Source: Mesorhizobium mediterraneum (lineage in GTDB: Bacteria > Pseudomonadota > Alphaproteobacteria > Rhizobiales > Rhizobiaceae). Taken from it: a DNA stretch of 64,000 nucleotides. A program made the translations under genes and the position numbers. Location: NCBI RefSeq assembly GCF_002284565.1, contig NZ_NPKI01000015.1, positions 124,001-188,000 on the forward strand. The letters run 5' to 3'. Below the pieces are notes generated by a model, which saw nothing but the letters and a program-made list of their open reading frames with translations, had not been told where the DNA came from and ran no database searches. Below, piece by piece: positions 1 to 64,000 of the stretch. Position 1 is the first letter of the stretch; the number at the start of each line of letters is the position of its first letter.

Positions 1-1
1 G

Positions 2-973
2 CCCACAGTCGCCCCGCTTGATCTCGATGGCCATTGCATCGCCGCCGTCTTCCTTGACGACGTGCCGCACTTTGCCCTGGCCGACGGCGCCATCCATCGG
101 CTCGACCATGGCCACAAGACTGTGCAGGCCAATGACGGCTTGCTCGCGGCCTTCCACGACGCGGCCAACGACCGGCTGATCACCGGCGGCGAGGACGGCA
201 AGGTCTTTGCCGTCACCGCAGGCGGCAATGCGGCGGAACTGGCAAGCGCCGGCAAAAAATGGATCACCAGCGTTGCCGCCGGGCCGCAAGGTGCTGTCGC
301 CTATGCCTCGGGCAAGATCGCCTTCGTGCGTTTCGCCGACGGCAAGACCAGGGAATTTGCGCATCCGCGTTCGGTCGAGGGGCTAGCGTTCTCGCCCAAG
401 GGGATGCGCTTTGGCGTTGCCCGCTACAATGGCGCGACGCTGCATTTCCCGGCGGCCGACGGCAAGCCTGTCGAGCTCGAATGGGCCGGCGCCCACACCG
501 GCATCACCTTCTCGCCGGACGGCGCCTTCCTCGTCACCACCATGCAGGAGAACGCGCTGCATGGCTGGAAGCTGGCCGACGGCAAGCACATGCGCATGAG
601 CGGCTATCCCGGCAAGGTCAAAAGCCTGTCGTGGAGCGCCAAGGGAAAATGGCTGGCGAGTTCCGGCGCACCGGCAGCGATCGTTTGGCCGTTTTCGGGC
701 AAGGACGGGCCGATGGGCAAAGCGCCGCTGGAGCTCGGCACGCGCGGTAACGCCATGGTGACCTCAGTGGCCTGCCATCCGAGCCAGGATGTCGTCGCCG
801 TCGGCTATGATGACGGCATGGTGATGGCCGTGCGCTTCACCGACGCCAAGGAAGTGCTGCTGCGCCGGCCGGGCAAGGGCGCCATCACCTCGATGATGTG
901 GGACAGGCAAGAGCGGCGCGTCGCCTTCGGCAGTGCGGCCGGCGACTGCGGCGTTATCGATATTTCGGCATAA
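2..973 (+). CDS. WD40 repeat protein (5' end outside window)
   Basis: The reading frame is open from base 2, and the residues before the first GTG (base 62) already look like WD-repeat sequence, so the true start lies upstream. The visible part is about 323 residues of repeated beta-propeller blades with motifs such as GITFSPDGAFL, SLSWSAKGKWLASSG and AVGYDDGMV. WD40 propellers are usually protein-interaction platforms. No enzymatic domain and no signal peptide can be seen in the visible part. A function cannot be assigned from this fragment; the upstream neighbour is unknown. Confidence 0.8.
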   Translation, partial: PTVAPLDLDGHCIAAVFLDDVPHFALADGAIHRLDHGHKTVQANDGLLAAFHDAANDRLITGGEDGKVFAVTAGGNAAELASAGKKWITSVAAGPQGAVAYASGKIAFVRFADGKTREFAHPRSVEGLAFSPKGMRFGVARYNGATLHFPAADGKPVELEWAGAHTGITFSPDGAFLVTTMQENALHGWKLADGKHMRMSGYPGKVKSLSWSAKGKWLASSGAPAAIVWPFSGKDGPMGKAPLELGTRGNAMVTSVACHPSQDVVAVGYDDGMVMAVRFTDAKEVLLRRPGKGAITSMMWDRQERRVAFGSAAGDCGVIDISA

Positions 974-986
974 CTAGCCGGGAGTT

Positions 987-1439
987 CTACTCGGCCCCGC
1001 AGGAGACCTTGCCGGTCAATTCGACAGGCTTGCCGTCTTTGTCCGCGGCAGCCGTGCCGTCATAGATCGCGAGCGAATAGCGCCCGTCATAAACGCCTTC
1101 TTCGCTGACCTTGGTCAAGATCGTCAGTTCGACTGAGCTATAGGTGTTTGCGACCTCGTGCTCGCGATAGACGAGCAGCCGCAGTTCCTTGCCGTCGAGC
1201 CAGTATTGCGTGAGGTTGGAATCCTCGAACACGCTCTTGCGCAGACCGTCGTCAACGGGCCTACCAAGAATTTCGAGGTCGCCGCGAAAATTGAAGGTCG
1301 GCCCGCCCATGCCTCTGGTGACGCCAGCTTCGACCTCGAATTTCACCGCGGCATCCTCGGTGGAGCACCAGATGCCGCCGGTGGCGAAGGCCGTGCCGGC
1401 CGACAGCAGCAGCGTTGTTACACAGAAGATCGTCCGCAT
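987..1439 (-). CDS. Small secreted protein of unknown function
   Basis: 150 residues. The start was set at the internal ATG at 1439 because it opens a typical signal peptide (MRTIFCVTTLLLSAGTAFA) and is preceded by GGGGGAGAAAAG; the longer upstream extension is arginine-rich and unlike coding sequence. The mature part begins GGIWCSTEDAAVKFEVEAGV and ends near ELTGKVSCGAE, so two cysteines may form a disulfide in the periplasm. It converges with the WD40 gene, its stop lying 14 bases beyond that gene's end. I do not recognise the family. Confidence 0.7.
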   Translation of the reverse strand: MRTIFCVTTLLLSAGTAFATGGIWCSTEDAAVKFEVEAGVTRGMGGPTFNFRGDLEILGRPVDDGLRKSVFEDSNLTQYWLDGKELRLLVYREHEVANTYSSVELTILTKVSEEGVYDGRYSLAIYDGTAAADKDGKPVELTGKVSCGAE

Positions 1440-1606
1440 CTTTTCTCCCCCAAGCCACATACCCACCCGCATTGATGCTGGAGGATGCCCTGAGGTCAAG
1501 CGCCAGTCCTCTTCTATCGTGGCCGCTGAACCAATGCAGGGCGGCCGCGCGGCCAATTGCGGTTCCGGATGCCGATTGGCTAGAGTGACGTACGAGAGGG
1601 GCCTTC

Positions 1607-2989
1607 ATGCATACAATCGACCATTCAAAGACATCCATCGGCGGCATCAGCACTGCCCGCATCGCCGATCTGCGCGAGACCGAGGCCGAAGCCTTCCGCA
1701 AGGCACGGCCGAAATCGGCAGCGAAGGCCGGCAATGGTCTGCCGGGCTTCTTCGGCGGCGTGCCGATGCACTGGATGAACGACTGGCCGACGCCGTTCCC
1801 GATCCTGGTCGGCAGCGCAAAGGGCGCCACCATCACCGATATCGACGGCAACAGGCTCGACGATTTCTGCCTCGGCGATACCGGCTCGATGTTCGGCCAT
1901 TCGCCGCCGCCGGTCGCCCGCGCCATCCGCCGGCAGGCTGGACGCGGCCTCACCTACATGCTGCCTTCGGAGGATGCACTCGCCATCGGCCCGCTGCTGA
2001 AACAGCGCTTCGGCCTGCCTTTCTGGCAGATCGCGACGACGGCGACCGATGCCAACCGCTTTGCGCTGCGCGTTGCCCGCGCCATCACCGGCCGGGAAAA
2101 GATCCTGGTCTTCAACGGCTGCTATCACGGCTCGGTCGACGAGACGATGGTGCGGCTGGTCGACGGCAGACCGATCAACCGGCCGGGACTGGCCGGCGAA
2201 TTTCGCGACCTGACCCGGGCAACCGATGTCATCGAGTTCAATGATGTGCCGGCGCTTGAGGCCGCGCTCCGGGACGGGGATATCGCCTGCGTCATCACCG
2301 AGCCGGTGCTGACCAACTCCTGCATGGTGCTACCCGATCCCGGCTTCCACGAAGCGCTGCGACGTCTCACCCGCGCGGCCGGCACCCTGCTTCTGATCGA
2401 CGAGACGCACACGATCTCGACCGGTCCCGGCGGCTATACGGCGAAACACGGCTTGGAGCCGGACCTGTTCGTGCTCGGCAAGCCGATCGCCGGCGGTGTG
2501 CCGGCCAGCGTGTGGGGCATGAGCGAAAACGTCGCCGCGCGCTATGCTGCCTATAATAGCCAGAAACAGCCCGGTTATTCCGGCATGGGCACGACGCTCT
2601 CGGCCAATCCGCTGCAATTCGCGGCGATGCGCGCCACGCTGGAAGAAGTGATGACCGAAGAGAACTATGACCATATGGACCATCTGGCGCGGCGGCTCGA
2701 CGCCGGGCTGACCGCCGTCATCGACCGCTACCGCCTGCCCTGGCATGTTGCCCGAGTCGGCGCACGCGTCGAGTTCATCTGCGCGCCTGGCCCGCTGAGG
2801 AATGGCGGCGAGGCGGAAACAGCGCACGCGCCGGAGCTCGAAGCGGCGATCCATGTCGCGCTAGTCAATCACGGCGTGCTGATCGCGCCGTTCCACAACA
2901 TGATGCTGATCTCGCCGGCGACGAGTGCTGCCCAGGTCAACCGCCTGATCACCGCCTTCGGTGCGGTTGCGGCAAGGCTCGCGGCATGA
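1607..2989 (+). CDS. Class III PLP-dependent aminotransferase
   Basis: 460 residues with the fold-type I, class III signature: GCYHGSVDE (171-179), the PLP-binding aspartate in LLLIDETHT (D265) and the Schiff-base lysine in LFVLGKPIAGG (K292). The general layout is closest to glutamate-1-semialdehyde aminomutase-like and omega-amino acid transaminases. The next gene, a glutamine-synthetase-like ligase, begins 13 bases downstream, so the two are probably co-transcribed and may act in one amine or amino acid catabolic route. The actual amino donor and acceptor cannot be read from sequence. A haem-biosynthetic HemL role is less likely given the context. Confidence 0.85.
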   Translation: MHTIDHSKTSIGGISTARIADLRETEAEAFRKARPKSAAKAGNGLPGFFGGVPMHWMNDWPTPFPILVGSAKGATITDIDGNRLDDFCLGDTGSMFGHSPPPVARAIRRQAGRGLTYMLPSEDALAIGPLLKQRFGLPFWQIATTATDANRFALRVARAITGREKILVFNGCYHGSVDETMVRLVDGRPINRPGLAGEFRDLTRATDVIEFNDVPALEAALRDGDIACVITEPVLTNSCMVLPDPGFHEALRRLTRAAGTLLLIDETHTISTGPGGYTAKHGLEPDLFVLGKPIAGGVPASVWGMSENVAARYAAYNSQKQPGYSGMGTTLSANPLQFAAMRATLEEVMTEENYDHMDHLARRLDAGLTAVIDRYRLPWHVARVGARVEFICAPGPLRNGGEAETAHAPELEAAIHVALVNHGVLIAPFHNMMLISPATSAAQVNRLITAFGAVAARLAA

Positions 2990-3002
2990 GACAAGCTTGC
3001 GT

Positions 3003-4424
3003 ATGAGAGAAGCGCACAAGCAAACTTTGAACGCTATCATCGCCTCCCCTTCGGGCTCGACGCCCGCTGAGGCGCAAACCTTTCTCGATGCCCATCCCGA
3101 GATCGAAGCGTTCGACATAGTGCTGACCGACGCCAATGGCGTCGGCCGTGGCAAGATCGTGCGCCGGCATGAACTGATGAGCATCTTCGAGGGCGGCCGG
3201 CACATGCCGATATCCATCCTCGGCCTCGACATTACCGGCGAGGACGTTCACGAGACCGGGCTGATCTGGACGACCGGCGACGGCGACCTGCGGGCATGGC
3301 CGATCCCCGGCACGCTGGTGCCGCTGTTCGGCACACAGCCGCCGCGCGGCCAGGTGCTGATGGCGATGTATCATCTCGATGGTCAGCCCATGTCGTCTGA
3401 TCCACGGCTGGCGCTGGCGAGGCAGGTGGAGATACTGGCGGCCAAGGGCCTGCATCCAGCCGGCGCCTTCGAGCTCGAATTCTTCCTCCTCGCCAATGAG
3501 CGTGACGCCGACGGCAAGGTGCGACCGGCGAACGCGGTGCTCGACGGCCGCCGCTCGGCCAAGACCGAGGTCTATTCCGTCGACCATCTGCACGGCATGG
3601 AGCCGCTATTTTCCGACATCTACGCCGCGGCCAAGGTGCAAGGCATCCCGGCCGAGACGGTCATTTCCGAATATGCGCCCGGCCAGTACGAGCTGACGCT
3701 GAATTATCGCCAGGATGTGATGCGGGCGGCCGACGATCTCGTCATGCTGAAGCGGCTGGTGCGGGCACAGGCGCGCCGCCACGGCGTCACCGCTTGCTTC
3801 ATGGCCAAGCCGATCGAGAAGTATGCCGGCTCCGGCATGCATTTCCATGTCTCGCTGCAGGACAAGGCCGGCAAGAACGTCTTCGCTGAAGCCAGCGGCG
3901 AGACCTGGTCCTTGCCGCTGCTGCGCGGACTGGGCGGCCTCATCCAGACCATGGCCGAATCGATGCTGGTGTTCGCACCGCACGCCAATTCATGGCGTCG
4001 CTTCGTCTCGCAATCCTATGCCCCAGTGGCGCCGACCTGGGGCGTCAACAACCGCTCGGTGGCGCTGCGCGTGCCGGCAGGCGATGCGAAAAACCGGCGC
4101 ATCGAGCACCGGCCGTCGGGCGTCGACGCAAACCCCTATCTGGTCGCCGCAACCGTGCTGGCCGGCATCACCAGGGGTCTCGACGAAGGACTCGACCCCG
4201 GCCCCGAAACCACCGGCAATGGCTACGAATCGGCAATCACGCGCACGACCATGCCGGTAGACTGGCGCGCCGCGATCGAGGCCGCTCGCGCGTCGACGTT
4301 CCTCAAAGGAGCGTTGGGCGAAGACCTGCACCGGACATTCGTTGCGATCAAGCAATCCGAATATCTGCGCGTGGCGCGCACCGTCAGCGAGTTGGATTAT
4401 CATCTCTATCTGCATGAGGTGTGA
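3003..4424 (+). CDS. Glutamine synthetase family protein, gamma-glutamylamine synthetase-like
   Basis: 473 residues from the ATG at 3003; an in-frame start at 2961 would overlap the aminotransferase. GS catalytic motifs are present: the glutamate pair in FELEFF, YAPGQYELTL, the ATP/glutamate segment GSGMHFHVSL, and RIEHRPSGVDANPYL with the metal and substrate residues. The C-terminal ending SELDYHLYLHEV is typical of the GlnA3/PuuA-type ligases that join glutamate to an amine with ATP. No adenylylation-site tyrosine region like that of GlnA is evident. Paired with the upstream aminotransferase, it likely works in amine use as a nitrogen source; the amine is unknown. Confidence 0.82.
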   Translation: MREAHKQTLNAIIASPSGSTPAEAQTFLDAHPEIEAFDIVLTDANGVGRGKIVRRHELMSIFEGGRHMPISILGLDITGEDVHETGLIWTTGDGDLRAWPIPGTLVPLFGTQPPRGQVLMAMYHLDGQPMSSDPRLALARQVEILAAKGLHPAGAFELEFFLLANERDADGKVRPANAVLDGRRSAKTEVYSVDHLHGMEPLFSDIYAAAKVQGIPAETVISEYAPGQYELTLNYRQDVMRAADDLVMLKRLVRAQARRHGVTACFMAKPIEKYAGSGMHFHVSLQDKAGKNVFAEASGETWSLPLLRGLGGLIQTMAESMLVFAPHANSWRRFVSQSYAPVAPTWGVNNRSVALRVPAGDAKNRRIEHRPSGVDANPYLVAATVLAGITRGLDEGLDPGPETTGNGYESAITRTTMPVDWRAAIEAARASTFLKGALGEDLHRTFVAIKQSEYLRVARTVSELDYHLYLHEV

Positions 4425-4542
4425 GGATCGCATCGCCGGTCATTCTCCCGGCGAAAGCCGGGTCCGAGCTATTTGAAGGAACCTTTCCGGGGCTTCGCTC
4501 ATTCCGCATCTGATCGCAGCAGCGGACAAGGCCGCATCAGCC

Positions 4543-5235
4543 ATGATCGCCAGGATGCAGACAAATCCCGCGCCACGCCACGCCAAGGTGCAGGCAAGAC
4601 GCTGGCCCAAGCCTGAATTGCCTGAGACGGCGGAAGCGGACGGCGCAAGCACCATTCCCGAACTCAGCGAAGTGGCGAAAGCCTGCCGCCGCTGTTCGCT
4701 GTGGCGCAATGCGACACAGACTGTGTTCGGCGAAGGCCCTGACAAGGCCAAGGTGATTTTCGTCGGTGAACAGCCCGGCGACCAGGAGGATCTGGCCGGC
4801 AAACCTTTCGTCGGGCCTGCTGGCAAGGTCTTCGACGCAATCCTGGACGAAGCCGGCGTCGACCGGCTGAAAGTCTATGTCACCAACGCGGTCAAGCATT
4901 TCAAATTCGAGCCGCGCGGCAAGCGGCGCATCCACTCCAAGCCGAACGCCGGCGAGGTGCAGGCCTGCCGCTGGTGGCTCGACAAAGAGCTCGATCTGGT
5001 AAAACCCAATCTGGCTGTGGCGCTCGGCGCAACGGCGGCGCAGTCACTGCTCGGCAAAGTCGTGCCGATCATGAAGATGCGCGGCGCGGTCGTGGAGCGC
5101 GAGGATGGCCTGCGTGTGTTCGTCACGATCCATCCGTCCTTCATCCTGCGTATCCGCGAGCCGGCGGACAAACAGGCCGAACGCGAGCGGTTCCTGAAGG
5201 ATATGAAGGCGGTGAAGACGCTGATGGCCGCCTGA
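4543..5235 (+). CDS. udgX: UdgX-type uracil-DNA glycosylase / uracil-DNA cross-linking protein
   Basis: 230 residues. Family-4 UDG architecture with GEQPGDQED (75-83), GKPFVGPAGK (86-95) and the terminal HPSF motif (197-200). The diagnostic feature is the KRRIH loop at 127-131: in UdgX this histidine forms a covalent bond with the abasic site after uracil excision. CxxC at C48/C51 fits the iron-sulfur site of the family; VKHF replaces the VKC of ordinary family-4 enzymes, as known for UdgX. The N-terminal ~40 residues are low in conservation, so ATG 4555 is an alternative start. It stands alone rather than fused to a second domain. The convergent glycerate kinase gene ends 3 bases away. Confidence 0.88.
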   Translation: MIARMQTNPAPRHAKVQARRWPKPELPETAEADGASTIPELSEVAKACRRCSLWRNATQTVFGEGPDKAKVIFVGEQPGDQEDLAGKPFVGPAGKVFDAILDEAGVDRLKVYVTNAVKHFKFEPRGKRRIHSKPNAGEVQACRWWLDKELDLVKPNLAVALGATAAQSLLGKVVPIMKMRGAVVEREDGLRVFVTIHPSFILRIREPADKQAERERFLKDMKAVKTLMAA

Positions 5236-5237
5236 AC

Positions 5238-6503
5238 CTACCTGATCAGTATCGCCCGGAGATCATTGACGTTCGTCCCGGTCGGGCCGGGCACGAAAAG
5301 ATCGCCAATAGCATTGAATGCCGTCCAGGCATTGTTGCCGGCAAGCATCGCCTTGGCATCGACGCCTGCCTCCCGCATCCGCGCCACAGTCGAACCGTCG
5401 GCAAAGGCGCCGGCATTGTCTTCCGAACCGTCGATGCCGTCGGTATCGGCGGCCAGTGCATGGATGCCATCCATGCCGCTGATGCCTATGGCGAAGGCGA
5501 GCAGAAACTCGCTGTTGCGGCCGCCCTTGCCTTTTGTGCGCACGGTCACTGTCGTCTCGCCGCCCGACAGGATCAGCACCGGCTTTGGGAAAGGCCGGTT
5601 GCGCGTCGCAACTTCACGCGCGATCGCGGCGTGGACACCGCTGACCTCGCGCGCTTCGCCCTCGATGGAGTCGGAGAGGATGACCGCCTCGATGCCTTGG
5701 CGCCTGGCTTCGGCCGCAGCCGCCTCCAGCGATACGCCGGCCGAGGCGATCAGATGCACTTCATTGCGCGAAAAACGCGGATCGTCGGCGCGCGGCGCCT
5801 CTGCGGCCGGCGAATTGATATGCGCCATCACCGCGGCCGGCAGTCTCATGTCATAGGCGGCGATCGACGCCAATGCGTCTTCGCGGCTGCCGGAATCGGG
5901 AACGGTCGGGCCGGAAGCGACCAGCGCCGGATTGTCGCCCGGAATGTCGGAGACGACCAGCGACACCACCTTGGCGGGATATGCTGCCGCCGCCAGCCTG
6001 CCGCCCTTGATCGTGGATACATGCTTGCGGATGGTGTTCATTGCGGCGATCGGCGCGCCGGAGGCAAGTAGCGCCTCGTTGACGGCGATCTCGTCGGCCA
6101 GCGTCAGACCTCCAGCAGGCGACGGCAGCAGCGCCGAGCCGCCGCCCGAGATAAGCGCCACGACCAGATCGTCCGCGGTCAGCCCCTGCACCTTTTCGAG
6201 CAGCCGGCGCGAGGCTTCGAGGCCGGCGGCGTCCGGCACCGGATGCGCCGCCTCGATGATCTCAATGCGCTGGCAGGTCGCGCCATAGCCGTAGCGGGTG
6301 ACGACCAGCCCTTCGATCGGCCTGTCCCATACTTTTTCGAATGCCGCCGCCATCTGCGCCGAGCCTTTTCCGGCGCCGATGACGATGGTGCGGCCTTTCG
6401 GCATTGCTGGCAGATGATCCCTGATGGTCCTCTGAGGATCGGCAGCGGTAACGGCGGCATTGAAGATCGATATGAGGAAGGGTTTCGGGTCGAGCACGGT
6501 CAT
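5238..6503 (-). CDS. Glycerate kinase (GckA/TtuD, MOFRL family)
   Basis: 421 residues from ATG 6503; the 12 extra residues of the longer frame are not conserved-looking. Motifs include the N-terminal VIGAGKGSAQMA glycine-rich loop, the ISGGGSALL segment and a C-terminal MOFRL domain with LSGGETTVTV and GKGGRNSEFLLA. The family phosphorylates D-glycerate, usually to 2-phosphoglycerate. Glyoxylate from ureide breakdown can reach glycerate through tartronate semialdehyde, so this gene fits the purine region that follows, although gcl, hyi and glxR are not in the window. It was once annotated hydroxypyruvate reductase in this family. Confidence 0.88.
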   Translation of the reverse strand: MTVLDPKPFLISIFNAAVTAADPQRTIRDHLPAMPKGRTIVIGAGKGSAQMAAAFEKVWDRPIEGLVVTRYGYGATCQRIEIIEAAHPVPDAAGLEASRRLLEKVQGLTADDLVVALISGGGSALLPSPAGGLTLADEIAVNEALLASGAPIAAMNTIRKHVSTIKGGRLAAAAYPAKVVSLVVSDIPGDNPALVASGPTVPDSGSREDALASIAAYDMRLPAAVMAHINSPAAEAPRADDPRFSRNEVHLIASAGVSLEAAAAEARRQGIEAVILSDSIEGEAREVSGVHAAIAREVATRNRPFPKPVLILSGGETTVTVRTKGKGGRNSEFLLAFAIGISGMDGIHALAADTDGIDGSEDNAGAFADGSTVARMREAGVDAKAMLAGNNAWTAFNAIGDLFVPGPTGTNVNDLRAILIR

Positions 6504-6549
6504 ACTGCGCCGGCACCAACGTCGATGCAGTTTTCCCACCGCTGCCGCT

Positions 6550-6668
6550 GCCCCTCATCCTTACCCTCTCCCCGTATAGAGACGGGGAGAGGGGGTCGCC
6601 AGCGTTGGAGCGCTTCCCTTCTCCCCGTCACTATGCGGGGAGAAGGTGCCGGCAGGCGGATGAGGGGC
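6550..6668. repeat. Intergenic palindromic repeat with two hairpins (rhizobial RIME-like)
   Basis: The element is bounded by perfect 11-bp inverted termini, GCCCCTCATCC and GGATGAGGGGC. Inside are two further hairpins: CCCTCTCCCCGT / ACGGGGAGAGGG at about 6564-6593 and CCTTCTCCCC / GGGGAGAAGG at about 6617-6646. It lies between the glycerate kinase start and the UPF0303 gene stop. Its mosaic structure resembles the intergenic repeats that are common in Rhizobiales chromosomes; copy number cannot be judged here. Confidence 0.75.
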
Positions 6669-6678
6669 GCCGCCAACG

Positions 6679-7185
6679 TCAAGATTTTGCTTCCGGCGGC
6701 AACGCAAGCTCGCGCGCATCGATACCTAGGTGGGCGCAAAGCGCATCGACGACGACGCCGTGATCCTCGCGCTCCGGCAAGCCCGAGACCGCGATCACAC
6801 CGATCACGCCGGCACCTTTGACCGTTATGGGAAAGCCGCCACCGGCCAGCACATAGTCTGATATGTCGAGCCCCTCACCGGGTTTGAAGCTGCGGTCGGG
6901 ACGCTGCTGCTCCAGCACCATGCGGTAGGTGCTTCTCAAAAACCGGCGCACGACGTTGGTCTTGCGCCGCGCCCAGTCCGGATTGGAGGCATTCGAGCCT
7001 GGCATCGCTGCATAGAACAGCGGCCGGTCGAAGGTCCTGATGTCGACGATGATCGGCAGGTCTTCGGCTAGCGCCCGGTCGCGGATCGCCGAGCCGATCT
7101 TGAAGGCGACAGCCTCGTCGAAGATGGGGAAGACAAGCGTGGCTTCCTGTTTCTTGATCAGAGCGATGTCGTCCGCAACGGCCAT
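6679..7185 (-). CDS. UPF0303 / GlcG-HbpS family protein
   Basis: 168 residues with the GlcG/HbpS-like alpha-beta fold typical of UPF0303 proteins: the N-terminal helix with DEAVAFKIGSAIRDRA, central AGGGFPITVKGAGVIGVIAVSG and an ending on ELALPPEAKS. No signal peptide, so cytoplasmic. Related HbpS proteins bind haem, and the family is often labelled haem-degrading, but the biochemical role of UPF0303 is not settled. It lies immediately downstream of guaD on the same strand with about 75 bases between, and may share the purine transcript. ATG 7185 is preceded by a GGGGAA-type ribosome site. Confidence 0.75.
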   Translation of the reverse strand: MAVADDIALIKKQEATLVFPIFDEAVAFKIGSAIRDRALAEDLPIIVDIRTFDRPLFYAAMPGSNASNPDWARRKTNVVRRFLRSTYRMVLEQQRPDRSFKPGEGLDISDYVLAGGGFPITVKGAGVIGVIAVSGLPEREDHGVVVDALCAHLGIDARELALPPEAKS

Positions 7186-7260
7186 GTCGTTCCCCTGTCA
7201 ACTTCGCTGCAGGCTTTGACCGATGGCTGCCGCCCGGTCAAGACGGAACGTGCGGGATAG

Positions 7261-8574
7261 CTAAACCGCCATATCGCTCTTCGCCGCCCGCCCGGCGACA
7301 TAGACTTCGCGCACGGCGCGGTCGTCGCCGAGCGTCTGCAGCATAAACAATTCCTCCGCCAGCGTGTCCGCCGTCTCCATCCGCAGCCGCATCGCCGGCG
7401 TGGCGCGGGCGTCGAGCACGATGATATCGGCATCGCTGCCTTGGTCCAGCGTGCCGATTCTTTCCACGACCGACAGCGCCTCGGCATTGCCGCGGGTGAG
7501 CTGCCAGAACGACTGGAACGGGTTGAGTTTTTCGCCGTTCAGCGCGATCACCTTGTAGCCCTCGTCCATGGTGCGCAGCATCGAGTAATTGGTGCCGCCG
7601 CCGACATCGGTGGCGGCCGCGATGCGGAGAGCTTTGTCTCGCGTGCGGTAGCGCTGATAATCGAACAGGCCCGAGCCGAGAAACAGGTTCGAGGTCGGGC
7701 AGAACACCACCACCGAGCCTGAATCCGAAAGCGAATCCGCCTCGCGTTCCGACAGATGAATGCAGTGGCCGAACAAGCTTTTGCGCCCGAGCAGCCCGTA
7801 GTGCTCGTAGACGTCGGTATAGTCGCGCGCCTTTGGATGGAGCTGCAGCGTAAAGGCAATCTCGGCGTGGTTTTCCGACAGGTGCGTCTGCATGTGCAGA
7901 TCAGGATATTCGCGGCAGAGCGCGCCCGCCATTTCCAACTGCTCATGCGACGAGGTGATGGCGAAGCGCGGCGTGATGGCATAATGCTGGCGTCCCTTGC
8001 CGTGCCAATCGGCGATCAGCGCCTTGCTATCGTCATAAGCCGATTGCGCTGTATCGAGCACACCCTCCGGCGCGTTACGGTCCATCATCACCTTGCCGGC
8101 GATGTTGAGCATGTTGCGGTCATGCGACTCGGCGAAGAACGCTTCGGCGGACTCCCTGTGGACCGAGCAATAGGCGGCGACTGTCGTCGTGCCGTGACGC
8201 ACCACCTCATCGAGAAACAGCCTGGCAATGCGGCGGCCATGCTGGGCGTTCTGGAATTTGGTTTCCTCAGGAAAAGTATAGGTGTTCAGCCAGTCGAGCA
8301 GTTCCGCGCCATGGGAGGCGATGACCTGCATCTGCGGAAAATGCGCATGCGCGTCGATGAAGCCCGGCAGCAGCAGATGTGGGCGGTGATCGATCTTTTT
8401 TGCGCCTTCATCAGCCTTTTTCTCGACCTCGGCATAGGTGCCGGCGGCTGCGATCCTGCCGTCGCGGATCAGCAGGCCGCCGTCCTCCTCGTAGCGCCAG
8501 GCGGGATGGTCGTCGACGGTCTCAGGCCAGCGCAGAAAGGACAGTGTGCGGCCGCGCAGGAGTGGGCTGATCAT
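7261..8574 (-). CDS. guaD: Guanine deaminase (amidohydrolase type)
   Basis: 437 residues. Metal-dependent amidohydrolase: the HxH metal pair in GFIDAHAHFPQ (H76, H78), QTHLSEN in the barrel, GHCIHLSEREADSL, and the catalytic aspartate in AAATDVGGGTNYS. These match GuaD, which converts guanine to xanthine plus ammonia. The start at 8574 lies 2 bases after the puuD stop, so it is probably translated with puuD; the upstream extension of the frame is only the puuD shadow. It feeds xanthine to the XdhAB encoded further right. Cytoplasmic. Confidence 0.93.
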   Translation of the reverse strand: MISPLLRGRTLSFLRWPETVDDHPAWRYEEDGGLLIRDGRIAAAGTYAEVEKKADEGAKKIDHRPHLLLPGFIDAHAHFPQMQVIASHGAELLDWLNTYTFPEETKFQNAQHGRRIARLFLDEVVRHGTTTVAAYCSVHRESAEAFFAESHDRNMLNIAGKVMMDRNAPEGVLDTAQSAYDDSKALIADWHGKGRQHYAITPRFAITSSHEQLEMAGALCREYPDLHMQTHLSENHAEIAFTLQLHPKARDYTDVYEHYGLLGRKSLFGHCIHLSEREADSLSDSGSVVVFCPTSNLFLGSGLFDYQRYRTRDKALRIAAATDVGGGTNYSMLRTMDEGYKVIALNGEKLNPFQSFWQLTRGNAEALSVVERIGTLDQGSDADIIVLDARATPAMRLRMETADTLAEELFMLQTLGDDRAVREVYVAGRAAKSDMAV

Positions 8575-8576
8575 GC

Positions 8577-9794
8577 TTATTTCTCCGCCTCCTCGAACCA
8601 TGCCACCAGCAGTGCCCGTTCCTTGTCGGTAATCTGCGTGACGTTGGCGGGCGGCATGGCGTGGCTGCGGCCGGCCTGCAGGTAGATCTCGCGGGCTTGC
8701 TCGGCGATATCGGCGTCCGTGTCGAGCATCACACCTTTTGGCGCGTGATAGATGCCCTCGTAGGACGGCTCCTGCGCATGACACATCGAGCAGCGGCCAA
8801 GCACTGTGTCGCGCACGGCGGGAAAATGCGCCGAGGCGACATAGATTTGTGCCGCCGAGGACGCCTTGGCTTCGCCGGTCAGCACTTTCGGCACCGTCGA
8901 CAGCCACATGATGACGACGAACAGGACGGCGGCAGCCAGCCAAGTCCAGGTCGGGTTGCCCTTGCGCGCATGCATGGTGTTGAAATAATGCCGGATCAGC
9001 ACGCCGATGATGAACACCAGCGAGGCGATCACCCAGTTGAACTCAGTGCCGAAGGCCAGCGGGTAGTGGTTCGACAGCATGAGGAACAAAACAGGCAGGG
9101 TCAGGTAATTGTTGTGCAGCGAGCGCTGCTTGGCGATCTTGCCGTATTTCGGGTCGGGCTTGCGGCCGGCTATCAGGTCGGCGACGACGATCTTCTGGTT
9201 CGGGATGATGACCATGAAGACGTTGGCCGACATGATCGTCGCTGTGATGGCGCCAAGATGCAGGAAGGCGGCGCGGCCGGTGAACAAATGGGTAAGACCC
9301 CAGGCGATGAACACCAGCACGGCGTAGAGCACCAGCATCAGGCCGGTGTCGCTTTTGCCGAGCGGCGAGCGGCACAAGAGATCATAGACCACCCAGCCGA
9401 CGCCGATCGTCGCCAGCGACAGCAAGATGCCTGTAGGCACCGACATGGCGAGGACATTGGGATCGATCAGGAACAGGTCCGCCCCGGCATAGTAGACGAC
9501 GCACAGCATGGCGAAGCCCGACAGCCAGGTGGCGTAGGATTCCCATTTGAACCAAGTCAGGTGCTCAGGCATCTCGGCCGGCGCCACCAGATATTTCTGC
9601 ACGTGATAGAAGCCGCCGCCATGCACCTGCCATTCCTCGCCGAAGGCGCCGGCGGGCATGCCCGGACGCTGGCGCAGGCCGAGATCGAGCGCGACGAAAT
9701 AGAAGGATGAGCCGATCCAGGCGATGCCGGTGACGACATGCAGCCAACGCACGGCGAAGCTCAGCCAGTCCCAGAAAATCGCGAAATCCATCAT
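8577..9794 (-). CDS. puuD: Membrane urate oxidase with C-terminal cytochrome c domain
   Basis: 405 residues. The N-terminal ~300 residues form about eight or nine hydrophobic helices with conserved histidines (WLHVVTGIAWIGSS, HNNYLTLPVLFLMLSNHYP). The C-terminus is a periplasmic cytochrome c domain with CSMCH (335-339) and a likely axial methionine in HAMPPANVT. This is the PuuD urate hydroxylase first described in Agrobacterium, which oxidises urate to 5-hydroxyisourate and passes electrons to the respiratory chain rather than making peroxide. First gene of a minus-strand puuD-guaD unit, divergent from a LysR gene. Confidence 0.93.
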   Translation of the reverse strand: MMDFAIFWDWLSFAVRWLHVVTGIAWIGSSFYFVALDLGLRQRPGMPAGAFGEEWQVHGGGFYHVQKYLVAPAEMPEHLTWFKWESYATWLSGFAMLCVVYYAGADLFLIDPNVLAMSVPTGILLSLATIGVGWVVYDLLCRSPLGKSDTGLMLVLYAVLVFIAWGLTHLFTGRAAFLHLGAITATIMSANVFMVIIPNQKIVVADLIAGRKPDPKYGKIAKQRSLHNNYLTLPVLFLMLSNHYPLAFGTEFNWVIASLVFIIGVLIRHYFNTMHARKGNPTWTWLAAAVLFVVIMWLSTVPKVLTGEAKASSAAQIYVASAHFPAVRDTVLGRCSMCHAQEPSYEGIYHAPKGVMLDTDADIAEQAREIYLQAGRSHAMPPANVTQITDKERALLVAWFEEAEK

Positions 9795-9870
9795 TGAAAG
9801 GTCGTCCCTGCCGATTGGGTGACTTTACGGGCTGGAGCGCAAACGGAAAGGGCCGAGCTGCACGATGACT

Positions 9871-9887
9871 TTCAAAAAAAATTGGAA
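9871..9887. promoter_or_regulatory. LysR-type operator candidate in puuD / lysR divergent promoter
   Basis: TTCAAAAAAAATTGGAA is an imperfect dyad with a T-N11-A core inside the 140-base gap between puuD and the divergent LysR gene. LysR regulators usually bind such boxes in their own divergent promoters. Only one site was found and it is AT-rich, so chance occurrence is possible. Confidence 0.35.
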
Positions 9888-9934
9888 AATACTAGGCTCG
9901 TTACACGCAGCTGCATGAGAGCCCCGAAACCCGC

Positions 9935-10855
9935 ATGGCCTACCTCGACAACATCGCCGTCTTCGTCCGCGTCGTCGAACTCGGCAATTTGTCGGCGGCG
10001 GGCCGCGACATGCGCATCTCGCCGGCGGTCGCCTCCAACCGCATCAAGGAGCTCGAGAAGCATCTTGGTGTCAGGCTGTTCAACCGCACGACCCGGCAGC
10101 TGATGCCGACCGAGCACGGCACCGTGTTCTACTCCGGCGCCAAGCAGGTGCTGGAGGCGGTCACCGAGGCGGAGGCTGCGGTCAGCGCCTTATCCGGCCA
10201 GCCGCGCGGCACCATAAAAGTGACAGCGCCGCTCGGCCTCGGCCGCCGGCTGGTGGCGTCGGGCATCCCCGATTTCCACGACAAATATCCTGATATCGAG
10301 GTTCGGTTGAGACTTTCAGACCACAATGTCGACATTATGAAGGAAGGCATCGACGTCGCCTTCCGGCTGGGCATCATCGAAGATTCCAGCCTCAGGATGC
10401 GCGGCATCATGGAGTGCGAACGGGTGCTGGTGGCGGCACCGAAGTATCTGGAGGCGCGTGGCGAGCCGACCGAGCCGCAGGAATTGATCGGCAAGAAGCA
10501 CGACTGCCTGATGCTGCGCTATTCCGGCGCGCGCGAATACGTCTGGACGCTGCAGACGGCCGACGGCCCGCGGAAATTCGAAGTGCACGGACCCTATGAC
10601 ACGGACGATGGCGACGTGCTGACCGGCTGGGCGCTGTCCGGCCGCGGCATCATCAACAAGCCGCGATTCGAGGTCGAGCCGTTCATCCGCGACCAGCGGC
10701 TGAAGGTGATCCTGTCCGACACGCCGCCGACGCCGGTGCAGTTCGCCGCCGTCTATCCGCACAAGAAGCTGCAGGACCCGAAGGTGCGGCTGTTGCTCGA
10801 CTTCATGGCCGAGCGCTGTCAGCGGCTGATCAAGGATATTCTGGCCGGCAAATGA
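9935..10855 (+). CDS. LysR family transcriptional regulator
   Basis: 306 residues: an N-terminal winged helix-turn-helix (AVFVRVVELGNLSAAGRDMRISPAVASNRI region, about residues 6-35) followed by a periplasmic-binding-protein-like effector domain starting near GTIKVTAPLGLGRRL. It belongs to the large CrgA/DmlR-like group. It is divergent from puuD-guaD and upstream of two LLM monooxygenase genes, so it may regulate either or both. The effector may be a purine or ureide but nothing in the sequence proves that. Confidence 0.88.
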   Translation: MAYLDNIAVFVRVVELGNLSAAGRDMRISPAVASNRIKELEKHLGVRLFNRTTRQLMPTEHGTVFYSGAKQVLEAVTEAEAAVSALSGQPRGTIKVTAPLGLGRRLVASGIPDFHDKYPDIEVRLRLSDHNVDIMKEGIDVAFRLGIIEDSSLRMRGIMECERVLVAAPKYLEARGEPTEPQELIGKKHDCLMLRYSGAREYVWTLQTADGPRKFEVHGPYDTDDGDVLTGWALSGRGIINKPRFEVEPFIRDQRLKVILSDTPPTPVQFAAVYPHKKLQDPKVRLLLDFMAERCQRLIKDILAGK

Positions 10856-10931
10856 TGCGTGGCTGGCCGGTTGCTTTCCGTCCAGCTGGTGAAGATAATT
10901 CCTGCGGAATCTCACTCACCAGGGAAGACCG

Positions 10932-11948
10932 ATGGCCGACGGCGCCACAATGCATCTTGCCGTTTCACTGGTTCCGGAAGCCGCGCCTTCCCATCCGTCC
11001 GACGCCGGCCCGGATTTCAGCCTTCTGGCCCGGTTCGTGCAAAAGGCCGAAGCAGCCGGCTTGGACATGGTGGTTCTTGCCGATTCCGAGCTGGTTGCAC
11101 GCGGCGACGCGCCGAACCGGCAAGTGCCCTTCGAAGCGACTACCCTGCTGGCGGCGCTGGCGACGGTGACCAGCAGGATCGGCCTCGTCGCCGCGGCCTC
11201 GACCGTCGCGCATCAACCCTACAATCTGGCGCGCCGTTTTGCCTCGCTCGACATCATCAGCCACGGCCGCGCCGGCTGGAACGCTAGCATGGTCCCCAAT
11301 CCGCGCGAGGCAGCCAATTTCAGCCGGCCAGAGGGGTTTTCCGGCGACGACTTCCGCCGACGTGCGGAGGAATTCATCGGCATCGTGCAGGGCTTGTGGC
11401 AAGGTTGGGATACGGATGCCCTGCTGTTCGACAAAAGCGGCGGCCGCTTCTTCGATCCCGAAAAGATGCACCTGCTCGACCACAAGGGAGAGTTTTTCTC
11501 TGTGCGCGGACCGCTGAACGTTGCACGCTCGCCGCAGGATATGCCGGTGCTCGTCATGTCTGGCCTGTCGGAGGCTGACATGGACATCGCCGCCCGCTTC
11601 GCCGATGTCATCCTGCTTGACGAGCCAGCGGGCGCGAACGCTGATGATCTGAAGCGCCGCGCGCTTGCGGTCGGGCGCAGTCCGGACGCGATAAAGGCGC
11701 TGATGAACGTCGCGCCTGGTGCTGAAACGGCCGCTGGGCCGGAGATTATCGCGGACAGGCTCGAAGAGCCCTTCCGATCAAAAAGCTGCGACGGTTTCAA
11801 CATAGTCATGCCGCCGGTTGAGGCTGTGTTCGACGAGTTCGTCGACCTCGTGCTGCCGGAGCTTCGTCGCCGCGGCCTTCTTCGATCGGATTATCCCGGC
11901 GCGACGCTTCGCTCCGATCTCGGACTTGCTGGGAGAGATGAACTATGA
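10932..11948 (+). CDS. LLM class flavin-dependent oxidoreductase, short form
   Basis: 338 residues. Bacterial luciferase-like TIM barrel of the NtaA/SnaA/DszA branch: GLDMVVLADSELV, GLVAAASTVAHQPYNLAR and the HGRAGWNASMVPNPREAANF segment with the FMN-contact region. Family members oxidise N- or S-containing substrates with reduced FMN supplied by a separate reductase, which is not encoded nearby. It is roughly 85 residues shorter than the following paralogue, mainly at the N-terminus and in the second half. The stop overlaps the next start by 4 bases. AGGGAA lies before ATG 10932. Confidence 0.82.
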   Translation: MADGATMHLAVSLVPEAAPSHPSDAGPDFSLLARFVQKAEAAGLDMVVLADSELVARGDAPNRQVPFEATTLLAALATVTSRIGLVAAASTVAHQPYNLARRFASLDIISHGRAGWNASMVPNPREAANFSRPEGFSGDDFRRRAEEFIGIVQGLWQGWDTDALLFDKSGGRFFDPEKMHLLDHKGEFFSVRGPLNVARSPQDMPVLVMSGLSEADMDIAARFADVILLDEPAGANADDLKRRALAVGRSPDAIKALMNVAPGAETAAGPEIIADRLEEPFRSKSCDGFNIVMPPVEAVFDEFVDLVLPELRRRGLLRSDYPGATLRSDLGLAGRDEL

Positions 11949-13216
11949 CCGCCCATCGACGTCAGATGAAGCTTGGCGCCTTTCTGTGGGCAACAGGCCA
12001 CCATATCGCGGCCTGGCGCCATCCGCAGGCGCATGTGACGGCGGGTGTAGATATCGACCATTACATCCAGCTGGCGCGGACGGCGGAGGCGGCGAAGTTT
12101 GACATGATCTTCTGCGAGGACGCTGCCGGCGTGCGCGAGGCCAATGTCAATATCGCTAGCCAGACCTCGCGCTCGATCGGCTTCGAGCCGATCAGCCTGC
12201 TTTCGGCTCTCGCAGTCCAGACCAGCCACATCGGTCTCGTCTCCACGGCATCGACGAGCTACAACGAGCCTTACGGGCTGGCGCGGACCTTCTTGTCGCT
12301 CGACCATCTGAGCGGCGGCCGAGCCGGCTGGAACCTGGTTACCTCCGCCAGCCACATCGAAGCCGCCAATTTCGGCTCGACCGGCCTGCGCCCGCACGCC
12401 GATCGCTATGAGCGCGCGCGTGAATTCGCCGAAGTCGTCACCGGACTTTGGCACGGCAAGCTCGATGGGGCTTCCGGATCCGGTCACGACGGCCAGAGCT
12501 TTTCGGTTCGCGACCCGCTCAACCTGCCGCGCTCCCCCCAGGGCGCGCCAGTGATGGTTCAGGCCGGCGCCTCGGACGTTGGCCGGGACCTTGCCGCCCG
12601 CACCGCCGACGTCGTGTTCACAGCGGCGCAGACATTCGAGGAGGCGAAATCCTTCTACGAGGATCTCAAGGGTCGCCTGGCGACCTATGGGCGCGAGCCT
12701 GATGATATCAAGATCATGCCGGGCGTCGCACCGATCGTGGCGGCAACCGAGGCTGAAGCGCAGGAAAAATACGAGGAATTGCAGGAGTTGATCCCCGACG
12801 ATGTCGGCATCGCGCTGCTTTCCAGCTATCTCAGCATTTCCGATCTGTGGCGCTATCCCATCGATGGACCATTGCCGGAGCTGCCGGCCAGCGAAGGCAT
12901 GCAGAGCCGGCAAGCTCTCGTCGTCGATCAGTCGCGCCGGGACAAGCTCTCCATTCGCCAGCTTGCGCGCCACTTCGCCGGCGCGCGCGGCCACTGGCGC
13001 GTCGTCGGCACGCCGGCTCAGATCGCCGACGAGCTCGAGGCACGCTTCGAGGGCGGCGCCGCTGACGGCTTCAACGTCATGCCGTCCTGGTTTCCCGGTG
13101 AACTCGATGCCTTTGCCGCGCTCGTCGTGCCGGAATTGCAGCGGCGCGGCCTGTTCCGCACGGAGTACGAAGGCCGCACCTTGCGCGACCATCTGGGCCT
13201 GAAGCGGCCGATCTGA
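11945..13216 (+). CDS. LLM class flavin-dependent oxidoreductase, NtaA/DmoA-like
   Basis: 423 residues, near the usual length for NtaA/SnaA/DszA monooxygenases. Opens with MKLGAFLWATGHHIAAWRHP and carries GLVSTASTSYNEPYGLAR, SGGRAGWNLVTS, PVMVQAGASDVGRDLAA and GFNVMPSWFPGELD. An FMNH2-dependent monooxygenase is expected. Translationally coupled to the shorter paralogue by an ATGA overlap, which suggests a two-component or heteromeric use. Substrate unknown; the surrounding purine genes make an N-heterocycle or ureide derivative a guess only. The convergent xdhC gene ends 59 bases downstream. Confidence 0.85.
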   Translation: MTAHRRQMKLGAFLWATGHHIAAWRHPQAHVTAGVDIDHYIQLARTAEAAKFDMIFCEDAAGVREANVNIASQTSRSIGFEPISLLSALAVQTSHIGLVSTASTSYNEPYGLARTFLSLDHLSGGRAGWNLVTSASHIEAANFGSTGLRPHADRYERAREFAEVVTGLWHGKLDGASGSGHDGQSFSVRDPLNLPRSPQGAPVMVQAGASDVGRDLAARTADVVFTAAQTFEEAKSFYEDLKGRLATYGREPDDIKIMPGVAPIVAATEAEAQEKYEELQELIPDDVGIALLSSYLSISDLWRYPIDGPLPELPASEGMQSRQALVVDQSRRDKLSIRQLARHFAGARGHWRVVGTPAQIADELEARFEGGAADGFNVMPSWFPGELDAFAALVVPELQRRGLFRTEYEGRTLRDHLGLKRPI

Positions 13217-13274
13217 GCAGCACGCTATGGAAGCGCGCCTGCACGAAAAATGCAGCTCGGCAGTATGTTAGCCG

Positions 13275-14273
13275 TCAGCCGGCCATCGCCTTGCCACGAG
13301 AGGCGGGGTGCGGAGCCGCTGGTGCGACGGCGTGAGCGGCCAGCGCCGTCATGATCTCGGCCGCCGCCAAGGCCGCAATCACTTGCGGTCGCTTGTCCTT
13401 GACCGTTTCGCCGCCGATCGGCGAGACGAGGCGAGCAAATTCCGCCTCGCTGCCGTCCGCCGACTTCAGGAACCAGCTCCTGAATGTCGCCTTTTTGGTC
13501 TTCGAGCCGATCATGCCGACATAGGCGGCATCCCGGCGCTTCAGCGCCTCAGTGGCGATCAGGAAATCCAGCGCGTGGTCGTGGGTAAGAATGACGAAGG
13601 CGCTCCCGGCCGGAGCCTCGCGCACCATCGCCTCCGGCATAGGCGTCAGGCTCGTTTCGATCGTGTCCGGCATGCCATCCAGCGCCTCGGCCCGCGTCTC
13701 GACAACGGCGACACGCACCGGCAGCAAGGCCACCGCCGATGCCAGCGCCTGGCCGACATGACCGCCGCCGAAGATGTAGACATGCGCCAACTGCGCCTCC
13801 TCGGCTTCCGCCGCCGCAACCAGCTCTTGCGCCAGCGCAGCATCGACCAGCCGGATCAGCACCTCGACCCTGCCGCCGCAGCATTGGCCGATTTCCGGTC
13901 CGAGCGGGATGTCGAGGGTGGCTCGGATATCCCTCCCCCTTGAGGGGAGGGTGGCGGCGAAGCCGCCGGGTGGGGTCGCCGCGGCAGTGCTCGACATTTT
14001 TTTAGGTCGCGCGCTCCCTCTACCGACCCCCTCTGGCCGCTCCGCGGCCATCTCCCCCTCAAGGGGGGAGAAAAGCATCTGCCGCGCCTTGTCGATCGCC
14101 ATATATTCGAGTTGGCCGCCGCCGATCGTGCCAAAAATCGCCGCGATCGAGACGAGCATGAAGGCGCCCTTCTCGCGTGGCGTCGAGCCTTTTGTTCCGG
14201 CCACCTCGACCAGGGCCACCCGGCCGGCGCGCGCAAGAAAGGCTTTCAAGCTTTGCACTTTCGCGTTCATCAT
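13275..14273 (-). CDS. xdhC: Xanthine dehydrogenase accessory protein XdhC with in-frame repeat insertion
   Basis: 332 residues from ATG 14273, chosen because TAGGGA lies 6 bases upstream; ATG 14279 sits directly on that site. XdhC inserts sulfurated molybdenum cofactor into XdhB. Family motifs: GTKGSTPREKGAFMLV, GTIGGGQLEYMAID, EIGQCCGGRVEV and the Rossmann-like HVYIFGGGHVGQAL. Between KARQML and ATLDIPLGPEIG about 50 residues (roughly 70-118 of the 334-residue frame) are not part of the normal family; they are the translation of a palindromic repeat that kept the frame open. It follows xdhB by about 70 bases. Confidence 0.88.
   Translation of the reverse strand: MMNAKVQSLKAFLARAGRVALVEVAGTKGSTPREKGAFMLVSIAAIFGTIGGGQLEYMAIDKARQMLFSPLEGEMAAERPEGVGRGSARPKKMSSTAAATPPGGFAATLPSRGRDIRATLDIPLGPEIGQCCGGRVEVLIRLVDAALAQELVAAAEAEEAQLAHVYIFGGGHVGQALASAVALLPVRVAVVETRAEALDGMPDTIETSLTPMPEAMVREAPAGSAFVILTHDHALDFLIATEALKRRDAAYVGMIGSKTKKATFRSWFLKSADGSEAEFARLVSPIGGETVKDKRPQVIAALAAAEIMTALAAHAVAPAAPHPASRGKAMAG
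13926..14072. repeat. Palindromic repeat inserted in frame within xdhC
   Basis: The plus strand has CCCTCCCCCTTGAGGGGAGG near 13931 and TCTCCCCCTCAAGGGGGGAG near 14051, forming inverted ends, with inner CCACCCGGCGGC-type and GGCCGCTCCGCGGCC dyads. The same family occurs as an intergenic copy at 58327-58482. Read in the xdhC frame it encodes SPLEGEMAAERPEGVGRG and ATPPGGFAATLPSRG; reading the intergenic copy also gives SPLEGEMAGRPEGGA. About 147 bases, a multiple of three, with no stop in the xdhC frame. Confidence 0.85.
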
Positions 14274-14344
14274 TCGCATTCCCTATCGGGAAATATAGAG
14301 TTTTCGGCCTGAATTGCACGCTTTCTGGGATTCCGAGGCAGGGT

Positions 14345-16693
14345 TCACGTGCCGGCCTTGGCCTCACCCTTCAGCCGTTCGATCGCCATCAGCACCCGCT
14401 CCGGTGTCGCCGGTGGGTCGAGGCGCGGACAGATCCGGTGGTCGGCAACGCTCGCCACCGCATCCGACAGCGCATGCAGCACCGATATGCCGAGCGGGAG
14501 CGGCGGCTCGCCGACCGCCTTGGAGCGGTGGACCGTCGGCTCGCTCGCTTCCGGCCAATCGGCCAAAGTCACGTTGAATATCTTCGGCCGGTCCGAGGCC
14601 AAGGGGATTTTGTAGGTCGACGGTGCGTGGGTGCGCAGCCGGCCTTTATCGTCCCACCACAGTTCCTCCGTCGTCAGCCAGCCCATGCCCTGGATGAAGC
14701 CGCCCTCGACCTGGCCGAGGTCGATGGCGCGGTTCAGCGAGCGGCCGGTCTCGTGCAGTATGTCGGTGCGCTCAACCATGTATTCGCCGGTCAGCGTGTC
14801 GACCGAGACTTCCGAGCACGAGGCGCCATAGGCGAAATAGTAGAAGGGACGGCCCTCGCCCTTGTCACGATCCCAGTGGATTTTCGGCGTCTTGTAGAAG
14901 CCCGCCGCAGAAAGCTGGATGCGGGCCATGTAGGCCTGCCTGACGAGGTCGGCGAAGGCGATCTCCTGATTGCCGATGCGCACCCGGTTGGGCAGGAACA
15001 GCACCTGGTCGCGCGGCACCTGATATTTTTCGGCGGCGAAATTGGTCAGCCGCTCCTTGATCTGCCGGGCTGCGTTCTGCGCCGCCATGCCGTTGAGATC
15101 GGAGCCGGACGATGCGGCGGTCGCCGAGGTGTTCGGGACCTTGCCGGTCGTCGTTGCGGTGATCTTGACCTGGTCGAGGTCGATCTGGAATTCTTCCGCG
15201 ACCACCTGCGCCACCTTGACGTAGAGGCCCTGCCCCATTTCGGTGCCGCCGTGGTTCAGATGCACCGACCCATCGGTGTAGACATGCACCAGCGCGCCGG
15301 CCTGGTTGTAGTGCGTTGCGGTGAACGAGATGCCGAACTTGACCGGCGTCAGCGCCAATCCACGCTTGATGAAGCGACTGTTGGCGTTGAAGGCACGAAC
15401 CGTGCGGCGGCGCCTCGCATAGTCGCAACTCGACTCCAGCTCGGCGACGATGCGGTGGATGATGTTGTCCTCGACCGTCTGGTGGTACGGCGTGACGTTG
15501 CGGTCGCTGGTGCCATAAAAGTTCTTCTTGCGAATCTCCAGCGGGTCCTTGCCGACGGCAAAGGCGACCTCTTCGATGACACGCTCGGCGCCGACCATGC
15601 CTTGCGGCCCGCCGAAGCCTCGGAAGGCGGTGTTCGACACGGTGTTGGTGTAGAGCGGCGCCGATTGCGCGTGCACCGCCGGCCAGAAATAAGTGTTGTC
15701 GCAATGGAACAGCGCGCGGTCGGTCACCGGGCCGGACAGGTCCGCCGAAAAGCCACAGCGCGCCGCGAACATGAAATCGACACCGAGGATATTGCCCTCG
15801 TCGTCAAAGCCAACCTCGTAGTCGACCAGAAAGTCGTGGCGCTTGCCGGTGGCGATCATGTCGTCGTCGCGGTCGGGCCGGATTTTGACGGCACGATGGT
15901 GTTTCTTCGCGGCGATAGCGGCCAATACGGCAAACTGGTTGCCTTGCGTTTCCTTGCCGCCGAAGCCGCCGCCCATGCGGCGGATCTCGACCGTGACGGC
16001 ATGGCTCGGCACGCCGAGCGCATGGCTGACCATGTGCTGGATTTCGCTGGGATGCTGGGTCGAGGAATAAATCGTGACGTCCTGGTCCTCGCCGGGAATG
16101 GCCATGGCGATCTGGCCTTCGAGATAAAAATGATCCTGCCCGCCGATGCGCATTTTTCCCTTCAGCCGGCGCGGCGCCGCTTTTATCGAGGCGGCGGCAT
16201 CGCCACGCTTCAAGGTCAGCGGCGGCGTGACCAGCTTGTCCTTGCGGGGATCAAGTGCACCGATGTCGGTGACGAAGGACAATTCCTTGTATTCGACCTT
16301 GGCCAGCCTTGTGGCGCGGCGCGCCTGCTCGCGCGTTTCGGCGATGACGCAGAAGATCGGCTGGCCGAAGAACTGCACCTTGCCGTCGGCCAGCACCGGC
16401 TCGTCGTGACGGCCGGTCGGCGAAATGTCGTTTTCACCCGGCACGTCGCTCGCCGTCAGCACATCGACGACGCCGGGGGCTGCGCGCACCGCCGACAGGT
16501 CCATGCTGGTGATGGTGGCGTGCGTGGCCGTCGAAAGCCCAAGGCAGCCATGCAGCGTGCCGGCTGATTCCGGCATGTCGTCGATATAGACGGCCGTGCC
16601 GCGGACATGCTTGTGCGCGGAATCATGGCGCTGGTCGGTGGCAACGCCACCGGAGATTTTTTGCGCCTTGAGGTTTGGGGCATGTTTGGTCAT
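14345..16693 (-). CDS. xdhB: Xanthine dehydrogenase, molybdopterin-binding large subunit
   Basis: 782 residues from ATG 16693, whose A is shared with the TGA of xdhA. Xanthine-oxidase-family molybdenum subunit: GQDHFYLEGQIA, MGGGFGGKETQ (Moco-binding loop), NTAFRGFGGPQGM, and the C-terminal KAVGEPPLPLG segment with the glutamate that acts as catalytic base. The enzyme oxidises hypoxanthine and xanthine to urate in the cytoplasm. The upstream 61 residues of the longer frame are xdhA shadow. Long antisense frames here are shadows. Confidence 0.95.
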   Translation of the reverse strand: MTKHAPNLKAQKISGGVATDQRHDSAHKHVRGTAVYIDDMPESAGTLHGCLGLSTATHATITSMDLSAVRAAPGVVDVLTASDVPGENDISPTGRHDEPVLADGKVQFFGQPIFCVIAETREQARRATRLAKVEYKELSFVTDIGALDPRKDKLVTPPLTLKRGDAAASIKAAPRRLKGKMRIGGQDHFYLEGQIAMAIPGEDQDVTIYSSTQHPSEIQHMVSHALGVPSHAVTVEIRRMGGGFGGKETQGNQFAVLAAIAAKKHHRAVKIRPDRDDDMIATGKRHDFLVDYEVGFDDEGNILGVDFMFAARCGFSADLSGPVTDRALFHCDNTYFWPAVHAQSAPLYTNTVSNTAFRGFGGPQGMVGAERVIEEVAFAVGKDPLEIRKKNFYGTSDRNVTPYHQTVEDNIIHRIVAELESSCDYARRRRTVRAFNANSRFIKRGLALTPVKFGISFTATHYNQAGALVHVYTDGSVHLNHGGTEMGQGLYVKVAQVVAEEFQIDLDQVKITATTTGKVPNTSATAASSGSDLNGMAAQNAARQIKERLTNFAAEKYQVPRDQVLFLPNRVRIGNQEIAFADLVRQAYMARIQLSAAGFYKTPKIHWDRDKGEGRPFYYFAYGASCSEVSVDTLTGEYMVERTDILHETGRSLNRAIDLGQVEGGFIQGMGWLTTEELWWDDKGRLRTHAPSTYKIPLASDRPKIFNVTLADWPEASEPTVHRSKAVGEPPLPLGISVLHALSDAVASVADHRICPRLDPPATPERVLMAIERLKGEAKAGT

Positions 16694-18174
16694 CACGCCG
16701 TCTCGTATCTTGAAACCTGGATCGGCGCCTTGGTGCCGCTGGTCTCGGCAAAGAAGCGCAACAGCAGGTTCCGTGCCGCCAACGCCCGGTATTCGGCGCT
16801 CGCTCGCATGTCGGTCAGCGGGGTGAAATCCCTGGCGTATTCGGCCATCGCCGCCTCGACTGTCGCCTCGGTCCAAGGCTTGCCGAGCAACGCCTTTTCC
16901 ACGCCGAAAGCCCGTTTGGGCGTTGCCGCCATGCCGCCATAAGCGATACGCACCTCCGCCACCGTGCCATCCCTGGCCAGCGTCAGCAGGAACGCGCCAA
17001 GTGCTGCGGTGATGTCCTCGTCACGGCGCTTGGTGATCTTGTAGACGGCGAATTTGGTGTCTCTGCCTGGCACCGGGACATGCACGGCCTCGACGAATTC
17101 GCCCAGCTGCCGGTCCTGCTTGCCATAGGCGATAAAAAAATCTTCGAGCGGGATGGTCCGCCGCTTGTTGCCGCGGCGCAGCGTCAGCCGCGCACCAAGT
17201 GCGATCAGCGGCGGCGGCGTGTCGCCGATCGGCGAGCCGTTGGCGATGTTGCCGCCGATCGTGCCCATATTGCGCACCTGGTCGCCGCCGATGCGATCGA
17301 ACAGCGGGCCGAGCGCCGGGACGCGTTTCGCCAGCGTCGAGAAAGCCTCGGTATAGGTGACGCCGGCGCCGATCGAGATGACGCCCTTGTCCTCGGAGGT
17401 CCCGCACAGACCGTCGAGATTGCCGATGAAAATCGCCGGCGCAATATCGCGCATATGCTTGGTTACCCAAAGGCCGACATCGGTCGAACCGGCAACGATG
17501 GTGGCGCCCGGCTCCTTGTCGAGCACGGCAGCGAGATCGTCGGCATTGGCCGGCACGACCAGCCGCTGCTTACCGGCGCCGATCTCGATGCGCGCACCGT
17601 CTTTTATGGCCGCAAGCTTCTCGGCGATCGCCTTGCGCTCTGCTGCCAGCGGGTCCTTTGCCGCCTTGCCGTAGCTGGAGATGGCACGTGCGGCGCGAAC
17701 GATCGCCTCGTAGCCGGTGCAACGGCAGAGATTGCCCTGCAGTGCCTTTTCGATGGCCGCATCCGACGGCTCCGGCGACCGCATCCACAGGGCGTAAAGC
17801 GACATGACGAAGCCCGGCGTGCAGAAGCCGCATTGCGAGCCGTGGAAATCGACCATCGCCTGCTGCACGGGATGCAGCCTATCGCCGTCACCGCGCAGAT
17901 GCTCGACGGTCACGATATGAGTGCCATCGAGCGAGCCGAGGAAGCGGATGCAGGCATTGACGCTTTCATAGACCAGCCGGCCGGCTGAGAGCCTTCCGAC
18001 CAGCACGGTGCAGGCACCGCAATCGCCTTCGGCGCAGCCTTCCTTGGTGCCGCGCAGCGAGCGCTCGAGCCGTAGCCAGTCGAGCAAGGTCTCGTCGGGC
18101 GCAACCTTGGTCAGCGCAACGTGCTCGCCATTGAGGATGAAGCGTATCTCATTGCGTGTCTTGAGCCCGGCCAT
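16693..18174 (-). CDS. xdhA: Xanthine dehydrogenase small subunit (2Fe-2S and FAD)
   Basis: 493 residues. Plant-type ferredoxin cluster cysteines in GCAEGDCGAC (C47, C52, C55) plus C75; second cluster in QCGFCTPG (C115, C118) and NLCRCTGY (C150, C152). A FAD domain follows, with IVAGSTDVGLWVTK and IGGNIANGSPIGDTPP. Electrons pass from Moco through the clusters to FAD and NAD+. It starts 3 bases after the uraH stop and overlaps xdhB by one base, so uraH-xdhA-xdhB(-xdhC) form one operon. Confidence 0.95.
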   Translation of the reverse strand: MAGLKTRNEIRFILNGEHVALTKVAPDETLLDWLRLERSLRGTKEGCAEGDCGACTVLVGRLSAGRLVYESVNACIRFLGSLDGTHIVTVEHLRGDGDRLHPVQQAMVDFHGSQCGFCTPGFVMSLYALWMRSPEPSDAAIEKALQGNLCRCTGYEAIVRAARAISSYGKAAKDPLAAERKAIAEKLAAIKDGARIEIGAGKQRLVVPANADDLAAVLDKEPGATIVAGSTDVGLWVTKHMRDIAPAIFIGNLDGLCGTSEDKGVISIGAGVTYTEAFSTLAKRVPALGPLFDRIGGDQVRNMGTIGGNIANGSPIGDTPPPLIALGARLTLRRGNKRRTIPLEDFFIAYGKQDRQLGEFVEAVHVPVPGRDTKFAVYKITKRRDEDITAALGAFLLTLARDGTVAEVRIAYGGMAATPKRAFGVEKALLGKPWTEATVEAAMAEYARDFTPLTDMRASAEYRALAARNLLLRFFAETSGTKAPIQVSRYETA

Positions 18175-18177
18175 GTA

Positions 18178-18552
18178 TCAGCTCCCGCGATAGGTCGAAT
18201 AGCCGTAAGGCGATATGAGCAGTGGCACATGATAGTGCACCGGCTCGGCCATGCCGAAGCGGATCGGCACGCTGTCGAGGAAGGCCGGATCCGGCAGCCT
18301 CAATCCCTGCCGGCGCAGATAGTCGCCGGCCGCGAAGACCAGCTCGTATTCGCCGGTGCGGAATTCCGCGTTGGCAAGCAGCGGCGCGTCACAGCGGCCG
18401 TCGGCATTGGTGACCGCCGTCTTCAGATGCGTCCGCATGTCGCCGTTGATGCTGTAAAGCTCGATCGACAGGCCTGCCGCCGGCCTGCCGGTCGCGGTGT
18501 CGAGGACATGGGTCGTCAGACGTCCGCCTTCGGCTTTCGACGTTTCCGCCAC
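18178..18552 (-). CDS. uraH: 5-hydroxyisourate hydrolase (transthyretin-like)
   Basis: 124 residues from GTG 18552. Transthyretin-related HIUase: [18 protein letters not shown] at the N-terminus, the [19 protein letters not shown] end with the invariant YRGS C-terminus. It hydrolyses 5-hydroxyisourate, the PuuD product, to OHCU. The longer frame starting at 18624 would begin with residues encoded by the 19-bp tandem repeat, and family members begin close to the LTTHVLD strand; GGGAG lies upstream of GTG 18552. First gene of the minus-strand xdh operon. Confidence 0.9.
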
Positions 18553-18566
18553 TGGCTGCTCCCATT

Positions 18567-18604
18567 CCCGGTACAGTCGAACATGCCCGGTACCGTCGAA
18601 CATG
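18567..18604. repeat. Two tandem 19-bp direct repeats in the purine divergent promoter
   Basis: CCCGGTACAGTCGAACATG is followed at once by CCCGGTACCGTCGAACATG, one mismatch in 19. The pair lies between uraH (minus) and puuE-uraD (plus). Tandem copies in a divergent promoter are often regulator-binding sites. Two units are too few for a CRISPR. Confidence 0.8.
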
Positions 18605-18610
18605 TTTGAC
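18595..18610. promoter_or_regulatory. Palindromic operator candidate, uraH / puuE divergent promoter
   Basis: GTCGAACATGTTTGAC is a 16-bp dyad with a single mismatched pair. It overlaps the second 19-bp repeat, and the first repeat contains its left half. It is well placed to control both the xdh operon and the ureide operon. The cognate regulator is not identified. Confidence 0.5.
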
Positions 18611-18745
18611 GAATTGTGCGCCAATTAAAGGCGATGCATAAGTTCCGGTCGAGCGGAGTGCTGCAAAAACACTTTCAAAAATTTCGGGGGAATGCGCAAG
18701 CGGCCCTTTCGACTATCCTGATCACACCATCCGGCAGGAGCGACA

Positions 18746-20176
18746 ATGCGTTACGAACGAGACATGCGTGGCTACGGCGCCAATCCGCCGGATCCGAAAT
18801 GGCCTGGCGGGGCGCATGTGGCGGTGCAGTTCGTCGTCAATTACGAGGAAGGTGGCGAGAACTGCGTCCTGCATGGCGACAAGGCTTCGGAAGCTTTCCT
18901 CTCCGAGATCGTCGGCGCCGCGCCCTGGCTTGGCCAGCGCCATTGGAATATGGAATCGATCTACGAATATGGCGCGCGCGCCGGCTTCTGGCGATTGCTG
19001 CGCCTGTTCACCGAGGCTGAGGTGCCGGTCACCTGCTACGGCGTCGCCACAGCGCTGGCGCGTTCGCCCGACCAGGTCGCGGCGATGCAGGAGGCCGGCT
19101 GGGAGATCGCCTCGCACGGGCTGAAATGGATCGACTATCGCGACCATGCGCCGGAAGACGAGCGCCGCGACATGGAAGCGGCGATCCAGCTACACTACGA
19201 GGTGACCGGGGCACGGCCGACCGGCTGGTACACCGGCCGCACGTCGATCAACACTGTGCGGCTGGCGGCGGAAGAAGGCGGCTTCGACTATGTGTCGGAC
19301 ACCTATGACGACGAACTGCCTTACTGGTTCGAGCATGATGGGCCGGACGGGTCGACAAAGCCGCAACTCATCATCCCCTACACGCTCGACGCCAACGACA
19401 TGCGCTTCGCGACGCCGCAAGGCTTCAACTCGGGCGACCAGTTCTTCGCCTATCTCAGGGACAGTTTCGACACGCTCTATGCCGAGGGGAAGCTAGGGCG
19501 GCCGCGCATGATGAATATCGGCCTGCACTGCCGTCTCGTCGGCCGGCCGGGCCGGGTCGCGGCGCTCAAGCGCTTTGTCGACTACGTCAAATCGCACGAC
19601 AAGGTATGGCTGGCGCGGCGCATCGACATCGCCAGGCACTGGCAGGAGACCCATCCGTTCCGGCGGCCGGCGCTGCGCCCGTCGAAAATGGAGTTCGAGG
19701 CCTTCGTCCAGGCATTCGGTGGGATGTTCGAGCATTCGCCGTGGATCGCCGAACGCGCCTACGAGTTGGAGCTCGGCCCGGCGCATGACAGCGCCGGCGG
19801 CCTCCATAATGCACTGTGTCGTGTCTTTCGCGGCGCCAGCGAGGCCGAGCGGCTCTCCGTGCTCAACGCCCACCCCGACCTTGCCGGCAAATTGGCGCAG
19901 GCCAAGCGGCTGACGGCGGAATCGGCCAGAGAGCAGGCTTCAGCCGGGCTCGACGCACTGACCGATAAGGAGCGCGAGCTGTTCTCAAAACTCAATGCCG
20001 CCTACGTCACGTCCTTTGGCTTTCCCTTCATCATCGCGGTGAAAGGCAAGACCAAGGTGGAAATCCTGGCGGAGTTCGAGGCGCGCAGCGGCAACACCCG
20101 CGGCGTCGAATTCGACACCGCTTGCAAACAGGTCGAGCGCATCGCGCTGCTTCGCCTCAAGGACTTACTTCCGTAA
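18746..20176 (+). CDS. puuE: Allantoinase PuuE fused to OHCU decarboxylase
   Basis: 476 residues with two enzymes. Residues 1 to about 310 are a polysaccharide-deacetylase-fold PuuE allantoinase (VQFVVNYEEGGE, NMESIYEYGARAGFWRL, GWEIASHGLKWIDY), which opens allantoin to allantoate without a metal. Residues from about 320 are OHCU decarboxylase UraD: LNAHPDLAGKLA with the catalytic histidine, EQASAGLDALT and FGFPFIIAVKG. The fusion covers the steps on either side of allantoin. ATG 18746 follows CAGGAG. First gene of a tightly packed ureide operon. Confidence 0.94.
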   Translation: MRYERDMRGYGANPPDPKWPGGAHVAVQFVVNYEEGGENCVLHGDKASEAFLSEIVGAAPWLGQRHWNMESIYEYGARAGFWRLLRLFTEAEVPVTCYGVATALARSPDQVAAMQEAGWEIASHGLKWIDYRDHAPEDERRDMEAAIQLHYEVTGARPTGWYTGRTSINTVRLAAEEGGFDYVSDTYDDELPYWFEHDGPDGSTKPQLIIPYTLDANDMRFATPQGFNSGDQFFAYLRDSFDTLYAEGKLGRPRMMNIGLHCRLVGRPGRVAALKRFVDYVKSHDKVWLARRIDIARHWQETHPFRRPALRPSKMEFEAFVQAFGGMFEHSPWIAERAYELELGPAHDSAGGLHNALCRVFRGASEAERLSVLNAHPDLAGKLAQAKRLTAESAREQASAGLDALTDKERELFSKLNAAYVTSFGFPFIIAVKGKTKVEILAEFEARSGNTRGVEFDTACKQVERIALLRLKDLLP

Positions 20177-21072
20177 TGGGCTTTGGCTCCCGCAATAGGC
20201 TTGAACTCATGGATACGATCAAGATGGCCGACCGAACCTATTACGCGCCGCATGGCGGCCACCCCGGCCAGAGCGAGCTGCTGACCGGCCGGGCCGTCTT
20301 CACCGAGGCCTATGCAGTCATTCCCCGAGGCGTGATGCAGGACATCGTCACCAGCGCCTTGCCGTTCTGGGACAAAACCCGAGTCTGGGTGCTGTCGCGC
20401 CCATTGTCCGGCTTCGCCGAGACGTTCTCGCAATATATCGTCGAGGTCGCGCCCGGCGGCGGCAGCGACCGGCCGGAACCGGATGCCGGCGCCGAGGGCG
20501 TCTTGTTCGTGGTCGAGGGCGAGCTGAGCGTCTTGCTGGCTGGCGAGAAACATGTCCTGCAGCCGGGTGGCTTTGCTTTCCTGCCGCCGGCCAGCGGATG
20601 GACCGTTCGCAACGAGAGCGATGAAGCTGTCCGCTTCCACTGGATCCGCAAGGCTTACGAAGCCGTCGAAGGCATCGATCCGCCGCAGGCCTTCTTCGCC
20701 AACGAACGGAACATTGCGCCGACGCCCATGCCGGGCACCGAAGGCAGATGGGCGACAACACGCTTCGTCGATCCTGAAGACATGCGCCACGATATGCATA
20801 TCACCCTCGTCACGCTCGAGCCGGGCGCGGTTATCCCCTTTGCCGAGACCCATGTGATGGAGCACGGGCTCTATGTACTGGAAGGCAAGGCGGTCTATCG
20901 GCTCAACCAGGACTGGGTCGAGGTCGAGGCCGGCGACTATATGTGGCTGCGCGCCTTCTGTCCGCAGGCCTGCTATGCCGGCGGTCCGGGCCAGTTCCGA
21001 TACTTGCTCTACAAGGACGTCAACCGGCACGCCAAGCTTGGCGGCGCCGGCATCGCGAAGCGCGTGCCATGA
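20176..21072 (+). CDS. allE: (S)-ureidoglycine aminohydrolase, bicupin
   Basis: 298 residues from ATG 20176 (TAATG with the puuE stop); ATG 20209 or 20224 are possible and would fit the family start near TYYAPHGGHP better. Two cupin domains: VFTEAYAVIPRGVMQDIV, GVLFVVEGELSVLL and the second with MRHDMHITLVTLEPGAVIPF, ETHVMEHGLYVLEGKAVYRL carrying the metal-binding H and E residues. The enzyme releases ammonia from ureidoglycine to give ureidoglycolate. The stop overlaps allA by 4 bases. Confidence 0.9.
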   Translation: MGFGSRNRLELMDTIKMADRTYYAPHGGHPGQSELLTGRAVFTEAYAVIPRGVMQDIVTSALPFWDKTRVWVLSRPLSGFAETFSQYIVEVAPGGGSDRPEPDAGAEGVLFVVEGELSVLLAGEKHVLQPGGFAFLPPASGWTVRNESDEAVRFHWIRKAYEAVEGIDPPQAFFANERNIAPTPMPGTEGRWATTRFVDPEDMRHDMHITLVTLEPGAVIPFAETHVMEHGLYVLEGKAVYRLNQDWVEVEAGDYMWLRAFCPQACYAGGPGQFRYLLYKDVNRHAKLGGAGIAKRVP

Positions 21073-21572
21073 GCCGCATTGTCGCCCGGCCGCTGACCCG
21101 CGAGAACTTCGCCGAATTCGGCGACGTCATCGACATGGGCGGCGATAACCACTATCCGATCAACGGCGGCAAGGCCGAGCGTTATCACGACCTCGCCACG
21201 GCCCAAGCGCTGGGGCCGAATGCGCGCGTGCTGATCTCCATGGTGCGGGGCACGCCTTACGATTTTCCGCTGAAGCTCACCATGGTCGAGCGTCACCCGT
21301 TCGGCAGCCAGGCTTTCATCCCGCTGTCGCCACGGCCGTTCCTGGTCATCGTCTGCCATGATGGCGACGAAGGTCCAGGCGAGCCGCACGCCTTCATCAC
21401 CGCGCCCGGGCAAGGCGTCAACTATCCGCGCAATCTGTGGCACGGCGTGCTGACGCCGATCGGCGAGGCCCAGGATTTTCTCGTCGTCGACCGCGGTGGC
21501 GACGGCTCCAACCTCGAAGAGTGCCATTTCTCGCACGCTTACGAGATCGATCTCCCCGACGGGAGCCAGTGA
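21069..21572 (+). CDS. allA: Ureidoglycolate lyase
   Basis: 167 residues from ATG 21069. AllA family: ENFAEFGDVIDMGG, YHDLATAQALGP, MVERHPFGSQAFIPL and GVNYPRNLWHGVL. It splits ureidoglycolate into glyoxylate and urea, the end of the ureide route. Coupled by ATGA to allE and by TGATG to the following deaminase gene, so all four are read from one message. Confidence 0.93.
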   Translation: MSRIVARPLTRENFAEFGDVIDMGGDNHYPINGGKAERYHDLATAQALGPNARVLISMVRGTPYDFPLKLTMVERHPFGSQAFIPLSPRPFLVIVCHDGDEGPGEPHAFITAPGQGVNYPRNLWHGVLTPIGEAQDFLVVDRGGDGSNLEECHFSHAYEIDLPDGSQ

Positions 21573-22165
21573 TGGCTGACATTTCGCTGATCGACCGCCT
21601 GCTCGACGTCATCGAGCATGATATCGTGCCGAAGACGGCCGAAGGCGTCGCCCACGGCAATAAGCTGTTCGGCGCGGCGATCCTGAGAAAGGATGACCGC
21701 TCGCTGGTGCTCGCCGAAACCAACAACGAGACGGAGAATCCGCTCTGGCATGGCGAAGTGCACTGCCTGAAGCGATTCTATGAAATGCCGAAGGCCGAGC
21801 GCGTCGACACCAAGGACGCCATCTTCCTCGCCACGCACGAACCCTGCTCGCTCTGCCTGTCGGCGATCACCTGGACCGGCTTCGATAATTTCTACTATTT
21901 GTTCAGCCACGAGGATTCGCGCGACAGCTTCGCCATTCCGCACGATTTGAAAATCCTGAAGGAGGTCTTCACCCTCGACCCCGGCGGCTACAATGCCGAG
22001 AACGCCTATTGGAAGAGCTTTTCGATCCGCAAATTGGTGCGGTCACTGCCCGAGGCCGAGCGCCTGCGGCTGGAAACGCGGATCGGCACCATTTCGGCGC
22101 GCTATGACGAACTGTCCAGCGCTTACCAGGCGAGCAAGACCGAGAACGACATTCCGTTGAGTTGA
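21572..22165 (+). CDS. Cytidine-deaminase-fold nucleoside/base deaminase, substrate unknown
   Basis: 197 residues from ATG 21572, sharing one base with the allA stop; the longer frame upstream is allA shadow. Zinc site of the CDA superfamily: HGEVHCL (H, catalytic E) and PCSLC (two cysteines). About 40 residues longer than CDA-type guanine deaminases, with a helical C-terminal tail. The tight coupling suggests a purine- or ureide-related deamination, but guaD already covers guanine. It could be another base, nucleoside or damaged purine deaminase. Confidence 0.85.
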   Translation: MADISLIDRLLDVIEHDIVPKTAEGVAHGNKLFGAAILRKDDRSLVLAETNNETENPLWHGEVHCLKRFYEMPKAERVDTKDAIFLATHEPCSLCLSAITWTGFDNFYYLFSHEDSRDSFAIPHDLKILKEVFTLDPGGYNAENAYWKSFSIRKLVRSLPEAERLRLETRIGTISARYDELSSAYQASKTENDIPLS

Positions 22166-22248
22166 CGCGGATTGACCAGCCGAATTCGTTGGCTGGCCCA
22201 CGACGCGGCAGGCTTGGGCTCCATCATGCAGTCACCTAGGAGCCCAGC

Positions 22249-24234
22249 ATGAAAACCGTCACTGAATTTCCCCGCAAGGTCGTCGAATTTCCGGATATGG
22301 GGATCGTCATGCCGGATGGCTGCCGGCTGTCGGCGCGAGTGTGGATGCCCGACGACGCCAGCGACGATCCGGTGCCGGCGATCCTTGAGCATCTGCCTTA
22401 CCGCAAGCGCGACAGCACGATCTTTCGCGATCAGCTGACGCATCCCTATTTCGCCGGCCACGGCTACGCCTCGATCCGCGTCGACATGCGCGGCAATGGC
22501 GATTCCGAAGGGCTTATGGACGACGAATATTCCGAGCAGGAACTGCAGGACGCCTGTGATGTGATCGCCTGGGCGGCGGCCCAGCCCTGGTGCAACGGCA
22601 AAGTCGGCATGATGGGCATCTCCTGGGGCGGCTTCAACTGCCTGCAGACAGCAGCCAAGCAGCCGCCGGCGCTGAAGGCGGTGATCAGTCTCTGCTCGAC
22701 CGTCGACCGCTATGCCGATGACATCCACTACAAGGGCGGCTGCCTGTTGATCGAGAATTTCGGCTGGGCCTCGACCATGCTGTCCTATTCGTCGCGACCG
22801 CCGGACCCGCTGCTGGCCGGCGACAACAGATGGCGCGACCTGTGGCTGACCCGGCTGGAGAACCAGCCCTTCCTGGCGCCGCTGTGGCTGAGGCACCAGC
22901 ACCGCGACGCCTATTGGAAGCGCGGCTCGATCTGCGAGGACTATTCCGCCATTAAAGCCGCAGTGCTGTCGATCGGCGGCTGGCACGACGGCTATCGCAA
23001 CACCATTTCCCATCTCGCCGCCAATATCGAGGCGCCGGTCAAGGGCATCGTCGGCCCCTGGATCCACAAGTACCCGCACTACGCAGCACCGAAACCAGCG
23101 ATCGGCTTCCTGCAGGAGGCCTTGCGCTGGTGGGACCGCTGGCTAAAGGGCATCGACACCGGCGTCGAGGCCGACCCGGCCTACCGCGCCTATGTGATGG
23201 ACAGCGTGCGCCCCGCGCGCTGGCATCCGGAGCGGCCGGGCCGCTGGGTCGCTGAATCGGTATGGCCGTCGCCCGAAATCGAGACACGTGAGATCGAACT
23301 GATCCCGGAAGGCGCCAAGGCTGCAATCGTGGCTTCGCCACAAAGCTGCGGCCTCGCCGGTGGCGAATATTTCCCCTTCACCTTCGGGCCGGAATTGCCC
23401 GGCGACCAGCGCCCCGACGATGCATTATCGGTGTGTTTCGACCAGCCGGTGCTAACAGAGGCGATCGACATTGTCGGCGCGCCGGAAGTACTGGTCAGGG
23501 TTTCGTCCGACCGGCCTCAAGCGAACATCGCGATCCGGCTGTGCGACGTGCATCCCGACGGCGCGTCGGAGCTGATGTCCTATGGCGTGCTCAACCTGAC
23601 GCATCGCAACTCGCACGAATTCCCCGAGGCGCTGGTGCCGGGCGAAACCGTCAGCGCCCGTGTGGTGCTCGACCAGTGCGCCTATCGCGTGCCATCAGGC
23701 CACCGCCTGCGTATCGCCGTTTCGAACGCCTATTGGCCGATGATCTGGCCATCGCCGGAACCGGTCCGGCTCGACCTGTCGGCGGCAACACTGAAGCTGC
23801 CGTTGCGCCCGCTGGCGCAACGCGACGAAGTCACGTTCCCCCCGCCCGAGGCCGCCGCGCCCTGGGCAACCGAAACGGTCCGCGCCGCCAATTCCGAACG
23901 TCATGTCGACCGCGACGAGAAGACCGGAATCGTCACGCTTTCCATCGTCGACGATTTCGGCGAGGTGCGCGACCTGGAGCATGGCCTTGCCAATGGCAGC
24001 ATCGCGAGTGAGACATGGGCGATCCATCCGGACAATCCACTGTCGGCGTCGGGCAAGACGCACTGGACGCAGACGCTGTCGCGAAATGGATGGTCGGTGC
24101 GCACCGAAACATCAGCCGAAATGCGGTCCGACGCGCAAAGCTTCATGGTAAGCGCCAGAATCGAAGCCTATGAAGGCGAGAAACTGGTTTTCGAGCGCTC
24201 TTTCGAAGAGAAAATCCCGCGCGCGCTGCTTTGA
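22249..24234 (+). CDS. CocE/NonD family hydrolase
   Basis: 661 residues. N-terminal alpha/beta hydrolase with the X-Pro dipeptidyl-peptidase nucleophile motif GMMGISWGGFN (serine near residue 127), DMRGNGDSEG, and a C-terminal jelly-roll (PepX C-like) domain with VLDQCAYRVPSGHRLRIAVS. Family members cleave acyl esters or proline-containing peptides. No signal peptide. CTAGGAG lies before ATG 22249. It precedes a dipeptide-type ABC transporter and may act on the imported compound. Confidence 0.85.
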   Translation: MKTVTEFPRKVVEFPDMGIVMPDGCRLSARVWMPDDASDDPVPAILEHLPYRKRDSTIFRDQLTHPYFAGHGYASIRVDMRGNGDSEGLMDDEYSEQELQDACDVIAWAAAQPWCNGKVGMMGISWGGFNCLQTAAKQPPALKAVISLCSTVDRYADDIHYKGGCLLIENFGWASTMLSYSSRPPDPLLAGDNRWRDLWLTRLENQPFLAPLWLRHQHRDAYWKRGSICEDYSAIKAAVLSIGGWHDGYRNTISHLAANIEAPVKGIVGPWIHKYPHYAAPKPAIGFLQEALRWWDRWLKGIDTGVEADPAYRAYVMDSVRPARWHPERPGRWVAESVWPSPEIETREIELIPEGAKAAIVASPQSCGLAGGEYFPFTFGPELPGDQRPDDALSVCFDQPVLTEAIDIVGAPEVLVRVSSDRPQANIAIRLCDVHPDGASELMSYGVLNLTHRNSHEFPEALVPGETVSARVVLDQCAYRVPSGHRLRIAVSNAYWPMIWPSPEPVRLDLSAATLKLPLRPLAQRDEVTFPPPEAAAPWATETVRAANSERHVDRDEKTGIVTLSIVDDFGEVRDLEHGLANGSIASETWAIHPDNPLSASGKTHWTQTLSRNGWSVRTETSAEMRSDAQSFMVSARIEAYEGEKLVFERSFEEKIPRALL

Positions 24235-24390
24235 GCGCTTATGCGGATTGGTCCAATTGCGACGTACGATTTACGCCACGGCATGTCGCATTCGGTCTTG
24301 CTTACAGCGTTCCCTTGCGGTCATTATTCTCCTCACAAGAAATGATAAAAAACGACCACAAGGTCGAACCAACAGAGTGAGGAACTCAAC

Positions 24391-25980
24391 ATGTCGAACG
24401 AACTGGAATTTCTCAGCCGGCGCGTCGCGTCCGGCAAACTGAGCCGTCGTGATTTTCTCGGCCGGGCGGCAGCGCTCGGCGTCACCGCGACCTTCGCCAA
24501 CTCGCTGCTTTCAAGTGCGGCGCGCGCCGCGGGTCCGGTCAAGGGCGGCACGCTGAAGGCCGGCCTGGTCGGCGGCGAGTCCACCAACAGCCTCGATCCG
24601 GCCCTGTTCATGACCCAGGTGCCGTTCGCCTTCGGCAAGATGTGGGGCGAACTGATCGTCGAGCTTTCCCCGGAAGGCAATCTCGAGAACCGCATCGCCG
24701 AGGAGATCGGCTCGTCGGACGACGCCAAGGTCTGGACGCTGAAGATCCGCGACGGCGTCGAATTCCACAATGGCAAGACGGTGACCGCCGAGGACGTGGC
24801 CGCCACGCTCGAACGCCATTCGGACGAGAAGTCGAAGTCGGGCGCGCTCGGCTACATGAAAGGCATCGAGAGCATCAAGGCCAGCGGCAAGGAAGTCGTG
24901 CTGACGCTGAAGGAAGCCAATGCCGACCTGCCCTATCTGCTCAGCGATTACCATTTGATCATCCAGCCCAATGGCGGCAAGGACAAGGCCGACGCCGGCA
25001 TCTCGGCCGGACCCTACAAGATCACCACCAACGAACCCGGCGTGCGCCATGGCGGCGAGCGGTTCGCCAATTACTGGCAGGCCGACAAGATGGGCCATGC
25101 CGACCAGATCGAGATCATCGTCATCAACGACGCCACGGCGCGCACTTCTGCCTTGCAGGGCGGCCAGGTCAACATGATCAACCGCGTCGAGCCGAAGATC
25201 GTCGACCTGATCAAGCGGCTGCCCGGCGTTACCATCCGCAACCATGCGGGTCCTGGCCACTACGTCTTCATCATGCATTGCAACACGGCGCCGTTCGACA
25301 ACAACGATTTGCGCATGGCGCTGAAGCTGGCGATCGACCGCGAGGAGATGCTCGACAAGATCCTCAGAGGCTATGGCTCGCTCGGCAACGACTTTCCGAT
25401 CAACTCGGCCTATCCGCTGTTTTCCGAGGACATCGAGCAGCGCAAATACGATCCCGACAAGGCAAAGTTCCACTACAAGAAGTCGGGCCATGACGGCGCC
25501 GTCCTGCTCAGGACATCGGACGTCGCCTTCCCAGGCGCAGTCGACGCCTCGCAACTGTTCCAGCAGAGCGCGGCCAAGGCCGGCATCACGCTGGAGATCA
25601 AGCGCGAGCCGGGCGACGGCTACTGGTCGGAAGTATGGAACAAGCAGCCCTTCTGCGCCTCCTACTGGGGCGGACGCTCGACGCAAGACCAGATGTATTC
25701 GACTGCTTACCTGTCGACGGCCGACTGGAACGACACGCGTTTCAAGCGTCCCGATTTCGACAAGATGGTGCTGGCGGCGCGTGCCGAGCTCGACGAAGCC
25801 AAGCGCAAGGCGATGTATCGCGACATGGCGATGCTCGTCCGCGACGAAGGTGGCCTGATCCTGCCGATGTTCAACCAGTTCATCGACGCGACGGGCGCCA
25901 AGGTCGCCGGCTGGGTCGACGATCCGCATCAGGAGCTGATGAACGGGTACGCTCTGGCAAAGTGCTGGCTCGAAGCCTGA
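24391..25980 (+). CDS. ABC transporter substrate-binding protein, family 5 (peptide/nickel type)
   Basis: 529 residues. A twin-arginine signal (SRRDFLGRAAALG, 18-30, then a hydrophobic stretch ending at SSAARAA) targets it to the periplasm. The mature part is SBP_bac_5: GGTLKAGLVGGES, DGVEFHNGKTVTAEDV and LAIDREEMLDKILRGYG. It should bind an oligopeptide or similar solute for the permeases that follow. GTGAGGAACTCAAC carries a ribosome site. Start of the four-gene transporter operon. Confidence 0.92.
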   Translation: MSNELEFLSRRVASGKLSRRDFLGRAAALGVTATFANSLLSSAARAAGPVKGGTLKAGLVGGESTNSLDPALFMTQVPFAFGKMWGELIVELSPEGNLENRIAEEIGSSDDAKVWTLKIRDGVEFHNGKTVTAEDVAATLERHSDEKSKSGALGYMKGIESIKASGKEVVLTLKEANADLPYLLSDYHLIIQPNGGKDKADAGISAGPYKITTNEPGVRHGGERFANYWQADKMGHADQIEIIVINDATARTSALQGGQVNMINRVEPKIVDLIKRLPGVTIRNHAGPGHYVFIMHCNTAPFDNNDLRMALKLAIDREEMLDKILRGYGSLGNDFPINSAYPLFSEDIEQRKYDPDKAKFHYKKSGHDGAVLLRTSDVAFPGAVDASQLFQQSAAKAGITLEIKREPGDGYWSEVWNKQPFCASYWGGRSTQDQMYSTAYLSTADWNDTRFKRPDFDKMVLAARAELDEAKRKAMYRDMAMLVRDEGGLILPMFNQFIDATGAKVAGWVDDPHQELMNGYALAKCWLEA

Positions 25981-25996
25981 GCCCGGCCTTGCGGAT

Positions 25997-26956
25997 ATGT
26001 CCTCACCCATCGTGAAACTGGTGGCCCAGCGCATTGCGCTGGGCATTCTCCTGCTGTTGGCCGTATCGGTCCTGATCTTCGCCGGCACCCAGATCCTGCC
26101 CGGCGACGTCGCGCAAGCCATCCTCGGACAGTCGGCGACACCGGAGTCGCTCGCCAATCTGCGCGAGCAGCTCGGCCTCAACGATCCGGCCTTTATCCGC
26201 TATTTCCGCTGGCTCGGCGGCGTCGTGACCGGCGATCTCGGCACCGCCATGTCAAGCGGGCAGGATATTGCGACGTCGATCAAGGGGCGGTTGTGGAACA
26301 CGCTGTTCCTCGCCTTCTGGGCGGCGGTCGTGGCCGTGCCGCTGGCGATCATCCTCGGACTGATCGCAGTGCGTTACCGCAATGGCTGGGTCGACAAGCT
26401 GATCTCCGGACTGGCGCTTGCTTCGACGTCGTTTCCCGAATTCTTCATCGGTTACGTGCTCGTCTATTTCTTTGCCGTGAAATACCAGATCTTCCCCGGC
26501 ATCTCGACGGTCTATGACGGAATGCCGTTCGGCGAGCGCATGCAGGCGATCATGCTGCCGGCGGCGGCACTGACGCTGGTGGTGCTCGCCCACATGATGC
26601 GCATGACGCGCGCCGCGATCCTCAACGTCATGCAGTCGGCGTATGTGGAAACCGCCGAGCTCAAGGGGCTTTCGGCATTCGCCGTCATTCGCAGGCATGC
26701 CTTCCCCAATGCGATTGCGCCGATCATCAACGTCGTCATGCTCAACCTCGCCTACCTGATCGTCGGCGTCGTCGTCGTCGAAGTGATCTTCGTCTATCCG
26801 GGCATGGGCCAATATCTCGTCGACCACGTCACCAAGCGTGACGTGCCGGTGGTGCAGGCGGTCGGCCTGATCTTCGCCGCCGTTTATATCAGCCTGAACA
26901 TCGTTGCGGACATAGCGGCGATCGTCGCCAATCCGCGTCTCAGACACCCGAAATAG
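25997..26956 (+). CDS. ABC transporter permease, DppB type
   Basis: 319 residues with about six transmembrane segments, the N-terminal GDVAQAILGQSATPESLANLR region typical of DppB/OppB, and the EAA-like loop around MRMTRAAILNVMQSAYVETAELKGLS. Inner-membrane half of the importer. It starts 16 bases after the binding-protein gene and ends 10 bases before the second permease. Confidence 0.92.
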   Translation: MSSPIVKLVAQRIALGILLLLAVSVLIFAGTQILPGDVAQAILGQSATPESLANLREQLGLNDPAFIRYFRWLGGVVTGDLGTAMSSGQDIATSIKGRLWNTLFLAFWAAVVAVPLAIILGLIAVRYRNGWVDKLISGLALASTSFPEFFIGYVLVYFFAVKYQIFPGISTVYDGMPFGERMQAIMLPAAALTLVVLAHMMRMTRAAILNVMQSAYVETAELKGLSAFAVIRRHAFPNAIAPIINVVMLNLAYLIVGVVVVEVIFVYPGMGQYLVDHVTKRDVPVVQAVGLIFAAVYISLNIVADIAAIVANPRLRHPK

Positions 26957-26966
26957 GGGAGAGGGC

Positions 26967-27791
26967 ATGCTCGACATAAAACGCATCCCCATCCCTGCGC
27001 TGATCGGCCTGGTGCTGACGGCATTGTTCGTGCTGGCGGCGATCTTCGCGCCGTGGATCGCGCCGTACGGCAATGGCGAGATCGTCGGCGACGTCTGGGC
27101 ACCGATGTCGGCGACACATTGGCTGGGCACCGACAATCTCGGCCGCGACCTCCTTTCGCGCATGATCTACGGCGCCCGCGTCACGCTGTTCATCGCGGTG
27201 CTGGCCACCGCCCTGTCCTTCTCGCTCGGCGCCATCCTCGGCTTCTCGGCGGCGGTTTTCGGCGGCTGGTTCGACACGCTTATGTCGCGCCTTGTCGATC
27301 TCCTGATGTCAATTCCGACGCTGATCATGGGCCTCGTCGTGCTGTCCGTGCTGCCAACCAATCTGGTGACGCTGATCCTGGTCATGGGCATCCTCGACTC
27401 GACCCGCGTTTACCGCCTGTCGCGGGCAGTCGCCGTCGACATCAACGTCATGGATTTCGTCGAGGCGGCCAAGCTGCGCGGCGAAGGCAGCATGTGGATC
27501 ATTTTCCGCGAAATCCTGCCCAACGCGTTGTCGCCGCTGGTTTCGGAACTTGGCCTGCGCTTCATCTATGCCGTGCTGTTCCTGTCGACGCTGTCCTTCC
27601 TCGGGCTCGGCGTGCAGCCGCCTAGCGCCGACTGGGGCGGCATGGTCAAGGAAAACAAGGATGGCATCGTCTTCGGCATCGCGGCGGCGCTCATCCCTGC
27701 GGCGGCGATCGCCATGCTGGCGATTTCAGTCAATCTGGTCGCCGACTGGGTGCTCAACCGCACGACAAGCCTGAAGGGAGGGCGCGGGTGA
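26967..27791 (+). CDS. ABC transporter permease, DppC type
   Basis: 274 residues. DppC/OppC features: N-terminal helix followed by HWLGTDNLGRDLLSRMIYG, the coupling loop DFVEAAKLRGEGSM and LGLGVQPPSADWGGMV. Partner of the DppB-type protein. GGGGAGAGGGC precedes ATG 26967. The stop overlaps the ATPase start by one base (TGATG). Confidence 0.92.
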   Translation: MLDIKRIPIPALIGLVLTALFVLAAIFAPWIAPYGNGEIVGDVWAPMSATHWLGTDNLGRDLLSRMIYGARVTLFIAVLATALSFSLGAILGFSAAVFGGWFDTLMSRLVDLLMSIPTLIMGLVVLSVLPTNLVTLILVMGILDSTRVYRLSRAVAVDINVMDFVEAAKLRGEGSMWIIFREILPNALSPLVSELGLRFIYAVLFLSTLSFLGLGVQPPSADWGGMVKENKDGIVFGIAAALIPAAAIAMLAISVNLVADWVLNRTTSLKGGRG

Positions 27792-29443
27792 TGGCTGACC
27801 AGCGAGCAAAGTCCGTGCTGCTCGATATCCGCAATCTGCGCATCGAGGCCACGGTGTTCCCGCCAGGCGAGCCGCCCAAGAACATCGTGCTTGTCCACGA
27901 CGTCTCACTGACGCTCGAGAAGGGCAAGGTGCTCGGCCTGATCGGCGAGTCCGGCGCCGGCAAGTCGACCATCGGCCTGTCCTCGATGGGCTATGGCCGC
28001 GGCGGCGTCCGCATCACCGGCGGCGAGGTCATCCTGAACGGCCGCGACATCCTGAAGGGCGGCAAGGAGGGCTTTCGCAAGCTGCGCGGCCGCGAGGTCT
28101 GCTATGTCGCGCAATCGGCCGCGGCGGCCTTCAACCCGGCGCACAGGCTGATGGACCAGGTGGTCGAGGCGACGCTGCTGCACGGCACGGCGACACGGGC
28201 CGCGGCCGAGAAGCGCGCCGTCGCACTGTTCAAGAAGCTCAGCCTGCCGAACCCCGAAAGCATAGGCGAGCGGTTTCCGCACCAGGTGTCGGGCGGCCAG
28301 CTGCAGCGCGTGATGACGGCGATGGCGCTCTGTTCCGAGCCCGACCTGATCGTCTTCGACGAGCCGACCACGGCGCTCGACGTGACGACGCAGATCGACG
28401 TGCTGGCGGCGATCAAGGACGCCATCCGCGACACCCATGTCGCGGCGCTCTACATCACCCACGACCTTGCCGTCGTCGCCCAGGTCTCGGACGAGATCAT
28501 GGTGCTGCGCCACGGCCGGCTGGTCGAATGGGGCGGCACCCGTCAGATCATCAAGGAACCGCGCCAGGAATACACCAATGCGCTGGTCTCGGTGCATGAG
28601 ATCGAGCACCAGGAACAGAAGCCCGGCACGACGCCGTTCCTGTCTGTCAAGAACATCACCGCCGCCTATGGCCGCAGTCACATCAAGGTGCTGAAGAACG
28701 TCTCGGTCGACATCTATCCAGGCCAGACGCTGGCGGTGGTCGGCGAGTCCGGCTCGGGCAAGTCGACGCTGGCGCGCGCCGTCACCGGCCTGTTGCCGCC
28801 CGAACAAGGCACCGTCACCTTCGACGGACGTCCACTCGCCAACCGGCTTGCCGACCGGCCGAAGGAGGATCTGCGCCAATTGCAGATGATCTACCAGATG
28901 GCCGACGTGGCGATGAATCCGCGCCAGACCGTCGGAACCATCATCGGCCGGCCGCTCGAATTCTATTTCGGTCTGCGTGGAAGGCAACGTGACGCCCGCG
29001 TCGCCGAGCTGCTCGACAAGATCGAGATGGGCAAGGGCTTCGTCGACCGCTACCCGGCCGAGCTTTCCGGTGGCCAAAAGCAGCGCGTCTGCATTGCCCG
29101 CTCGCTTGCCGCCAAGCCTAAGCTGATCATCTGCGACGAGGTCACCTCGGCGCTCGACCCACTGGTGGCCCACGGCATCCTGAAGCTGCTGCTCGAGCTG
29201 CAGAAAGAGGAAAACGTCGCCTATCTGTTCATCACCCACGACCTCGCCACGGTGAAGTCGATCGCCGATTCGATCGCGGTGATGTATCGCGGCGAGGTGG
29301 TGCGCTACGGCGCGAAGAGCCAGGTGCTGGCGCCGCCCTTCGACGACTATACAGACCTTCTCTTGTCCTCGGTGCCCGAAATGGAGATCGGCTGGCTGGA
29401 GAAGGCGATCAAGGGACGGCGCATGGCAAGCGCCGGGAATTAG
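27791..29443 (+). CDS. ABC transporter ATP-binding protein, fused DppD-DppF type
   Basis: 550 residues with two complete ATPase domains. First: GESGAGKST, signature VSGGQLQRVMTAMA, Walker B LIVFDEPTTALD. Second: GESGSGKST, LSGGQKQRVCIARS, LIICDEVTSALD. Each is followed by an oligopeptide-transport C-terminal segment. The fusion replaces the usual separate DppD and DppF. Completes a full importer with the three genes before it. The long antisense frame opposite is a shadow. Confidence 0.93.
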   Translation: MADQRAKSVLLDIRNLRIEATVFPPGEPPKNIVLVHDVSLTLEKGKVLGLIGESGAGKSTIGLSSMGYGRGGVRITGGEVILNGRDILKGGKEGFRKLRGREVCYVAQSAAAAFNPAHRLMDQVVEATLLHGTATRAAAEKRAVALFKKLSLPNPESIGERFPHQVSGGQLQRVMTAMALCSEPDLIVFDEPTTALDVTTQIDVLAAIKDAIRDTHVAALYITHDLAVVAQVSDEIMVLRHGRLVEWGGTRQIIKEPRQEYTNALVSVHEIEHQEQKPGTTPFLSVKNITAAYGRSHIKVLKNVSVDIYPGQTLAVVGESGSGKSTLARAVTGLLPPEQGTVTFDGRPLANRLADRPKEDLRQLQMIYQMADVAMNPRQTVGTIIGRPLEFYFGLRGRQRDARVAELLDKIEMGKGFVDRYPAELSGGQKQRVCIARSLAAKPKLIICDEVTSALDPLVAHGILKLLLELQKEENVAYLFITHDLATVKSIADSIAVMYRGEVVRYGAKSQVLAPPFDDYTDLLLSSVPEMEIGWLEKAIKGRRMASAGN

Positions 29444-29450
29444 ACACCCG

Positions 29451-30290
29451 GTGGCGTTGAATACAAAACTTCTGCTCATCATCCTCGACGGCGTGCCTTA
29501 CCGCAATTGGCGCCGGCTGATGGGCAATCTCGAAGGCTGGGTGCAATCGGGCGAAGCGCGTGTCTGGAAGATGCGCTCCGTTCTGCCGTCGACCTCAGCC
29601 TGCTGCTATGCGTCGATCCATACCGGCGTGGCACCGCAAGTGCATGGCATCCTGACCAACGAGAGCCGGTTCCGCGTCAAGCAACCGGATATATTTTCGG
29701 AGGTCAGCAAGGCCGGCGGCAAGACCGGCGCGGTCACTCATTCCTACTGGTCCGAATTCTTCCGGGCCTATCCGTTCGATCTGGTCGAGGACATGGAGTT
29801 CGACGAGCCCGGCGGGCCGATCACGCATGGCCGGTTCCACACCATGACCGGCTACAACGCCCGCAACCAGATGACGCCGAGCGACGTCGACCTGTTCGCG
29901 ACGCTGACCATGCTGACCAGGCGCCACCGCATCGACTACGGCATCCTGCACACCTGCACGCTGGACTCGATGGGCCACCGCTTCGGCCATGACTGCCATG
30001 AGATGGATCACGCCGTCTATGCGATGGACGGCATGCTCGCAGCCTTCCTGCCGCGCTGGCGGGAAGCCGGCTACGAGGTCATCGTCACAGCCGATCACGG
30101 CCAGACCGATCGCGGCCATCATGGCGGCCATGACGACGAGATGCAGGATTTTGCTCTGTATTATTTCGGACAGGGCGAGGGGCCGGAGGCCGGCACGCTG
30201 TTAGACCAGTTGCAGCTTGCGCCGACCGTGCTTGCCCGCCTCGGCGTGCCGGTGCCTGCGACGATGAAGGCCACGCCGTTCCTCGACTGA
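29451..30290 (+). CDS. Alkaline phosphatase superfamily protein (nucleotide pyrophosphatase/phosphodiesterase-like)
   Basis: 279 residues from a GTG start, 7 bases after the ATPase gene. Metal and nucleophile motifs: LLIILDGVP, PSTSACCYASIHTG (candidate nucleophile Ser/Thr), CTLDSMGHRFGHD and VTADHGQTDRGHHGGHDD. No signal peptide, so a cytoplasmic phosphodiesterase or phosphatase acting on a small molecule is likely. Its place at the end of the transporter operon suggests it processes the imported substrate, for example a phosphorylated or phosphonate-like compound. Confidence 0.82.
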   Translation: MALNTKLLLIILDGVPYRNWRRLMGNLEGWVQSGEARVWKMRSVLPSTSACCYASIHTGVAPQVHGILTNESRFRVKQPDIFSEVSKAGGKTGAVTHSYWSEFFRAYPFDLVEDMEFDEPGGPITHGRFHTMTGYNARNQMTPSDVDLFATLTMLTRRHRIDYGILHTCTLDSMGHRFGHDCHEMDHAVYAMDGMLAAFLPRWREAGYEVIVTADHGQTDRGHHGGHDDEMQDFALYYFGQGEGPEAGTLLDQLQLAPTVLARLGVPVPATMKATPFLD

Positions 30291-30354
30291 ATGAATGCTG
30301 GCCCTCTCTCCTGCAGGCGCCGTGGCGCGATAGGGCAGCGACGCATATGTCGTA

Positions 30355-31359
30355 TCAAAGTTCGAGACAAACCTTGCCAAAGTGCTTTTGGGATTCGTAG
30401 TACTTGAAGGCATTGGCGATCTCCTGCAGCGGAAAACCGCGGTCGATAGCTGGCTTCAAACGGTTGGCCTCGATGGCACGAATCATGTCTTCCTGGTCTG
30501 CCCTGCTGCCAATAGAAATTCCGCTGATCCTAATCTGATTGGAAAACAGGGCCGGGATCGAAACTTGTCCGGCAAAGCCAGTCAGGACGCCGATCAGGGC
30601 GATGTGGCCGCCCATCCTGCAAGCTGTTATCGACTGCGCCAACGTGCCCGGCCCGCCAACCTCGATCACGTGATCGACGCCGCGTCCGTCCGTCAAAATC
30701 CTTACCTTCTGGCCCCAATCCGGCACTGCCTTGTAATTGACGACAATGTCGGCTCCAAACCGCTTCAGCTTTTCCAGCTTTTCCTCCGATGAAGAGGTGG
30801 CAATAACGCGAGCGCCCGCAATTTTTGCGAATTGCAGCGCGAACAGCGATACACTTCCCGTGCCAAGGACCAGCACCGTATCACCGGGCTTCACCTGGCC
30901 GCACACCATCAGGGCTTTCCAGGCGGTAACGCCGGCACAGGTAAGCGTTGCCGCCTCCATATGCGTGAAGTCTGCCGGTGCCCTTGTGAAGGCATGCCAG
31001 GGCATGCACACATATTCGCGAGCATAGCCGTCAACATCATCTCCCAATTCGCCCGTCTTATTGGCTGGCGTCGGTTCGCCGGCCAGCCAATGGGGCCAAT
31101 AGGTGCTGACGACGGCATCTCCGGCCTTGAATTGTTGGACATCGTCTGAGGCCGCAATCACTTGTCCAGCGCCATCGGACAGCGGGATTCGGCCATCGGC
31201 GCACGGTTTGTTTCCCAGCGCCACCATGCTGTCGTGGAAATTCAACGAACACGCTCGTATCCTGACAAGCAACTCACCCGGCCCTGGTTTCGGACAATCT
31301 TCCTCGACCAGCTTGAGATTTTCCAAGCCTCCCGGCGCTTTCAGCCTAATCAGTCTCAT
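30355..31359 (-). CDS. Zinc-type alcohol dehydrogenase / quinone oxidoreductase family protein
   Basis: 334 residues from ATG 31359 with AAGGAC upstream. MDR fold: N-terminal GroES-like domain (GELLVRIRACSLNFHD), ATLTCAGVTAWKAL, and the NAD(P) site VLVLGTGSVSLFALQFAK. The LNFHD motif replaces the catalytic-zinc cysteine seen in classical alcohol dehydrogenases, so it may be a zinc-independent member. The gene is visibly less GC-rich and uses more A/T third positions than its neighbours, which may mean transfer. Stands alone on the minus strand. Confidence 0.85.
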   Translation of the reverse strand: MRLIRLKAPGGLENLKLVEEDCPKPGPGELLVRIRACSLNFHDSMVALGNKPCADGRIPLSDGAGQVIAASDDVQQFKAGDAVVSTYWPHWLAGEPTPANKTGELGDDVDGYAREYVCMPWHAFTRAPADFTHMEAATLTCAGVTAWKALMVCGQVKPGDTVLVLGTGSVSLFALQFAKIAGARVIATSSSEEKLEKLKRFGADIVVNYKAVPDWGQKVRILTDGRGVDHVIEVGGPGTLAQSITACRMGGHIALIGVLTGFAGQVSIPALFSNQIRISGISIGSRADQEDMIRAIEANRLKPAIDRGFPLQEIANAFKYYESQKHFGKVCLEL

Positions 31360-31785
31360 GGAAAGGTCCTTCCGATCGCGCAAGGCTTCATGCGCCTCAC
31401 CAGTCGCATGGACGATTGACCGCGTCGAACACCGCCATCGGCGACTGATCCACGAGTCGCGGCCGAAAAGCTGTTGTTGGTCATGACTTTCACTTCTTCA
31501 GAGGGTTGCGGTTTGCGATCGGGACCTTAGTCGCCCGGCAGCGGACCGGTGAGTTACAAACCTGTCGGGAATCCCCTGTGCGGCGGCGTCGTCCAATGAC
31601 GCTCCGCCCGAGGCTGAACGACTGCACCTTGAGCCGCCTAGTGGCCGCCATCATGGCGAGCCTGACGGCTGCCTTTTGCTTGGTGCCCCTGACTGAGACT
31701 GACCCCTAAAAACGGGGGGCAACGGTATACTCTGGCAACCTTTCCGCTCTTCGGTTAGCCTCCGCAAAAATCCGGGCGGAAAGCG
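31360..31785. other. Intergenic region without a recognisable gene
   Basis: 426 bases between the dehydrogenase start and the sigma factor start. No open frame here has coding character or a good ribosome site. It should hold the promoters of the two divergent units. A short C-run / G-run pair (GACCCCTAAAAACGGGGGGC, about 31702-31721) and GGCAACCTTTCCGCTCTTCGG (about 31734) could belong to the sigma operon promoter, but neither is a convincing match to a known consensus. Confidence 0.5.
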
Positions 31786-32412
31786 GTGAACCTTTTTGGG
31801 CCGATCGGCGACAGAGCAGACAGGAGCCAGGCGGCTCGACCGGCCATGACGGCAGCGACGGAAACCGACCGCGCGCTTGTCAGCCGGGTCGCGAAGGGCG
31901 ACCGTGCCGCCGTGCGGCTCCTGTTCATGCGCCACCACGCGCGGGTCTACCGCTTCGTGGTGCGCCAGACGGGATCGGAAATGATGGCCGATGATATCGC
32001 CAACGAGGTGTTTCTCGAACTCTGGCGCCAGGCGCCAGGCTTCGAGGGGCGCTCGGAAGTCTCGACATGGCTGCTCGGCATCGCCCGCTTCAAGGCGCTG
32101 TCGTCGCTGCGCAAGAAGAAGGAAGACCGGATCGACGACGATGACGCGGCCCAGGTCCCAGACAGCGCCGACACGCCGGAAGTCGTCACCATGAAGGAAG
32201 ACAAGGGCGCCGCTTTGCGGCGCTTCGTCGATGCCTTGCCGGAAGAGCACCGCACGGTGATCGACCTTGCCTATTACCACGGACAGTCGGTGACCGAGAT
32301 CGGGGAGGTGCTCGGCATCCCGGTTGCTACCGTCAAGACCCGGATGTTCTACGCCCGCAAGAAACTCGGCGAGGCGCTCAAGGCCGCCGGTTACGACAGG
32401 GGGTGGCCATGA
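31786..32412 (+). CDS. ECF-type RNA polymerase sigma factor
   Basis: 208 residues from GTG 31786 (GGCGGAAAGCG upstream); ATG 31846 is an alternative giving 188 residues. Sigma region 2 is at ADDIANEVFLELWRQA with FEGRSEVSTWLLGIAR; region 4 at SVTEIGEVLGIPVATVKTRM, FYARKKL. An extracytoplasmic function sigma factor. Its stop overlaps the next gene's ATG by 4 bases; that gene encodes a membrane protein with an anti-sigma-like N-terminus, and a subtilase follows. The signal is presumably periplasmic and may involve proteolysis. Confidence 0.92.
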   Translation: MNLFGPIGDRADRSQAARPAMTAATETDRALVSRVAKGDRAAVRLLFMRHHARVYRFVVRQTGSEMMADDIANEVFLELWRQAPGFEGRSEVSTWLLGIARFKALSSLRKKKEDRIDDDDAAQVPDSADTPEVVTMKEDKGAALRRFVDALPEEHRTVIDLAYYHGQSVTEIGEVLGIPVATVKTRMFYARKKLGEALKAAGYDRGWP

Positions 32413-33077
32413 GCGCCGCTGAAAAGATGTCGCGCCGCGATGAAATGGAAACGCTGCTGCCGTTCTATCTGAACGGCTCGCTGGAAGGCTCGGAACTCGA
32501 AGCCGTCGAGGAATGGCTGGCTTCCGATCCGGCGGCGCTTGCCGCACTCGGCGAGGCCGAAGCCGAATTCTCCAGCACCGCTGCATCCAATGAGGCGATC
32601 CGCCCGCCGGCCGATGCGCTCGGCCGCTTCACCCGGGCGCTCGACGCCGAAGCCGGCCCCGTGCGCGCGCCGGCGACATCGTCCTGGCTGGCGCAGGTGT
32701 GGGGCCGCTTCATGGCGGTGCCGGCCGGCGTCGCCTGGGCTGCGGCGGCAGCACTGCTTGCCCTCGTCATGGTGCAATCGGTTGTTCAGCCAGGCGGCAA
32801 GGACGGCGATTTCGAAATTGCCGGCCAACAAGGCGATCTGACGAAAATGCCGTTCGCGCTGGTGACGTTCAAGCCGGATGCGAAGATGGCCGACATTGTC
32901 GCTTTTCTTGGCGAACACCAGCTGAAGATTGCCGGCGGGCCGACCGCCGACGGTGTCTTCCGCCTTGGCATCCCGGCCGCAACCGCAGCCGATTATCAAA
33001 AAGTGCTTGCTCTTATTGCCGCCCAGCCTTTCGCGGAGGCTGTGGTCGAGGGAAGGAGACCGGTTGATGGCGGCTAG
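32409..33077 (+). CDS. Membrane anti-sigma factor with propeptide-like periplasmic domain
   Basis: 222 residues. Residues 8-50 form the helical anti-sigma domain (ETLLPFYLNGSLEGSELEAV) without the HxxxCxxC zinc ligands. One transmembrane helix at about 104-125. The periplasmic part, about 147-220, has the strand-helix-strand-helix-strand pattern FALVTFKPDAK, MADIVAFLGEHQLKI, VFRLGIPA, YQKVLALIAAQP, EAVVEGRRP. That order closely resembles the subtilase propeptide domain of the next gene. Start at ATG 32409 (ATGA overlap with the sigma gene). The propeptide comparison is by eye. Confidence 0.8.
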   Translation: MSAAEKMSRRDEMETLLPFYLNGSLEGSELEAVEEWLASDPAALAALGEAEAEFSSTAASNEAIRPPADALGRFTRALDAEAGPVRAPATSSWLAQVWGRFMAVPAGVAWAAAAALLALVMVQSVVQPGGKDGDFEIAGQQGDLTKMPFALVTFKPDAKMADIVAFLGEHQLKIAGGPTADGVFRLGIPAATAADYQKVLALIAAQPFAEAVVEGRRPVDGG

Positions 33078-34539
33078 GGCGGTCATTGGGTTTGCGGCGC
33101 TCCTTGTGGCGGCGATGACGCTCGCCGCCGCGCCCGCTTTGGCGCAGACCAATGATCCAAACCTCACCCAGACGGAAATCGACTGCCTCAACCGGGCGAC
33201 GGCGGCGGCCGACTGTATCGAGGACGATACAAGAGACGGCAGCGGCGAAAAGCCCGGCGCTGGTTCCGCCGCGACAAATGCGGTCGTTCTTCCTGCGCTG
33301 ATCGTTGACCTGTTTCCCAACCCGGTCGGCGGCGGCCAAGCTCCGCTGCCGACGCCCGATCCACGCCGCAATCCGGCCGGTCGGGCACTGCCGCCGCAGG
33401 CCGCCGGTGCGCCTGCGATACAGGCCGCCGCGACGGGCGGTCCGATCGTTTCGCCCAGCGATCTCGTCGCGGCCGAGCCGCCGCGCGCCGTCATCGGTGA
33501 TTTCGTGCCCGACGAGGTGCTGGTGACGGTAGACGGCGACGCCGTCCAGCAGATCGCCGCCTCATTTGGCCTCGAGGTGCGCTCGCAGCGCCAGTCTCTG
33601 CTGCTCGGCACCACGCTGGTGCGCTTCGGCATTCCCGATGGCCGACCGGTCGGCGTCGTGCTGGCGCAGCTTGCCGCCGACGGCCGCACCATGCGGCGCG
33701 AGCCCAACCATATCTACTCGCTGCAACAGGCAGCCAGCATCGTCAATTATGCCTTCGAGCGCATCGCGCTGGATTCGAAAGCGGCCAGCGGCGAGAATGT
33801 GCGCGTCGCCGTCATCGACACCGCCATCGACGATGCCAATCCAGCACTCTCCGGCGTCATCGTCGATCAGTTCGACGCCATGCCCGATGTGCCGATCGAG
33901 GCGCGCGATCATGGCACCTCGATCGACGGCCTGATCGCCGGCGTCGGCGCGCTCAAAGGCATGGCGCCGGGCGCGAAAATCTACCATGCCCGAGCTTTCG
34001 AGGGCGGCAAGTCGACCATGGACATCATCCTGTCGGCGCTCGACTGGGCGGCAAGCCAAGATGTTCGCATCATCAATATGAGCTTCGTCGGACCGAAGAA
34101 CGACCTGCTCGGCATCGCCTGCCGCAATGCTCGCGCCTTGGGCATCGTGCTGGTCGCCGCCGCCGGCAACAACGGGCCGAAGGCGCCCTACGGCTACCCC
34201 GCCGCCTTCGACGGCGTCATCGCGGTGACGGCCACTGATGCCAAGGACGGGCTGATGCAGCAGGCTAATCGTGGCGCCTACGTCTTCCTCTCCGCTCCTG
34301 GCGTCGAGATGGTGGCGCCGAGCGGCGCCGGCTCGGATGTGGTCACCGGCACCTCATTTGCCGCAGCCATTGTGACCGGCGCGATCGCCAATCTGTTGCA
34401 TGCCGCGCCCGATCGTTCCGCCGACTGGGTCGAGAAGGCATTGGCCGGCACGGCCAAGGATCTCGGCCCCAAGGGACGAGACAATGATTTCGGCTATGGT
34501 CTGCTGGACACCAAGGCGGCCGCGGCAGCGAAGGAATAG
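33067..34539 (+). CDS. S8 family serine peptidase (subtilisin-like), secreted
   Basis: 490 residues. Signal peptide to about residue 26 (LAAAPALAQ). A low-complexity linker follows, then a propeptide-like domain at about 148-220 (DEVLVTVDGDAVQQIAASFG, LVRFGIPDG, EPNHIYSLQ). Catalytic triad D251 in VAVIDTAID, H282 in ARDHGTSIDG and S430 in TGTSFAAAIV, with oxyanion N368 in AAAGNNG. Start at ATG 33067, overlapping the anti-sigma stop by 11 bases; the long upstream extension is shadow. Periplasmic or secreted protease, probably tied to the sigma/anti-sigma pair. Confidence 0.92.
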   Translation: MAARAVIGFAALLVAAMTLAAAPALAQTNDPNLTQTEIDCLNRATAAADCIEDDTRDGSGEKPGAGSAATNAVVLPALIVDLFPNPVGGGQAPLPTPDPRRNPAGRALPPQAAGAPAIQAAATGGPIVSPSDLVAAEPPRAVIGDFVPDEVLVTVDGDAVQQIAASFGLEVRSQRQSLLLGTTLVRFGIPDGRPVGVVLAQLAADGRTMRREPNHIYSLQQAASIVNYAFERIALDSKAASGENVRVAVIDTAIDDANPALSGVIVDQFDAMPDVPIEARDHGTSIDGLIAGVGALKGMAPGAKIYHARAFEGGKSTMDIILSALDWAASQDVRIINMSFVGPKNDLLGIACRNARALGIVLVAAAGNNGPKAPYGYPAAFDGVIAVTATDAKDGLMQQANRGAYVFLSAPGVEMVAPSGAGSDVVTGTSFAAAIVTGAIANLLHAAPDRSADWVEKALAGTAKDLGPKGRDNDFGYGLLDTKAAAAAKE

Positions 34540-34814
34540 GCGTAGGCTTAAACGCTTCTGCTTTTATGCACATCGAAACTCAATCACTGGCTGCCACCAG
34601 CGCCCGAGATTGGTGGAACTTAGACGTTCGAGCTGACTGCCGGATCGGCTTGGCCATGCCAAAACCCGTCAAATAGTTCGAAAACTGGCTAGTTCGTTTC
34701 ATTGGCGGCTGATGCCCGCTGGGCAAGTGGCCCTTTTAGGGTCACCAGAGGTGCTACTTGAGCAAATCTAGCCGACGCAGGTCCGTAGCAGCACTTGCGC
34801 AAGAGATCATCGGT

Positions 34815-35705
34815 TCAGGGCAGCGGGATCGGCTTGTCACTGAGTGTGCGCAAGTAGGCGATCATGTTGACCCGTTCGGTCTCGTCCGGGACACCGGGAG
34901 TCTCCATCTTGACGCCCGGCGTGGTGAGCATGGGCTCGAAGAGAAATCTGTTCAGGTCCTCGTACGTCCATACACCCTCCCAGCCCAGCAAGGCCTCGGA
35001 GTAACGCATATCTGCCATGGATGCCTTGTCGCGGCCGACGACGCTCCACAAGTTCGGTCCTATTTTGTTCCCTCCCTGTGGCTCGGCTTCGTGGCAAGTA
35101 GTACACCGGCGGGTGTATTCGGTTCGGCCTTTCTCGACATCGGCAGAAGCCAACTTCATTGATATTGGCGCTGGCGTTGGCAAGACGACGCCATGCGCCA
35201 AGAGATAGTCGGCAATTTCGCGTTGCCCCCTGTTTTTTGCCAGATGGAGCGGCGTCTTGCCGTGCATTGCCTTCGCATTCACGTCCGCTCCGGCCTCGAC
35301 CAGTGCCTTCACGCAGTCGAAACAATCGAGAGTGACGGCGACATGAAGGGCGAATTCGCCATCACGATCGGAATTTGGATCCGCGTCCCGCTCTAGCAAC
35401 AGGTTTAACAGATCGATCTTGCCTGTTCCGACAGCCGCCATCAGTGCGGGACCACCAGTCGTCTGGGCGTTGACGTCCGCACCACGTTCTATGAGCAGTT
35501 TTGCCGCTTCGATGTGGCCCATAAAGACCGCGAGATAGAGCGGCGTTGCGCTTCCATCACTCTCATCTACATCAGCGCCCGCATCGAGCGCTGCTGTGAT
35601 CGCCGCGACATCGCCCTCCATGGCGGCATCGTGGATGGCGGCGGCTTGCGATACAATCGGAATGTGCAAAAGCAGCAGTGGAATGAGAAGCAAGGACACG
35701 CGCAT
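34815..35705 (-). CDS. Secreted ankyrin-repeat protein fused to cytochrome c domain
   Basis: 296 residues from ATG 35705, preceded by GGGAG. Signal peptide MRVSLLLIPLLLLHIPIVSQA. About four ankyrin repeats at 24-172 (TPLYLAVFMGHIEAAKLLIE, TPLHLAKNRGQREIADYLLA). A class I cytochrome c domain follows with CTTCH at 201-205, GPNLWSVVGRDKA and a likely axial methionine at 267. Electron transfer in the periplasm with a protein-docking platform is the obvious reading; the partner is unknown. Base use is more AT-rich than the flanks, suggesting later acquisition. Stands alone on the minus strand. Confidence 0.88.
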   Translation of the reverse strand: MRVSLLLIPLLLLHIPIVSQAAAIHDAAMEGDVAAITAALDAGADVDESDGSATPLYLAVFMGHIEAAKLLIERGADVNAQTTGGPALMAAVGTGKIDLLNLLLERDADPNSDRDGEFALHVAVTLDCFDCVKALVEAGADVNAKAMHGKTPLHLAKNRGQREIADYLLAHGVVLPTPAPISMKLASADVEKGRTEYTRRCTTCHEAEPQGGNKIGPNLWSVVGRDKASMADMRYSEALLGWEGVWTYEDLNRFLFEPMLTTPGVKMETPGVPDETERVNMIAYLRTLSDKPIPLP

Positions 35706-35960
35706 TTGGCATCTCCCAAGGCAAACCGCAGTAAGCGTCACGGTTTCAAGACGGCAAAAGTATACCACGAATGCCTGATCGCAACCACGCCCACCGATGG
35801 CTCAATGGTGACAGCCCTTGAAAGAAAGACCGGCCATGTCCTTACTAGCCGTCTGGTAACGGGCCCAACGGTGCCATCCGAGGTCAACTTGCGCCGTCGC
35901 GCAAGTGACGTGGATGACTGGATCGAACTCGTCGCTCAGAATGATTTGGCTTCGACCCCC

Positions 35961-36983
35961 CTAACCCGGCGCGCCGGCGACCGATCCCCTGATCACCAGA
36001 TCGACCGGCCAGACTTCGCCGCGGGCGCCCTCCTCCAGGCCGGAAATCCGCGCCGCCAGGCGCTCGGCGACGCGGGCGCCGGCCAGGCGGATCGACGAAC
36101 GCGTCGTCGACAACGGCACCGAAAAATTCTCCGGCTTCAGCCAGGCGAAGACGTCGTCATGGGCGATCAGCGACAGGTCGCCCGGGATGGTCAGGCCGAG
36201 ATCGCGCACCGCGCGCACGACGCCGAGCGCCATGATCAGGCTGGAGCAGGCGATCGCTGTCGGCGCATCGCTCTGCTCGAGCAACCGTCTGGCGGCGCGG
36301 TAGCCGTTCTCCTCGGTCATGGCGAGGGAACAGACATGGCCTTCGCCAAGCACCAGACCGCTCGCTGCCAATGCCCGGCGCACGCCACGCTCGCGGTGGA
36401 TGGCGAAAGTCTCGCGGTCGTCGCCGTTGATCAGCGCCAACCGCCGGTGACCGAGCTGGACGAGCAGCCGTGCCGCCTCGTGGAAGGCACCCTCATTATC
36501 GATGTCGGTGAAAGGGTAGTCGAAATCGAGCCCTTCGCTGCGGCCATGGACGATAAACGGGATGCCGAGCGTGTTGACCAGCGCCACCCGCCGGTCGGCC
36601 GGCTTCGGCGAGGAGATGTAGACGGCGTCGACCTGCCGGTTGGCGACAATACGCCGGTAGGTCGTCTCCTGGTCGTCGGCATCGGCCGGGGACAGCGCCA
36701 GGTCGAGTTCATGCGAACGGGCATAGTCGCCGAGACCGGACAGGAATTCGACGAAATGCGGGTCGATGTCGACGGCCGTGCCGGTCGGCAAGACATAACC
36801 GATCATCCCGGTCTTGCCGGTGGCCAGCCGGCGCGCGCTCGGGTTGGGTCGGTAGCCGTGGCGCTTGGCTGCGTCGATCACCCGCCGGCGCGTTTCCTCA
36901 TTGACTTCCGGGTAGCCGTTCAGCGCGCGGCTTACCGTTGTCTGCGAAAGCGCCAGCATGTGGGAGAGCTGTTTGAGGTTCAC
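35961..36983 (-). CDS. aglR: LacI family regulator of the alpha-glucoside operon
   Basis: 340 residues from GTG 36983 with GGAGG upstream. N-terminal LacI helix-turn-helix (LKQLSHMLALSQTTVSRALNG, 3-23) and a periplasmic-binding-protein-like sugar domain. Divergent from aglE and matching the gene order of Sinorhizobium aglR-aglEFGAK. It should repress the operon without alpha-glucosides, acting on the AAAGCGCTTT dyads in the shared promoter. The last residues, VAGAPG, follow a typical LacI C-terminus. Confidence 0.9.
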   Translation of the reverse strand: MNLKQLSHMLALSQTTVSRALNGYPEVNEETRRRVIDAAKRHGYRPNPSARRLATGKTGMIGYVLPTGTAVDIDPHFVEFLSGLGDYARSHELDLALSPADADDQETTYRRIVANRQVDAVYISSPKPADRRVALVNTLGIPFIVHGRSEGLDFDYPFTDIDNEGAFHEAARLLVQLGHRRLALINGDDRETFAIHRERGVRRALAASGLVLGEGHVCSLAMTEENGYRAARRLLEQSDAPTAIACSSLIMALGVVRAVRDLGLTIPGDLSLIAHDDVFAWLKPENFSVPLSTTRSSIRLAGARVAERLAARISGLEEGARGEVWPVDLVIRGSVAGAPG

Positions 36984-37001
36984 CGGAGGCCTCCAAGCCT
37001 C

Positions 37002-37011
37002 AAAGCGCTTT
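37002..37011. promoter_or_regulatory. LacI-type operator half-length dyad near aglR start
   Basis: AAAGCGCTTT, a perfect 10-bp palindrome 18 bases upstream of the aglR start codon. It has the same core as the longer site at 37223 and the CG centre typical of LacI-family operators. Suggests aglR autoregulation. Confidence 0.6.
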
Positions 37012-37222
37012 AACTATGGATCGGCCTAGCCGCTACGGGCAGCCCTACCTGATGCAAAGACCATAAGCACCGTTTCCGACCAGTTTGAAGCAAAATATGC
37101 TGCCGCAGCGCCAAAAAAGCATGCTGCAGCGCACTTTAGTTGCTCTTATATCGCGAAAATTAAATCGATTAGCACGCGACCCCTCTTGACTCCTGATCGA
37201 TTCAGTGGCGTGATCGAAAAGA

Positions 37223-37236
37223 CCAAAGCGCTTTGG
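37223..37236. promoter_or_regulatory. LacI-type operator upstream of aglE
   Basis: CCAAAGCGCTTTGG is a perfect 14-bp palindrome 112 bases before the aglE start, inside the 365-base divergent promoter region. It shares AAAGCGCTTT with the site near aglR. AglR is the natural ligand. The two sites are about 220 bases apart, which would allow looping. Confidence 0.7.
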
Positions 37237-37348
37237 AAGACTCTTCGAAAGGTTGCGGTTCCTTTCCGACTGAGTCACAGTCCTGCAGCGTCGGCGGACG
37301 GAATGGAGGTTCCGTCCGAGTGTTTGTCACCACTGGGAGGGAATACCG

Positions 37349-38704
37349 ATGAAGAAAATGCTTCTGCTGAGCGCCGCCTTTGTCGCGCTCGCCCTGGGCG
37401 CGCCGGCGCAAGCCGAACTGAAATTCAAGCCGGGCGAAGATCCCCGCTTCAACTGGGCGAATTACGAAGACCTCAAGAAAGTCGACCTCAAGGGCGAGAC
37501 GCTGTCGATCTTCGGGCCATGGCGCGGCGAGGACGAGGGGCTCATCCGCACCGTTCTCGACTATTTCTCGGAAGCCACCGGCGCCGAGATCAAATACTCC
37601 TCGTCGGAAAATTACGAACAGCAGATCGTCATCGACACGCAGGCCGGCAGCCCGCCCAACATTGCCGTGCTGCCGCAGCCGGGCCTGATCCAGGACCTGG
37701 CGTCCAAGGGCCTGCTGACGCCGCTCGGCGACGACACCGCCAACTGGATCAAGGACAATTACGGCGCCGGCCAGTCATGGGTCGATCTCGGCACCTTCAA
37801 CGACAAGGACGGCAAGCCGGGCTTCTTCGCCTTTCCCTACAAGGCCGACGTGAAATCGCTGGTCTGGTACTCGCCTGACAATTTCGAGGAAGCCGACTAC
37901 GAGGTGCCGAAGACGCAGGAAGAACTCGCCGAGCTCGAAAAGAAGATCATCGCCGACGGCGGCACGCCATGGTGCATCGGGCTCGGTTCGGGCGGCGCCA
38001 CCGGCTGGCCGGCGACCGACTGGGTCGAGGACATCATGCTGCGCACCCAGACGCCCGAAACTTACGACAAGTGGGTGAAGAACGAAATTCCGTTCAACGA
38101 TCCCGCGGTGGTCAATGCCATCGACATTTTCGGCAAGATCGCGACCGACGACAAAATGGTCGACGGCGGCGCCAAGGCGGTTGCCGCGACCGACTTCCGC
38201 GACAGCCCGAAAGGCCTCTTCTCGGTGCCGCCGAAGTGCTATCTGCATCATCAGGCGTCATTCATCCCGACCTTCTTTCCGGAAGGCACAGAGATCGGCC
38301 AGGATGCCGACTTCTTCTACTTCCCACCTTACGCCTCTAAGCCTGACCTCGGCACCCCGGTGCTCGGCGCCGGCACGCTGGCCATGATCACTAAAGATAG
38401 CAAGGGTGCCCGCGCGTTCATCGAATTCCTGAAGATGCCGCTCGCCCATGAGATTTGGATGGCCCAGGGCGGTTTCGTGACGCCGCTCAAATCGGTCAAC
38501 AAGGATGCCTATGCCAGCGACGCGCTGAAGAAGCAGGGCGAAATCCTTGCCGAAGCCTCAACCTTCCGCTTCGACGGATCCGACCTGATGCCGGGCAAGA
38601 TCGGCGCCGGCGCCTTCTGGACCGGCATGATCGATCTTGTCGGCGGCAAGTCCGCGCAGGATGTCGCCACCGACATCCAGAAGAGCTGGGACGCGATCAA
38701 GTAG
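37349..38704 (+). CDS. aglE: Alpha-glucoside ABC transporter substrate-binding protein
   Basis: 451 residues. Signal peptide MKKMLLLSAAFVALALG ending at AQAE. Family 1 extracellular solute-binding protein: GETLSIFGPWRGEDEG, SSENYEQQIVIDTQ, and FWTGMIDLVGGKSAQDV at the end. The agl system of Sinorhizobium imports sucrose, maltose and trehalose. GGGAGGGAATACC lies upstream of ATG 37349. First structural gene of the agl operon. Confidence 0.94.
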   Translation: MKKMLLLSAAFVALALGAPAQAELKFKPGEDPRFNWANYEDLKKVDLKGETLSIFGPWRGEDEGLIRTVLDYFSEATGAEIKYSSSENYEQQIVIDTQAGSPPNIAVLPQPGLIQDLASKGLLTPLGDDTANWIKDNYGAGQSWVDLGTFNDKDGKPGFFAFPYKADVKSLVWYSPDNFEEADYEVPKTQEELAELEKKIIADGGTPWCIGLGSGGATGWPATDWVEDIMLRTQTPETYDKWVKNEIPFNDPAVVNAIDIFGKIATDDKMVDGGAKAVAATDFRDSPKGLFSVPPKCYLHHQASFIPTFFPEGTEIGQDADFFYFPPYASKPDLGTPVLGAGTLAMITKDSKGARAFIEFLKMPLAHEIWMAQGGFVTPLKSVNKDAYASDALKKQGEILAEASTFRFDGSDLMPGKIGAGAFWTGMIDLVGGKSAQDVATDIQKSWDAIK

Positions 38705-38742
38705 GCGTCCCCGGCTGAACGTGCGGACTACCGATCCTGAAT

Positions 38743-38769
38743 GGATCCGGGCCTCAATGGCCCGGATCC
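38743..38769 (+). promoter_or_regulatory. Strong hairpin in the aglE-aglF intergenic region
   Basis: GGATCCGGGCC, five-base loop TCAAT, GGCCCGGATCC: a perfect 11-bp stem with no T-run after it. Such hairpins between a binding-protein gene and its permease genes commonly protect the upstream message and partly stop transcription, giving excess binding protein. The remaining intergenic sequence up to 38945 shows no gene. Confidence 0.8.
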
Positions 38770-38945
38770 GACCGGCGGCCCGCGCCGCACCGATTGTCAC
38801 GAGTACAACGACATTCCAGCTTGGAGTGCGATCAGCAATGGTGGAAACCGGTTTGCGTTCGATCGCTCTCAACAACTGAATCGGCCCATGATCCCGTCGC
38901 CAAAGCCATTCTCGACTGGCGGATCATGCGCAGAGGGAGGGACCC

Positions 38946-39959
38946 GTGGCGGCTCAGATTTTCTCGGCCATAACAGTCATCATCGTCGGCGTCGGCGGCT
39001 GCGTCGCCTATTTCTGGGGCGCCAACAAGCTGGTGGACATCATCTTCCCGTCGCGTGGCGTCGCAGGTGCTGCGGCCATCGACAATTTGCGCCGGCAGGG
39101 GATGATCCGGCCGTGGCTGTTCGTCGGCCCGGCCATGATCATCCTCACCATCTATTTGATCTACCCGGTGGTGGAGACGCTCAGGCTGTCGTTCCTCGAT
39201 CGCGGCGGCGCCAACTTCGTCGGCTTCGCCAACTATGAATGGGCGCTCGGCGACCGCGAGTTCCGCACCTCCATCCTCAACAACATCATCTGGCTGGCGG
39301 TCGTGCCCGCCGCCTGCACCTTCCTCGGGCTGATCATCGCCGTCCTCACCGACAAGATCTGGTGGGGCACCATCGCCAAGAGCCTCATCTTCCTGCCGCT
39401 GGCCATCTCCTTCGTCGGCGCCAGCGTCATCTGGAAATTCATCTATGAGTATAGAGGCGCCGGCCAGACGCAGATCGGCTTGCTCAACGCCATCATCCAG
39501 TATTTCGGCGGCCAGCCGCAGGTCTGGATATCGCTGCCGTTCTGGAACAATTTCTTCCTGATGATCATCCTGATCTGGATCCAGACCGGCTTTGCCATGG
39601 TCATCCTGTCCTCAGCCTTGCGGGGGATTCCCGAAGAGACGCTGGAAGCGGCCGTCATCGACGGCGCCAATCCGTTCCAGATCTTCTGGAAGATCATGGT
39701 GCCGCAGATCTGGGGCACGATCGCCGTCGTCTGGACCACCATCACCATCCTGGTGCTGAAGGTGTTCGACATCGTGCTGACCATGACCAACGGCCAATGG
39801 AATAGCCAGGTGCTGGCCAATCTGATGTTCGACTGGATGTTCCGCGGCGGCGGTGATTTCGGCCGTGGCGCGACCATCGCCATCATCATCATGATCGCGG
39901 TCATTCCGATCATGGTCTGGAACATCCGCCAGGCGAACAAAGAGACGGGAGGACATTGA
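38946..39959 (+). CDS. aglF: Alpha-glucoside ABC transporter permease
   Basis: 337 residues from GTG 38946 with GAGGGAGGGA just upstream. MalF-like permease with an N-terminal helix pair, then RPWLFVGPAMIILTIYLIYP and the EAA loop ETLEAAVIDGANPFQIF. About six to seven membrane segments. Ends one base before aglG. Works with AglG and the ATPase AglK. Confidence 0.93.
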   Translation: MAAQIFSAITVIIVGVGGCVAYFWGANKLVDIIFPSRGVAGAAAIDNLRRQGMIRPWLFVGPAMIILTIYLIYPVVETLRLSFLDRGGANFVGFANYEWALGDREFRTSILNNIIWLAVVPAACTFLGLIIAVLTDKIWWGTIAKSLIFLPLAISFVGASVIWKFIYEYRGAGQTQIGLLNAIIQYFGGQPQVWISLPFWNNFFLMIILIWIQTGFAMVILSSALRGIPEETLEAAVIDGANPFQIFWKIMVPQIWGTIAVVWTTITILVLKVFDIVLTMTNGQWNSQVLANLMFDWMFRGGGDFGRGATIAIIIMIAVIPIMVWNIRQANKETGGH

Positions 39960-39960
39960 G

Positions 39961-41115
39961 ATGGCCGTGGCGACCGGAAAGTCTTTTGCCAGCCGTTTCG
40001 GCGTCCATATCGCCGTCTTCATCTTCGTCGCGATCTGGACCATCCCGACCCTCGGCATTCTCGTCTCGTCGCTGCGCGACAAGGATCAGATCATCGCCTC
40101 GGGCTGGTGGAACTCGTTTGCCAGTTCCACCCAGACGGAAGCGGGCCGGCTGCCGCCCGCCTCGGCGCAAGTCGAGAAGGACGGCAAGTTCGTCCTCGAG
40201 GGCAACATCTTCGGCGAGGATGCGGCCCGCGACATCAGCGCCTTCGGCGTCAAGTCGGCGGCGCCGACGCAATATCCCGCCGGCACGACAGCCGATCTCG
40301 GCGACGGCGAGACCTTGCAGCTCAACGCCGACGGCAGTTTCGTCATGACCTCAACGAAGCCCTTCGAGGGCATGCGCGGCCAGCGCGTCTACTACGCCTC
40401 GTCGGCGCCGCCGAAGTTCACCACCGACAATTACAATACGGTGCTGTTTTCGGAGGGCATCGGCCGCTCGTTCATTAATTCGCTGACCGTCACCATCCCG
40501 GCGACTGTCATCCCGATCCTGATCGCGGCGTTCGCGGCCTATGCGCTGGCCTGGATGCGCTTTCCCGGCCGGGCATTGCTCATCGCGGTTATCATCGGCC
40601 TCCTGGTCGTGCCGCTGCAAATGTCGCTGATCCCGCTGCTGAAGCTCTACAACGGCGTCGGCAGCTTCTTCGGCGTGCCGTCGAAAACCTATCTCGGCAT
40701 CTGGCTGGCGCATACCGGCTTCGGTCTGCCTTTCGCTATCTATCTCCTGAGAAGCTACATTGCCGGCCTGCCGCGCGAAATCATGGAATCGGCGCGCATC
40801 GACGGCGCCAGCGATTTCGAGATCTTCGTCAAGATCGTGCTGCCGCTGTCGTTCCCGGTGCTGGCCTCCTTCGCCATCTTCCAGTTTCTGTGGGTGTGGA
40901 ACGACCTGCTGGTTGCGATGGTTTTCCTCGGCACTGAGGGCGACCAGATCGTGCTGACCGCCAAGCTCAATGCGTTGCTCGGCTCGCGCGGCGGCGACTG
41001 GGAGATCCTGACGACATCGGCTTTCATCACCATTGTCGTGCCGCTGATCGTGTTCTTCTCGCTGCAGCGCTATTTCGTCCGCGGGCTGCTCGCCGGCTCA
41101 GTGAAAGGTGGTTGA
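39961..41115 (+). CDS. aglG: Alpha-glucoside ABC transporter permease
   Basis: 384 residues. MalG-like permease: first membrane helix near 15-40, then a long periplasmic loop of about 120 residues, then five helices with the EAA loop REIMESARIDGASDFEIFVK. The large insert after the first helix is typical of AglG and longer than in MalG. The stop lies 5 bases before the aglA start. Confidence 0.93.
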   Translation: MAVATGKSFASRFGVHIAVFIFVAIWTIPTLGILVSSLRDKDQIIASGWWNSFASSTQTEAGRLPPASAQVEKDGKFVLEGNIFGEDAARDISAFGVKSAAPTQYPAGTTADLGDGETLQLNADGSFVMTSTKPFEGMRGQRVYYASSAPPKFTTDNYNTVLFSEGIGRSFINSLTVTIPATVIPILIAAFAAYALAWMRFPGRALLIAVIIGLLVVPLQMSLIPLLKLYNGVGSFFGVPSKTYLGIWLAHTGFGLPFAIYLLRSYIAGLPREIMESARIDGASDFEIFVKIVLPLSFPVLASFAIFQFLWVWNDLLVAMVFLGTEGDQIVLTAKLNALLGSRGGDWEILTTSAFITIVVPLIVFFSLQRYFVRGLLAGSVKGG

Positions 41116-41119
41116 GATC

Positions 41120-42784
41120 ATGCAATCCGCTGTGAAAGCGACGTTGAGCCCCGACCTCGCCGTCGGCCGCGACTGGTGGCGCGGTGCCGTGATCTACCAG
41201 ATCTATCCGCGCAGCTATCAGGATTCGAACGGCGACGGCATCGGCGACCTCAGGGGCATCATCGCCAGGCTGCCCTATATCGCTGCGCTCGGCGTCGATG
41301 CCATCTGGATCTCGCCGTTCTTCAAATCACCGATGAAGGATTTCGGCTACGACGTGTCAGACTATTGCGACGTCGATCCGATGTTCGGCACGCTGGCCGA
41401 TTTCGATGCCTTGACCGCCGAGTCGCACAGGCTCGGGCTCAAGGTGATGATCGACGAGGTGCTGTCGCATACGGCCGACATCCATCCGTGGTTTAGGGAA
41501 AGCCGCTCGAGCCGCACCAATCCCAAGGCAGACTGGTATGTCTGGGCCGACGCCAAGCCCGACGGCACGCCACCCAACAACTGGCTGTCAATCTTCGGCG
41601 GCTCTGCCTGGCAGTGGGACACCAGCCGCCAGCAATATTACCTGCATAATTTCCTGGCCGAGCAGCCCGATCTTAATTTCCACAGCCGCGCCGTCCAGGA
41701 CGCGCTGCTCGATGTCACCCGCTTCTGGCTGGAGCGCGGCGTCGACGGTTTCCGCCTCGACACCATCAACTTCTATTTCCACAGCCAGGGCCTGGAGGAC
41801 AATCCGCCGCTGCCGCCCGAAGAACGCAACGACCAGACTGCTCCTTCCGTCAACCCTTACAACTACCAGGATCACCTCTACGACAAGAGCCGCCCCGAAA
41901 ACCTCGGCTTCCTCGAGCGCTTCCGCGCCCTGCTCGACGAATATCCGGCGACAGCGGCGGTCGGCGAAGTCGGCGATTCGCAACGCGGGCTGGAGGTGGT
42001 GGCGGCCTATACCGCCGGCGGCAAGCGCGTGCACATGTGTTATTCGTTCGACTTCCTGGCGCCCGAAAAAATCAGCGCGGCCAAGGTGCGTTCGGTGCTG
42101 GAAGCCTTCGGCAAGGTCGCCAGCGACGGCTGGTCGTGCTGGGCGTTCTCCAACCACGACGTGATGCGCACTGCCTCGCGCTGGGCGGCCGGCGAAGCCG
42201 ACCAGACCGCCTATCTCAAGGTGATCTCGGCGCTGCTGATGTCGCTGCGCGGCTCGGTCTGCATCTATCAGGGCGAGGAGCTTGGTCTTGGCGAAGCGGA
42301 ATTGCAATTCGAGGATCTGCGGGACCCCTACGGCATCCGCTTCTGGCCGGAATTCAAGGGCCGTGACGGCTGCCGCACGCCGATGGTCTGGGATGGCGCC
42401 GACAGCAATGGCGGCTTCTCCAAGGCAAAGCCATGGCTGCCCGTGCCCGCCAAGCACCTTTCGCAAGCGGTCGATGTGCAGCAGGGCGACGACAGCTCGC
42501 TGCTTGAACACTACCGGCGCTTTCTCGCCTTCCGCCGTTTGCATCCGGCGCTGGCCAAGGGCGATATCGACTTCATCGAAAGCGAGGGCGATACGGTCGC
42601 CTTCACGCGCCGCGATGGCAACGAGCAGATCGTCTGCGTCTTCAATCTCGGCAGCCGACCGGCGGAAGTCAATCTCGGCGGACGCTCGCTGCAGCCCTTG
42701 CCGGGGCACGGGTTTTCGGGACAGACTGGCGCCGGCTCTATCCGCCTCGGCGGCTACGGCGCCTGGTTCGGGCGCATCGACTGA
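41120..42784 (+). CDS. aglA: Alpha-glucosidase, GH13
   Basis: 554 residues from ATG 41120; AAAGGTGG sits 8 bases upstream, whereas GTG 41108 overlaps aglG. GH13 signature regions: VMIDEVLSHT, FRLDTINFY with nucleophile D204, GEVGDSQ with acid/base E273, and FSNHDV with D337. It hydrolyses imported sucrose, maltose or trehalose-type alpha-glucosides in the cytoplasm; no signal peptide. Sits between the permeases and the ATPase, as in Sinorhizobium. Confidence 0.93.
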   Translation: MQSAVKATLSPDLAVGRDWWRGAVIYQIYPRSYQDSNGDGIGDLRGIIARLPYIAALGVDAIWISPFFKSPMKDFGYDVSDYCDVDPMFGTLADFDALTAESHRLGLKVMIDEVLSHTADIHPWFRESRSSRTNPKADWYVWADAKPDGTPPNNWLSIFGGSAWQWDTSRQQYYLHNFLAEQPDLNFHSRAVQDALLDVTRFWLERGVDGFRLDTINFYFHSQGLEDNPPLPPEERNDQTAPSVNPYNYQDHLYDKSRPENLGFLERFRALLDEYPATAAVGEVGDSQRGLEVVAAYTAGGKRVHMCYSFDFLAPEKISAAKVRSVLEAFGKVASDGWSCWAFSNHDVMRTASRWAAGEADQTAYLKVISALLMSLRGSVCIYQGEELGLGEAELQFEDLRDPYGIRFWPEFKGRDGCRTPMVWDGADSNGGFSKAKPWLPVPAKHLSQAVDVQQGDDSSLLEHYRRFLAFRRLHPALAKGDIDFIESEGDTVAFTRRDGNEQIVCVFNLGSRPAEVNLGGRSLQPLPGHGFSGQTGAGSIRLGGYGAWFGRID

Positions 42785-42809
42785 GTTTGCAATTCACTGG
42801 AGGGAACCC

Positions 42810-43922
<1,113 letters not shown>

Positions 43923-43970
43923 GAACGGCAGCAAGACTGCCGGGTATAAGCAGTTTGGCGAAGCCAAAAA

Positions 43971-44001
43971 CAAGAGCGGCGGGCAAAGCCCGCCGCTCTT
44001 G
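43971..44001 (-). terminator. Rho-independent terminator, minus strand (also hairpin after aglK)
   Basis: CAAGAGCGGCGGGC and GCCCGCCGCTCTTG pair perfectly (14 bp) around an AAA loop. On the minus strand the stem is followed by TTTTT, so it ends the DUF680 transcripts coming from the right. On the plus strand no T-run follows, but the hairpin may still mark the end of the agl message. Confidence 0.85.
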
Positions 44002-44016
44002 CGCGTTCAGGTCGCT

Positions 44017-44120
44017 GTTAGAGCGACGTGCGTCCAAGTGGACGCACAAAGTACGCTCTAACACTTTGAACCTACGCATCGTGCTTTCCGAAAATCGATT
44101 CCGATTTTCGGACCGATGCG
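44017..44120. repeat. Double-hairpin palindromic repeat, copy 1
   Basis: First stem GTTAGAGCG / CGCTCTAAC enclosing TGCGTCC AAGT GGACGCA; second stem CGCATCG / CGATGCG enclosing CCGAAAATCG ATTC CGATTTTCGG. It abuts the stop codon of the first DUF680 gene. A second copy with the same order lies at 45783-45888, in the same orientation. Confidence 0.88.
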
Positions 44121-44357
44121 CTAGCGGCCGAACAGGTTCCGGTCGCTGCCCTGCGGGGCGGACTTCTCTACGTCGCCCGACGAATTGAGCAGCTTGTAGA
44201 CCGGCGAGCCGGTGTTGCGTACCGAAGACGTCTGCGTGTTGTCGACGTTGACGGTCGCCTGCTTGTTGATGTCGGTCCCGCCAACATTGTCGTTGTTGGC
44301 AAAGGCGCTGCCGGCAGCAAGCAAAAGCGCGGCGGCGGTAAGAACGATCTTCTTCAT
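44121..44357 (-). CDS. DUF680 small secreted protein
   Basis: 78 residues: signal peptide MKKIVLTAAALLLAAGSAFA, then a short hydrophilic mature part with NNDNVGGTDINKQ and the family ending GSDRNLFGR. DUF680 proteins are known almost only from Mesorhizobium and near relatives, and their function is unknown. The most divergent of the three copies here. Last gene in minus-strand order, 129 bases before the terminator. Confidence 0.85.
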   Translation of the reverse strand: MKKIVLTAAALLLAAGSAFANNDNVGGTDINKQATVNVDNTQTSSVRNTGSPVYKLLNSSGDVEKSAPQGSDRNLFGR

Positions 44358-44429
44358 TTCAGTGCTCCTGGATTTTCGTATCCCATCAGCGCGGCAGGCA
44401 AATGCCGCCGCTGCTGTTGGAACTGGCTG

Positions 44430-44651
44430 TTAGTTGTTGCCGAAGAGGTTACGGTCGCTGCCGTGGACGGGTTTCTCGTCGGCCGGAACCGGATTCTGCG
44501 CCGAAGCGGAATTCTGAACCGAAGCCGTGTACGAGTTGTCGGCCGCAGCGGCCGGCTGGTTGGCGCCGTTCGATCCATAGTTGTCGCTACCGGCAAAAGC
44601 GCTGCCGGAGATGGCCAGAATGGCGGCGGTGGCAAGAACAATCTTCTTCAT
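44430..44651 (-). CDS. DUF680 small secreted protein
   Basis: 73 residues from ATG 44651, which opens the signal peptide MKKIVLATAAILAISGSAFA; the 37-residue upstream extension is translation of the neighbouring palindrome. Mature part GSDNYGSNGANQPAAAADNS, ending HGSDRNLFGNN. Middle copy of three tandem paralogues. Nothing suggests an enzyme. Confidence 0.87.
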   Translation of the reverse strand: MKKIVLATAAILAISGSAFAGSDNYGSNGANQPAAAADNSYTASVQNSASAQNPVPADEKPVHGSDRNLFGNN

Positions 44652-44718
44652 TTCCAATACTCCTGAATTTCTAAAGATCCCCAGCGGCGGACCTGCCGCC
44701 GCTCTGTCTTCTTGTTTG

Positions 44719-44765
44719 ACCATGATCTTTTCCGAAAACCGGTTTCCACTTTTCGGGATCATGGT
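44719..44765. repeat. Palindromic repeat between DUF680 genes
   Basis: Outer arms ACCATGATC / GATCATGGT and inner arms CCGAAAA / TTTTCGG around a CCGGTTTCCAC centre. This is a common rhizobial intergenic palindrome pattern. It lies between the second and third DUF680 genes and may have accompanied duplication. Confidence 0.8.
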
Positions 44766-44778
44766 CTGGGATCAGCTG

Positions 44779-44982
44779 TTAGTTGTTACCGAAAAGGTTG
44801 CGGTCGGCGCCCTGGACGGCGGGCTTTTCAGCGTGAGCCGGCTTCTGAATGGAAGCCGTGTACGAGCTGTCGACCGCAGCGGTCGGCTGGTTGGCGCCGT
44901 TGGACCCATAATGGTCGCTGCCGGCAAAGGCGCTGCCGGTGATGGCCAGAACGGCGACGGCAGTAAGAGCAATCTTTTTCAT
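44779..44982 (-). CDS. DUF680 small secreted protein
   Basis: 67 residues: signal peptide MKKIALTAVAVLAITGSAFA, mature part GSDHYGSNGANQPTAAVDSS, ending QGADRNLFGNN. Very close to the 73-residue copy, with the shared GSNGANQP and DRNLFGNN blocks. First of the three on the minus strand, so its promoter should lie in the AT-rich region just right of it. Confidence 0.88.
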   Translation of the reverse strand: MKKIALTAVAVLAITGSAFAGSDHYGSNGANQPTAAVDSSYTASIQKPAHAEKPAVQGADRNLFGNN

Positions 44983-45504
44983 TTTTGGTACTCCAGTATC
45001 TTAGTTTTCCGTCCGGCTAGCGGCGTGTCTTGGAAGGAATTCGCGTCGTTCGGACAGCCCCGATGTGGGAAGGCCATCCCGCAGATTCCAATCACGAAGT
45101 TGTTCCGTGTGGACCAAGAATCTACACCTTGAAATTGTACCAGACGCTTCTACAGGCGTTGCTTTATCTTTTATTTTCAATGGCTTATGCCAAAGTCGCC
45201 ATTTGACGATTTGACGGATTGGCGGACCTGCGTTCACAGCGTCATGCACGCATTGTCAACAGAAACGAACCGTTCGGTTCGATTTTAGAAGCGGCTAATA
45301 GTCACTTTTGGAAACTGTTAACCTTCTTTGCCTCCGCCGCGGGTCGGAATTCGATGTCACGGCGGCCGACAATGGTGGCCGAAAAAATGGGTTTCAGCCC
45401 TGCAATTACCAACCTGCACGTTTCGCGGGCCGTGTCGCGCCGCATGGATACGATGTCGCTTTCATGCCGACAGTCAGCTGGCCGTCATGATTAGATGACG
45501 CCAT
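44983..45504. other. AT-richer intergenic region, no gene seen
   Basis: About 520 bases between the first DUF680 gene and the cobalamin riboswitch. Several short frames exist but none has a ribosome site with coding-like composition. The stretch around 45120-45200 is clearly more AT-rich than the flanks and probably carries divergent promoters for the DUF680 genes and the riboswitch transcript. Confidence 0.5.
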
Positions 45505-45680
45505 CTCAGGTGCCGCTTGGTGACGACGAAGCGGAGAATTGGGAAGCCGGTCAAATCCCGGCGCTGCCCCCGCAACGGTGGTGGAGTTCAAGTCGCAACG
45601 GGAGACCACTGGGCCACAAGCCTGGGAAGGTGTCGCGACTGTCCGCAAGGACACTCCAGAGCCCGGAAACCAGCCCGAGG
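45505..45680 (+). promoter_or_regulatory. Cobalamin (B12) riboswitch
   Basis: The ordered conserved blocks are all present on the plus strand: CAGGTGCC start, GGGAAGCCGGT, AATCCCGGCGCTGCCCCCGC with AACGGT directly after, ACCACTGGGCCACAAGCCTG, GGGAAGGTG, and the B12-box end CCCGGAAACCAGCCC. This is the class I adenosylcobalamin aptamer arrangement. The next intact plus-strand gene is gbcA at 45907, 226 bases on. A short frame at 45722 with AGAGGTGG before ATGATG leads only into the repeat at 45783. Confidence 0.95.
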
Positions 45681-45782
45681 TGTCTAGACTCGACTGATCG
45701 CGGTGGGCGGTCAAGAGGTGGATGATGCATGTCTGGCCTGTCGCCGGCGTGCAAGCGATCCTTCCTCAATCACCACCAGTTC

Positions 45783-45888
45783 AGTCTTTGGAGCGACATG
45801 CGTCCATCTGGACGCATAAAGTACGCTCCAAGACTTTGAATTGCGCATCGTGCTTTCCGAAATCGATTCCGATTTCAGGCCGATGCGA
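45783..45888. repeat. Double-hairpin palindromic repeat, copy 2, in the gbcA leader
   Basis: Same two-hairpin order as the copy at 44017: TTGGAGCG / CGCTCCAA enclosing TGCGTCC / GGACGCA, then CGCATCG / CGATGCG enclosing CCGAAATCG / CGATTTCAGG. It lies between the cobalamin riboswitch and gbcA, ending 18 bases before the gbcA start. Confidence 0.87.
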
Positions 45889-45906
45889 CGGCTATGAGGA
45901 CAGGAC

Positions 45907-47154
45907 ATGGATTCGCGCAACGACATGCTGAGGCTCTTGCACGGCCGCAGGCAAGGCTATTCGCTCGAGCAGCCCTTCTACACCGATCCCGATTTCTTCA
46001 AGCTCGACATGGAGCTGATCTGGTATCGCGATTGGCTGTTCATCGGCCACGATTGCGAGTTGCCGAAGCCGGGCAGCTACATCACCGCCCAGATCGGCGA
46101 CTATCCGGTCGTGCTGGTCCGCGACCAGCAAGGCAAGATCAATGCCTTTCACAATTCCTGCCGGCATCGCGGCAGCCGCGTCTGCAACGCCGACAAGGGC
46201 ACGGCGGCAAAGCTCGTCTGCCCCTATCACCAGTGGACCTACGAGCTAGACGGCCGGCTCTTGTTCGCCCGCCAGATGGCGGACGGCTTCGACAAGCGCC
46301 AGTTCGGCCTCAAGCCGGTGGCTTGCGAAAGTGTCGGCGGCTACATCTTCATCTGCCTGGCCAAGGAGCCCGCCGATTTCGCGCCGATGCGCGCCATGAT
46401 CGAGCCTTACCTGCTGCCGCACCGGCTGCGCGAGGCAAAGGTCGCCTTCGAATCGACCATCGTCGAGAAGGGCAATTGGAAGCTCGTCTGGGAGAACAAC
46501 CGCGAGTGCTATCATTGCGCCGGCAATCATCCGGAACTGTGCAAGACATTCCCGGAAGCGCCGACCGTGACCGGCGTGCAGGGCGCCGACAGCGATCCTG
46601 AGATGCTGGCGCACTGGGCGAAATGCGAGGCGGCGGGCCTGCCGAGCAAATTCCGCATCGATCCGGCCGGGCAATACCGCGCCACCCGCGCACCGCTGCT
46701 GCGCGACGCTGTCAGCTATACGATGACGGGAAGACGCGCCGTGAAGAAGAACCTTTCCGACAGCGTTTCGATCGACCGTGTCGGCTCGCTGCTGCTCTAT
46801 CACTATCCGACGACCTGGAACCACATCCTCGGCGATCATGCGGTCACCTTCCGCGTGTTGCCGATCAGCGCCACGGAAACCGCCGTGACAACCAAATGGC
46901 TCGTCCATAAGGACGCGGTCGAAGGCGTCGATTACGACCTTGCCGAACTCACCCATGTATGGACCGAGACCAACGACCAGGACCGCCGCATCGTCGAGGA
47001 AAACGCCTTCGGCATCCTGTCGCCGGCCTATGAGCCCGGCCCTTATTCGGAACTGCATGAGGGCGGCGTCATCCAGTTCGTCGAATGGTACGCCTCCTTC
47101 ATCGGGCCGCGCCTAGCCGAGGACGGCCGGCCGGCATTGCGCAGCGTCGCCTGA
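45907..47154 (+). CDS. gbcA: Glycine betaine monooxygenase, Rieske oxygenase subunit
   Basis: 415 residues. Rieske 2Fe-2S site CRHRG (C85, H87) and CPYHQW (C105, H108), then a ring-hydroxylating-type catalytic domain with NWKLVWENNRECYHCAGNHP carrying the non-haem iron histidines. The sequence matches GbcA, which demethylates glycine betaine to dimethylglycine with release of formaldehyde. GAGGACAGG precedes ATG 45907. Followed 15 bases later by its reductase. The leader holds a palindromic repeat and, further up, a cobalamin riboswitch. Confidence 0.92.
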   Translation: MDSRNDMLRLLHGRRQGYSLEQPFYTDPDFFKLDMELIWYRDWLFIGHDCELPKPGSYITAQIGDYPVVLVRDQQGKINAFHNSCRHRGSRVCNADKGTAAKLVCPYHQWTYELDGRLLFARQMADGFDKRQFGLKPVACESVGGYIFICLAKEPADFAPMRAMIEPYLLPHRLREAKVAFESTIVEKGNWKLVWENNRECYHCAGNHPELCKTFPEAPTVTGVQGADSDPEMLAHWAKCEAAGLPSKFRIDPAGQYRATRAPLLRDAVSYTMTGRRAVKKNLSDSVSIDRVGSLLLYHYPTTWNHILGDHAVTFRVLPISATETAVTTKWLVHKDAVEGVDYDLAELTHVWTETNDQDRRIVEENAFGILSPAYEPGPYSELHEGGVIQFVEWYASFIGPRLAEDGRPALRSVA

Positions 47155-47169
47155 GAGAAACGTGAAGAG

Positions 47170-48279
47170 ATGAACGCAATGACGGACCTCGGGCTCTACC
47201 GCCATCTCGACGAAATGGCGCCCTGGAACGACCGGCTGCAGGTGCTGGAGGTGATCGGCGTCAGCGACGAGGCGCCTGACGTGAAGACCTTCACCTTCCG
47301 CTCCGACAACCAGACCTGGTTCCGCTATAAGCCGGGCCAATTCGTGACGCTGGAACTGCCGACCTCCGACGGCCCGCTGATGCGGACCTATACGCTGTCT
47401 TCCTCGCCGTCGCGGCCGTTCTCGATCGCGGTGACGGTGAAGGCGCAAGCCGGCAGTCTCGGCACGCGCTGGATGTTCGACAATCTGAAGCCCGGCGTTC
47501 ACGTGAGGGCCTATGGTCCGACGGGTGACTTTTCGCTGCACAGCCATCCCGCGGCCAAGTATCTGTTCATTTCGGCCGGCTCCGGCGTGACGCCGATGAT
47601 GTCGATGCTGCGCTGGCTGAACGACTGCGCGCCATGGACCGATGTCGGCTTCGTCAACTGCGCGCGAAAGCCCGAGGAGATCATCTTCCGCAAGGAGCTC
47701 GAACTGCTCGGCAGCCGCATGCCGGGTCTGACGCTTGGCTTCATGATCGAGGAACGGTCCAGCCGCGAGGGTTGGTTCGGCCATATGGGCCGGATCGACG
47801 CGATACGGCTGCCGCTGCTGGCGCCAGACTTCCGCGAGCGCGAAATCTTCTGCTGCGGCCCCGACCCGTTTATGCGTGCGGTGCGGCAGATGCTGGAGGC
47901 CACCGCCTTCGACATGGGCAACTATCATCAGGAGAGCTTTGCGGCCCCGATGGTGGAGGAAATACCGGCCCCGTTCGGTTCGCCGGCAGAGGGTGGGGTC
48001 GAAATACCTGCCGAAGCCGCAACGCCAATCCGCTTTTCGCTTTCGGATGTCGATGCCGACTGCGTTGCCGGCCAGACCGTGCTGCAGACGGCGCGCGCTT
48101 CGGGCGTGCGCATCCCGGCGGCCTGCGAGTTCGGCCTGTGCGGAACCTGCAAGGTGAAAAAGGTCTCGGGCACGGTCGAGATGAGCCACAATGGCGGCAT
48201 CCTCGATCACGAGATCGACGACGGCTTCATCCTTGCCTGCTGTTCGAAGCCGCTGACGGCGATCGAGATCGAGGCATGA
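47170..48279 (+). CDS. gbcB: Glycine betaine monooxygenase, reductase subunit
   Basis: 369 residues. Ferredoxin-NADP reductase-like half with the flavin motif RTYTLSSSPSRP and the nucleotide site SAGSGVTPMMSML, then a C-terminal plant-type 2Fe-2S domain with CEFGLCGTCKV and a fourth cysteine near the end (ILACC). It passes electrons from NAD(P)H to GbcA. Co-transcribed with gbcA. A perfect inverted repeat follows. Confidence 0.92.
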   Translation: MNAMTDLGLYRHLDEMAPWNDRLQVLEVIGVSDEAPDVKTFTFRSDNQTWFRYKPGQFVTLELPTSDGPLMRTYTLSSSPSRPFSIAVTVKAQAGSLGTRWMFDNLKPGVHVRAYGPTGDFSLHSHPAAKYLFISAGSGVTPMMSMLRWLNDCAPWTDVGFVNCARKPEEIIFRKELELLGSRMPGLTLGFMIEERSSREGWFGHMGRIDAIRLPLLAPDFREREIFCCGPDPFMRAVRQMLEATAFDMGNYHQESFAAPMVEEIPAPFGSPAEGGVEIPAEAATPIRFSLSDVDADCVAGQTVLQTARASGVRIPAACEFGLCGTCKVKKVSGTVEMSHNGGILDHEIDDGFILACCSKPLTAIEIEA

Positions 48280-48288
48280 CCGGCGGCC

Positions 48289-48333
48289 CTAAAGCGCGTC
48301 GCGTTTTGACCGGCCTTATGCGACGCGCTTTAG
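48289..48333. terminator. Inverted repeat between convergent genes, probable bidirectional terminator
   Basis: CTAAAGCGCGTCGC and GCGACGCGCTTTAG form a perfect 14-bp stem around a 17-base loop, between the gbcB stop and the convergent reductase stop. No clear T-run on either side, so it may be a rhizobial repeat used as a terminator rather than a classical one. Confidence 0.6.
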
Positions 48334-48351
48334 GTTGTTGCGCGACATGCA

Positions 48352-49098
48352 TTAGACCCCGTAGCGCTCGGTGCGGATGAGGCTTGCCGGAACGCCGGCA
48401 TCGATCAGCGCCTGGGCGGCGGCCGACACGAAGGCATTCGAGCCGCAGACAAAGGCGAACCTTGGCGGCGCGGGCAGCCGCACCATCGACTGCTCTATCA
48501 TCGCGGCATCGATCCGCCGTGAATAGTCCGCCGGGCGCCGGGCCGGCTCGCGGGTCAGCGCCAACACCAGATCGAAGCCGTCCCGGCGATCGTGGAAGTC
48601 GATCAGCTCGTCGCGAAAGATCACCTCGTCCCAGATCCGTGCGGAAAACACCAGCGTGGCAGGCACCGCCGATTTGCGTGCGGCGCGATGGCGGATCATC
48701 GCCATCAGCGGCACCACGCCCGACCCGCCGCCGACCAGCAGAAGCGGGCCGCCGTCACTGTCGGACCAGACAAAGTGTCCGCCGAGCGGGCCGCGCAGCT
48801 CGACCTCGTCGCCGACTGCCGCGACCTCGTGGAAGAACGGCGAGACCTCGCCATCATCGAGCCTTTCGATCGCCAGCTCGATCGTCTCGCCGGCTTCCGG
48901 CGCCGAGGCAATGGAGTAGGAACGGCGCGCCTGATAGCCATCCGGCGCCGTCAGCCTGACATCGACATGCTGCCCGGCACGATAGGCGAAGGGCCGTGAC
49001 GGCCGGAGAAAAAAGCTGGTGACGCGCGGCGTGCGCTTTTCGATGCGGGTGATGGTCACCGTCTGCCAGGGCGACTGCGCCGCCGGCCCGTCGCTCAT
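48352..49098 (-). CDS. Ferredoxin-NADP reductase-like oxidoreductase
   Basis: 248 residues from ATG 49098 (ATGA overlap with the upstream gene); the longer frame fuses the two by shadow. FAD motif RRSYSIASAPEAG and the pyridine nucleotide site LLLVGGGSGVVPLMAMI, ending FVCGSNAFV. There is no 2Fe-2S domain. Coupling to the molybdopterin protein implies it supplies or accepts electrons for that enzyme. Confidence 0.88.
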   Translation of the reverse strand: MSDGPAAQSPWQTVTITRIEKRTPRVTSFFLRPSRPFAYRAGQHVDVRLTAPDGYQARRSYSIASAPEAGETIELAIERLDDGEVSPFFHEVAAVGDEVELRGPLGGHFVWSDSDGGPLLLVGGGSGVVPLMAMIRHRAARKSAVPATLVFSARIWDEVIFRDELIDFHDRRDGFDLVLALTREPARRPADYSRRIDAAMIEQSMVRLPAPPRFAFVCGSNAFVSAAAQALIDAGVPASLIRTERYGV

Positions 49099-49706
49099 GG
49101 ATCGCCCGTATAGCGCTGCTCGCGCCACGGGTCGCCATAGATATGATAGCCACGCAGTTCCCAGAAACCCGGCTCGTCGCGCTCGGTGAACTGCAGCCCG
49201 TTCAGCCATTTGGCCGACTTCCAGAAATAGAGATGCGGAACCAGCAGCCGCGCCGGGCCGCCATGGTCCGGCGTGATCGGCTTGCCTTCGTAAAGCAGCG
49301 CCACCATCGCCTTGCCGGCGGTGAGGTCCTTCGTCGGCACATTGGTGGTGTAGCCGTCGAAGGACAGCGCCAGCGTGAAGCCGGTCGGCGGCTCGATGCC
49401 GGCATCCGCCAGAATATCGTCGACCAGCACGCCTTGCCACGCCGTGTCGAACTTGGTCCATGCGGTGACGCAATGAATGTCGCGCGTCATCTTGGTCAAA
49501 GGCAGCGCGTTGAACTCCGTCCAATTCCACTTCTTGATCGGCCGCGGTCCGTGCTTGAGCGTGAACGACCACTCCTCGGTGCGCACACGCGGCGTCGGCC
49601 CGGCCGACAGCACCGGGAACCCTTGCTCGAGATACTGCCCCGGCGGGATGCGCGCATCCGCATCCGTCGGGGGCTTTCGTCCTGAAGAGAAGCCGCGGGT
49701 GACCAT
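49095..49706 (-). CDS. Sulfite-oxidase-like molybdopterin oxidoreductase
   Basis: 203 residues. Sulfite oxidase molybdopterin domain of the YuiH/COG2041 type: TRDIHCVTAWTKFDTAWQGV carries the cysteine that ligates molybdenum, followed by DHGGPARLLVPHLYFWKSAKW. No haem or dimerisation domain and no Tat signal, so a short cytoplasmic form. Substrate unknown; sulfite or a sulfoxide are the family possibilities. First gene of a two-gene operon with the reductase. Confidence 0.88.
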   Translation of the reverse strand: MVTRGFSSGRKPPTDADARIPPGQYLEQGFPVLSAGPTPRVRTEEWSFTLKHGPRPIKKWNWTEFNALPLTKMTRDIHCVTAWTKFDTAWQGVLVDDILADAGIEPPTGFTLALSFDGYTTNVPTKDLTAGKAMVALLYEGKPITPDHGGPARLLVPHLYFWKSAKWLNGLQFTERDEPGFWELRGYHIYGDPWREQRYTGDP

Positions 49707-49806
49707 CGAGACAATCCATGCAGGTTGAAGCCAACCTGCGCTAGTCTTCTCGAAGATGCTCTGACGGGCAACCGAAATCTTGGCCGCGACCTCGCGCCAA
49801 TGCGCT

Positions 49807-51345
49807 TCAGCCGGCGGCGAAGGGCACGGCGACGAAGATCTGCTCGTCGCCCCGTTCGACGAGCAGGAGCACGGACTTCTTGCCAGCCTTTCCGGCCTGC
49901 GCGATCGCCTGGTCCGCCTGCCTGGCGTCCCTCACCGGCGCCTGATTGACGGCGATGATGATGTCGCCCGGCTGGATCCCGGAAGCCGAGGCCGCCTTGT
50001 CAGGATTGACGCTCTCGACCAGCGCGCCGCGCTGGTTGGGCGCCAGGTTCATCGCCTGTCGGACATCCGGGGTGACGTCCATCAGGCCGAGGCCGATCGC
50101 AGGAGCACGAAGGCCTTGCTGTGCGGACGGTGTCTCTGGTCCGCCGCCGGCCGATGCCGTCTCCACATCGTCTCCATTGCGCCCGACATCGACGGAAATC
50201 TTCACATTCTGCCCTTTGCGCCAGACACCCAGCGTTTCCGTCTCGCCGGGCGAGACATCGGCAACGGCACGCGACAGGTCCTTGGGATCCTTTATCTGCT
50301 GACCGGCGAAGCTGGTGACGACGTCGCCGGTCTCAATCCCGGCTTTTGCCGCCGGCGAGCCGTCGCTGACCTCGGAAACCAGCGCACCGCTGGGCTGACC
50401 GAGGCCGACGGCGCTCGCCACGTCGGGCGTCACCGGCTGAATCTGGACGCCGAGATAGCCATATTGGATGGAGCCGCCCTTCATCAGCTTGGCGACCACC
50501 TTTTGCGCCTGGTCCGACGGGATGGCGAAGCCGACGCCGACGCTGCCGCCATTCGGCGAAAAGATCGCCGTGTTGATGCCGACGACGTTGCCGCTCACAT
50601 CCATCAGCGGACCGCCGGAATTGCCGTGGTTGATCGGTGCGTCGATCTGAATGAAGTCGTCAAACGGCCCGCTGTGCAGATCGCGGCCGCGCGCCGAGAC
50701 GATGCCTGATGTAACCGTGGTGCCGAGGCCGAACGGATTGCCGAAAGCGAGCACCTGGTCGCCCGGCATGAGCTTGTCGGAATCGCCCCATTTGACGGTC
50801 GGCAAAGTCTTGTCGGATTTGATCTTGAGGACAGCGAGGTCGTTCTTGGCGTCGCGGCCGACCAGCTCGGCGGGAAGCTCGGTGCCGTCGTCGAGCGTCA
50901 CCTTGATCGACGTGGCGCCGTCGATGACGTGATTGTTGGTGACGATGGTGCCGTCGGCTGCGACAATGAAGCCGGAGCCGAGCGCCTCTGCGCGAGGCGC
51001 CTGCTGCTGCGGCGGGGTCCTGGGGCCGGGCAGCCCCTGGTCGCCGAAGAACTGGCGGAAATAGTCGTCGAACGGTGAGCTGTCGCCGAAGGGAGCAGCG
51101 TCGCTCATGGTCTCCGACTGTGCCTTCATGACGGTGGTGATCGTCACCACTGCCGGCTTGTCGGCCGCCACGATCGGGGCGAACGATCCATTGGGCACCG
51201 TCATGCCGGTGACGGGAGGGGTCACTGTTTCTGCCAGGGCGCCATTCAGCTTGGGGGCGAGCGGCAGGATGAAAGGGCTGACGATCAATGCGGCGCCCAG
51301 CAAGGCGGCGACGCGATGTCTGCGAAGAATGTGGATGGGTGACAT
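49807..51345 (-). CDS. degP: DegP/HtrA family periplasmic serine protease
   Basis: 512 residues from ATG 51345; a GTG at 51378 is possible. N-terminal hydrophobic export segment, then a trypsin-like domain with H139 in TNNHVIDG, D169 in AKNDLAVLKI and S243 in GNSGGPLMDV. Two PDZ domains follow (GYLGVQIQPVTPDVASAVGL and GLMDVTPDVRQAMNLAPNQ). Envelope quality control protease. Monocistronic on the minus strand. Confidence 0.92.
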   Translation of the reverse strand: MSPIHILRRHRVAALLGAALIVSPFILPLAPKLNGALAETVTPPVTGMTVPNGSFAPIVAADKPAVVTITTVMKAQSETMSDAAPFGDSSPFDDYFRQFFGDQGLPGPRTPPQQQAPRAEALGSGFIVAADGTIVTNNHVIDGATSIKVTLDDGTELPAELVGRDAKNDLAVLKIKSDKTLPTVKWGDSDKLMPGDQVLAFGNPFGLGTTVTSGIVSARGRDLHSGPFDDFIQIDAPINHGNSGGPLMDVSGNVVGINTAIFSPNGGSVGVGFAIPSDQAQKVVAKLMKGGSIQYGYLGVQIQPVTPDVASAVGLGQPSGALVSEVSDGSPAAKAGIETGDVVTSFAGQQIKDPKDLSRAVADVSPGETETLGVWRKGQNVKISVDVGRNGDDVETASAGGGPETPSAQQGLRAPAIGLGLMDVTPDVRQAMNLAPNQRGALVESVNPDKAASASGIQPGDIIIAVNQAPVRDARQADQAIAQAGKAGKKSVLLLVERGDEQIFVAVPFAAG

Positions 51346-51568
51346 GGCCGTTGTCCGGGCGAGAAATTGGTCGGGCACCGTGGCGTTCCGGCTGGGAAAC
51401 CGCCCATTCGGCGTGTCGAGGGTCGCCTTGCCTGTCTCGCCTGGCAGGCAGCCGACCGATCGACAGCCCCCGCATCTAGGGCGGCGATCGTGGTTTCCAG
51501 ATGATATTACGAAGATTTAATATAACGGCCTGGCACCGGCCTGCCGGATGGCGCCGAAACCCGAAAAC

Positions 51569-51592
51569 AAAAAACCCGCCTCACCGGCGGGT
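51569..51592 (-). terminator. Rho-independent terminator, minus strand
   Basis: On the minus strand ACCCGCC, loop GGTGA, GGCGGGT is followed by TTTTTT. It sits about 230 bases after the MBL-fold gene and upstream of degP, so it should end the pfp-MBL transcript. Confidence 0.85.
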
Positions 51593-51738
51593 CGCTGGCG
51601 CAATCAGCACCATGCCAAAGTTACTAGCATAACTGCCGGCACAAAGCAAGAACAAAATCACTGAGACCCGGCACAAGAGCATGAACACCTCTGGCCCTGC
51701 TTCCGGCGTTGACGACTGGCGAAAGCCGTGGCGGCATC

Positions 51739-51764
51739 CAATCTCCCCCCTTGCGGAGGAGATC
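51739..51764. repeat. Degenerate fragment of the XdhC-type palindromic repeat
   Basis: AATCTCCCCCCTTGCGGAGG AGAT resembles one arm of the perfect repeat at 58438-58482 (ATCTCCCCCCTTGAGGGGGA) with two changes. The matching second arm is not evident. Lies between the terminator and the MBL-fold gene. Confidence 0.4.
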
Positions 51765-51818
51765 AGCAGCTTCGTCGACGGCGCCTGCCCGCATCTCTTC
51801 CCGTCCTGCCGGAGCCTC

Positions 51819-52544
51819 CTATGCGCCGATCCCGTCAGTCCGCCTGAGATAGCCGTTAGCGATCTCGCGCATCCGTTTGGCGTCGAAGCTCGGGCCGTGG
51901 CCGCCATGGCCGATGCGGATCGGCAAATCGAGCAGCCGCTGCATGGTGCGGCGATAGGCTGGTCGGTCGGAGTCCGGCAGGTCGTCGATCAGCATGGCGT
52001 CGTAGATGGCGTCACCGGCGAAGAACAGGCCATCGGCCTCATCGAATAGCGCGATCGAATCGGGCGAATGGCCGGGCAGATGCAGCACGCGGAACCGCCT
52101 ATCGCCGAGGTCGACCAGATCGCCCTCGTCAAGCGTCCGCGTCAGCGGGGCCGGTGGGATTTTGTAATCGGCCGCTTTCCAGCCGGGCGCCGGCAGCTTG
52201 GAGACGGCGCCGTCGAGATCGTGGAACATGTGGGCGTAGGTGACCGCTTCGTCCATGCTGTCGAAATGCGCGGCACTCATCCTCGGCCCCGCCCGCGAGG
52301 GGAATTCGTGCAGCGAGCCGACATGGTCGAGATGGATGTGGGTGGCGACGACGAGCAGCGGCTTGCCAGCAGGCGTATTGATCTGCGGCGCCAGCGGGCA
52401 AATCCCCATGCCGGTGTCGACGAGCAGGTCGACGTCACGGCCGCGCAGATGCCAGATGTTGGCGCGCACGAAATCATGCACGAACGGCTCGGCCAGAATA
52501 GTCGTATGGGCGTCGACTTCCGTCTTGCTGAACCAGTCAAGCAT
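51819..52544 (-). CDS. MBL-fold metallo-hydrolase
   Basis: 241 residues. Metallo-beta-lactamase fold with the metal motif THIHLDH, a further ligand in LPGHSPDSIALF, the metal-bridging aspartate in FFAGDAIYDA and HGGHG near the end. Glyoxalase-II-like thioester or ester hydrolysis is possible but the substrate is unknown. Starts 16 bases after pfp on the same strand, so they share a transcript. Confidence 0.85.
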   Translation of the reverse strand: MLDWFSKTEVDAHTTILAEPFVHDFVRANIWHLRGRDVDLLVDTGMGICPLAPQINTPAGKPLLVVATHIHLDHVGSLHEFPSRAGPRMSAAHFDSMDEAVTYAHMFHDLDGAVSKLPAPGWKAADYKIPPAPLTRTLDEGDLVDLGDRRFRVLHLPGHSPDSIALFDEADGLFFAGDAIYDAMLIDDLPDSDRPAYRRTMQRLLDLPIRIGHGGHGPSFDAKRMREIANGYLRRTDGIGA

Positions 52545-52560
52545 CAGGAGAGATCCGGCA

Positions 52561-53727
52561 TCAGACGAACGGCTTCCCGACCTTGTATTTTTCGGGGACC
52601 AGCCGCTTCAGATAGGCCATGCCCGCATCGGAGAGCTGGTTGACTTCCGGCAGCATGAAATCGTCGGGCATGTGGCGCGTCTTGCCGGCGACGTTTTTCA
52701 GCGGCACTTTCCTCAGCACGGTTTTCTTGCCGTCATATTGCAGCGCTACCGATCCGCCGCCCTCCTCCGCCACCTTGACGGCGAAAGCGCCGGCGTCGAA
52801 GGCTTCCTGCGCATCGACGGCGCTGATGGCGCCGACATAGCCGCGCGGCATGTAGCCAAGCGCATCGACGCGCGCCCGCTTGCCCGGCAATCCTTCAGCC
52901 AGCGCACGCTCGAGGGCGGCCGGCAGGTCGCTGCCCGACAGCTTGACGTTGCCATGTGCATCGCGCTCCAGTTTGTCCGGCGGGACGAGGCTTTCGACCA
53001 GCGCCTTGCCGTCGGCGGTGCTGACGCCTTCGGAGACGGCAACGATGCAGCGCTTATGGCGATCGAGCGTGGCGCGAACATCGTCGATGAAGGCCGCAGC
53101 CGAGAACGGGCGCTCCGGCACATAGACGAGATGCGGGCCGCTGTCGGGGTCAAGCTGCCATGCGGCAGCGGCGGCGGTGAGGAAACCGGCGTGCCGGCCC
53201 ATGACGATGCCGACATAGATGCCGGGCAGGGCACGGAAATCGAGGTCGACCGAGAGAAAGGCGCCGGCGACGAATTCGGCCGCCGAAATGAAGCCGGGCG
53301 TGTGGTCGTTCTCCTCGAGATCGTTGTCGATGGTTTTCGGCGCATGGACGAAAGCCATCTTGCCGCCGGCGGCGTCGGTCAGGATCTGCTGCGTGCCCGA
53401 CGTGTCGTTGCCGCCGATGTAGATGAAGGCGTCGGCGCCGGCCTTCTTCAGGCCGTTGAGGATGATTTCGCAGTAGGCGGCATCCGGCTTGTCGCGCGTC
53501 GAGCCGAGGGCGGCGCTCGGCGTGGCCGCGATCAGCCGCAACCGGTCCTCGGCAATGGCGGAAAGATCGACATAGTTGCCGTCACGAATGCCGCGCACGC
53601 CATGGATGGAGCCTAAAACCTTGGCGCCGGGATGCCGCTTGCGGATCTCGAGCGCGGCGCCCACCATCGTCTGGTTGATGACGGCGGTCGGGCCGCCGCC
53701 TTGCGCGATCACAAAAGTTCCGGACAT
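52561..53727 (-). CDS. pfp: Pyrophosphate-dependent 6-phosphofructokinase
   Basis: 388 residues, family A phosphofructokinase. N-terminal FVIAQGGGPTAVINQT, the GGNDTSGTQ loop in the position of GGDGS of ATP enzymes, APKTIDNDLEEND with the catalytic aspartates, and GIVMGRHAGFL. The GGND/PKTIDND combination favours PPi as phosphoryl donor. It interconverts fructose 6-phosphate and fructose 1,6-bisphosphate reversibly. GGGAG lies upstream of ATG 53727. Confidence 0.85.
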   Translation of the reverse strand: MSGTFVIAQGGGPTAVINQTMVGAALEIRKRHPGAKVLGSIHGVRGIRDGNYVDLSAIAEDRLRLIAATPSAALGSTRDKPDAAYCEIILNGLKKAGADAFIYIGGNDTSGTQQILTDAAGGKMAFVHAPKTIDNDLEENDHTPGFISAAEFVAGAFLSVDLDFRALPGIYVGIVMGRHAGFLTAAAAAWQLDPDSGPHLVYVPERPFSAAAFIDDVRATLDRHKRCIVAVSEGVSTADGKALVESLVPPDKLERDAHGNVKLSGSDLPAALERALAEGLPGKRARVDALGYMPRGYVGAISAVDAQEAFDAGAFAVKVAEEGGGSVALQYDGKKTVLRKVPLKNVAGKTRHMPDDFMLPEVNQLSDAGMAYLKRLVPEKYKVGKPFV

Positions 53728-53845
53728 GCTTCACGTCTCCCGAGCAGTGGCTTTGCAGGCACATTCGCCTGTCTTGCGAGATCACGCAACGGGAGAGTCG
53801 AGCGGCCGCGCCAGCCGCTATGAGGTCAGGCGACGACCGGGAGGG

Positions 53846-54619
53846 TCAGACGACGACGACGGGGTTCTTCCTAGAGACGCGGCTGTAGAGGTCGATAATG
53901 TCCTGATTGATCAGGCGAACGCAGCCCGACGACATCGCCTGGCCGATGCTCCACCATTCGGGCGAGCCGTGGATGCGGTAGCCGGTGTCCTGGCCATTCT
54001 GATAGATGTAGAGGGCGCGCGCGCCGAGCGGATTTTCGAGGCCGCCGGGTTGTCCGCCTTGCCATTTCACCAGTTCCGGCTTGCGGGCGATCATCTCGGC
54101 CGGCGGCGTCCAGACCGGCCATTCCTTGCCGTACTGGATGTTGGCGCGGCCGGACCAGCGGAAGCCTTCCTTGCCGATGCCGACGCCGTAACGGATCGCG
54201 TCGCCGCCGGGCTGCACCAGATAGAGCAGCCGCTCCTGCGAATGGACGACGATGGTGCCGGGCTGCTCGCCGGTCGGGTCGACGACGATCTGGCGGCGGA
54301 ACTCCGGCTTGACCTTGAGGTAGGGCACTTCCGGCAGCGTGAAGCCGCCATCGGTGACAGAGGCATACATCACACCAGGGCTGGTGATGTTCTTGTCGAC
54401 GCTGATGCTCGGGCGGATAGGGGTGATCGCGCCGGTGGTGACGCCGTCGAGTTGCAGCGATGGCAAATCGAGCGTCTGGCTGCAGCCGGCAACCCCGAGT
54501 AGCGCCAGCGCACCGGCGCCGGACAACACCGCGCGGCGGGAAAGCTGGATTTCGGAAATTTCGATTTCGACGGCGTCGCCATTGTACGGCGGCGTCAGAC
54601 CTTGCGGCAACTCACGCAT
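53846..54619 (-). CDS. L,D-transpeptidase (YkuD family)
   Basis: 257 residues from ATG 54619; a GTG at 54652 is possible. Near residue 27 SRRAVLSGAGALALLGVAGC reads as a twin-arginine/lipoprotein signal with lipobox LGVAGC. The catalytic YkuD segment has HGSPEWWSIG and SSGCVRLINQD (catalytic cysteine). It cross-links peptidoglycan or ties it to other envelope parts. Monocistronic, divergent from lysE. Confidence 0.9.
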   Translation of the reverse strand: MRELPQGLTPPYNGDAVEIEISEIQLSRRAVLSGAGALALLGVAGCSQTLDLPSLQLDGVTTGAITPIRPSISVDKNITSPGVMYASVTDGGFTLPEVPYLKVKPEFRRQIVVDPTGEQPGTIVVHSQERLLYLVQPGGDAIRYGVGIGKEGFRWSGRANIQYGKEWPVWTPPAEMIARKPELVKWQGGQPGGLENPLGARALYIYQNGQDTGYRIHGSPEWWSIGQAMSSGCVRLINQDIIDLYSRVSRKNPVVVV

Positions 54620-54824
54620 GTACCCAAACCCTACGCTATCGGCGGGAAACACGGTCCGGCCGGATCGATGGTATTTTCACCAATCATGGTTGAAAAAGCG
54701 TGAAGACGTCTTGCCCTACCTTAACCTCTGGCCGAGCCCGTCGTGCCGTCTATTTCAATGCTGCCCCTTTACATCTTCGCGGGGTCGAGGATTTATCCTC
54801 TTCTTTGAGCTCAAGGAGACGAGC

Positions 54825-55448
54825 ATGTCCTTCGAAAACTGGGCCGCCTTTGCCGCGGCCTCGACGATCCTTCTTGTCATTCCCGGCCCGACCATCCTTC
54901 TGGTCGTGTCCTATGCGCTCGGCCAGGGCTGGCGCACGGCGCTGCCGATGGCGGTCGGCGTCGCGTTTGGCGACTTCACGGCGATGACGCTGTCGATGCT
55001 GGGCATCGGCGCGCTGCTGGCGGCGTCGGCCACCGTGTTCACGGTGCTGAAGGTGATCGGCGCCGGCTATCTGATCTATCTCGGCGTAAAGCTGTTTCGC
55101 GCCGGTGGCACGCTCAGGGCCGAGCCGCGCCTGGATGCGGTGTCGTCGGCCAAGATGATGGCGCATGCCTGGCTGGTCACCGCGCTCAACCCAAAAAGCA
55201 TCACCTTCTTCGTCGCCTTCCTGCCGCAGTTCCTCGACCGGCATGGCGATTTCTGGACGCAGATGCTGATCTTCGAAACCACCTTCCTGGCGCTCGCCTT
55301 CGCCAATGCCTTCGGCTATGCGCTGATCGCCGCAAGGGCGCGCAACGTGGTGCGCAATCCCCGGGCGATCCGTATCTTCAACCGCACCGGCGGCACGCTG
55401 CTGGTCGGCGCCGGCATCGCCACGGTGGCGATGCGCTCGGGCAATTGA
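54825..55448 (+). CDS. LysE family amino acid exporter
   Basis: 207 residues from ATG 54825 with AAGGAGA upstream. RhtB/LysE type: IPGPTILLVVSYALGQG near the N-terminus, six hydrophobic helices, and LVTALNPKSITFFVAFLPQF. Inner membrane exporter, probably for an amino acid or homoserine-lactone-like compound. Ends 9 bases before the TPR gene. Confidence 0.9.
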   Translation: MSFENWAAFAAASTILLVIPGPTILLVVSYALGQGWRTALPMAVGVAFGDFTAMTLSMLGIGALLAASATVFTVLKVIGAGYLIYLGVKLFRAGGTLRAEPRLDAVSSAKMMAHAWLVTALNPKSITFFVAFLPQFLDRHGDFWTQMLIFETTFLALAFANAFGYALIAARARNVVRNPRAIRIFNRTGGTLLVGAGIATVAMRSGN

Positions 55449-55457
55449 GGACATGAC

Positions 55458-56780
55458 ATGGCCGTCAGGGACGCATTCGGCCTGACTTTTTCGGGCGCGA
55501 CCGAAGCCGGGTTTTCGCCCTACAGCCAAGCTGTCCGCGAACTGCAATGCTTCATCGGCGATCCGGTCGGCTCGGTCGACCGCGCCATCGCCGAGGATCC
55601 CGGCTTCGTCATGGCGCATGTGTTCAAGGGCTATCTCTTCGGCCTCGCCACCGAGCGCGAGGCGACTGCTGTGGCCAGGACATGCCACGCGGCGGCGCTG
55701 CCGCTTGCCGCCACGACGCGTGAGCAGGCGCACGTCGCAGCACTCGGCCACCTTGCAGCAGGACATTGGCATGAAGCCGCCCGTCTGCTCGAGGATATCG
55801 CCATCGAATTTCCGCTCGACGCGCTGGCACTGCAGACCGGGCACCAGATCGATTTCTTCACCGGCAACGCCCGCATGCTGCGCGACCGCATCGGCCGCGC
55901 GCTGCCGTCATGGCAGAGCGGCATGCCGGGCTATCACGCCATACTCGGCATGCAGGCGTTCGGGCTGGAGGAAATGGGCGACTATGCGCGTGCCGAAAAG
56001 CTTGGCCGCGCGGCAGTCGACATCGAGCCGCGCGACGGCTGGGCGCAGCACGCCGTCGCCCATGTCATGGAGATGCAGAGCCGCCAGAAGGACGGCATCG
56101 CTTGGATGCGCGCCAACCCCGAAGCGTGGACGCAAGAAAGCTTCCTGCAAGTGCACAATTGGTGGCATCTGGCGCTGTTCCACTACGATCTCGGCGAGAC
56201 CGACCAGGTGCTGGCGCTTTATGATGGGCCGATCTACGGCGAGCGCTCGACGCTGGCGCTCAATATGGTCGACGCCTCGGCGATCTTGTGGCGATTGCAT
56301 CTCGGCGGCGTCGATATCGGCGATCGCTGGGCGGCGCTTGCCGCCAACTGGGCCAAGGCTGGCGCCGGCAACTATGCCTTCAACGATGCCCACGCGATGA
56401 TGGCCTTCGTCGGCGCCGGCCAAGAAGCGCCGGTTCGCACCTTGCTCGAGGCGCAGCGCGAGGCCATGAACGGCAACGACGACAACGCCGCCTTCACCCG
56501 GGACGTCGGCCATCCCCTGACGCTGGCCATCAAGTCGTTCGGCGACGCCAATTATGCCGAGACGGTGCGCCTCATCCGGCCAATCCGGGCGATCGCCCAC
56601 CGCTTCGGCGGCAGCCACGCGCAACGCGACGTCATCGACCTGACGCTGATCGAGGCGGCGCTGCGTTCCGGTGACCTAGCGTTGGCAAGGGCGCTCGCGG
56701 CGGAACGCGCGCTGGCGCGGCCGGACAGTCCGCTGTCGGCACTGATCTCGCGGCGGGCGGCCGATTCGTCGGAGAATTGA
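55458..56780 (+). CDS. TPR-like protein of the TTC38 family
   Basis: 440 residues, all helical, with repeat-like stretches such as AILGMQAFGLEEMGDYARAE and KLGRAAVDIEPRDGWAQHAV. HVMEMQSRQKDGIAWM and HNWWHLALFHYDLGETDQVL are typical of TTC38 homologues, for which no function is established. No signal peptide. Likely co-transcribed with the LysE gene and possibly read on towards xylB. Confidence 0.85.
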   Translation: MAVRDAFGLTFSGATEAGFSPYSQAVRELQCFIGDPVGSVDRAIAEDPGFVMAHVFKGYLFGLATEREATAVARTCHAAALPLAATTREQAHVAALGHLAAGHWHEAARLLEDIAIEFPLDALALQTGHQIDFFTGNARMLRDRIGRALPSWQSGMPGYHAILGMQAFGLEEMGDYARAEKLGRAAVDIEPRDGWAQHAVAHVMEMQSRQKDGIAWMRANPEAWTQESFLQVHNWWHLALFHYDLGETDQVLALYDGPIYGERSTLALNMVDASAILWRLHLGGVDIGDRWAALAANWAKAGAGNYAFNDAHAMMAFVGAGQEAPVRTLLEAQREAMNGNDDNAAFTRDVGHPLTLAIKSFGDANYAETVRLIRPIRAIAHRFGGSHAQRDVIDLTLIEAALRSGDLALARALAAERALARPDSPLSALISRRAADSSEN

Positions 56781-56817
56781 CCGGAGGCGGATCTTGTCTT
56801 AAAAACTGCCAAGTCAG

Positions 56818-56840
56818 ATTTTTTCGAGATCCGAAAAAAT
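56818..56840. promoter_or_regulatory. Palindromic operator candidate before xylB
   Basis: ATTTTTTCG, centre AGATC, CGAAAAAAT: perfect 9-bp arms, ending 21 bases before the xylB start. The position suits repression by a sugar regulator. It could also be a weak terminator for the upstream gene. No similar site was seen before xylA. Confidence 0.5.
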
Positions 56841-56861
56841 TAATGGCATTGGGAGGACACC

Positions 56862-58316
56862 ATGTATCTCGGCCTCGATCTGGGCACGTCGGGCGTCAAG
56901 GCGCTTTTGATCGATGCCGGGCAGACCGTCATCGGCTCCGGCCATGCTTCACTCGACGTGTCGCGGCCGCATCCCGGCTGGTCGGAGCAGAATCCCGTCG
57001 ACTGGATCCGCGCCTGCGAGGAAGCGGTCGCCGAGCTCAAGGCATCGCATCCAGGGCAACTCGCCGCCGTGAAGGGCATCGGCCTGTCCGGCCAAATGCA
57101 CGGCGCCACCTTGCTCGACGCCGGCGACCATGTGCTGAGTCCCTGCATCCTGTGGAACGATACGCGCAGCCATGCCGAGGCGGCCAAGCTCGACGCCGAT
57201 CCGCGCTTTCGCAAGCTCACCGGCAACATCGTCTTCCCCGGTTTCACCGCGTCAAAGCTGGTCTGGGTAAAAAACAACGAGCCTGATATTTTCGCCAAGG
57301 TGGCAAAGGTCCTGCTGCCGAAGGATTTCCTGCGGCTCTGGCTTTCCGGCGAACACATTTCGGAAATGTCTGACTCGGCCGGCACATCCTGGCTCGATGT
57401 CGGCAAGCGAGGCTGGTCAACCGACCTACTTTCCGCGACGTCGCTTGATGAGAAGCAGATGCCGTCGCTGGTCGAAGGCACTGAGAAGGCTGGCGCCTTG
57501 CGCAGCGAATTGGCCTCGAAATGGGGGATGCAGGCCGGCATCCCGATCGCCGGCGGCGCGGGCGACAATGCGGCCTCGGCCTGCGGCATGGGCACTGTCG
57601 GAGCGGGCCAGGCCTTCGTCTCGCTTGGCACGTCAGGCGTGCTGTTCGCCGCCAACGCGTCCTATCTGCCAAACCCGGAAAGCGCGGTGCACACGTTCTG
57701 CCATGCGCTGCCCGGCACCTGGCACCAGATGGGCGTCATCCTGTCGGCAACCGATTCGCTCAACTGGCTGTCGGAGATATCAGGAAAAGGCGCCGGCGAG
57801 CTGACCGCCGAACTCGGCGATGCGCTGAAGGCGCCGACCGGCGTGTCCTTCCTGCCCTATCTCTCCGGCGAGCGCACGCCGCACAATGACTCGGCCATTC
57901 GCGGCTCTTTTACCGGGCTTGCACATGAAACCAGCCGCGCCGTGTTGACCCAGGCCGTGCTGGAGGGCGTGGCTTTCGCCTTCCGCGACAGTCTCGAAGC
58001 CTTGGCCAAGGCCGGCACGACGCTGACGCGGGTGACGGCGATCGGCGGCGGCTCGCGCTCGCGCTACTGGCTGACGGCCATCGCCACCGCGCTCGGCCTG
58101 CCCGTCGACGTTCCCGCCGACGGCGATTTCGGCGCTGCCTTCGGTGCAGCCCGGCTCGGCATGATCGCGGCGACAGGCGCCGATCCGCTCAGAGTGTGCA
58201 CGGCGCCGGCCACCGATGCCACCATCGAACCAGTCGCCACGCTAAGCAACGCCTATGCGGATGCCTATCAGCGCTACCGGGCGCTTTATCCGGCGATCAA
58301 AGCGGCGACCGCGTGA
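56862..58316 (+). CDS. xylB: Xylulokinase
   Basis: 484 residues. FGGY kinase: MYLGLDLGTSGVKALLID at the start, SGQMHGATLLD, LWNDTRS, GGAGDNAASACGMG (catalytic aspartate) and YLSGERTPHND. It phosphorylates D-xylulose made by XylA. GGGAGGAC precedes ATG 56862. Followed by a large inverted repeat and, beyond a minus-strand gene, xylA. Confidence 0.94.
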   Translation: MYLGLDLGTSGVKALLIDAGQTVIGSGHASLDVSRPHPGWSEQNPVDWIRACEEAVAELKASHPGQLAAVKGIGLSGQMHGATLLDAGDHVLSPCILWNDTRSHAEAAKLDADPRFRKLTGNIVFPGFTASKLVWVKNNEPDIFAKVAKVLLPKDFLRLWLSGEHISEMSDSAGTSWLDVGKRGWSTDLLSATSLDEKQMPSLVEGTEKAGALRSELASKWGMQAGIPIAGGAGDNAASACGMGTVGAGQAFVSLGTSGVLFAANASYLPNPESAVHTFCHALPGTWHQMGVILSATDSLNWLSEISGKGAGELTAELGDALKAPTGVSFLPYLSGERTPHNDSAIRGSFTGLAHETSRAVLTQAVLEGVAFAFRDSLEALAKAGTTLTRVTAIGGGSRSRYWLTAIATALGLPVDVPADGDFGAAFGAARLGMIAATGADPLRVCTAPATDATIEPVATLSNAYADAYQRYRALYPAIKAATA

Positions 58317-58326
58317 GCCGGCGCTT

Positions 58327-58482
58327 ACCCCCCTCTGGCCTGCCGGCCATCTCCCCCTCAAGGGGGGAGATCGGCAGTTCCAGCGCTGGTGCCAACCTTG
58401 TTTCGCTGGAGATTGGCGAAAGCAGAAAAGACAGCCAATCTCCCCCCTTGAGGGGGAGATGGCCGGCAGGCCAGAGGGGGGT
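58327..58482. repeat. Palindromic element with perfect 45-bp arms
   Basis: Arms 58327-58371 and 58438-58482 are exact reverse complements over 45 bp, beginning ACCCCCCTCTGGCCTGCCGG. The 66-base centre has its own dyad GATTGGC / GCCAATC at the right side. Each arm carries the CTCCCCCTCAAGGGGGGAG core that also forms the in-frame repeat of xdhC. It lies just after the xylB stop and may also work as a terminator. Confidence 0.93.
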
Positions 58483-58510
58483 GCTTGGCGCCCGCCTTAC
58501 CCAGAAGTCT

Positions 58511-58873
58511 TCACTGCGCCGGAACCTTGTCGAGAAAGCCGGTGACGCTTTTCAGGCGGCCATTCTCGATGACGCCGATGTCGGTGCCTTCGATGACGGA
58601 ATCAGTGCCTTCCGGCCCGAGATTCCACGAGAAGCGGATCGTGTCGCCAAAACCGTCCGGCTTGCCCTTGAGCGAGAACCGGAAGCCGGCAAAGCGCTGC
58701 TGGACGCCATCGATCAGCGCGGCGACGCCGTCATGGCCGTCGCCCTGCATGATCGGGTCGCGGTAGCTGACGTCCTCGGTGAAGGTCGCCTTCAGCAAGG
58801 CTTGCCGGCGAGCCGCATCACTCTCGTTCCAGGCGGTGATGTAGTTTTCGGCGATCGTGTTGAGGTCGGTCAT
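58511..58873 (-). CDS. NTF2-like / SnoaL-like small protein
   Basis: 120 residues from ATG 58873, with GGAG 7 bases upstream; the longer frame's first 37 residues lie in the xylA promoter region. NTF2 fold: NYITAWNESDAARRQALLKA, FTEDVSYRDPIMQGDG and RFSWNLGPEG. Such proteins may be isomerases, hydrolases or ligand carriers; none can be chosen. Placed on the opposite strand between xylB and xylA, divergent from xylA. Confidence 0.8.
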   Translation of the reverse strand: MTDLNTIAENYITAWNESDAARRQALLKATFTEDVSYRDPIMQGDGHDGVAALIDGVQQRFAGFRFSLKGKPDGFGDTIRFSWNLGPEGTDSVIEGTDIGVIENGRLKSVTGFLDKVPAQ

Positions 58874-58986
58874 GGTCTGTCTCCGTTGTTGAGTGGCTTT
58901 GACACGACCCTTTTCACCCAGCGCCAGCGCGAAACCAATTACGCCTGAGGTAATCAGGACAGAACCATGCGAGAGGACAGACAAAC

Positions 58987-60312
58987 ATGACCAGCGGCTT
59001 TTTCGGCGACATCAAGACGATCAAATACGAAGGACCGGATTCTACCAATCCGCTGGCCTACCGCTTCTACAACCCAGACGAGGTGGTCGCCGGCAAGCGG
59101 CTGGAGGACCATCTGCGCTTTGCCGTCGCCTACTGGCATTCGTTCGCCTGGCCGGGCGGCGATCCGTTCGGCGGCCAGACTTTTGACCGGCCATGGTTCG
59201 CCAAGGCCGGCGGCACCGACACGATGGAGTTGGCCAAGCTCAAGGCCGATGTCGCCTTCGAGATGTTTTCGCTGCTCGGCGCACCCTATTTCTGCTTCCA
59301 CGATGCCGATGTGCGGCCGGAAGGCAGGGACTTTTCCGAGAGTGCCGCGCGCCTCGACGAGATCGCCGATTACTTCGCCGGCAAGATGAAGCAGACCGGC
59401 GTCAAGCTGCTTTGGGGCACGGCCAACCTGTTCTCCAACCGCCGCTTCATGTCGGGGGCCGCCACCAATCCCGACCCGGATGTCTTTGCCTATGCGGCAG
59501 CGACGGTAAAGCACTGCATCGACGTCACCAAGCGGCTGAAGGGCGAGAACTATGTGCTGTGGGGCGGCCGCGAAGGCTATGAGACGCTGCTCAACACTGA
59601 CCTTGCCCGCGAGCAGGAACAGGCAGGCCGCTTCCTCAACCTGGTCGTCGACTACAAGCACCGCATCGGCTTCAAGGGCACCATTCTGATCGAGCCGAAA
59701 CCGCAAGAGCCGACAAAACACCAGTACGATTATGATGTCGCCACGGTCTATGGCTTCTTGAAACGCTTCGGACTGGAGAAGGAAGTCAAGGTCAACATCG
59801 AGCAGGGACATGCGATCCTGGCCGGCCATTCCTTCGAGCATGAGCTGGCGCTGGCCAATGCGCTCGGCATCTTCGGCTCGATCGACATGAACCGCAACGA
59901 CTACCAGTCGGGCTGGGACACCGACCAGTTCCCCAATAATGTGCCGGAGATGGCGCTGGCCTATTACCAGGTCCTGTTGGCGGGTGGCTTCAAGACCGGC
60001 GGCACCAATTTCGACGCCAAGCTGCGGCGCCAGTCGCTCGATCCGCAGGATCTGCTGATCGCCCATATCGGCGGCATGGACGCTTGCGCACGCGGCCTCA
60101 AGGCTGCCGCCAAGATGGTCGAGGACAAGGCGCTGTCGGGTCCGCTGGCCGAGCGCTATGCCGGCTGGAACTCTGCCGAGGCCAAGGCGATGCTTGCCGG
60201 CAAGCGGACGCTGGAGGAGATCGCCGAGCGCGTCGTCAAGAAGAAGATCGAGCCGCAGCCCAAATCCGGCCGCCAGGAACTGCTCGAGAATATCGTCAAC
60301 CGCTACGTCTGA
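58987..60312 (+). CDS. xylA: Xylose isomerase
   Basis: 441 residues, the length of class II xylose isomerases. [12 protein letters not shown] contains the catalytic histidine and aspartate; [32 protein letters not shown] (metal-binding glutamate and catalytic lysine) and [18 protein letters not shown] follow, with GSIDMNRND and GWDTDQFP. Converts D-xylose to D-xylulose in the cytoplasm. GAGAGGACAG precedes ATG 58987. A strong hairpin comes directly after the stop. Confidence 0.95.
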
Positions 60313-60320
60313 GGTGTCGC

Positions 60321-60350
60321 GCCGGCGGGTCTCCTAACCGACCCGCCGGC
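60321..60350 (+). terminator. Hairpin after xylA
   Basis: GCCGGCGGGTC, loop TCCTAACC, GACCCGCCGGC: a perfect 11-bp GC-rich stem 9 bases after the xylA stop. No T-run follows, so it may act as a 3' stabiliser or a factor-dependent terminator. Confidence 0.7.
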
Positions 60351-60497
60351 CCGGAACAGCTTTGCGCGAGGGCGGAACCGGCGACAAGGTTTTGCCTCGC
60401 ACGCCCCTCAATCGCCTCGCTCTTGCCTTCAAACAGCCGTCACGAATCTCGTATAGTGTGGTTCGTGGCGGGAACAGAAAGAAGGAGGCGAAACGAT

Positions 60498-60707
60498 ATG
60501 CAGCACGAACGCGAAATCGACGCCCTGCTCTCATCTGGCGAGGCCGGATCGATCATCGACCGGCTGATGGCGCTGCCGCATCCGAAGCATGGTGCGCGCA
60601 GTGCAAACGAATGGGATCGCGCGGTCGCCAGCCGCTTCGAGACCCACCTTGCGAGACAGATGCGCTCGCAGATCGACGGCAACAGCGACCGCCAGGACGC
60701 TGCCTAA
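60498..60707 (+). CDS. Small protein of unknown function
   Basis: 69 residues from ATG 60498, chosen for the strong GAAGGAGG site 8-10 bases upstream; a longer frame reaching back into xylA is a shadow. Hydrophilic and helical (EREIDALLSSGEAGSIIDRL), with no signal peptide or cysteine. I do not recognise the family. It converges with the carnitine regulator gene, whose stop is 9 bases away. Confidence 0.7.
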   Translation: MQHEREIDALLSSGEAGSIIDRLMALPHPKHGARSANEWDRAVASRFETHLARQMRSQIDGNSDRQDAA

Positions 60708-60715
60708 TCCCCACA

Positions 60716-61696
60716 CTATCTCTGACGCAGCCTGACCGGCGCTTCGCCGAAAGCTCTTGAAAACGCCCTGGAAAATGCCGCGGCGGACGAGAACCCTGTC
60801 CGCCCGGCAATATCGGCCATGGCCACGCGCGTGTCGACCACTAGCCGGCGCGCGGCACCCAGCCGCAGCCTGAGATAATAGGCGCCCGGCGTTTCGCCGA
60901 TCGACTTGCGAAAAATGCTTTCCAAGGTTCGCGCCGTCACCCCGGCGCGCTTTGCTACCGCGGCAATGGTCAAAGGCTGGTCGACATGGGTTTCCATCAG
61001 CCGGACGGCTTGTGCCAGCCGCGGATCGTAGCCGTCGAGGCGGCCGAGCGAGACCAGCGGCTGCGCGTCGGTCGCCGCCCGCGCCTGGTCGTAGATGAAG
61101 ACACTTGCCACATCGAGCGCGACGGCCATGCCGAGCCGCGTGCGGATCAGATGCAGCATCAAATCGAAGGTCGGCGAGGCGCCGCCGGAGGTGAATACCG
61201 GCCCGTCGATGACGTAGCGGTCGGGGCGGACATCGACACCGGGAAAGGCCGAGGAAAAATCTTCCATGTCCTCCCAGTGGGTGGTGGCGCTGCGCCCTTC
61301 CAGCAGGCCGGCGCGGGCGACCAGCCAGGTGCCGGCTTCGACGCCGCCGCAAGCGCGCGCAGCGCGGGCCGCGCGGCGCAGGCCGGCAAGCAGGGCCGAT
61401 GTGGCATAGTTCTGCGTGCCGAAGCCGGCGACCACAACAAGCATATCGGTTGTGTCCGCTGCATCGAAGCGGCCGCTGACCGCAACCGGCAGGCCGCATG
61501 TGGTGATTGGCGCTTCGCCGGTCACCGAAACCAACCTGAAATCGAACAGCGTCTCGCCGGCGATGCGATTGGCGGCGCGCAGCGGATCGACGGCCGACGC
61601 CACGCACATGATCGACGAACCGGAAAACACCAGCAGCGTCACCTTGAGCGGCGAGCGTTCGGCGCGAAAGATCGACGGCTTTTCGCTTTTTATCAT
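60716..61696 (-). CDS. cdhR: GlxA family transcriptional regulator (probable CdhR)
   Basis: 326 residues: an N-terminal DJ-1/PfpI-like domain (residues about 15-190, VTLLVFSGSSIMCVASAVDP) and a C-terminal AraC helix-turn-helix pair (TIAAVAKRAGVTARTLESIF and MADIAGRTGFSSAAAFSRAF). Divergent from genes for carnitine breakdown, the arrangement of CdhR in Pseudomonas, which is the same family and activates carnitine genes. The symbol is assigned from context. Confidence 0.82.
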   Translation of the reverse strand: MIKSEKPSIFRAERSPLKVTLLVFSGSSIMCVASAVDPLRAANRIAGETLFDFRLVSVTGEAPITTCGLPVAVSGRFDAADTTDMLVVVAGFGTQNYATSALLAGLRRAARAARACGGVEAGTWLVARAGLLEGRSATTHWEDMEDFSSAFPGVDVRPDRYVIDGPVFTSGGASPTFDLMLHLIRTRLGMAVALDVASVFIYDQARAATDAQPLVSLGRLDGYDPRLAQAVRLMETHVDQPLTIAAVAKRAGVTARTLESIFRKSIGETPGAYYLRLRLGAARRLVVDTRVAMADIAGRTGFSSAAAFSRAFSRAFGEAPVRLRQR

Positions 61697-61755
61697 ACGA
61701 TCTTCGTAAAACGCAAAACAGTTTCCGGCAAGTCAGGCATTGTTGCCATCTGCTC

Positions 61756-61780
61756 GATTGGGCCCATGTTTGATTGGGCC
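61756..61780. promoter_or_regulatory. Direct repeat operator candidate, cdhR / cdhC promoter
   Basis: GATTGGGCC occurs at 61756-61764 and again at 61772-61780, the starts 16 bases apart, and GATTGGG appears a third time at 61806. AraC-family regulators commonly bind direct repeats of this kind. The region is the 126-base divergent promoter of the carnitine locus. Confidence 0.5.
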
Positions 61781-61822
61781 ATATTGGATCGGAGCCGTCT
61801 GTGCTGATTGGGAGGAAAGTCC

Positions 61823-62734
61823 ATGCCGCTTGCGATGAACCGTGAGGTTTTCATTACCTGTGCCGTGACCGGGTCCGGCAGCTCACAGGACCGCAGCCCG
61901 CATGTGCCGCGTTCGCCCAAGCAGATCGCCGATTCGGCCATCGATGCGGCAAAGGCGGGTGCGGCGATCGTGCACTGCCATGTGCGTGATCCCGAAACCG
62001 GCAAGCCTAGGCGTGACGTGCATCTCTACCGCGAAGTGACCGAGCGCATCCGCGCGGCAGACGTCGACGTGGTGCTGAACCTGACCGCCGGCATGGGCGG
62101 CGACATGGTGTTCGGCTCGCCGGAAAACCCGCTGCCGCTGAATGAAAAAGCCACCGATATGGGCGGCGCCACCAACCGCGTGGAACATGTGCGCCAGTGC
62201 CTGCCGGAAATCTGCACGCTCGACTGCGGCACCATGAATTTCGCCGAGGCCGACTATGTCATGACCAACACGCCCGGCATGCTGCGCGCCATGGGCGGCA
62301 TGATGACGGCGCTCGGCGTCAAGCCGGAGATCGAGGCCTTCGACACCGGGCATCTCTGGTTTGCCAAGCAATTGGTCGAGGAAAAGGTGCTGGATCCGGA
62401 TGCTCTCGTGCAATTGTGCATGGGTGTGCCGTGGGGCGCGCCGGATGATCTCAACACCTTTATGGCCATGGTCAACAACGTGCCGTCGAGCTGGACCTGG
62501 TCGGCCTTTTCCATCGGCCGTAACCAGATGGCCTATGCCGCCGCCGCGGTGCTGGCCGGCGGCAATGTCCGCGTCGGGCTCGAGGACAATCTCTGGCTCG
62601 ACAAGGGCGTGCTGGCGACCAATGCGCAGCTGGTCGACCGGGCGGTCAGCATCGTGTCGAACATGGGCGCGAGGGTGATCGGCCCGGAGGAAGTGCGCAA
62701 GAAGCTCAATTTGACGAAGCGCGTGCCGCTTTGA
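61823..62734 (+). CDS. cdhC: BKACE family enzyme, dehydrocarnitine cleavage enzyme
   Basis: 303 residues from ATG 61823 with GGAGGAAAG upstream. Beta-keto acid cleavage enzyme (DUF849): FITCAVTGSG, AAIVHCHVRDPETGKPRRD with the zinc-binding histidines, and VGLEDNLWLDKGVLA. In carnitine catabolism this family converts 3-dehydrocarnitine plus acetyl-CoA to betainyl-CoA and acetoacetate. The neighbouring carnitine dehydrogenase makes the substrate, which supports the assignment. Cytoplasmic. Confidence 0.9.
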   Translation: MPLAMNREVFITCAVTGSGSSQDRSPHVPRSPKQIADSAIDAAKAGAAIVHCHVRDPETGKPRRDVHLYREVTERIRAADVDVVLNLTAGMGGDMVFGSPENPLPLNEKATDMGGATNRVEHVRQCLPEICTLDCGTMNFAEADYVMTNTPGMLRAMGGMMTALGVKPEIEAFDTGHLWFAKQLVEEKVLDPDALVQLCMGVPWGAPDDLNTFMAMVNNVPSSWTWSAFSIGRNQMAYAAAAVLAGGNVRVGLEDNLWLDKGVLATNAQLVDRAVSIVSNMGARVIGPEEVRKKLNLTKRVPL

Positions 62735-62760
62735 AGGGAATCAGTAGGGAGGAGCCGCCG

Positions 62761-63390
62761 ATGAAGACCGTGAAATTCACCGCCATGAAGGACGGCGACC
62801 GCGAGGACTACGCCTTCCTCACCGAGCACGAGATCGACTATGCGGCGAAAACCGGCGACCGGCTGCTTGACGCGCTTGTCCAGCTCGACGAGGGGCTGTC
62901 CGGCTACAAGATCACCCGGCTTGGCCATTCGCTGCAAGCGGCGACACGCGCATGGCGCGACGGCGCCGATACCGACTGGATCGCCTGCGCGCTGCTGCAC
63001 GACATCGGCGACATCTACGCACCCTACAATCACGACGAATATGCAGCTTCGATCCTAAAACCGTTCGTGCGCGAGCAATGCACCTGGGTGGTGGAAAAGC
63101 ACGGCGACTTCCAGCGTCTCTATTACGCGCACCACCTTGGCGGCAATCCGCATGCGCGCGACCGTTTCGCCGGCCATCATTATTTCGACGATTGCGATGA
63201 GTTTTGCGAGCGCTGGGACCAGTCGAGCTTCGACCCGGACTACGAGACGCTGCCGATCGACTTCTTCCGGCCCTTCGTGCTCGAAGTGTTTGCGCGCAAG
63301 GCCTATGACCCCACCGTGATCCGCGCCGGCCAGCGCGTGCCACTCACCGATTCCAAAGTAGCCAGGACCAGAACCGGAGCCTCCGCATGA
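62761..63390 (+). CDS. HD-domain protein in carnitine operon, oxygenase-like
   Basis: 209 residues from ATG 62761 (GGGAGGAGCC upstream). HD-superfamily ligand set: H56 (RLGHSLQAA), H80-D81 (ALLHDIGD), H91 (YNHDEYA), H114 (VEKHGDF) and D153 (RWDQSS). The extra histidines and late aspartate match the spacing seen in mixed-valent diiron oxygenases such as PhnZ, TmpB and MIOX rather than simple phosphohydrolases. Its stop overlaps the carnitine dehydrogenase start by 4 bases, so it belongs to the pathway. Substrate unknown. Confidence 0.82.
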   Translation: MKTVKFTAMKDGDREDYAFLTEHEIDYAAKTGDRLLDALVQLDEGLSGYKITRLGHSLQAATRAWRDGADTDWIACALLHDIGDIYAPYNHDEYAASILKPFVREQCTWVVEKHGDFQRLYYAHHLGGNPHARDRFAGHHYFDDCDEFCERWDQSSFDPDYETLPIDFFRPFVLEVFARKAYDPTVIRAGQRVPLTDSKVARTRTGASA

Positions 63391-64000
63391 GCATCATCAA
63401 CAAGGCGGCCGCCATCGGCGGCGGCGTCATCGGCGCCGGTTGGGTGGCACGGCTGCTCTTGAACGGCATCGACGTGTCGATTTTTGATCCGGACCCCGAA
63501 GCCGCACGCAAGGTCGGCGAAGTGATGAAAGGCGCACGCCGCGCCTACAAGCAGATGCTGCCCGACGGCCTGCCCAAGGAAGGAAAACTGACCTTTGCCA
63601 AGACCATCGCCGATGCCGTCGCCGATGCCGATTTCATCCAGGAAAGCGTGCCGGAACGGCTCGACCTGAAGCACCGCGTGCTGGCCGAGATCGATCTTTA
63701 TGCGCCGGCTAACGCCATCGTCGGTTCGTCGACCTCCGGCATCAAGCCGACCGACATGCAGGTGGCGATGAAGAAGCATCCGGAGCGGCTGGTCGTCGGC
63801 CATCCGTTCAACCCGGTCTATCTCTTGCCGCTGGTCGAGATCGTCGGCGGCCAACAGACCTTTCCCGAGGCGATAGAGGTCGCCAAGGAGATGTATGCCT
63901 CGATCGGCATGAAGCCGGTGGTCATCCGCAAGGAGATCGAGGCGTTCGTCGGCGACCGCCTGCTGGAGGCGGCATGGCGCGAGGCACTATGGCTGATCAA
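63387..64000 (+). CDS. cdhA: Carnitine 3-dehydrogenase (3' end outside window)
   Basis: The first ~204 residues are visible and the frame is open to the window end. N-terminal Rossmann site AIGGGVIGAGWVARLLLNG, SVPERLDLKHRVLAEID, VGSSTSGIKPTDM and GHPFNPVYLLPLVEIVGG match L-carnitine dehydrogenases of the 3-hydroxyacyl-CoA dehydrogenase superfamily. It oxidises L-carnitine to 3-dehydrocarnitine with NAD+. ATGA overlap with the HD-domain gene. The C-terminus, sometimes fused to a thioesterase, cannot be seen. Confidence 0.92.
   Translation, partial: MSIINKAAAIGGGVIGAGWVARLLLNGIDVSIFDPDPEAARKVGEVMKGARRAYKQMLPDGLPKEGKLTFAKTIADAVADADFIQESVPERLDLKHRVLAEIDLYAPANAIVGSSTSGIKPTDMQVAMKKHPERLVVGHPFNPVYLLPLVEIVGGQQTFPEAIEVAKEMYASIGMKPVVIRKEIEAFVGDRLLEAAWREALWLI

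Follow-up and report, generated by a model that had tools for sequence, protein, structure and literature searches.

Within the window, by which we mean the whole 64,000-nucleotide stretch of Mesorhizobium-like DNA that was analyzed, three overlapping genes encode an ECF sigma factor (positions 31846-32412), an anti-sigma factor (32409-33077) and an S8 protease (33067-34539). The coordinates and peptide segments given for the anti-sigma factor and the subtilase in the first-pass annotation, which was made from the letters alone, agree with the sequence. The trio comprises the following features:

31787..31812, + strand: element TGAACC-N16-CGAC ahead of the sigma gene, conserved and resembling an ECF-type promoter (alignment of relatives)
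31846..32412, + strand: gene for the ECF sigma factor, read from its ATG (NF009168 PRK12515, Sigma70_r2 and r4_2 over cut-off)
32409..33077, + strand: anti-sigma factor gene, 222 aa, with an ATGA overlap with the sigma gene (weak NCBIfam matches)
32721..32783, + strand: predicted transmembrane segment of the anti-sigma factor, residues about 105-125 (hydrophobic helix in the AlphaFold2 model)
32844..33074, + strand: C-terminal domain (CTD) of the anti-sigma factor, residues 146-222, predicted to be periplasmic and of the S8-prodomain family (fold, family profiles, PF22148 in sister proteins)
33054..33069, + strand: Shine-Dalgarno-like AGGAGA and ATG of the S8 gene, within the final anti-sigma codons
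33067..34539, + strand: S8 subtilase gene, 490 aa, product secreted, with a signal-peptide-like N-terminus (PF00082; triad by alignment; model)
33487..33729, + strand: S8 propeptide domain, residues 141-221 (AlphaFold2 model; when excised, the region scores 17.1 bits with PF22148, under the cut-off of 21)

The first product is an ECF sigma factor of the PRK12515 subfamily, which scored 292.6 bits with NF009168 (cut-off 236; the match starts at residue 21 of sigma frame P0001) and exceeded the cut-offs of Sigma70_r2 (PF04542) and r4_2 (PF08281), corresponding to regions 2 and 4. A GTG codon at 31786, upstream of the ATG at 31846, overlaps the promoter-like element. The hexamer TGAACC was present upstream of the sigma gene in 23/23 close relatives and was followed by CGAC at the appropriate distance (TGAACC-N14..18-CGAC) in 21 of them; the promoter script did not locate one further locus, L009.

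The second product is taken to be a membrane anti-sigma factor on the basis of weak matches, of the position of its gene and of its architecture, the curated NCBIfam anti-sigma models having scored below their cut-offs (NF052375, 33.4 bits of 100; NF010501, 28.7 of 225). Its AlphaFold2 model (mean pLDDT 77.5 and pTM 0.38 for the whole protein) contains helices between residues 9 and 81, a hydrophobic helix at residues 106-125 (modest pLDDT) and then the CTD, from which we infer a probable single-pass topology with the CTD in the periplasm. The CTD is predicted to consist of a strand (149-154), a helix (160-169), two strands (173-176 and 183-187), a second helix (193-204) and a final strand (209-214), with pLDDT of 89-96 for residues 151-220 and 76 for residues 141-150.

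The third product is a subtilase (PF00082, 136.9 bits vs a cut-off of 21.8) with an intact catalytic triad (D251, H282 and S430, by alignment), and its model matches pro-subtilisin E (3whi) with a Z score of 31.0. A full triad is claimed for this protein alone, because the Asp or serine patterns were not found in some other S8 frames (the script missed the catalytic Asp in 3 of 70 and the serine pattern in further ones, some cut by locus ends). The propeptide was predicted as strand 146-155, helix 160-167, strands 170-177 and 182-188, helix 195-203 and strand 208-219; pLDDT was 84-96 in this block (residues 141-220), within a model of mean pLDDT 62.2 and pTM 0.63.

The first-pass annotation had claimed that the anti-sigma CTD resembles the propeptide of the adjacent subtilase and had proposed structure prediction of both domains. 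The AlphaFold models bear this out, since the two domains have the same beta-alpha-beta-beta-alpha-beta order, and so does the homology of the corresponding profiles (see below). This ferredoxin-like fold is common, and homology was therefore tested beyond the fold. Foldseek assigned a probability of 1.00 to subtilisin propeptides (2z58_B, 1spb_P and 1scj_B), with E values of only 0.02-0.05. VIA-align placed Lrp/AsnC domains (Z 8.4) above the propeptides (Z ≤6.9) and also returned the inhibitor POIA1 (1itp, Z 6.5); the leading position of the Lrp/AsnC domains meant that the fold alone was not accepted as proof, and profile controls were run with YCII, AsnC and ACT, which we take to be ferredoxin-like folds.

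Simple comparisons of the sequences were negative: pairwise BLASTP of the window anti-sigma factor against the S8 protein gave nothing notable, phmmer of the same anti-sigma factor against PDB sequences gave no match, shallow CTD and propeptide profiles (16 vs 16 rows) gave no support (prob 0.2), and 25 CTDs searched against PDB sequences reached an E value of 0.23 at best, none of the 10 matches being a propeptide. Sequence support for homology comes from the deeper profiles only, built from 59 diverse CTDs (the window CTD, redundant with close relatives, was left out) and 45 diverse propeptides, which align over 67 columns with E values of 3.6e-5 and 9.7e-6. Their score of 29.4 compares with 14.1 for the best of 150 column shuffles, with no more than 15.8 for reversed profiles, S8 catalytic slices and sigma, and with no more than 16.0 for YCII, AsnC and ACT (ACT locus L246 was omitted from this three-family control). 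A propeptide HMM matched 12/82 anti-sigma frames at E ≤10, vs 18/6549 other frames. At the level of family profiles, the comparisons thus support homology of the CTD and the S8 propeptide. The PN..Y signature that follows beta4 in the propeptides (N in 34/45, Y in 31/45) is absent from the CTDs, which have no counterpart column.

A search for the Fervidolysin prodomain (PF22148, cut-off 21), also proposed at first pass, was successful for sister CTDs and not for the two window domains. The CTDs of L051 (29.0 bits) and L047 (24.1 bits), from two sister species of one genus and among 10 of 25 CTDs scanned singly, exceeded the cut-off; 6/25 CTDs gave matches at E ≤1, and the search recovered G187, the genome of the L047 protein. 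Among S8 propeptides, those of L116 (29.9 bits) and L092 (24.1 bits) passed, i.e. 2/10 scanned S8 proteins of related loci, as did the propeptide of the sister genome G073 (22.8 bits). The window propeptide scored 17.1 bits, under the gathering score of 21, and the window CTD gave no PF22148 match up to E 10.

For the survey of gene neighbourhoods, loci were found by anti-sigma searches without S8 as a query, and loci recruited through S8 similarity were not counted; one match (L052) was excluded as spurious, sigma and S8 being absent from the locus, and two loci (L147 and L154), in which the contig ends at the gene, were set aside. An S8 gene lies beside the CTD-bearing anti-sigma gene in 67/74 assessable loci, including 49/49 of the alphaproteobacterial ones. 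The first-pass annotation had regarded homologous anti-sigma genes regularly found without S8 as a refutation of its idea; no such case occurred among the alphaproteobacterial loci, and outside them the objection applies in part, 7/25 assessable non-alpha loci lacking S8. Four of the latter (L086, L088, L090 and L155) carry a C14 caspase gene, which in L086 and L090 is not the adjacent gene, and three (L102, L145 and L149, the last two from one family) have neither S8 nor C14. In one locus with S8 (L115), a short stretch about 4 kb away matches the C14 profile as well. The trio is kept in rearranged form where S8 lies upstream of sigma (L092, L093 and L116) or the anti-sigma gene is inverted (L098 and L103). 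Near anti-sigma genes lacking the CTD, S8 was found in 0/3 cases, a small sample.

PF00082 searches covered 40 of the 74 genomes with a CTD locus; 34/40 have S8 at the locus, as do 11 of the 12 genomes with a single S8 match, and in G881 an S8 match is absent genome-wide. Chance co-location was considered and rejected, since an S8 gene would be expected within a 12-kb span in 0.32 of 40 genomes (calculated with rounded genome sizes). The linkage of S8 to the CTD-type anti-sigma factor suggests that the protease and the switch work together.

Partial Mantel tests (38 loci retained of 56) revealed no significant CTD-propeptide correlation (r 0.10, p 0.06; r 0.04, p 0.28 when the mature domain was also controlled). 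The correlation between CTD and mature S8 (r 0.14, p 0.009) was no greater than that between CTD and sigma (r 0.14, p 0.007), and sigma and mature S8 gave r 0.61 (p 0.0005). We read this pattern as co-inheritance of the trio and not as evidence of contact.

We interpret the locus as a conserved envelope-signalling module of three genes. These encode an ECF sigma factor, an anti-sigma factor with a predicted single membrane span and a CTD of the S8-prodomain superfamily (Fervidolysin_NPro-like), and an S8 protease that is secreted and has a propeptide of its own. We tentatively favour the interpretation that the protease docks on the prodomain-family CTD and so controls the anti-sigma factor. 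From this we infer the following course of events: the anti-sigma factor would keep sigma at the membrane; mature S8, free of its own propeptide, would dock on the CTD via the surface formerly used by that propeptide; the docked anti-sigma factor would be cleaved or otherwise relieved; and the released sigma factor would activate the TGAACC-N16-CGAC promoter and with it the operon that encodes sigma itself. The CTD is not viewed as a replacement for the propeptide, because S8 carries its own. The earlier idea that the protease binds the CTD as a propeptide mimic is retained in part: the fold, the profile homology and the S8 linkage speak for it, and the absence of PN..Y, the GR[RK]P tail that may persist as DNA, the C14-linked and protease-free loci and the non-significant coevolution speak against strict mimicry. 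Docking is further weakened by the polar and variable look of the open sheet face of the CTDs, by the VIA-align ranking and by the lack of an S8 match in G881. A broader view, possible though less likely than not, is that a split protease-propeptide pair serves as a transcription switch, in which a tethered prodomain homologue reads the amount or maturation of a dedicated periplasmic protease, C14 having taken the protease slot in some proteobacteria.

Many ECF anti-sigma factors have sensor domains with no known input. A CTD family with a near-constant S8 partner points to a specific input that can be tested, either the S8 protease itself or how far it has matured. Should docking occur, the module would represent a signalling design in which recognition between protease and propeptide has been put to use, and other proteobacterial genomes could be searched for it with the CTD profile.

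S8 might instead be a mere output of the sigma factor, with a CTD that senses another periplasmic ligand or stress and shares S8-prodomain ancestry without ever touching the protease. We consider this a serious rival, if not a probable one: the promoter-like element precedes the operon, C14-linked and protease-free CTD loci occur, and a second S8/ECF/anti-sigma arrangement in the window genome (L156), similar to the RpoE6 locus, gave no CTD match, the CTD searches having found no second CTD in this genome. In Sinorhizobium meliloti, moreover, the divergent serine protease gene SMa0142 next to that of the ECF26 factor RpoE6 is raised upon RpoE6 overexpression (PMC6180224). What a pure output leaves unexplained is why the sensor domain should share homology with propeptides of the very protease family linked to it in 67/74 loci. 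In addition, a rough scan with approximate S8 starts found no TGAACC...CG element before the separately placed S8 genes of five loci (L092, L093, L116, L098 and L103), a null result that is weak because in L098 and L103 the element was not seen before sigma either.

It is unlikely that the dedicated protease (S8, or C14 elsewhere) simply cuts the anti-sigma factor, with the CTD as a substrate region or shield and no propeptide-like docking. Such a scheme accords with the alternation of the protease between two unrelated families while the CTD stays constant, and with the stepwise anti-sigma proteolysis established for RseA/DegS/RseP (PMC8103513; PMC4183432), yet it reduces the CTD-propeptide homology to coincidence. 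Still less probable is control in the reverse direction, in which the CTD would be a membrane-tethered inhibitor or folding aid that keeps S8 at the membrane in inactive form for as long as the anti-sigma factor persists; its relationship to the prodomain family and the presence of free-standing POIA1 among the structural matches fit this role, whereas the CTDs lack the post-beta4 propeptide signature and S8 already has a propeptide of its own.

Favoured docking of S8 on the CTD can be compared with known systems. The RseA/DegS/RseP and RsiV/RsiW pathways of regulated intramembrane proteolysis resemble the window trio in having a membrane anti-sigma factor, and a periplasmic protease partner is possible in the window; we know of no dedicated S8 protease or prodomain-type sensor in these pathways. 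The CTD is like the propeptides of the Fervidolysin_NPro-like/subtilisin type (PF22148; 1r6v, 1spb) in predicted fold and family profile homology, and differs from PF22148 propeptides in its location on an anti-sigma factor behind a predicted TM helix, its conserved GP...G turn and the lack of a PN..Y segment that runs on into a protease. With POIA1 it shares a propeptide fold that stands apart from a protease; POIA1 is a free protein that inhibits via its C-terminus, and the CTD tails are variable. Among the literature matches listed (titles and abstract openings), none describes a prodomain-type anti-sigma factor; the main ECF reclassification paper may mention one.

RpoE6-EcfR6/SMa0142 is similar in that a serine protease gene neighbours those of an ECF sigma factor and its single-pass anti-sigma factor, and differs in that the protease gene is divergent and a reported target (PMC6180224); the comparable locus of the window genome is the one without a CTD match. 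The gene context of the ECF54 group includes a carboxypeptidase, a subtilase and proteins with CHAT domains, and is like the surveyed loci in placing subtilase and caspase-related domains close to a sigma factor gene. It differs in that the group is described as functioning without an anti-sigma factor, proteolysis having been proposed for sigma itself (PMC8999054).

A GR[RK]P tail is conserved in 14/16 members of the anti-sigma family of the window. As its codons in the window carry the ribosome site of the S8 gene, the tail may persist as DNA, and a function of the tail was considered and is not claimed. Across the CTDs, tails extend 0-32 residues beyond the last matched column, and the open face of the sheet looks fairly polar and variable in our reading by strand alternation.

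The anti-sigma gene lies within a run of three overlapping genes:

31846-32412, ECF sigma gene, overlapping the anti-sigma gene
32409-33077, anti-sigma gene, overlapping both the sigma and the S8 genes
33067-34539, S8 protease (subtilase) gene, overlapping the anti-sigma gene

The sigma factor was matched by the NCBIfam subfamily PRK12515 (292.6 bits; cut-off 236) from the ATG at 31846, and the S8 protein by PF00082 (136.9 bits), with D251, H282 and S430 conserved in the alignment; the nearest named loci to this protease are from Mesorhizobium. A Pfam scan of the anti-sigma protein gave nothing above any cut-off, and anti-sigma models of NCBIfam gave sub-threshold matches only. The end of the anti-sigma gene carries the ribosome site of the S8 gene. 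A short motif in the N-terminal region of the protease (about VxLPxLLVDLF; approx. 33280-33330), ahead of a low-confidence linker, is kept in aligned relatives. The sole Rfam match at the gathering threshold in the window was a Cobalamin riboswitch (45491-45692, + strand; 104 bits).

The first-pass annotation had proposed that the C-terminal, predicted periplasmic domain of the anti-sigma factor (CTD; delimited here as residues 146-222) resembles the propeptide of the adjacent protease (here residues 141-221). A beta-alpha-beta-beta-alpha-beta fold was predicted for both, with high local confidence, and the S8 model aligned with pro-subtilisin E (Z 31.0) from residue 148 onward and with fervidolysin (Z 28.7) from residue 141 onward. 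Foldseek matched the CTD to subtilisin propeptides with probability 1.00, yet with E values of only 0.02-0.05, and in VIA-align other ferredoxin-like domains outranked propeptides (Lrp/AsnC Z 8.4 vs 6.9 or less). Because the fold, though shared, is common, it would by itself be weak evidence of a relationship.

Comparisons of CTD and propeptide using single sequences or 16-row profiles revealed nothing. Deep profiles of 59 non-redundant CTDs (the window's own being represented by close relatives) and 45 propeptides, collected without using mutual similarity, were aligned by hhalign over 67 columns with E values of 3.6e-5 and, in the other direction, 9.7e-6, which confirms and strengthens the proposed resemblance. 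Against this alignment's score of 29.4, the highest among 150 column shuffles was 14.1. Controls with reversed profiles, with six S8 catalytic slices or with sigma stayed at or below 15.8, and those with alignments of YCII, AsnC and ACT (25, 16 and 13 sequences), Pfam families which we take to be ferredoxin-like, at or below 16.0. In HMM searches of 6701 frames from the collected loci (E<=10), the propeptide HMM matched 12 of 82 anti-sigma frames vs 18 of 6549 others (Fisher 4e-16), and the reciprocal search 5 of 70 S8 frames, four within the propeptide region, vs 13 of 6549 others (9e-7); individual matches are weak, and the sequences not independent of one another.

The cut-off of Pfam's Fervidolysin prodomain (PF22148; 21 bits) was exceeded by the anti-sigma CTDs of loci L051 and L047 (from a pair of species in a single genus), not by the window's anti-sigma protein, and by the S8 propeptides of L116 and L092 (2 of 10 S8 proteins scanned). 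The ten matches of this model in 150 genomes included an anti-sigma protein (genome G187), S8 propeptides from loci of this kind in G559 and in the sister genome G073, and L253. The last (1111-1704; 23.7 bits) is a small protein with a signal-peptide-like start, encoded immediately downstream of a gene for an S8 protease, and is possibly a stand-alone prodomain inhibitor.

Loci were collected by anti-sigma or CTD, never by S8, and HMM scoring covered neighbours at distances of up to 1.5 to about 6 kb. The CTD is not universal, being present in 17/151 genomes of the family, 12/289 of the class sample (spurious L052 excluded), 35/398 of the phylum sample and 16/274 of another class. An S8 gene was found in all 49 alphaproteobacterial loci (17 from the family, 11 from the class sample and 21 new from the phylum sample) and in 18 of the 27 loci of other classes, among them L152, counted by an S8 propeptide at a contig end (6e-7). 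Four of the 27 carried a Peptidase_C14 caspase gene but no S8 gene (L086, L088 and L090 by Pfam; L155 by an HMM built from these three), three (L102, L145, L149) had neither S8 nor C14 among the scored neighbours, and L147 and L154, cut by contig ends, fell outside the assessable set. Co-occurrence of the two genes (67/74 assessable loci overall) held in every alphaproteobacterial locus collected and failed in 7 of 25 assessable loci elsewhere.

Three anti-sigma factors without a CTD, from the family search, had no S8 gene within about 4-5 kb. A PF00082 search of 40 of the 74 genomes carrying CTD loci placed an S8 gene adjacent in 34, vs 0.32 expected under uniform placement; twelve genomes had just one S8 match, and in 11 of these that gene sits at the CTD locus. 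The protease gene precedes sigma in L092, L093 and L116, and the anti-sigma gene is inverted in L098 and L103; since gene order varies, the association cannot be put down to a single frozen operon.

Several loci had further features. L086 and L090 contain a sulfate-permease-like frame and a second CTD protein, short and of TM-plus-CTD design, and in L145 and L149 the CTDs, within sigma/anti-sigma pairs, have very propeptide-like ends (FAEP). The PF00082 search found no S8 match in genome G881. In L102 (4067-5227), a CTD-like domain forms the end of a longer protein that also has a TM-like segment; neither sigma nor S8 nor C14 was found at this locus, whose neighbours resemble, by eye, type VI secretion and kinase genes.

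Upstream of the sigma gene, TGAACC was present in all 23 regions (window and close relatives) and TGAACC-N14..18-CGAC in 21; the more distant L092, L093 and L104 also have a TGAACC...CGA element there. The upstream-GTG frame is broken in L006, L007 and L011 (alignment, by eye), and the element is therefore probably conserved as DNA. Its promoter-like form points to possible autoregulation of sigma.

According to the first-pass annotation, the protease could bind the CTD as a propeptide mimic, and its supply or propeptide state would so control sigma release. A functional contact, with the protease acting upon the anti-sigma factor, is our leading idea, because the sensor domain is homologous to the propeptide of its linked protease. 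The protease may instead be no more than an output of sigma, an explanation kept alive by the published ECF26 case, where a serine protease encoded nearby is reported as a sigma target (PMC6180224). Weighing against contact are the caspase-linked and protease-free loci, non-significant CTD-propeptide coevolution, a rather polar open face of the CTD (our reading of profile columns), and the absence from the 59 CTDs of the signature that follows beta4 in the 45 propeptides (N 34/45, Y 31/45), in place of which CTDs have a GP...G turn (G 56/59, P 54/59, G 52/59). The proposed mechanism is plausible but unproven, and is best stated more loosely, as putative control via a docking domain of the prodomain family, not as propeptide mimicry in the strict sense.

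The literature matches listed, with the principal ECF reclassification outside their scope, contained no prodomain-type anti-sigma factor; subtilase and CHAT proteins are reported near ECF54 (PMC8999054). No second CTD turned up in the window's genome in the CTD searches, although its locus L156 (5347-8233) holds another S8 gene divergent from an ECF sigma/anti-sigma pair, an arrangement resembling that published for RpoE6/SMa0142.
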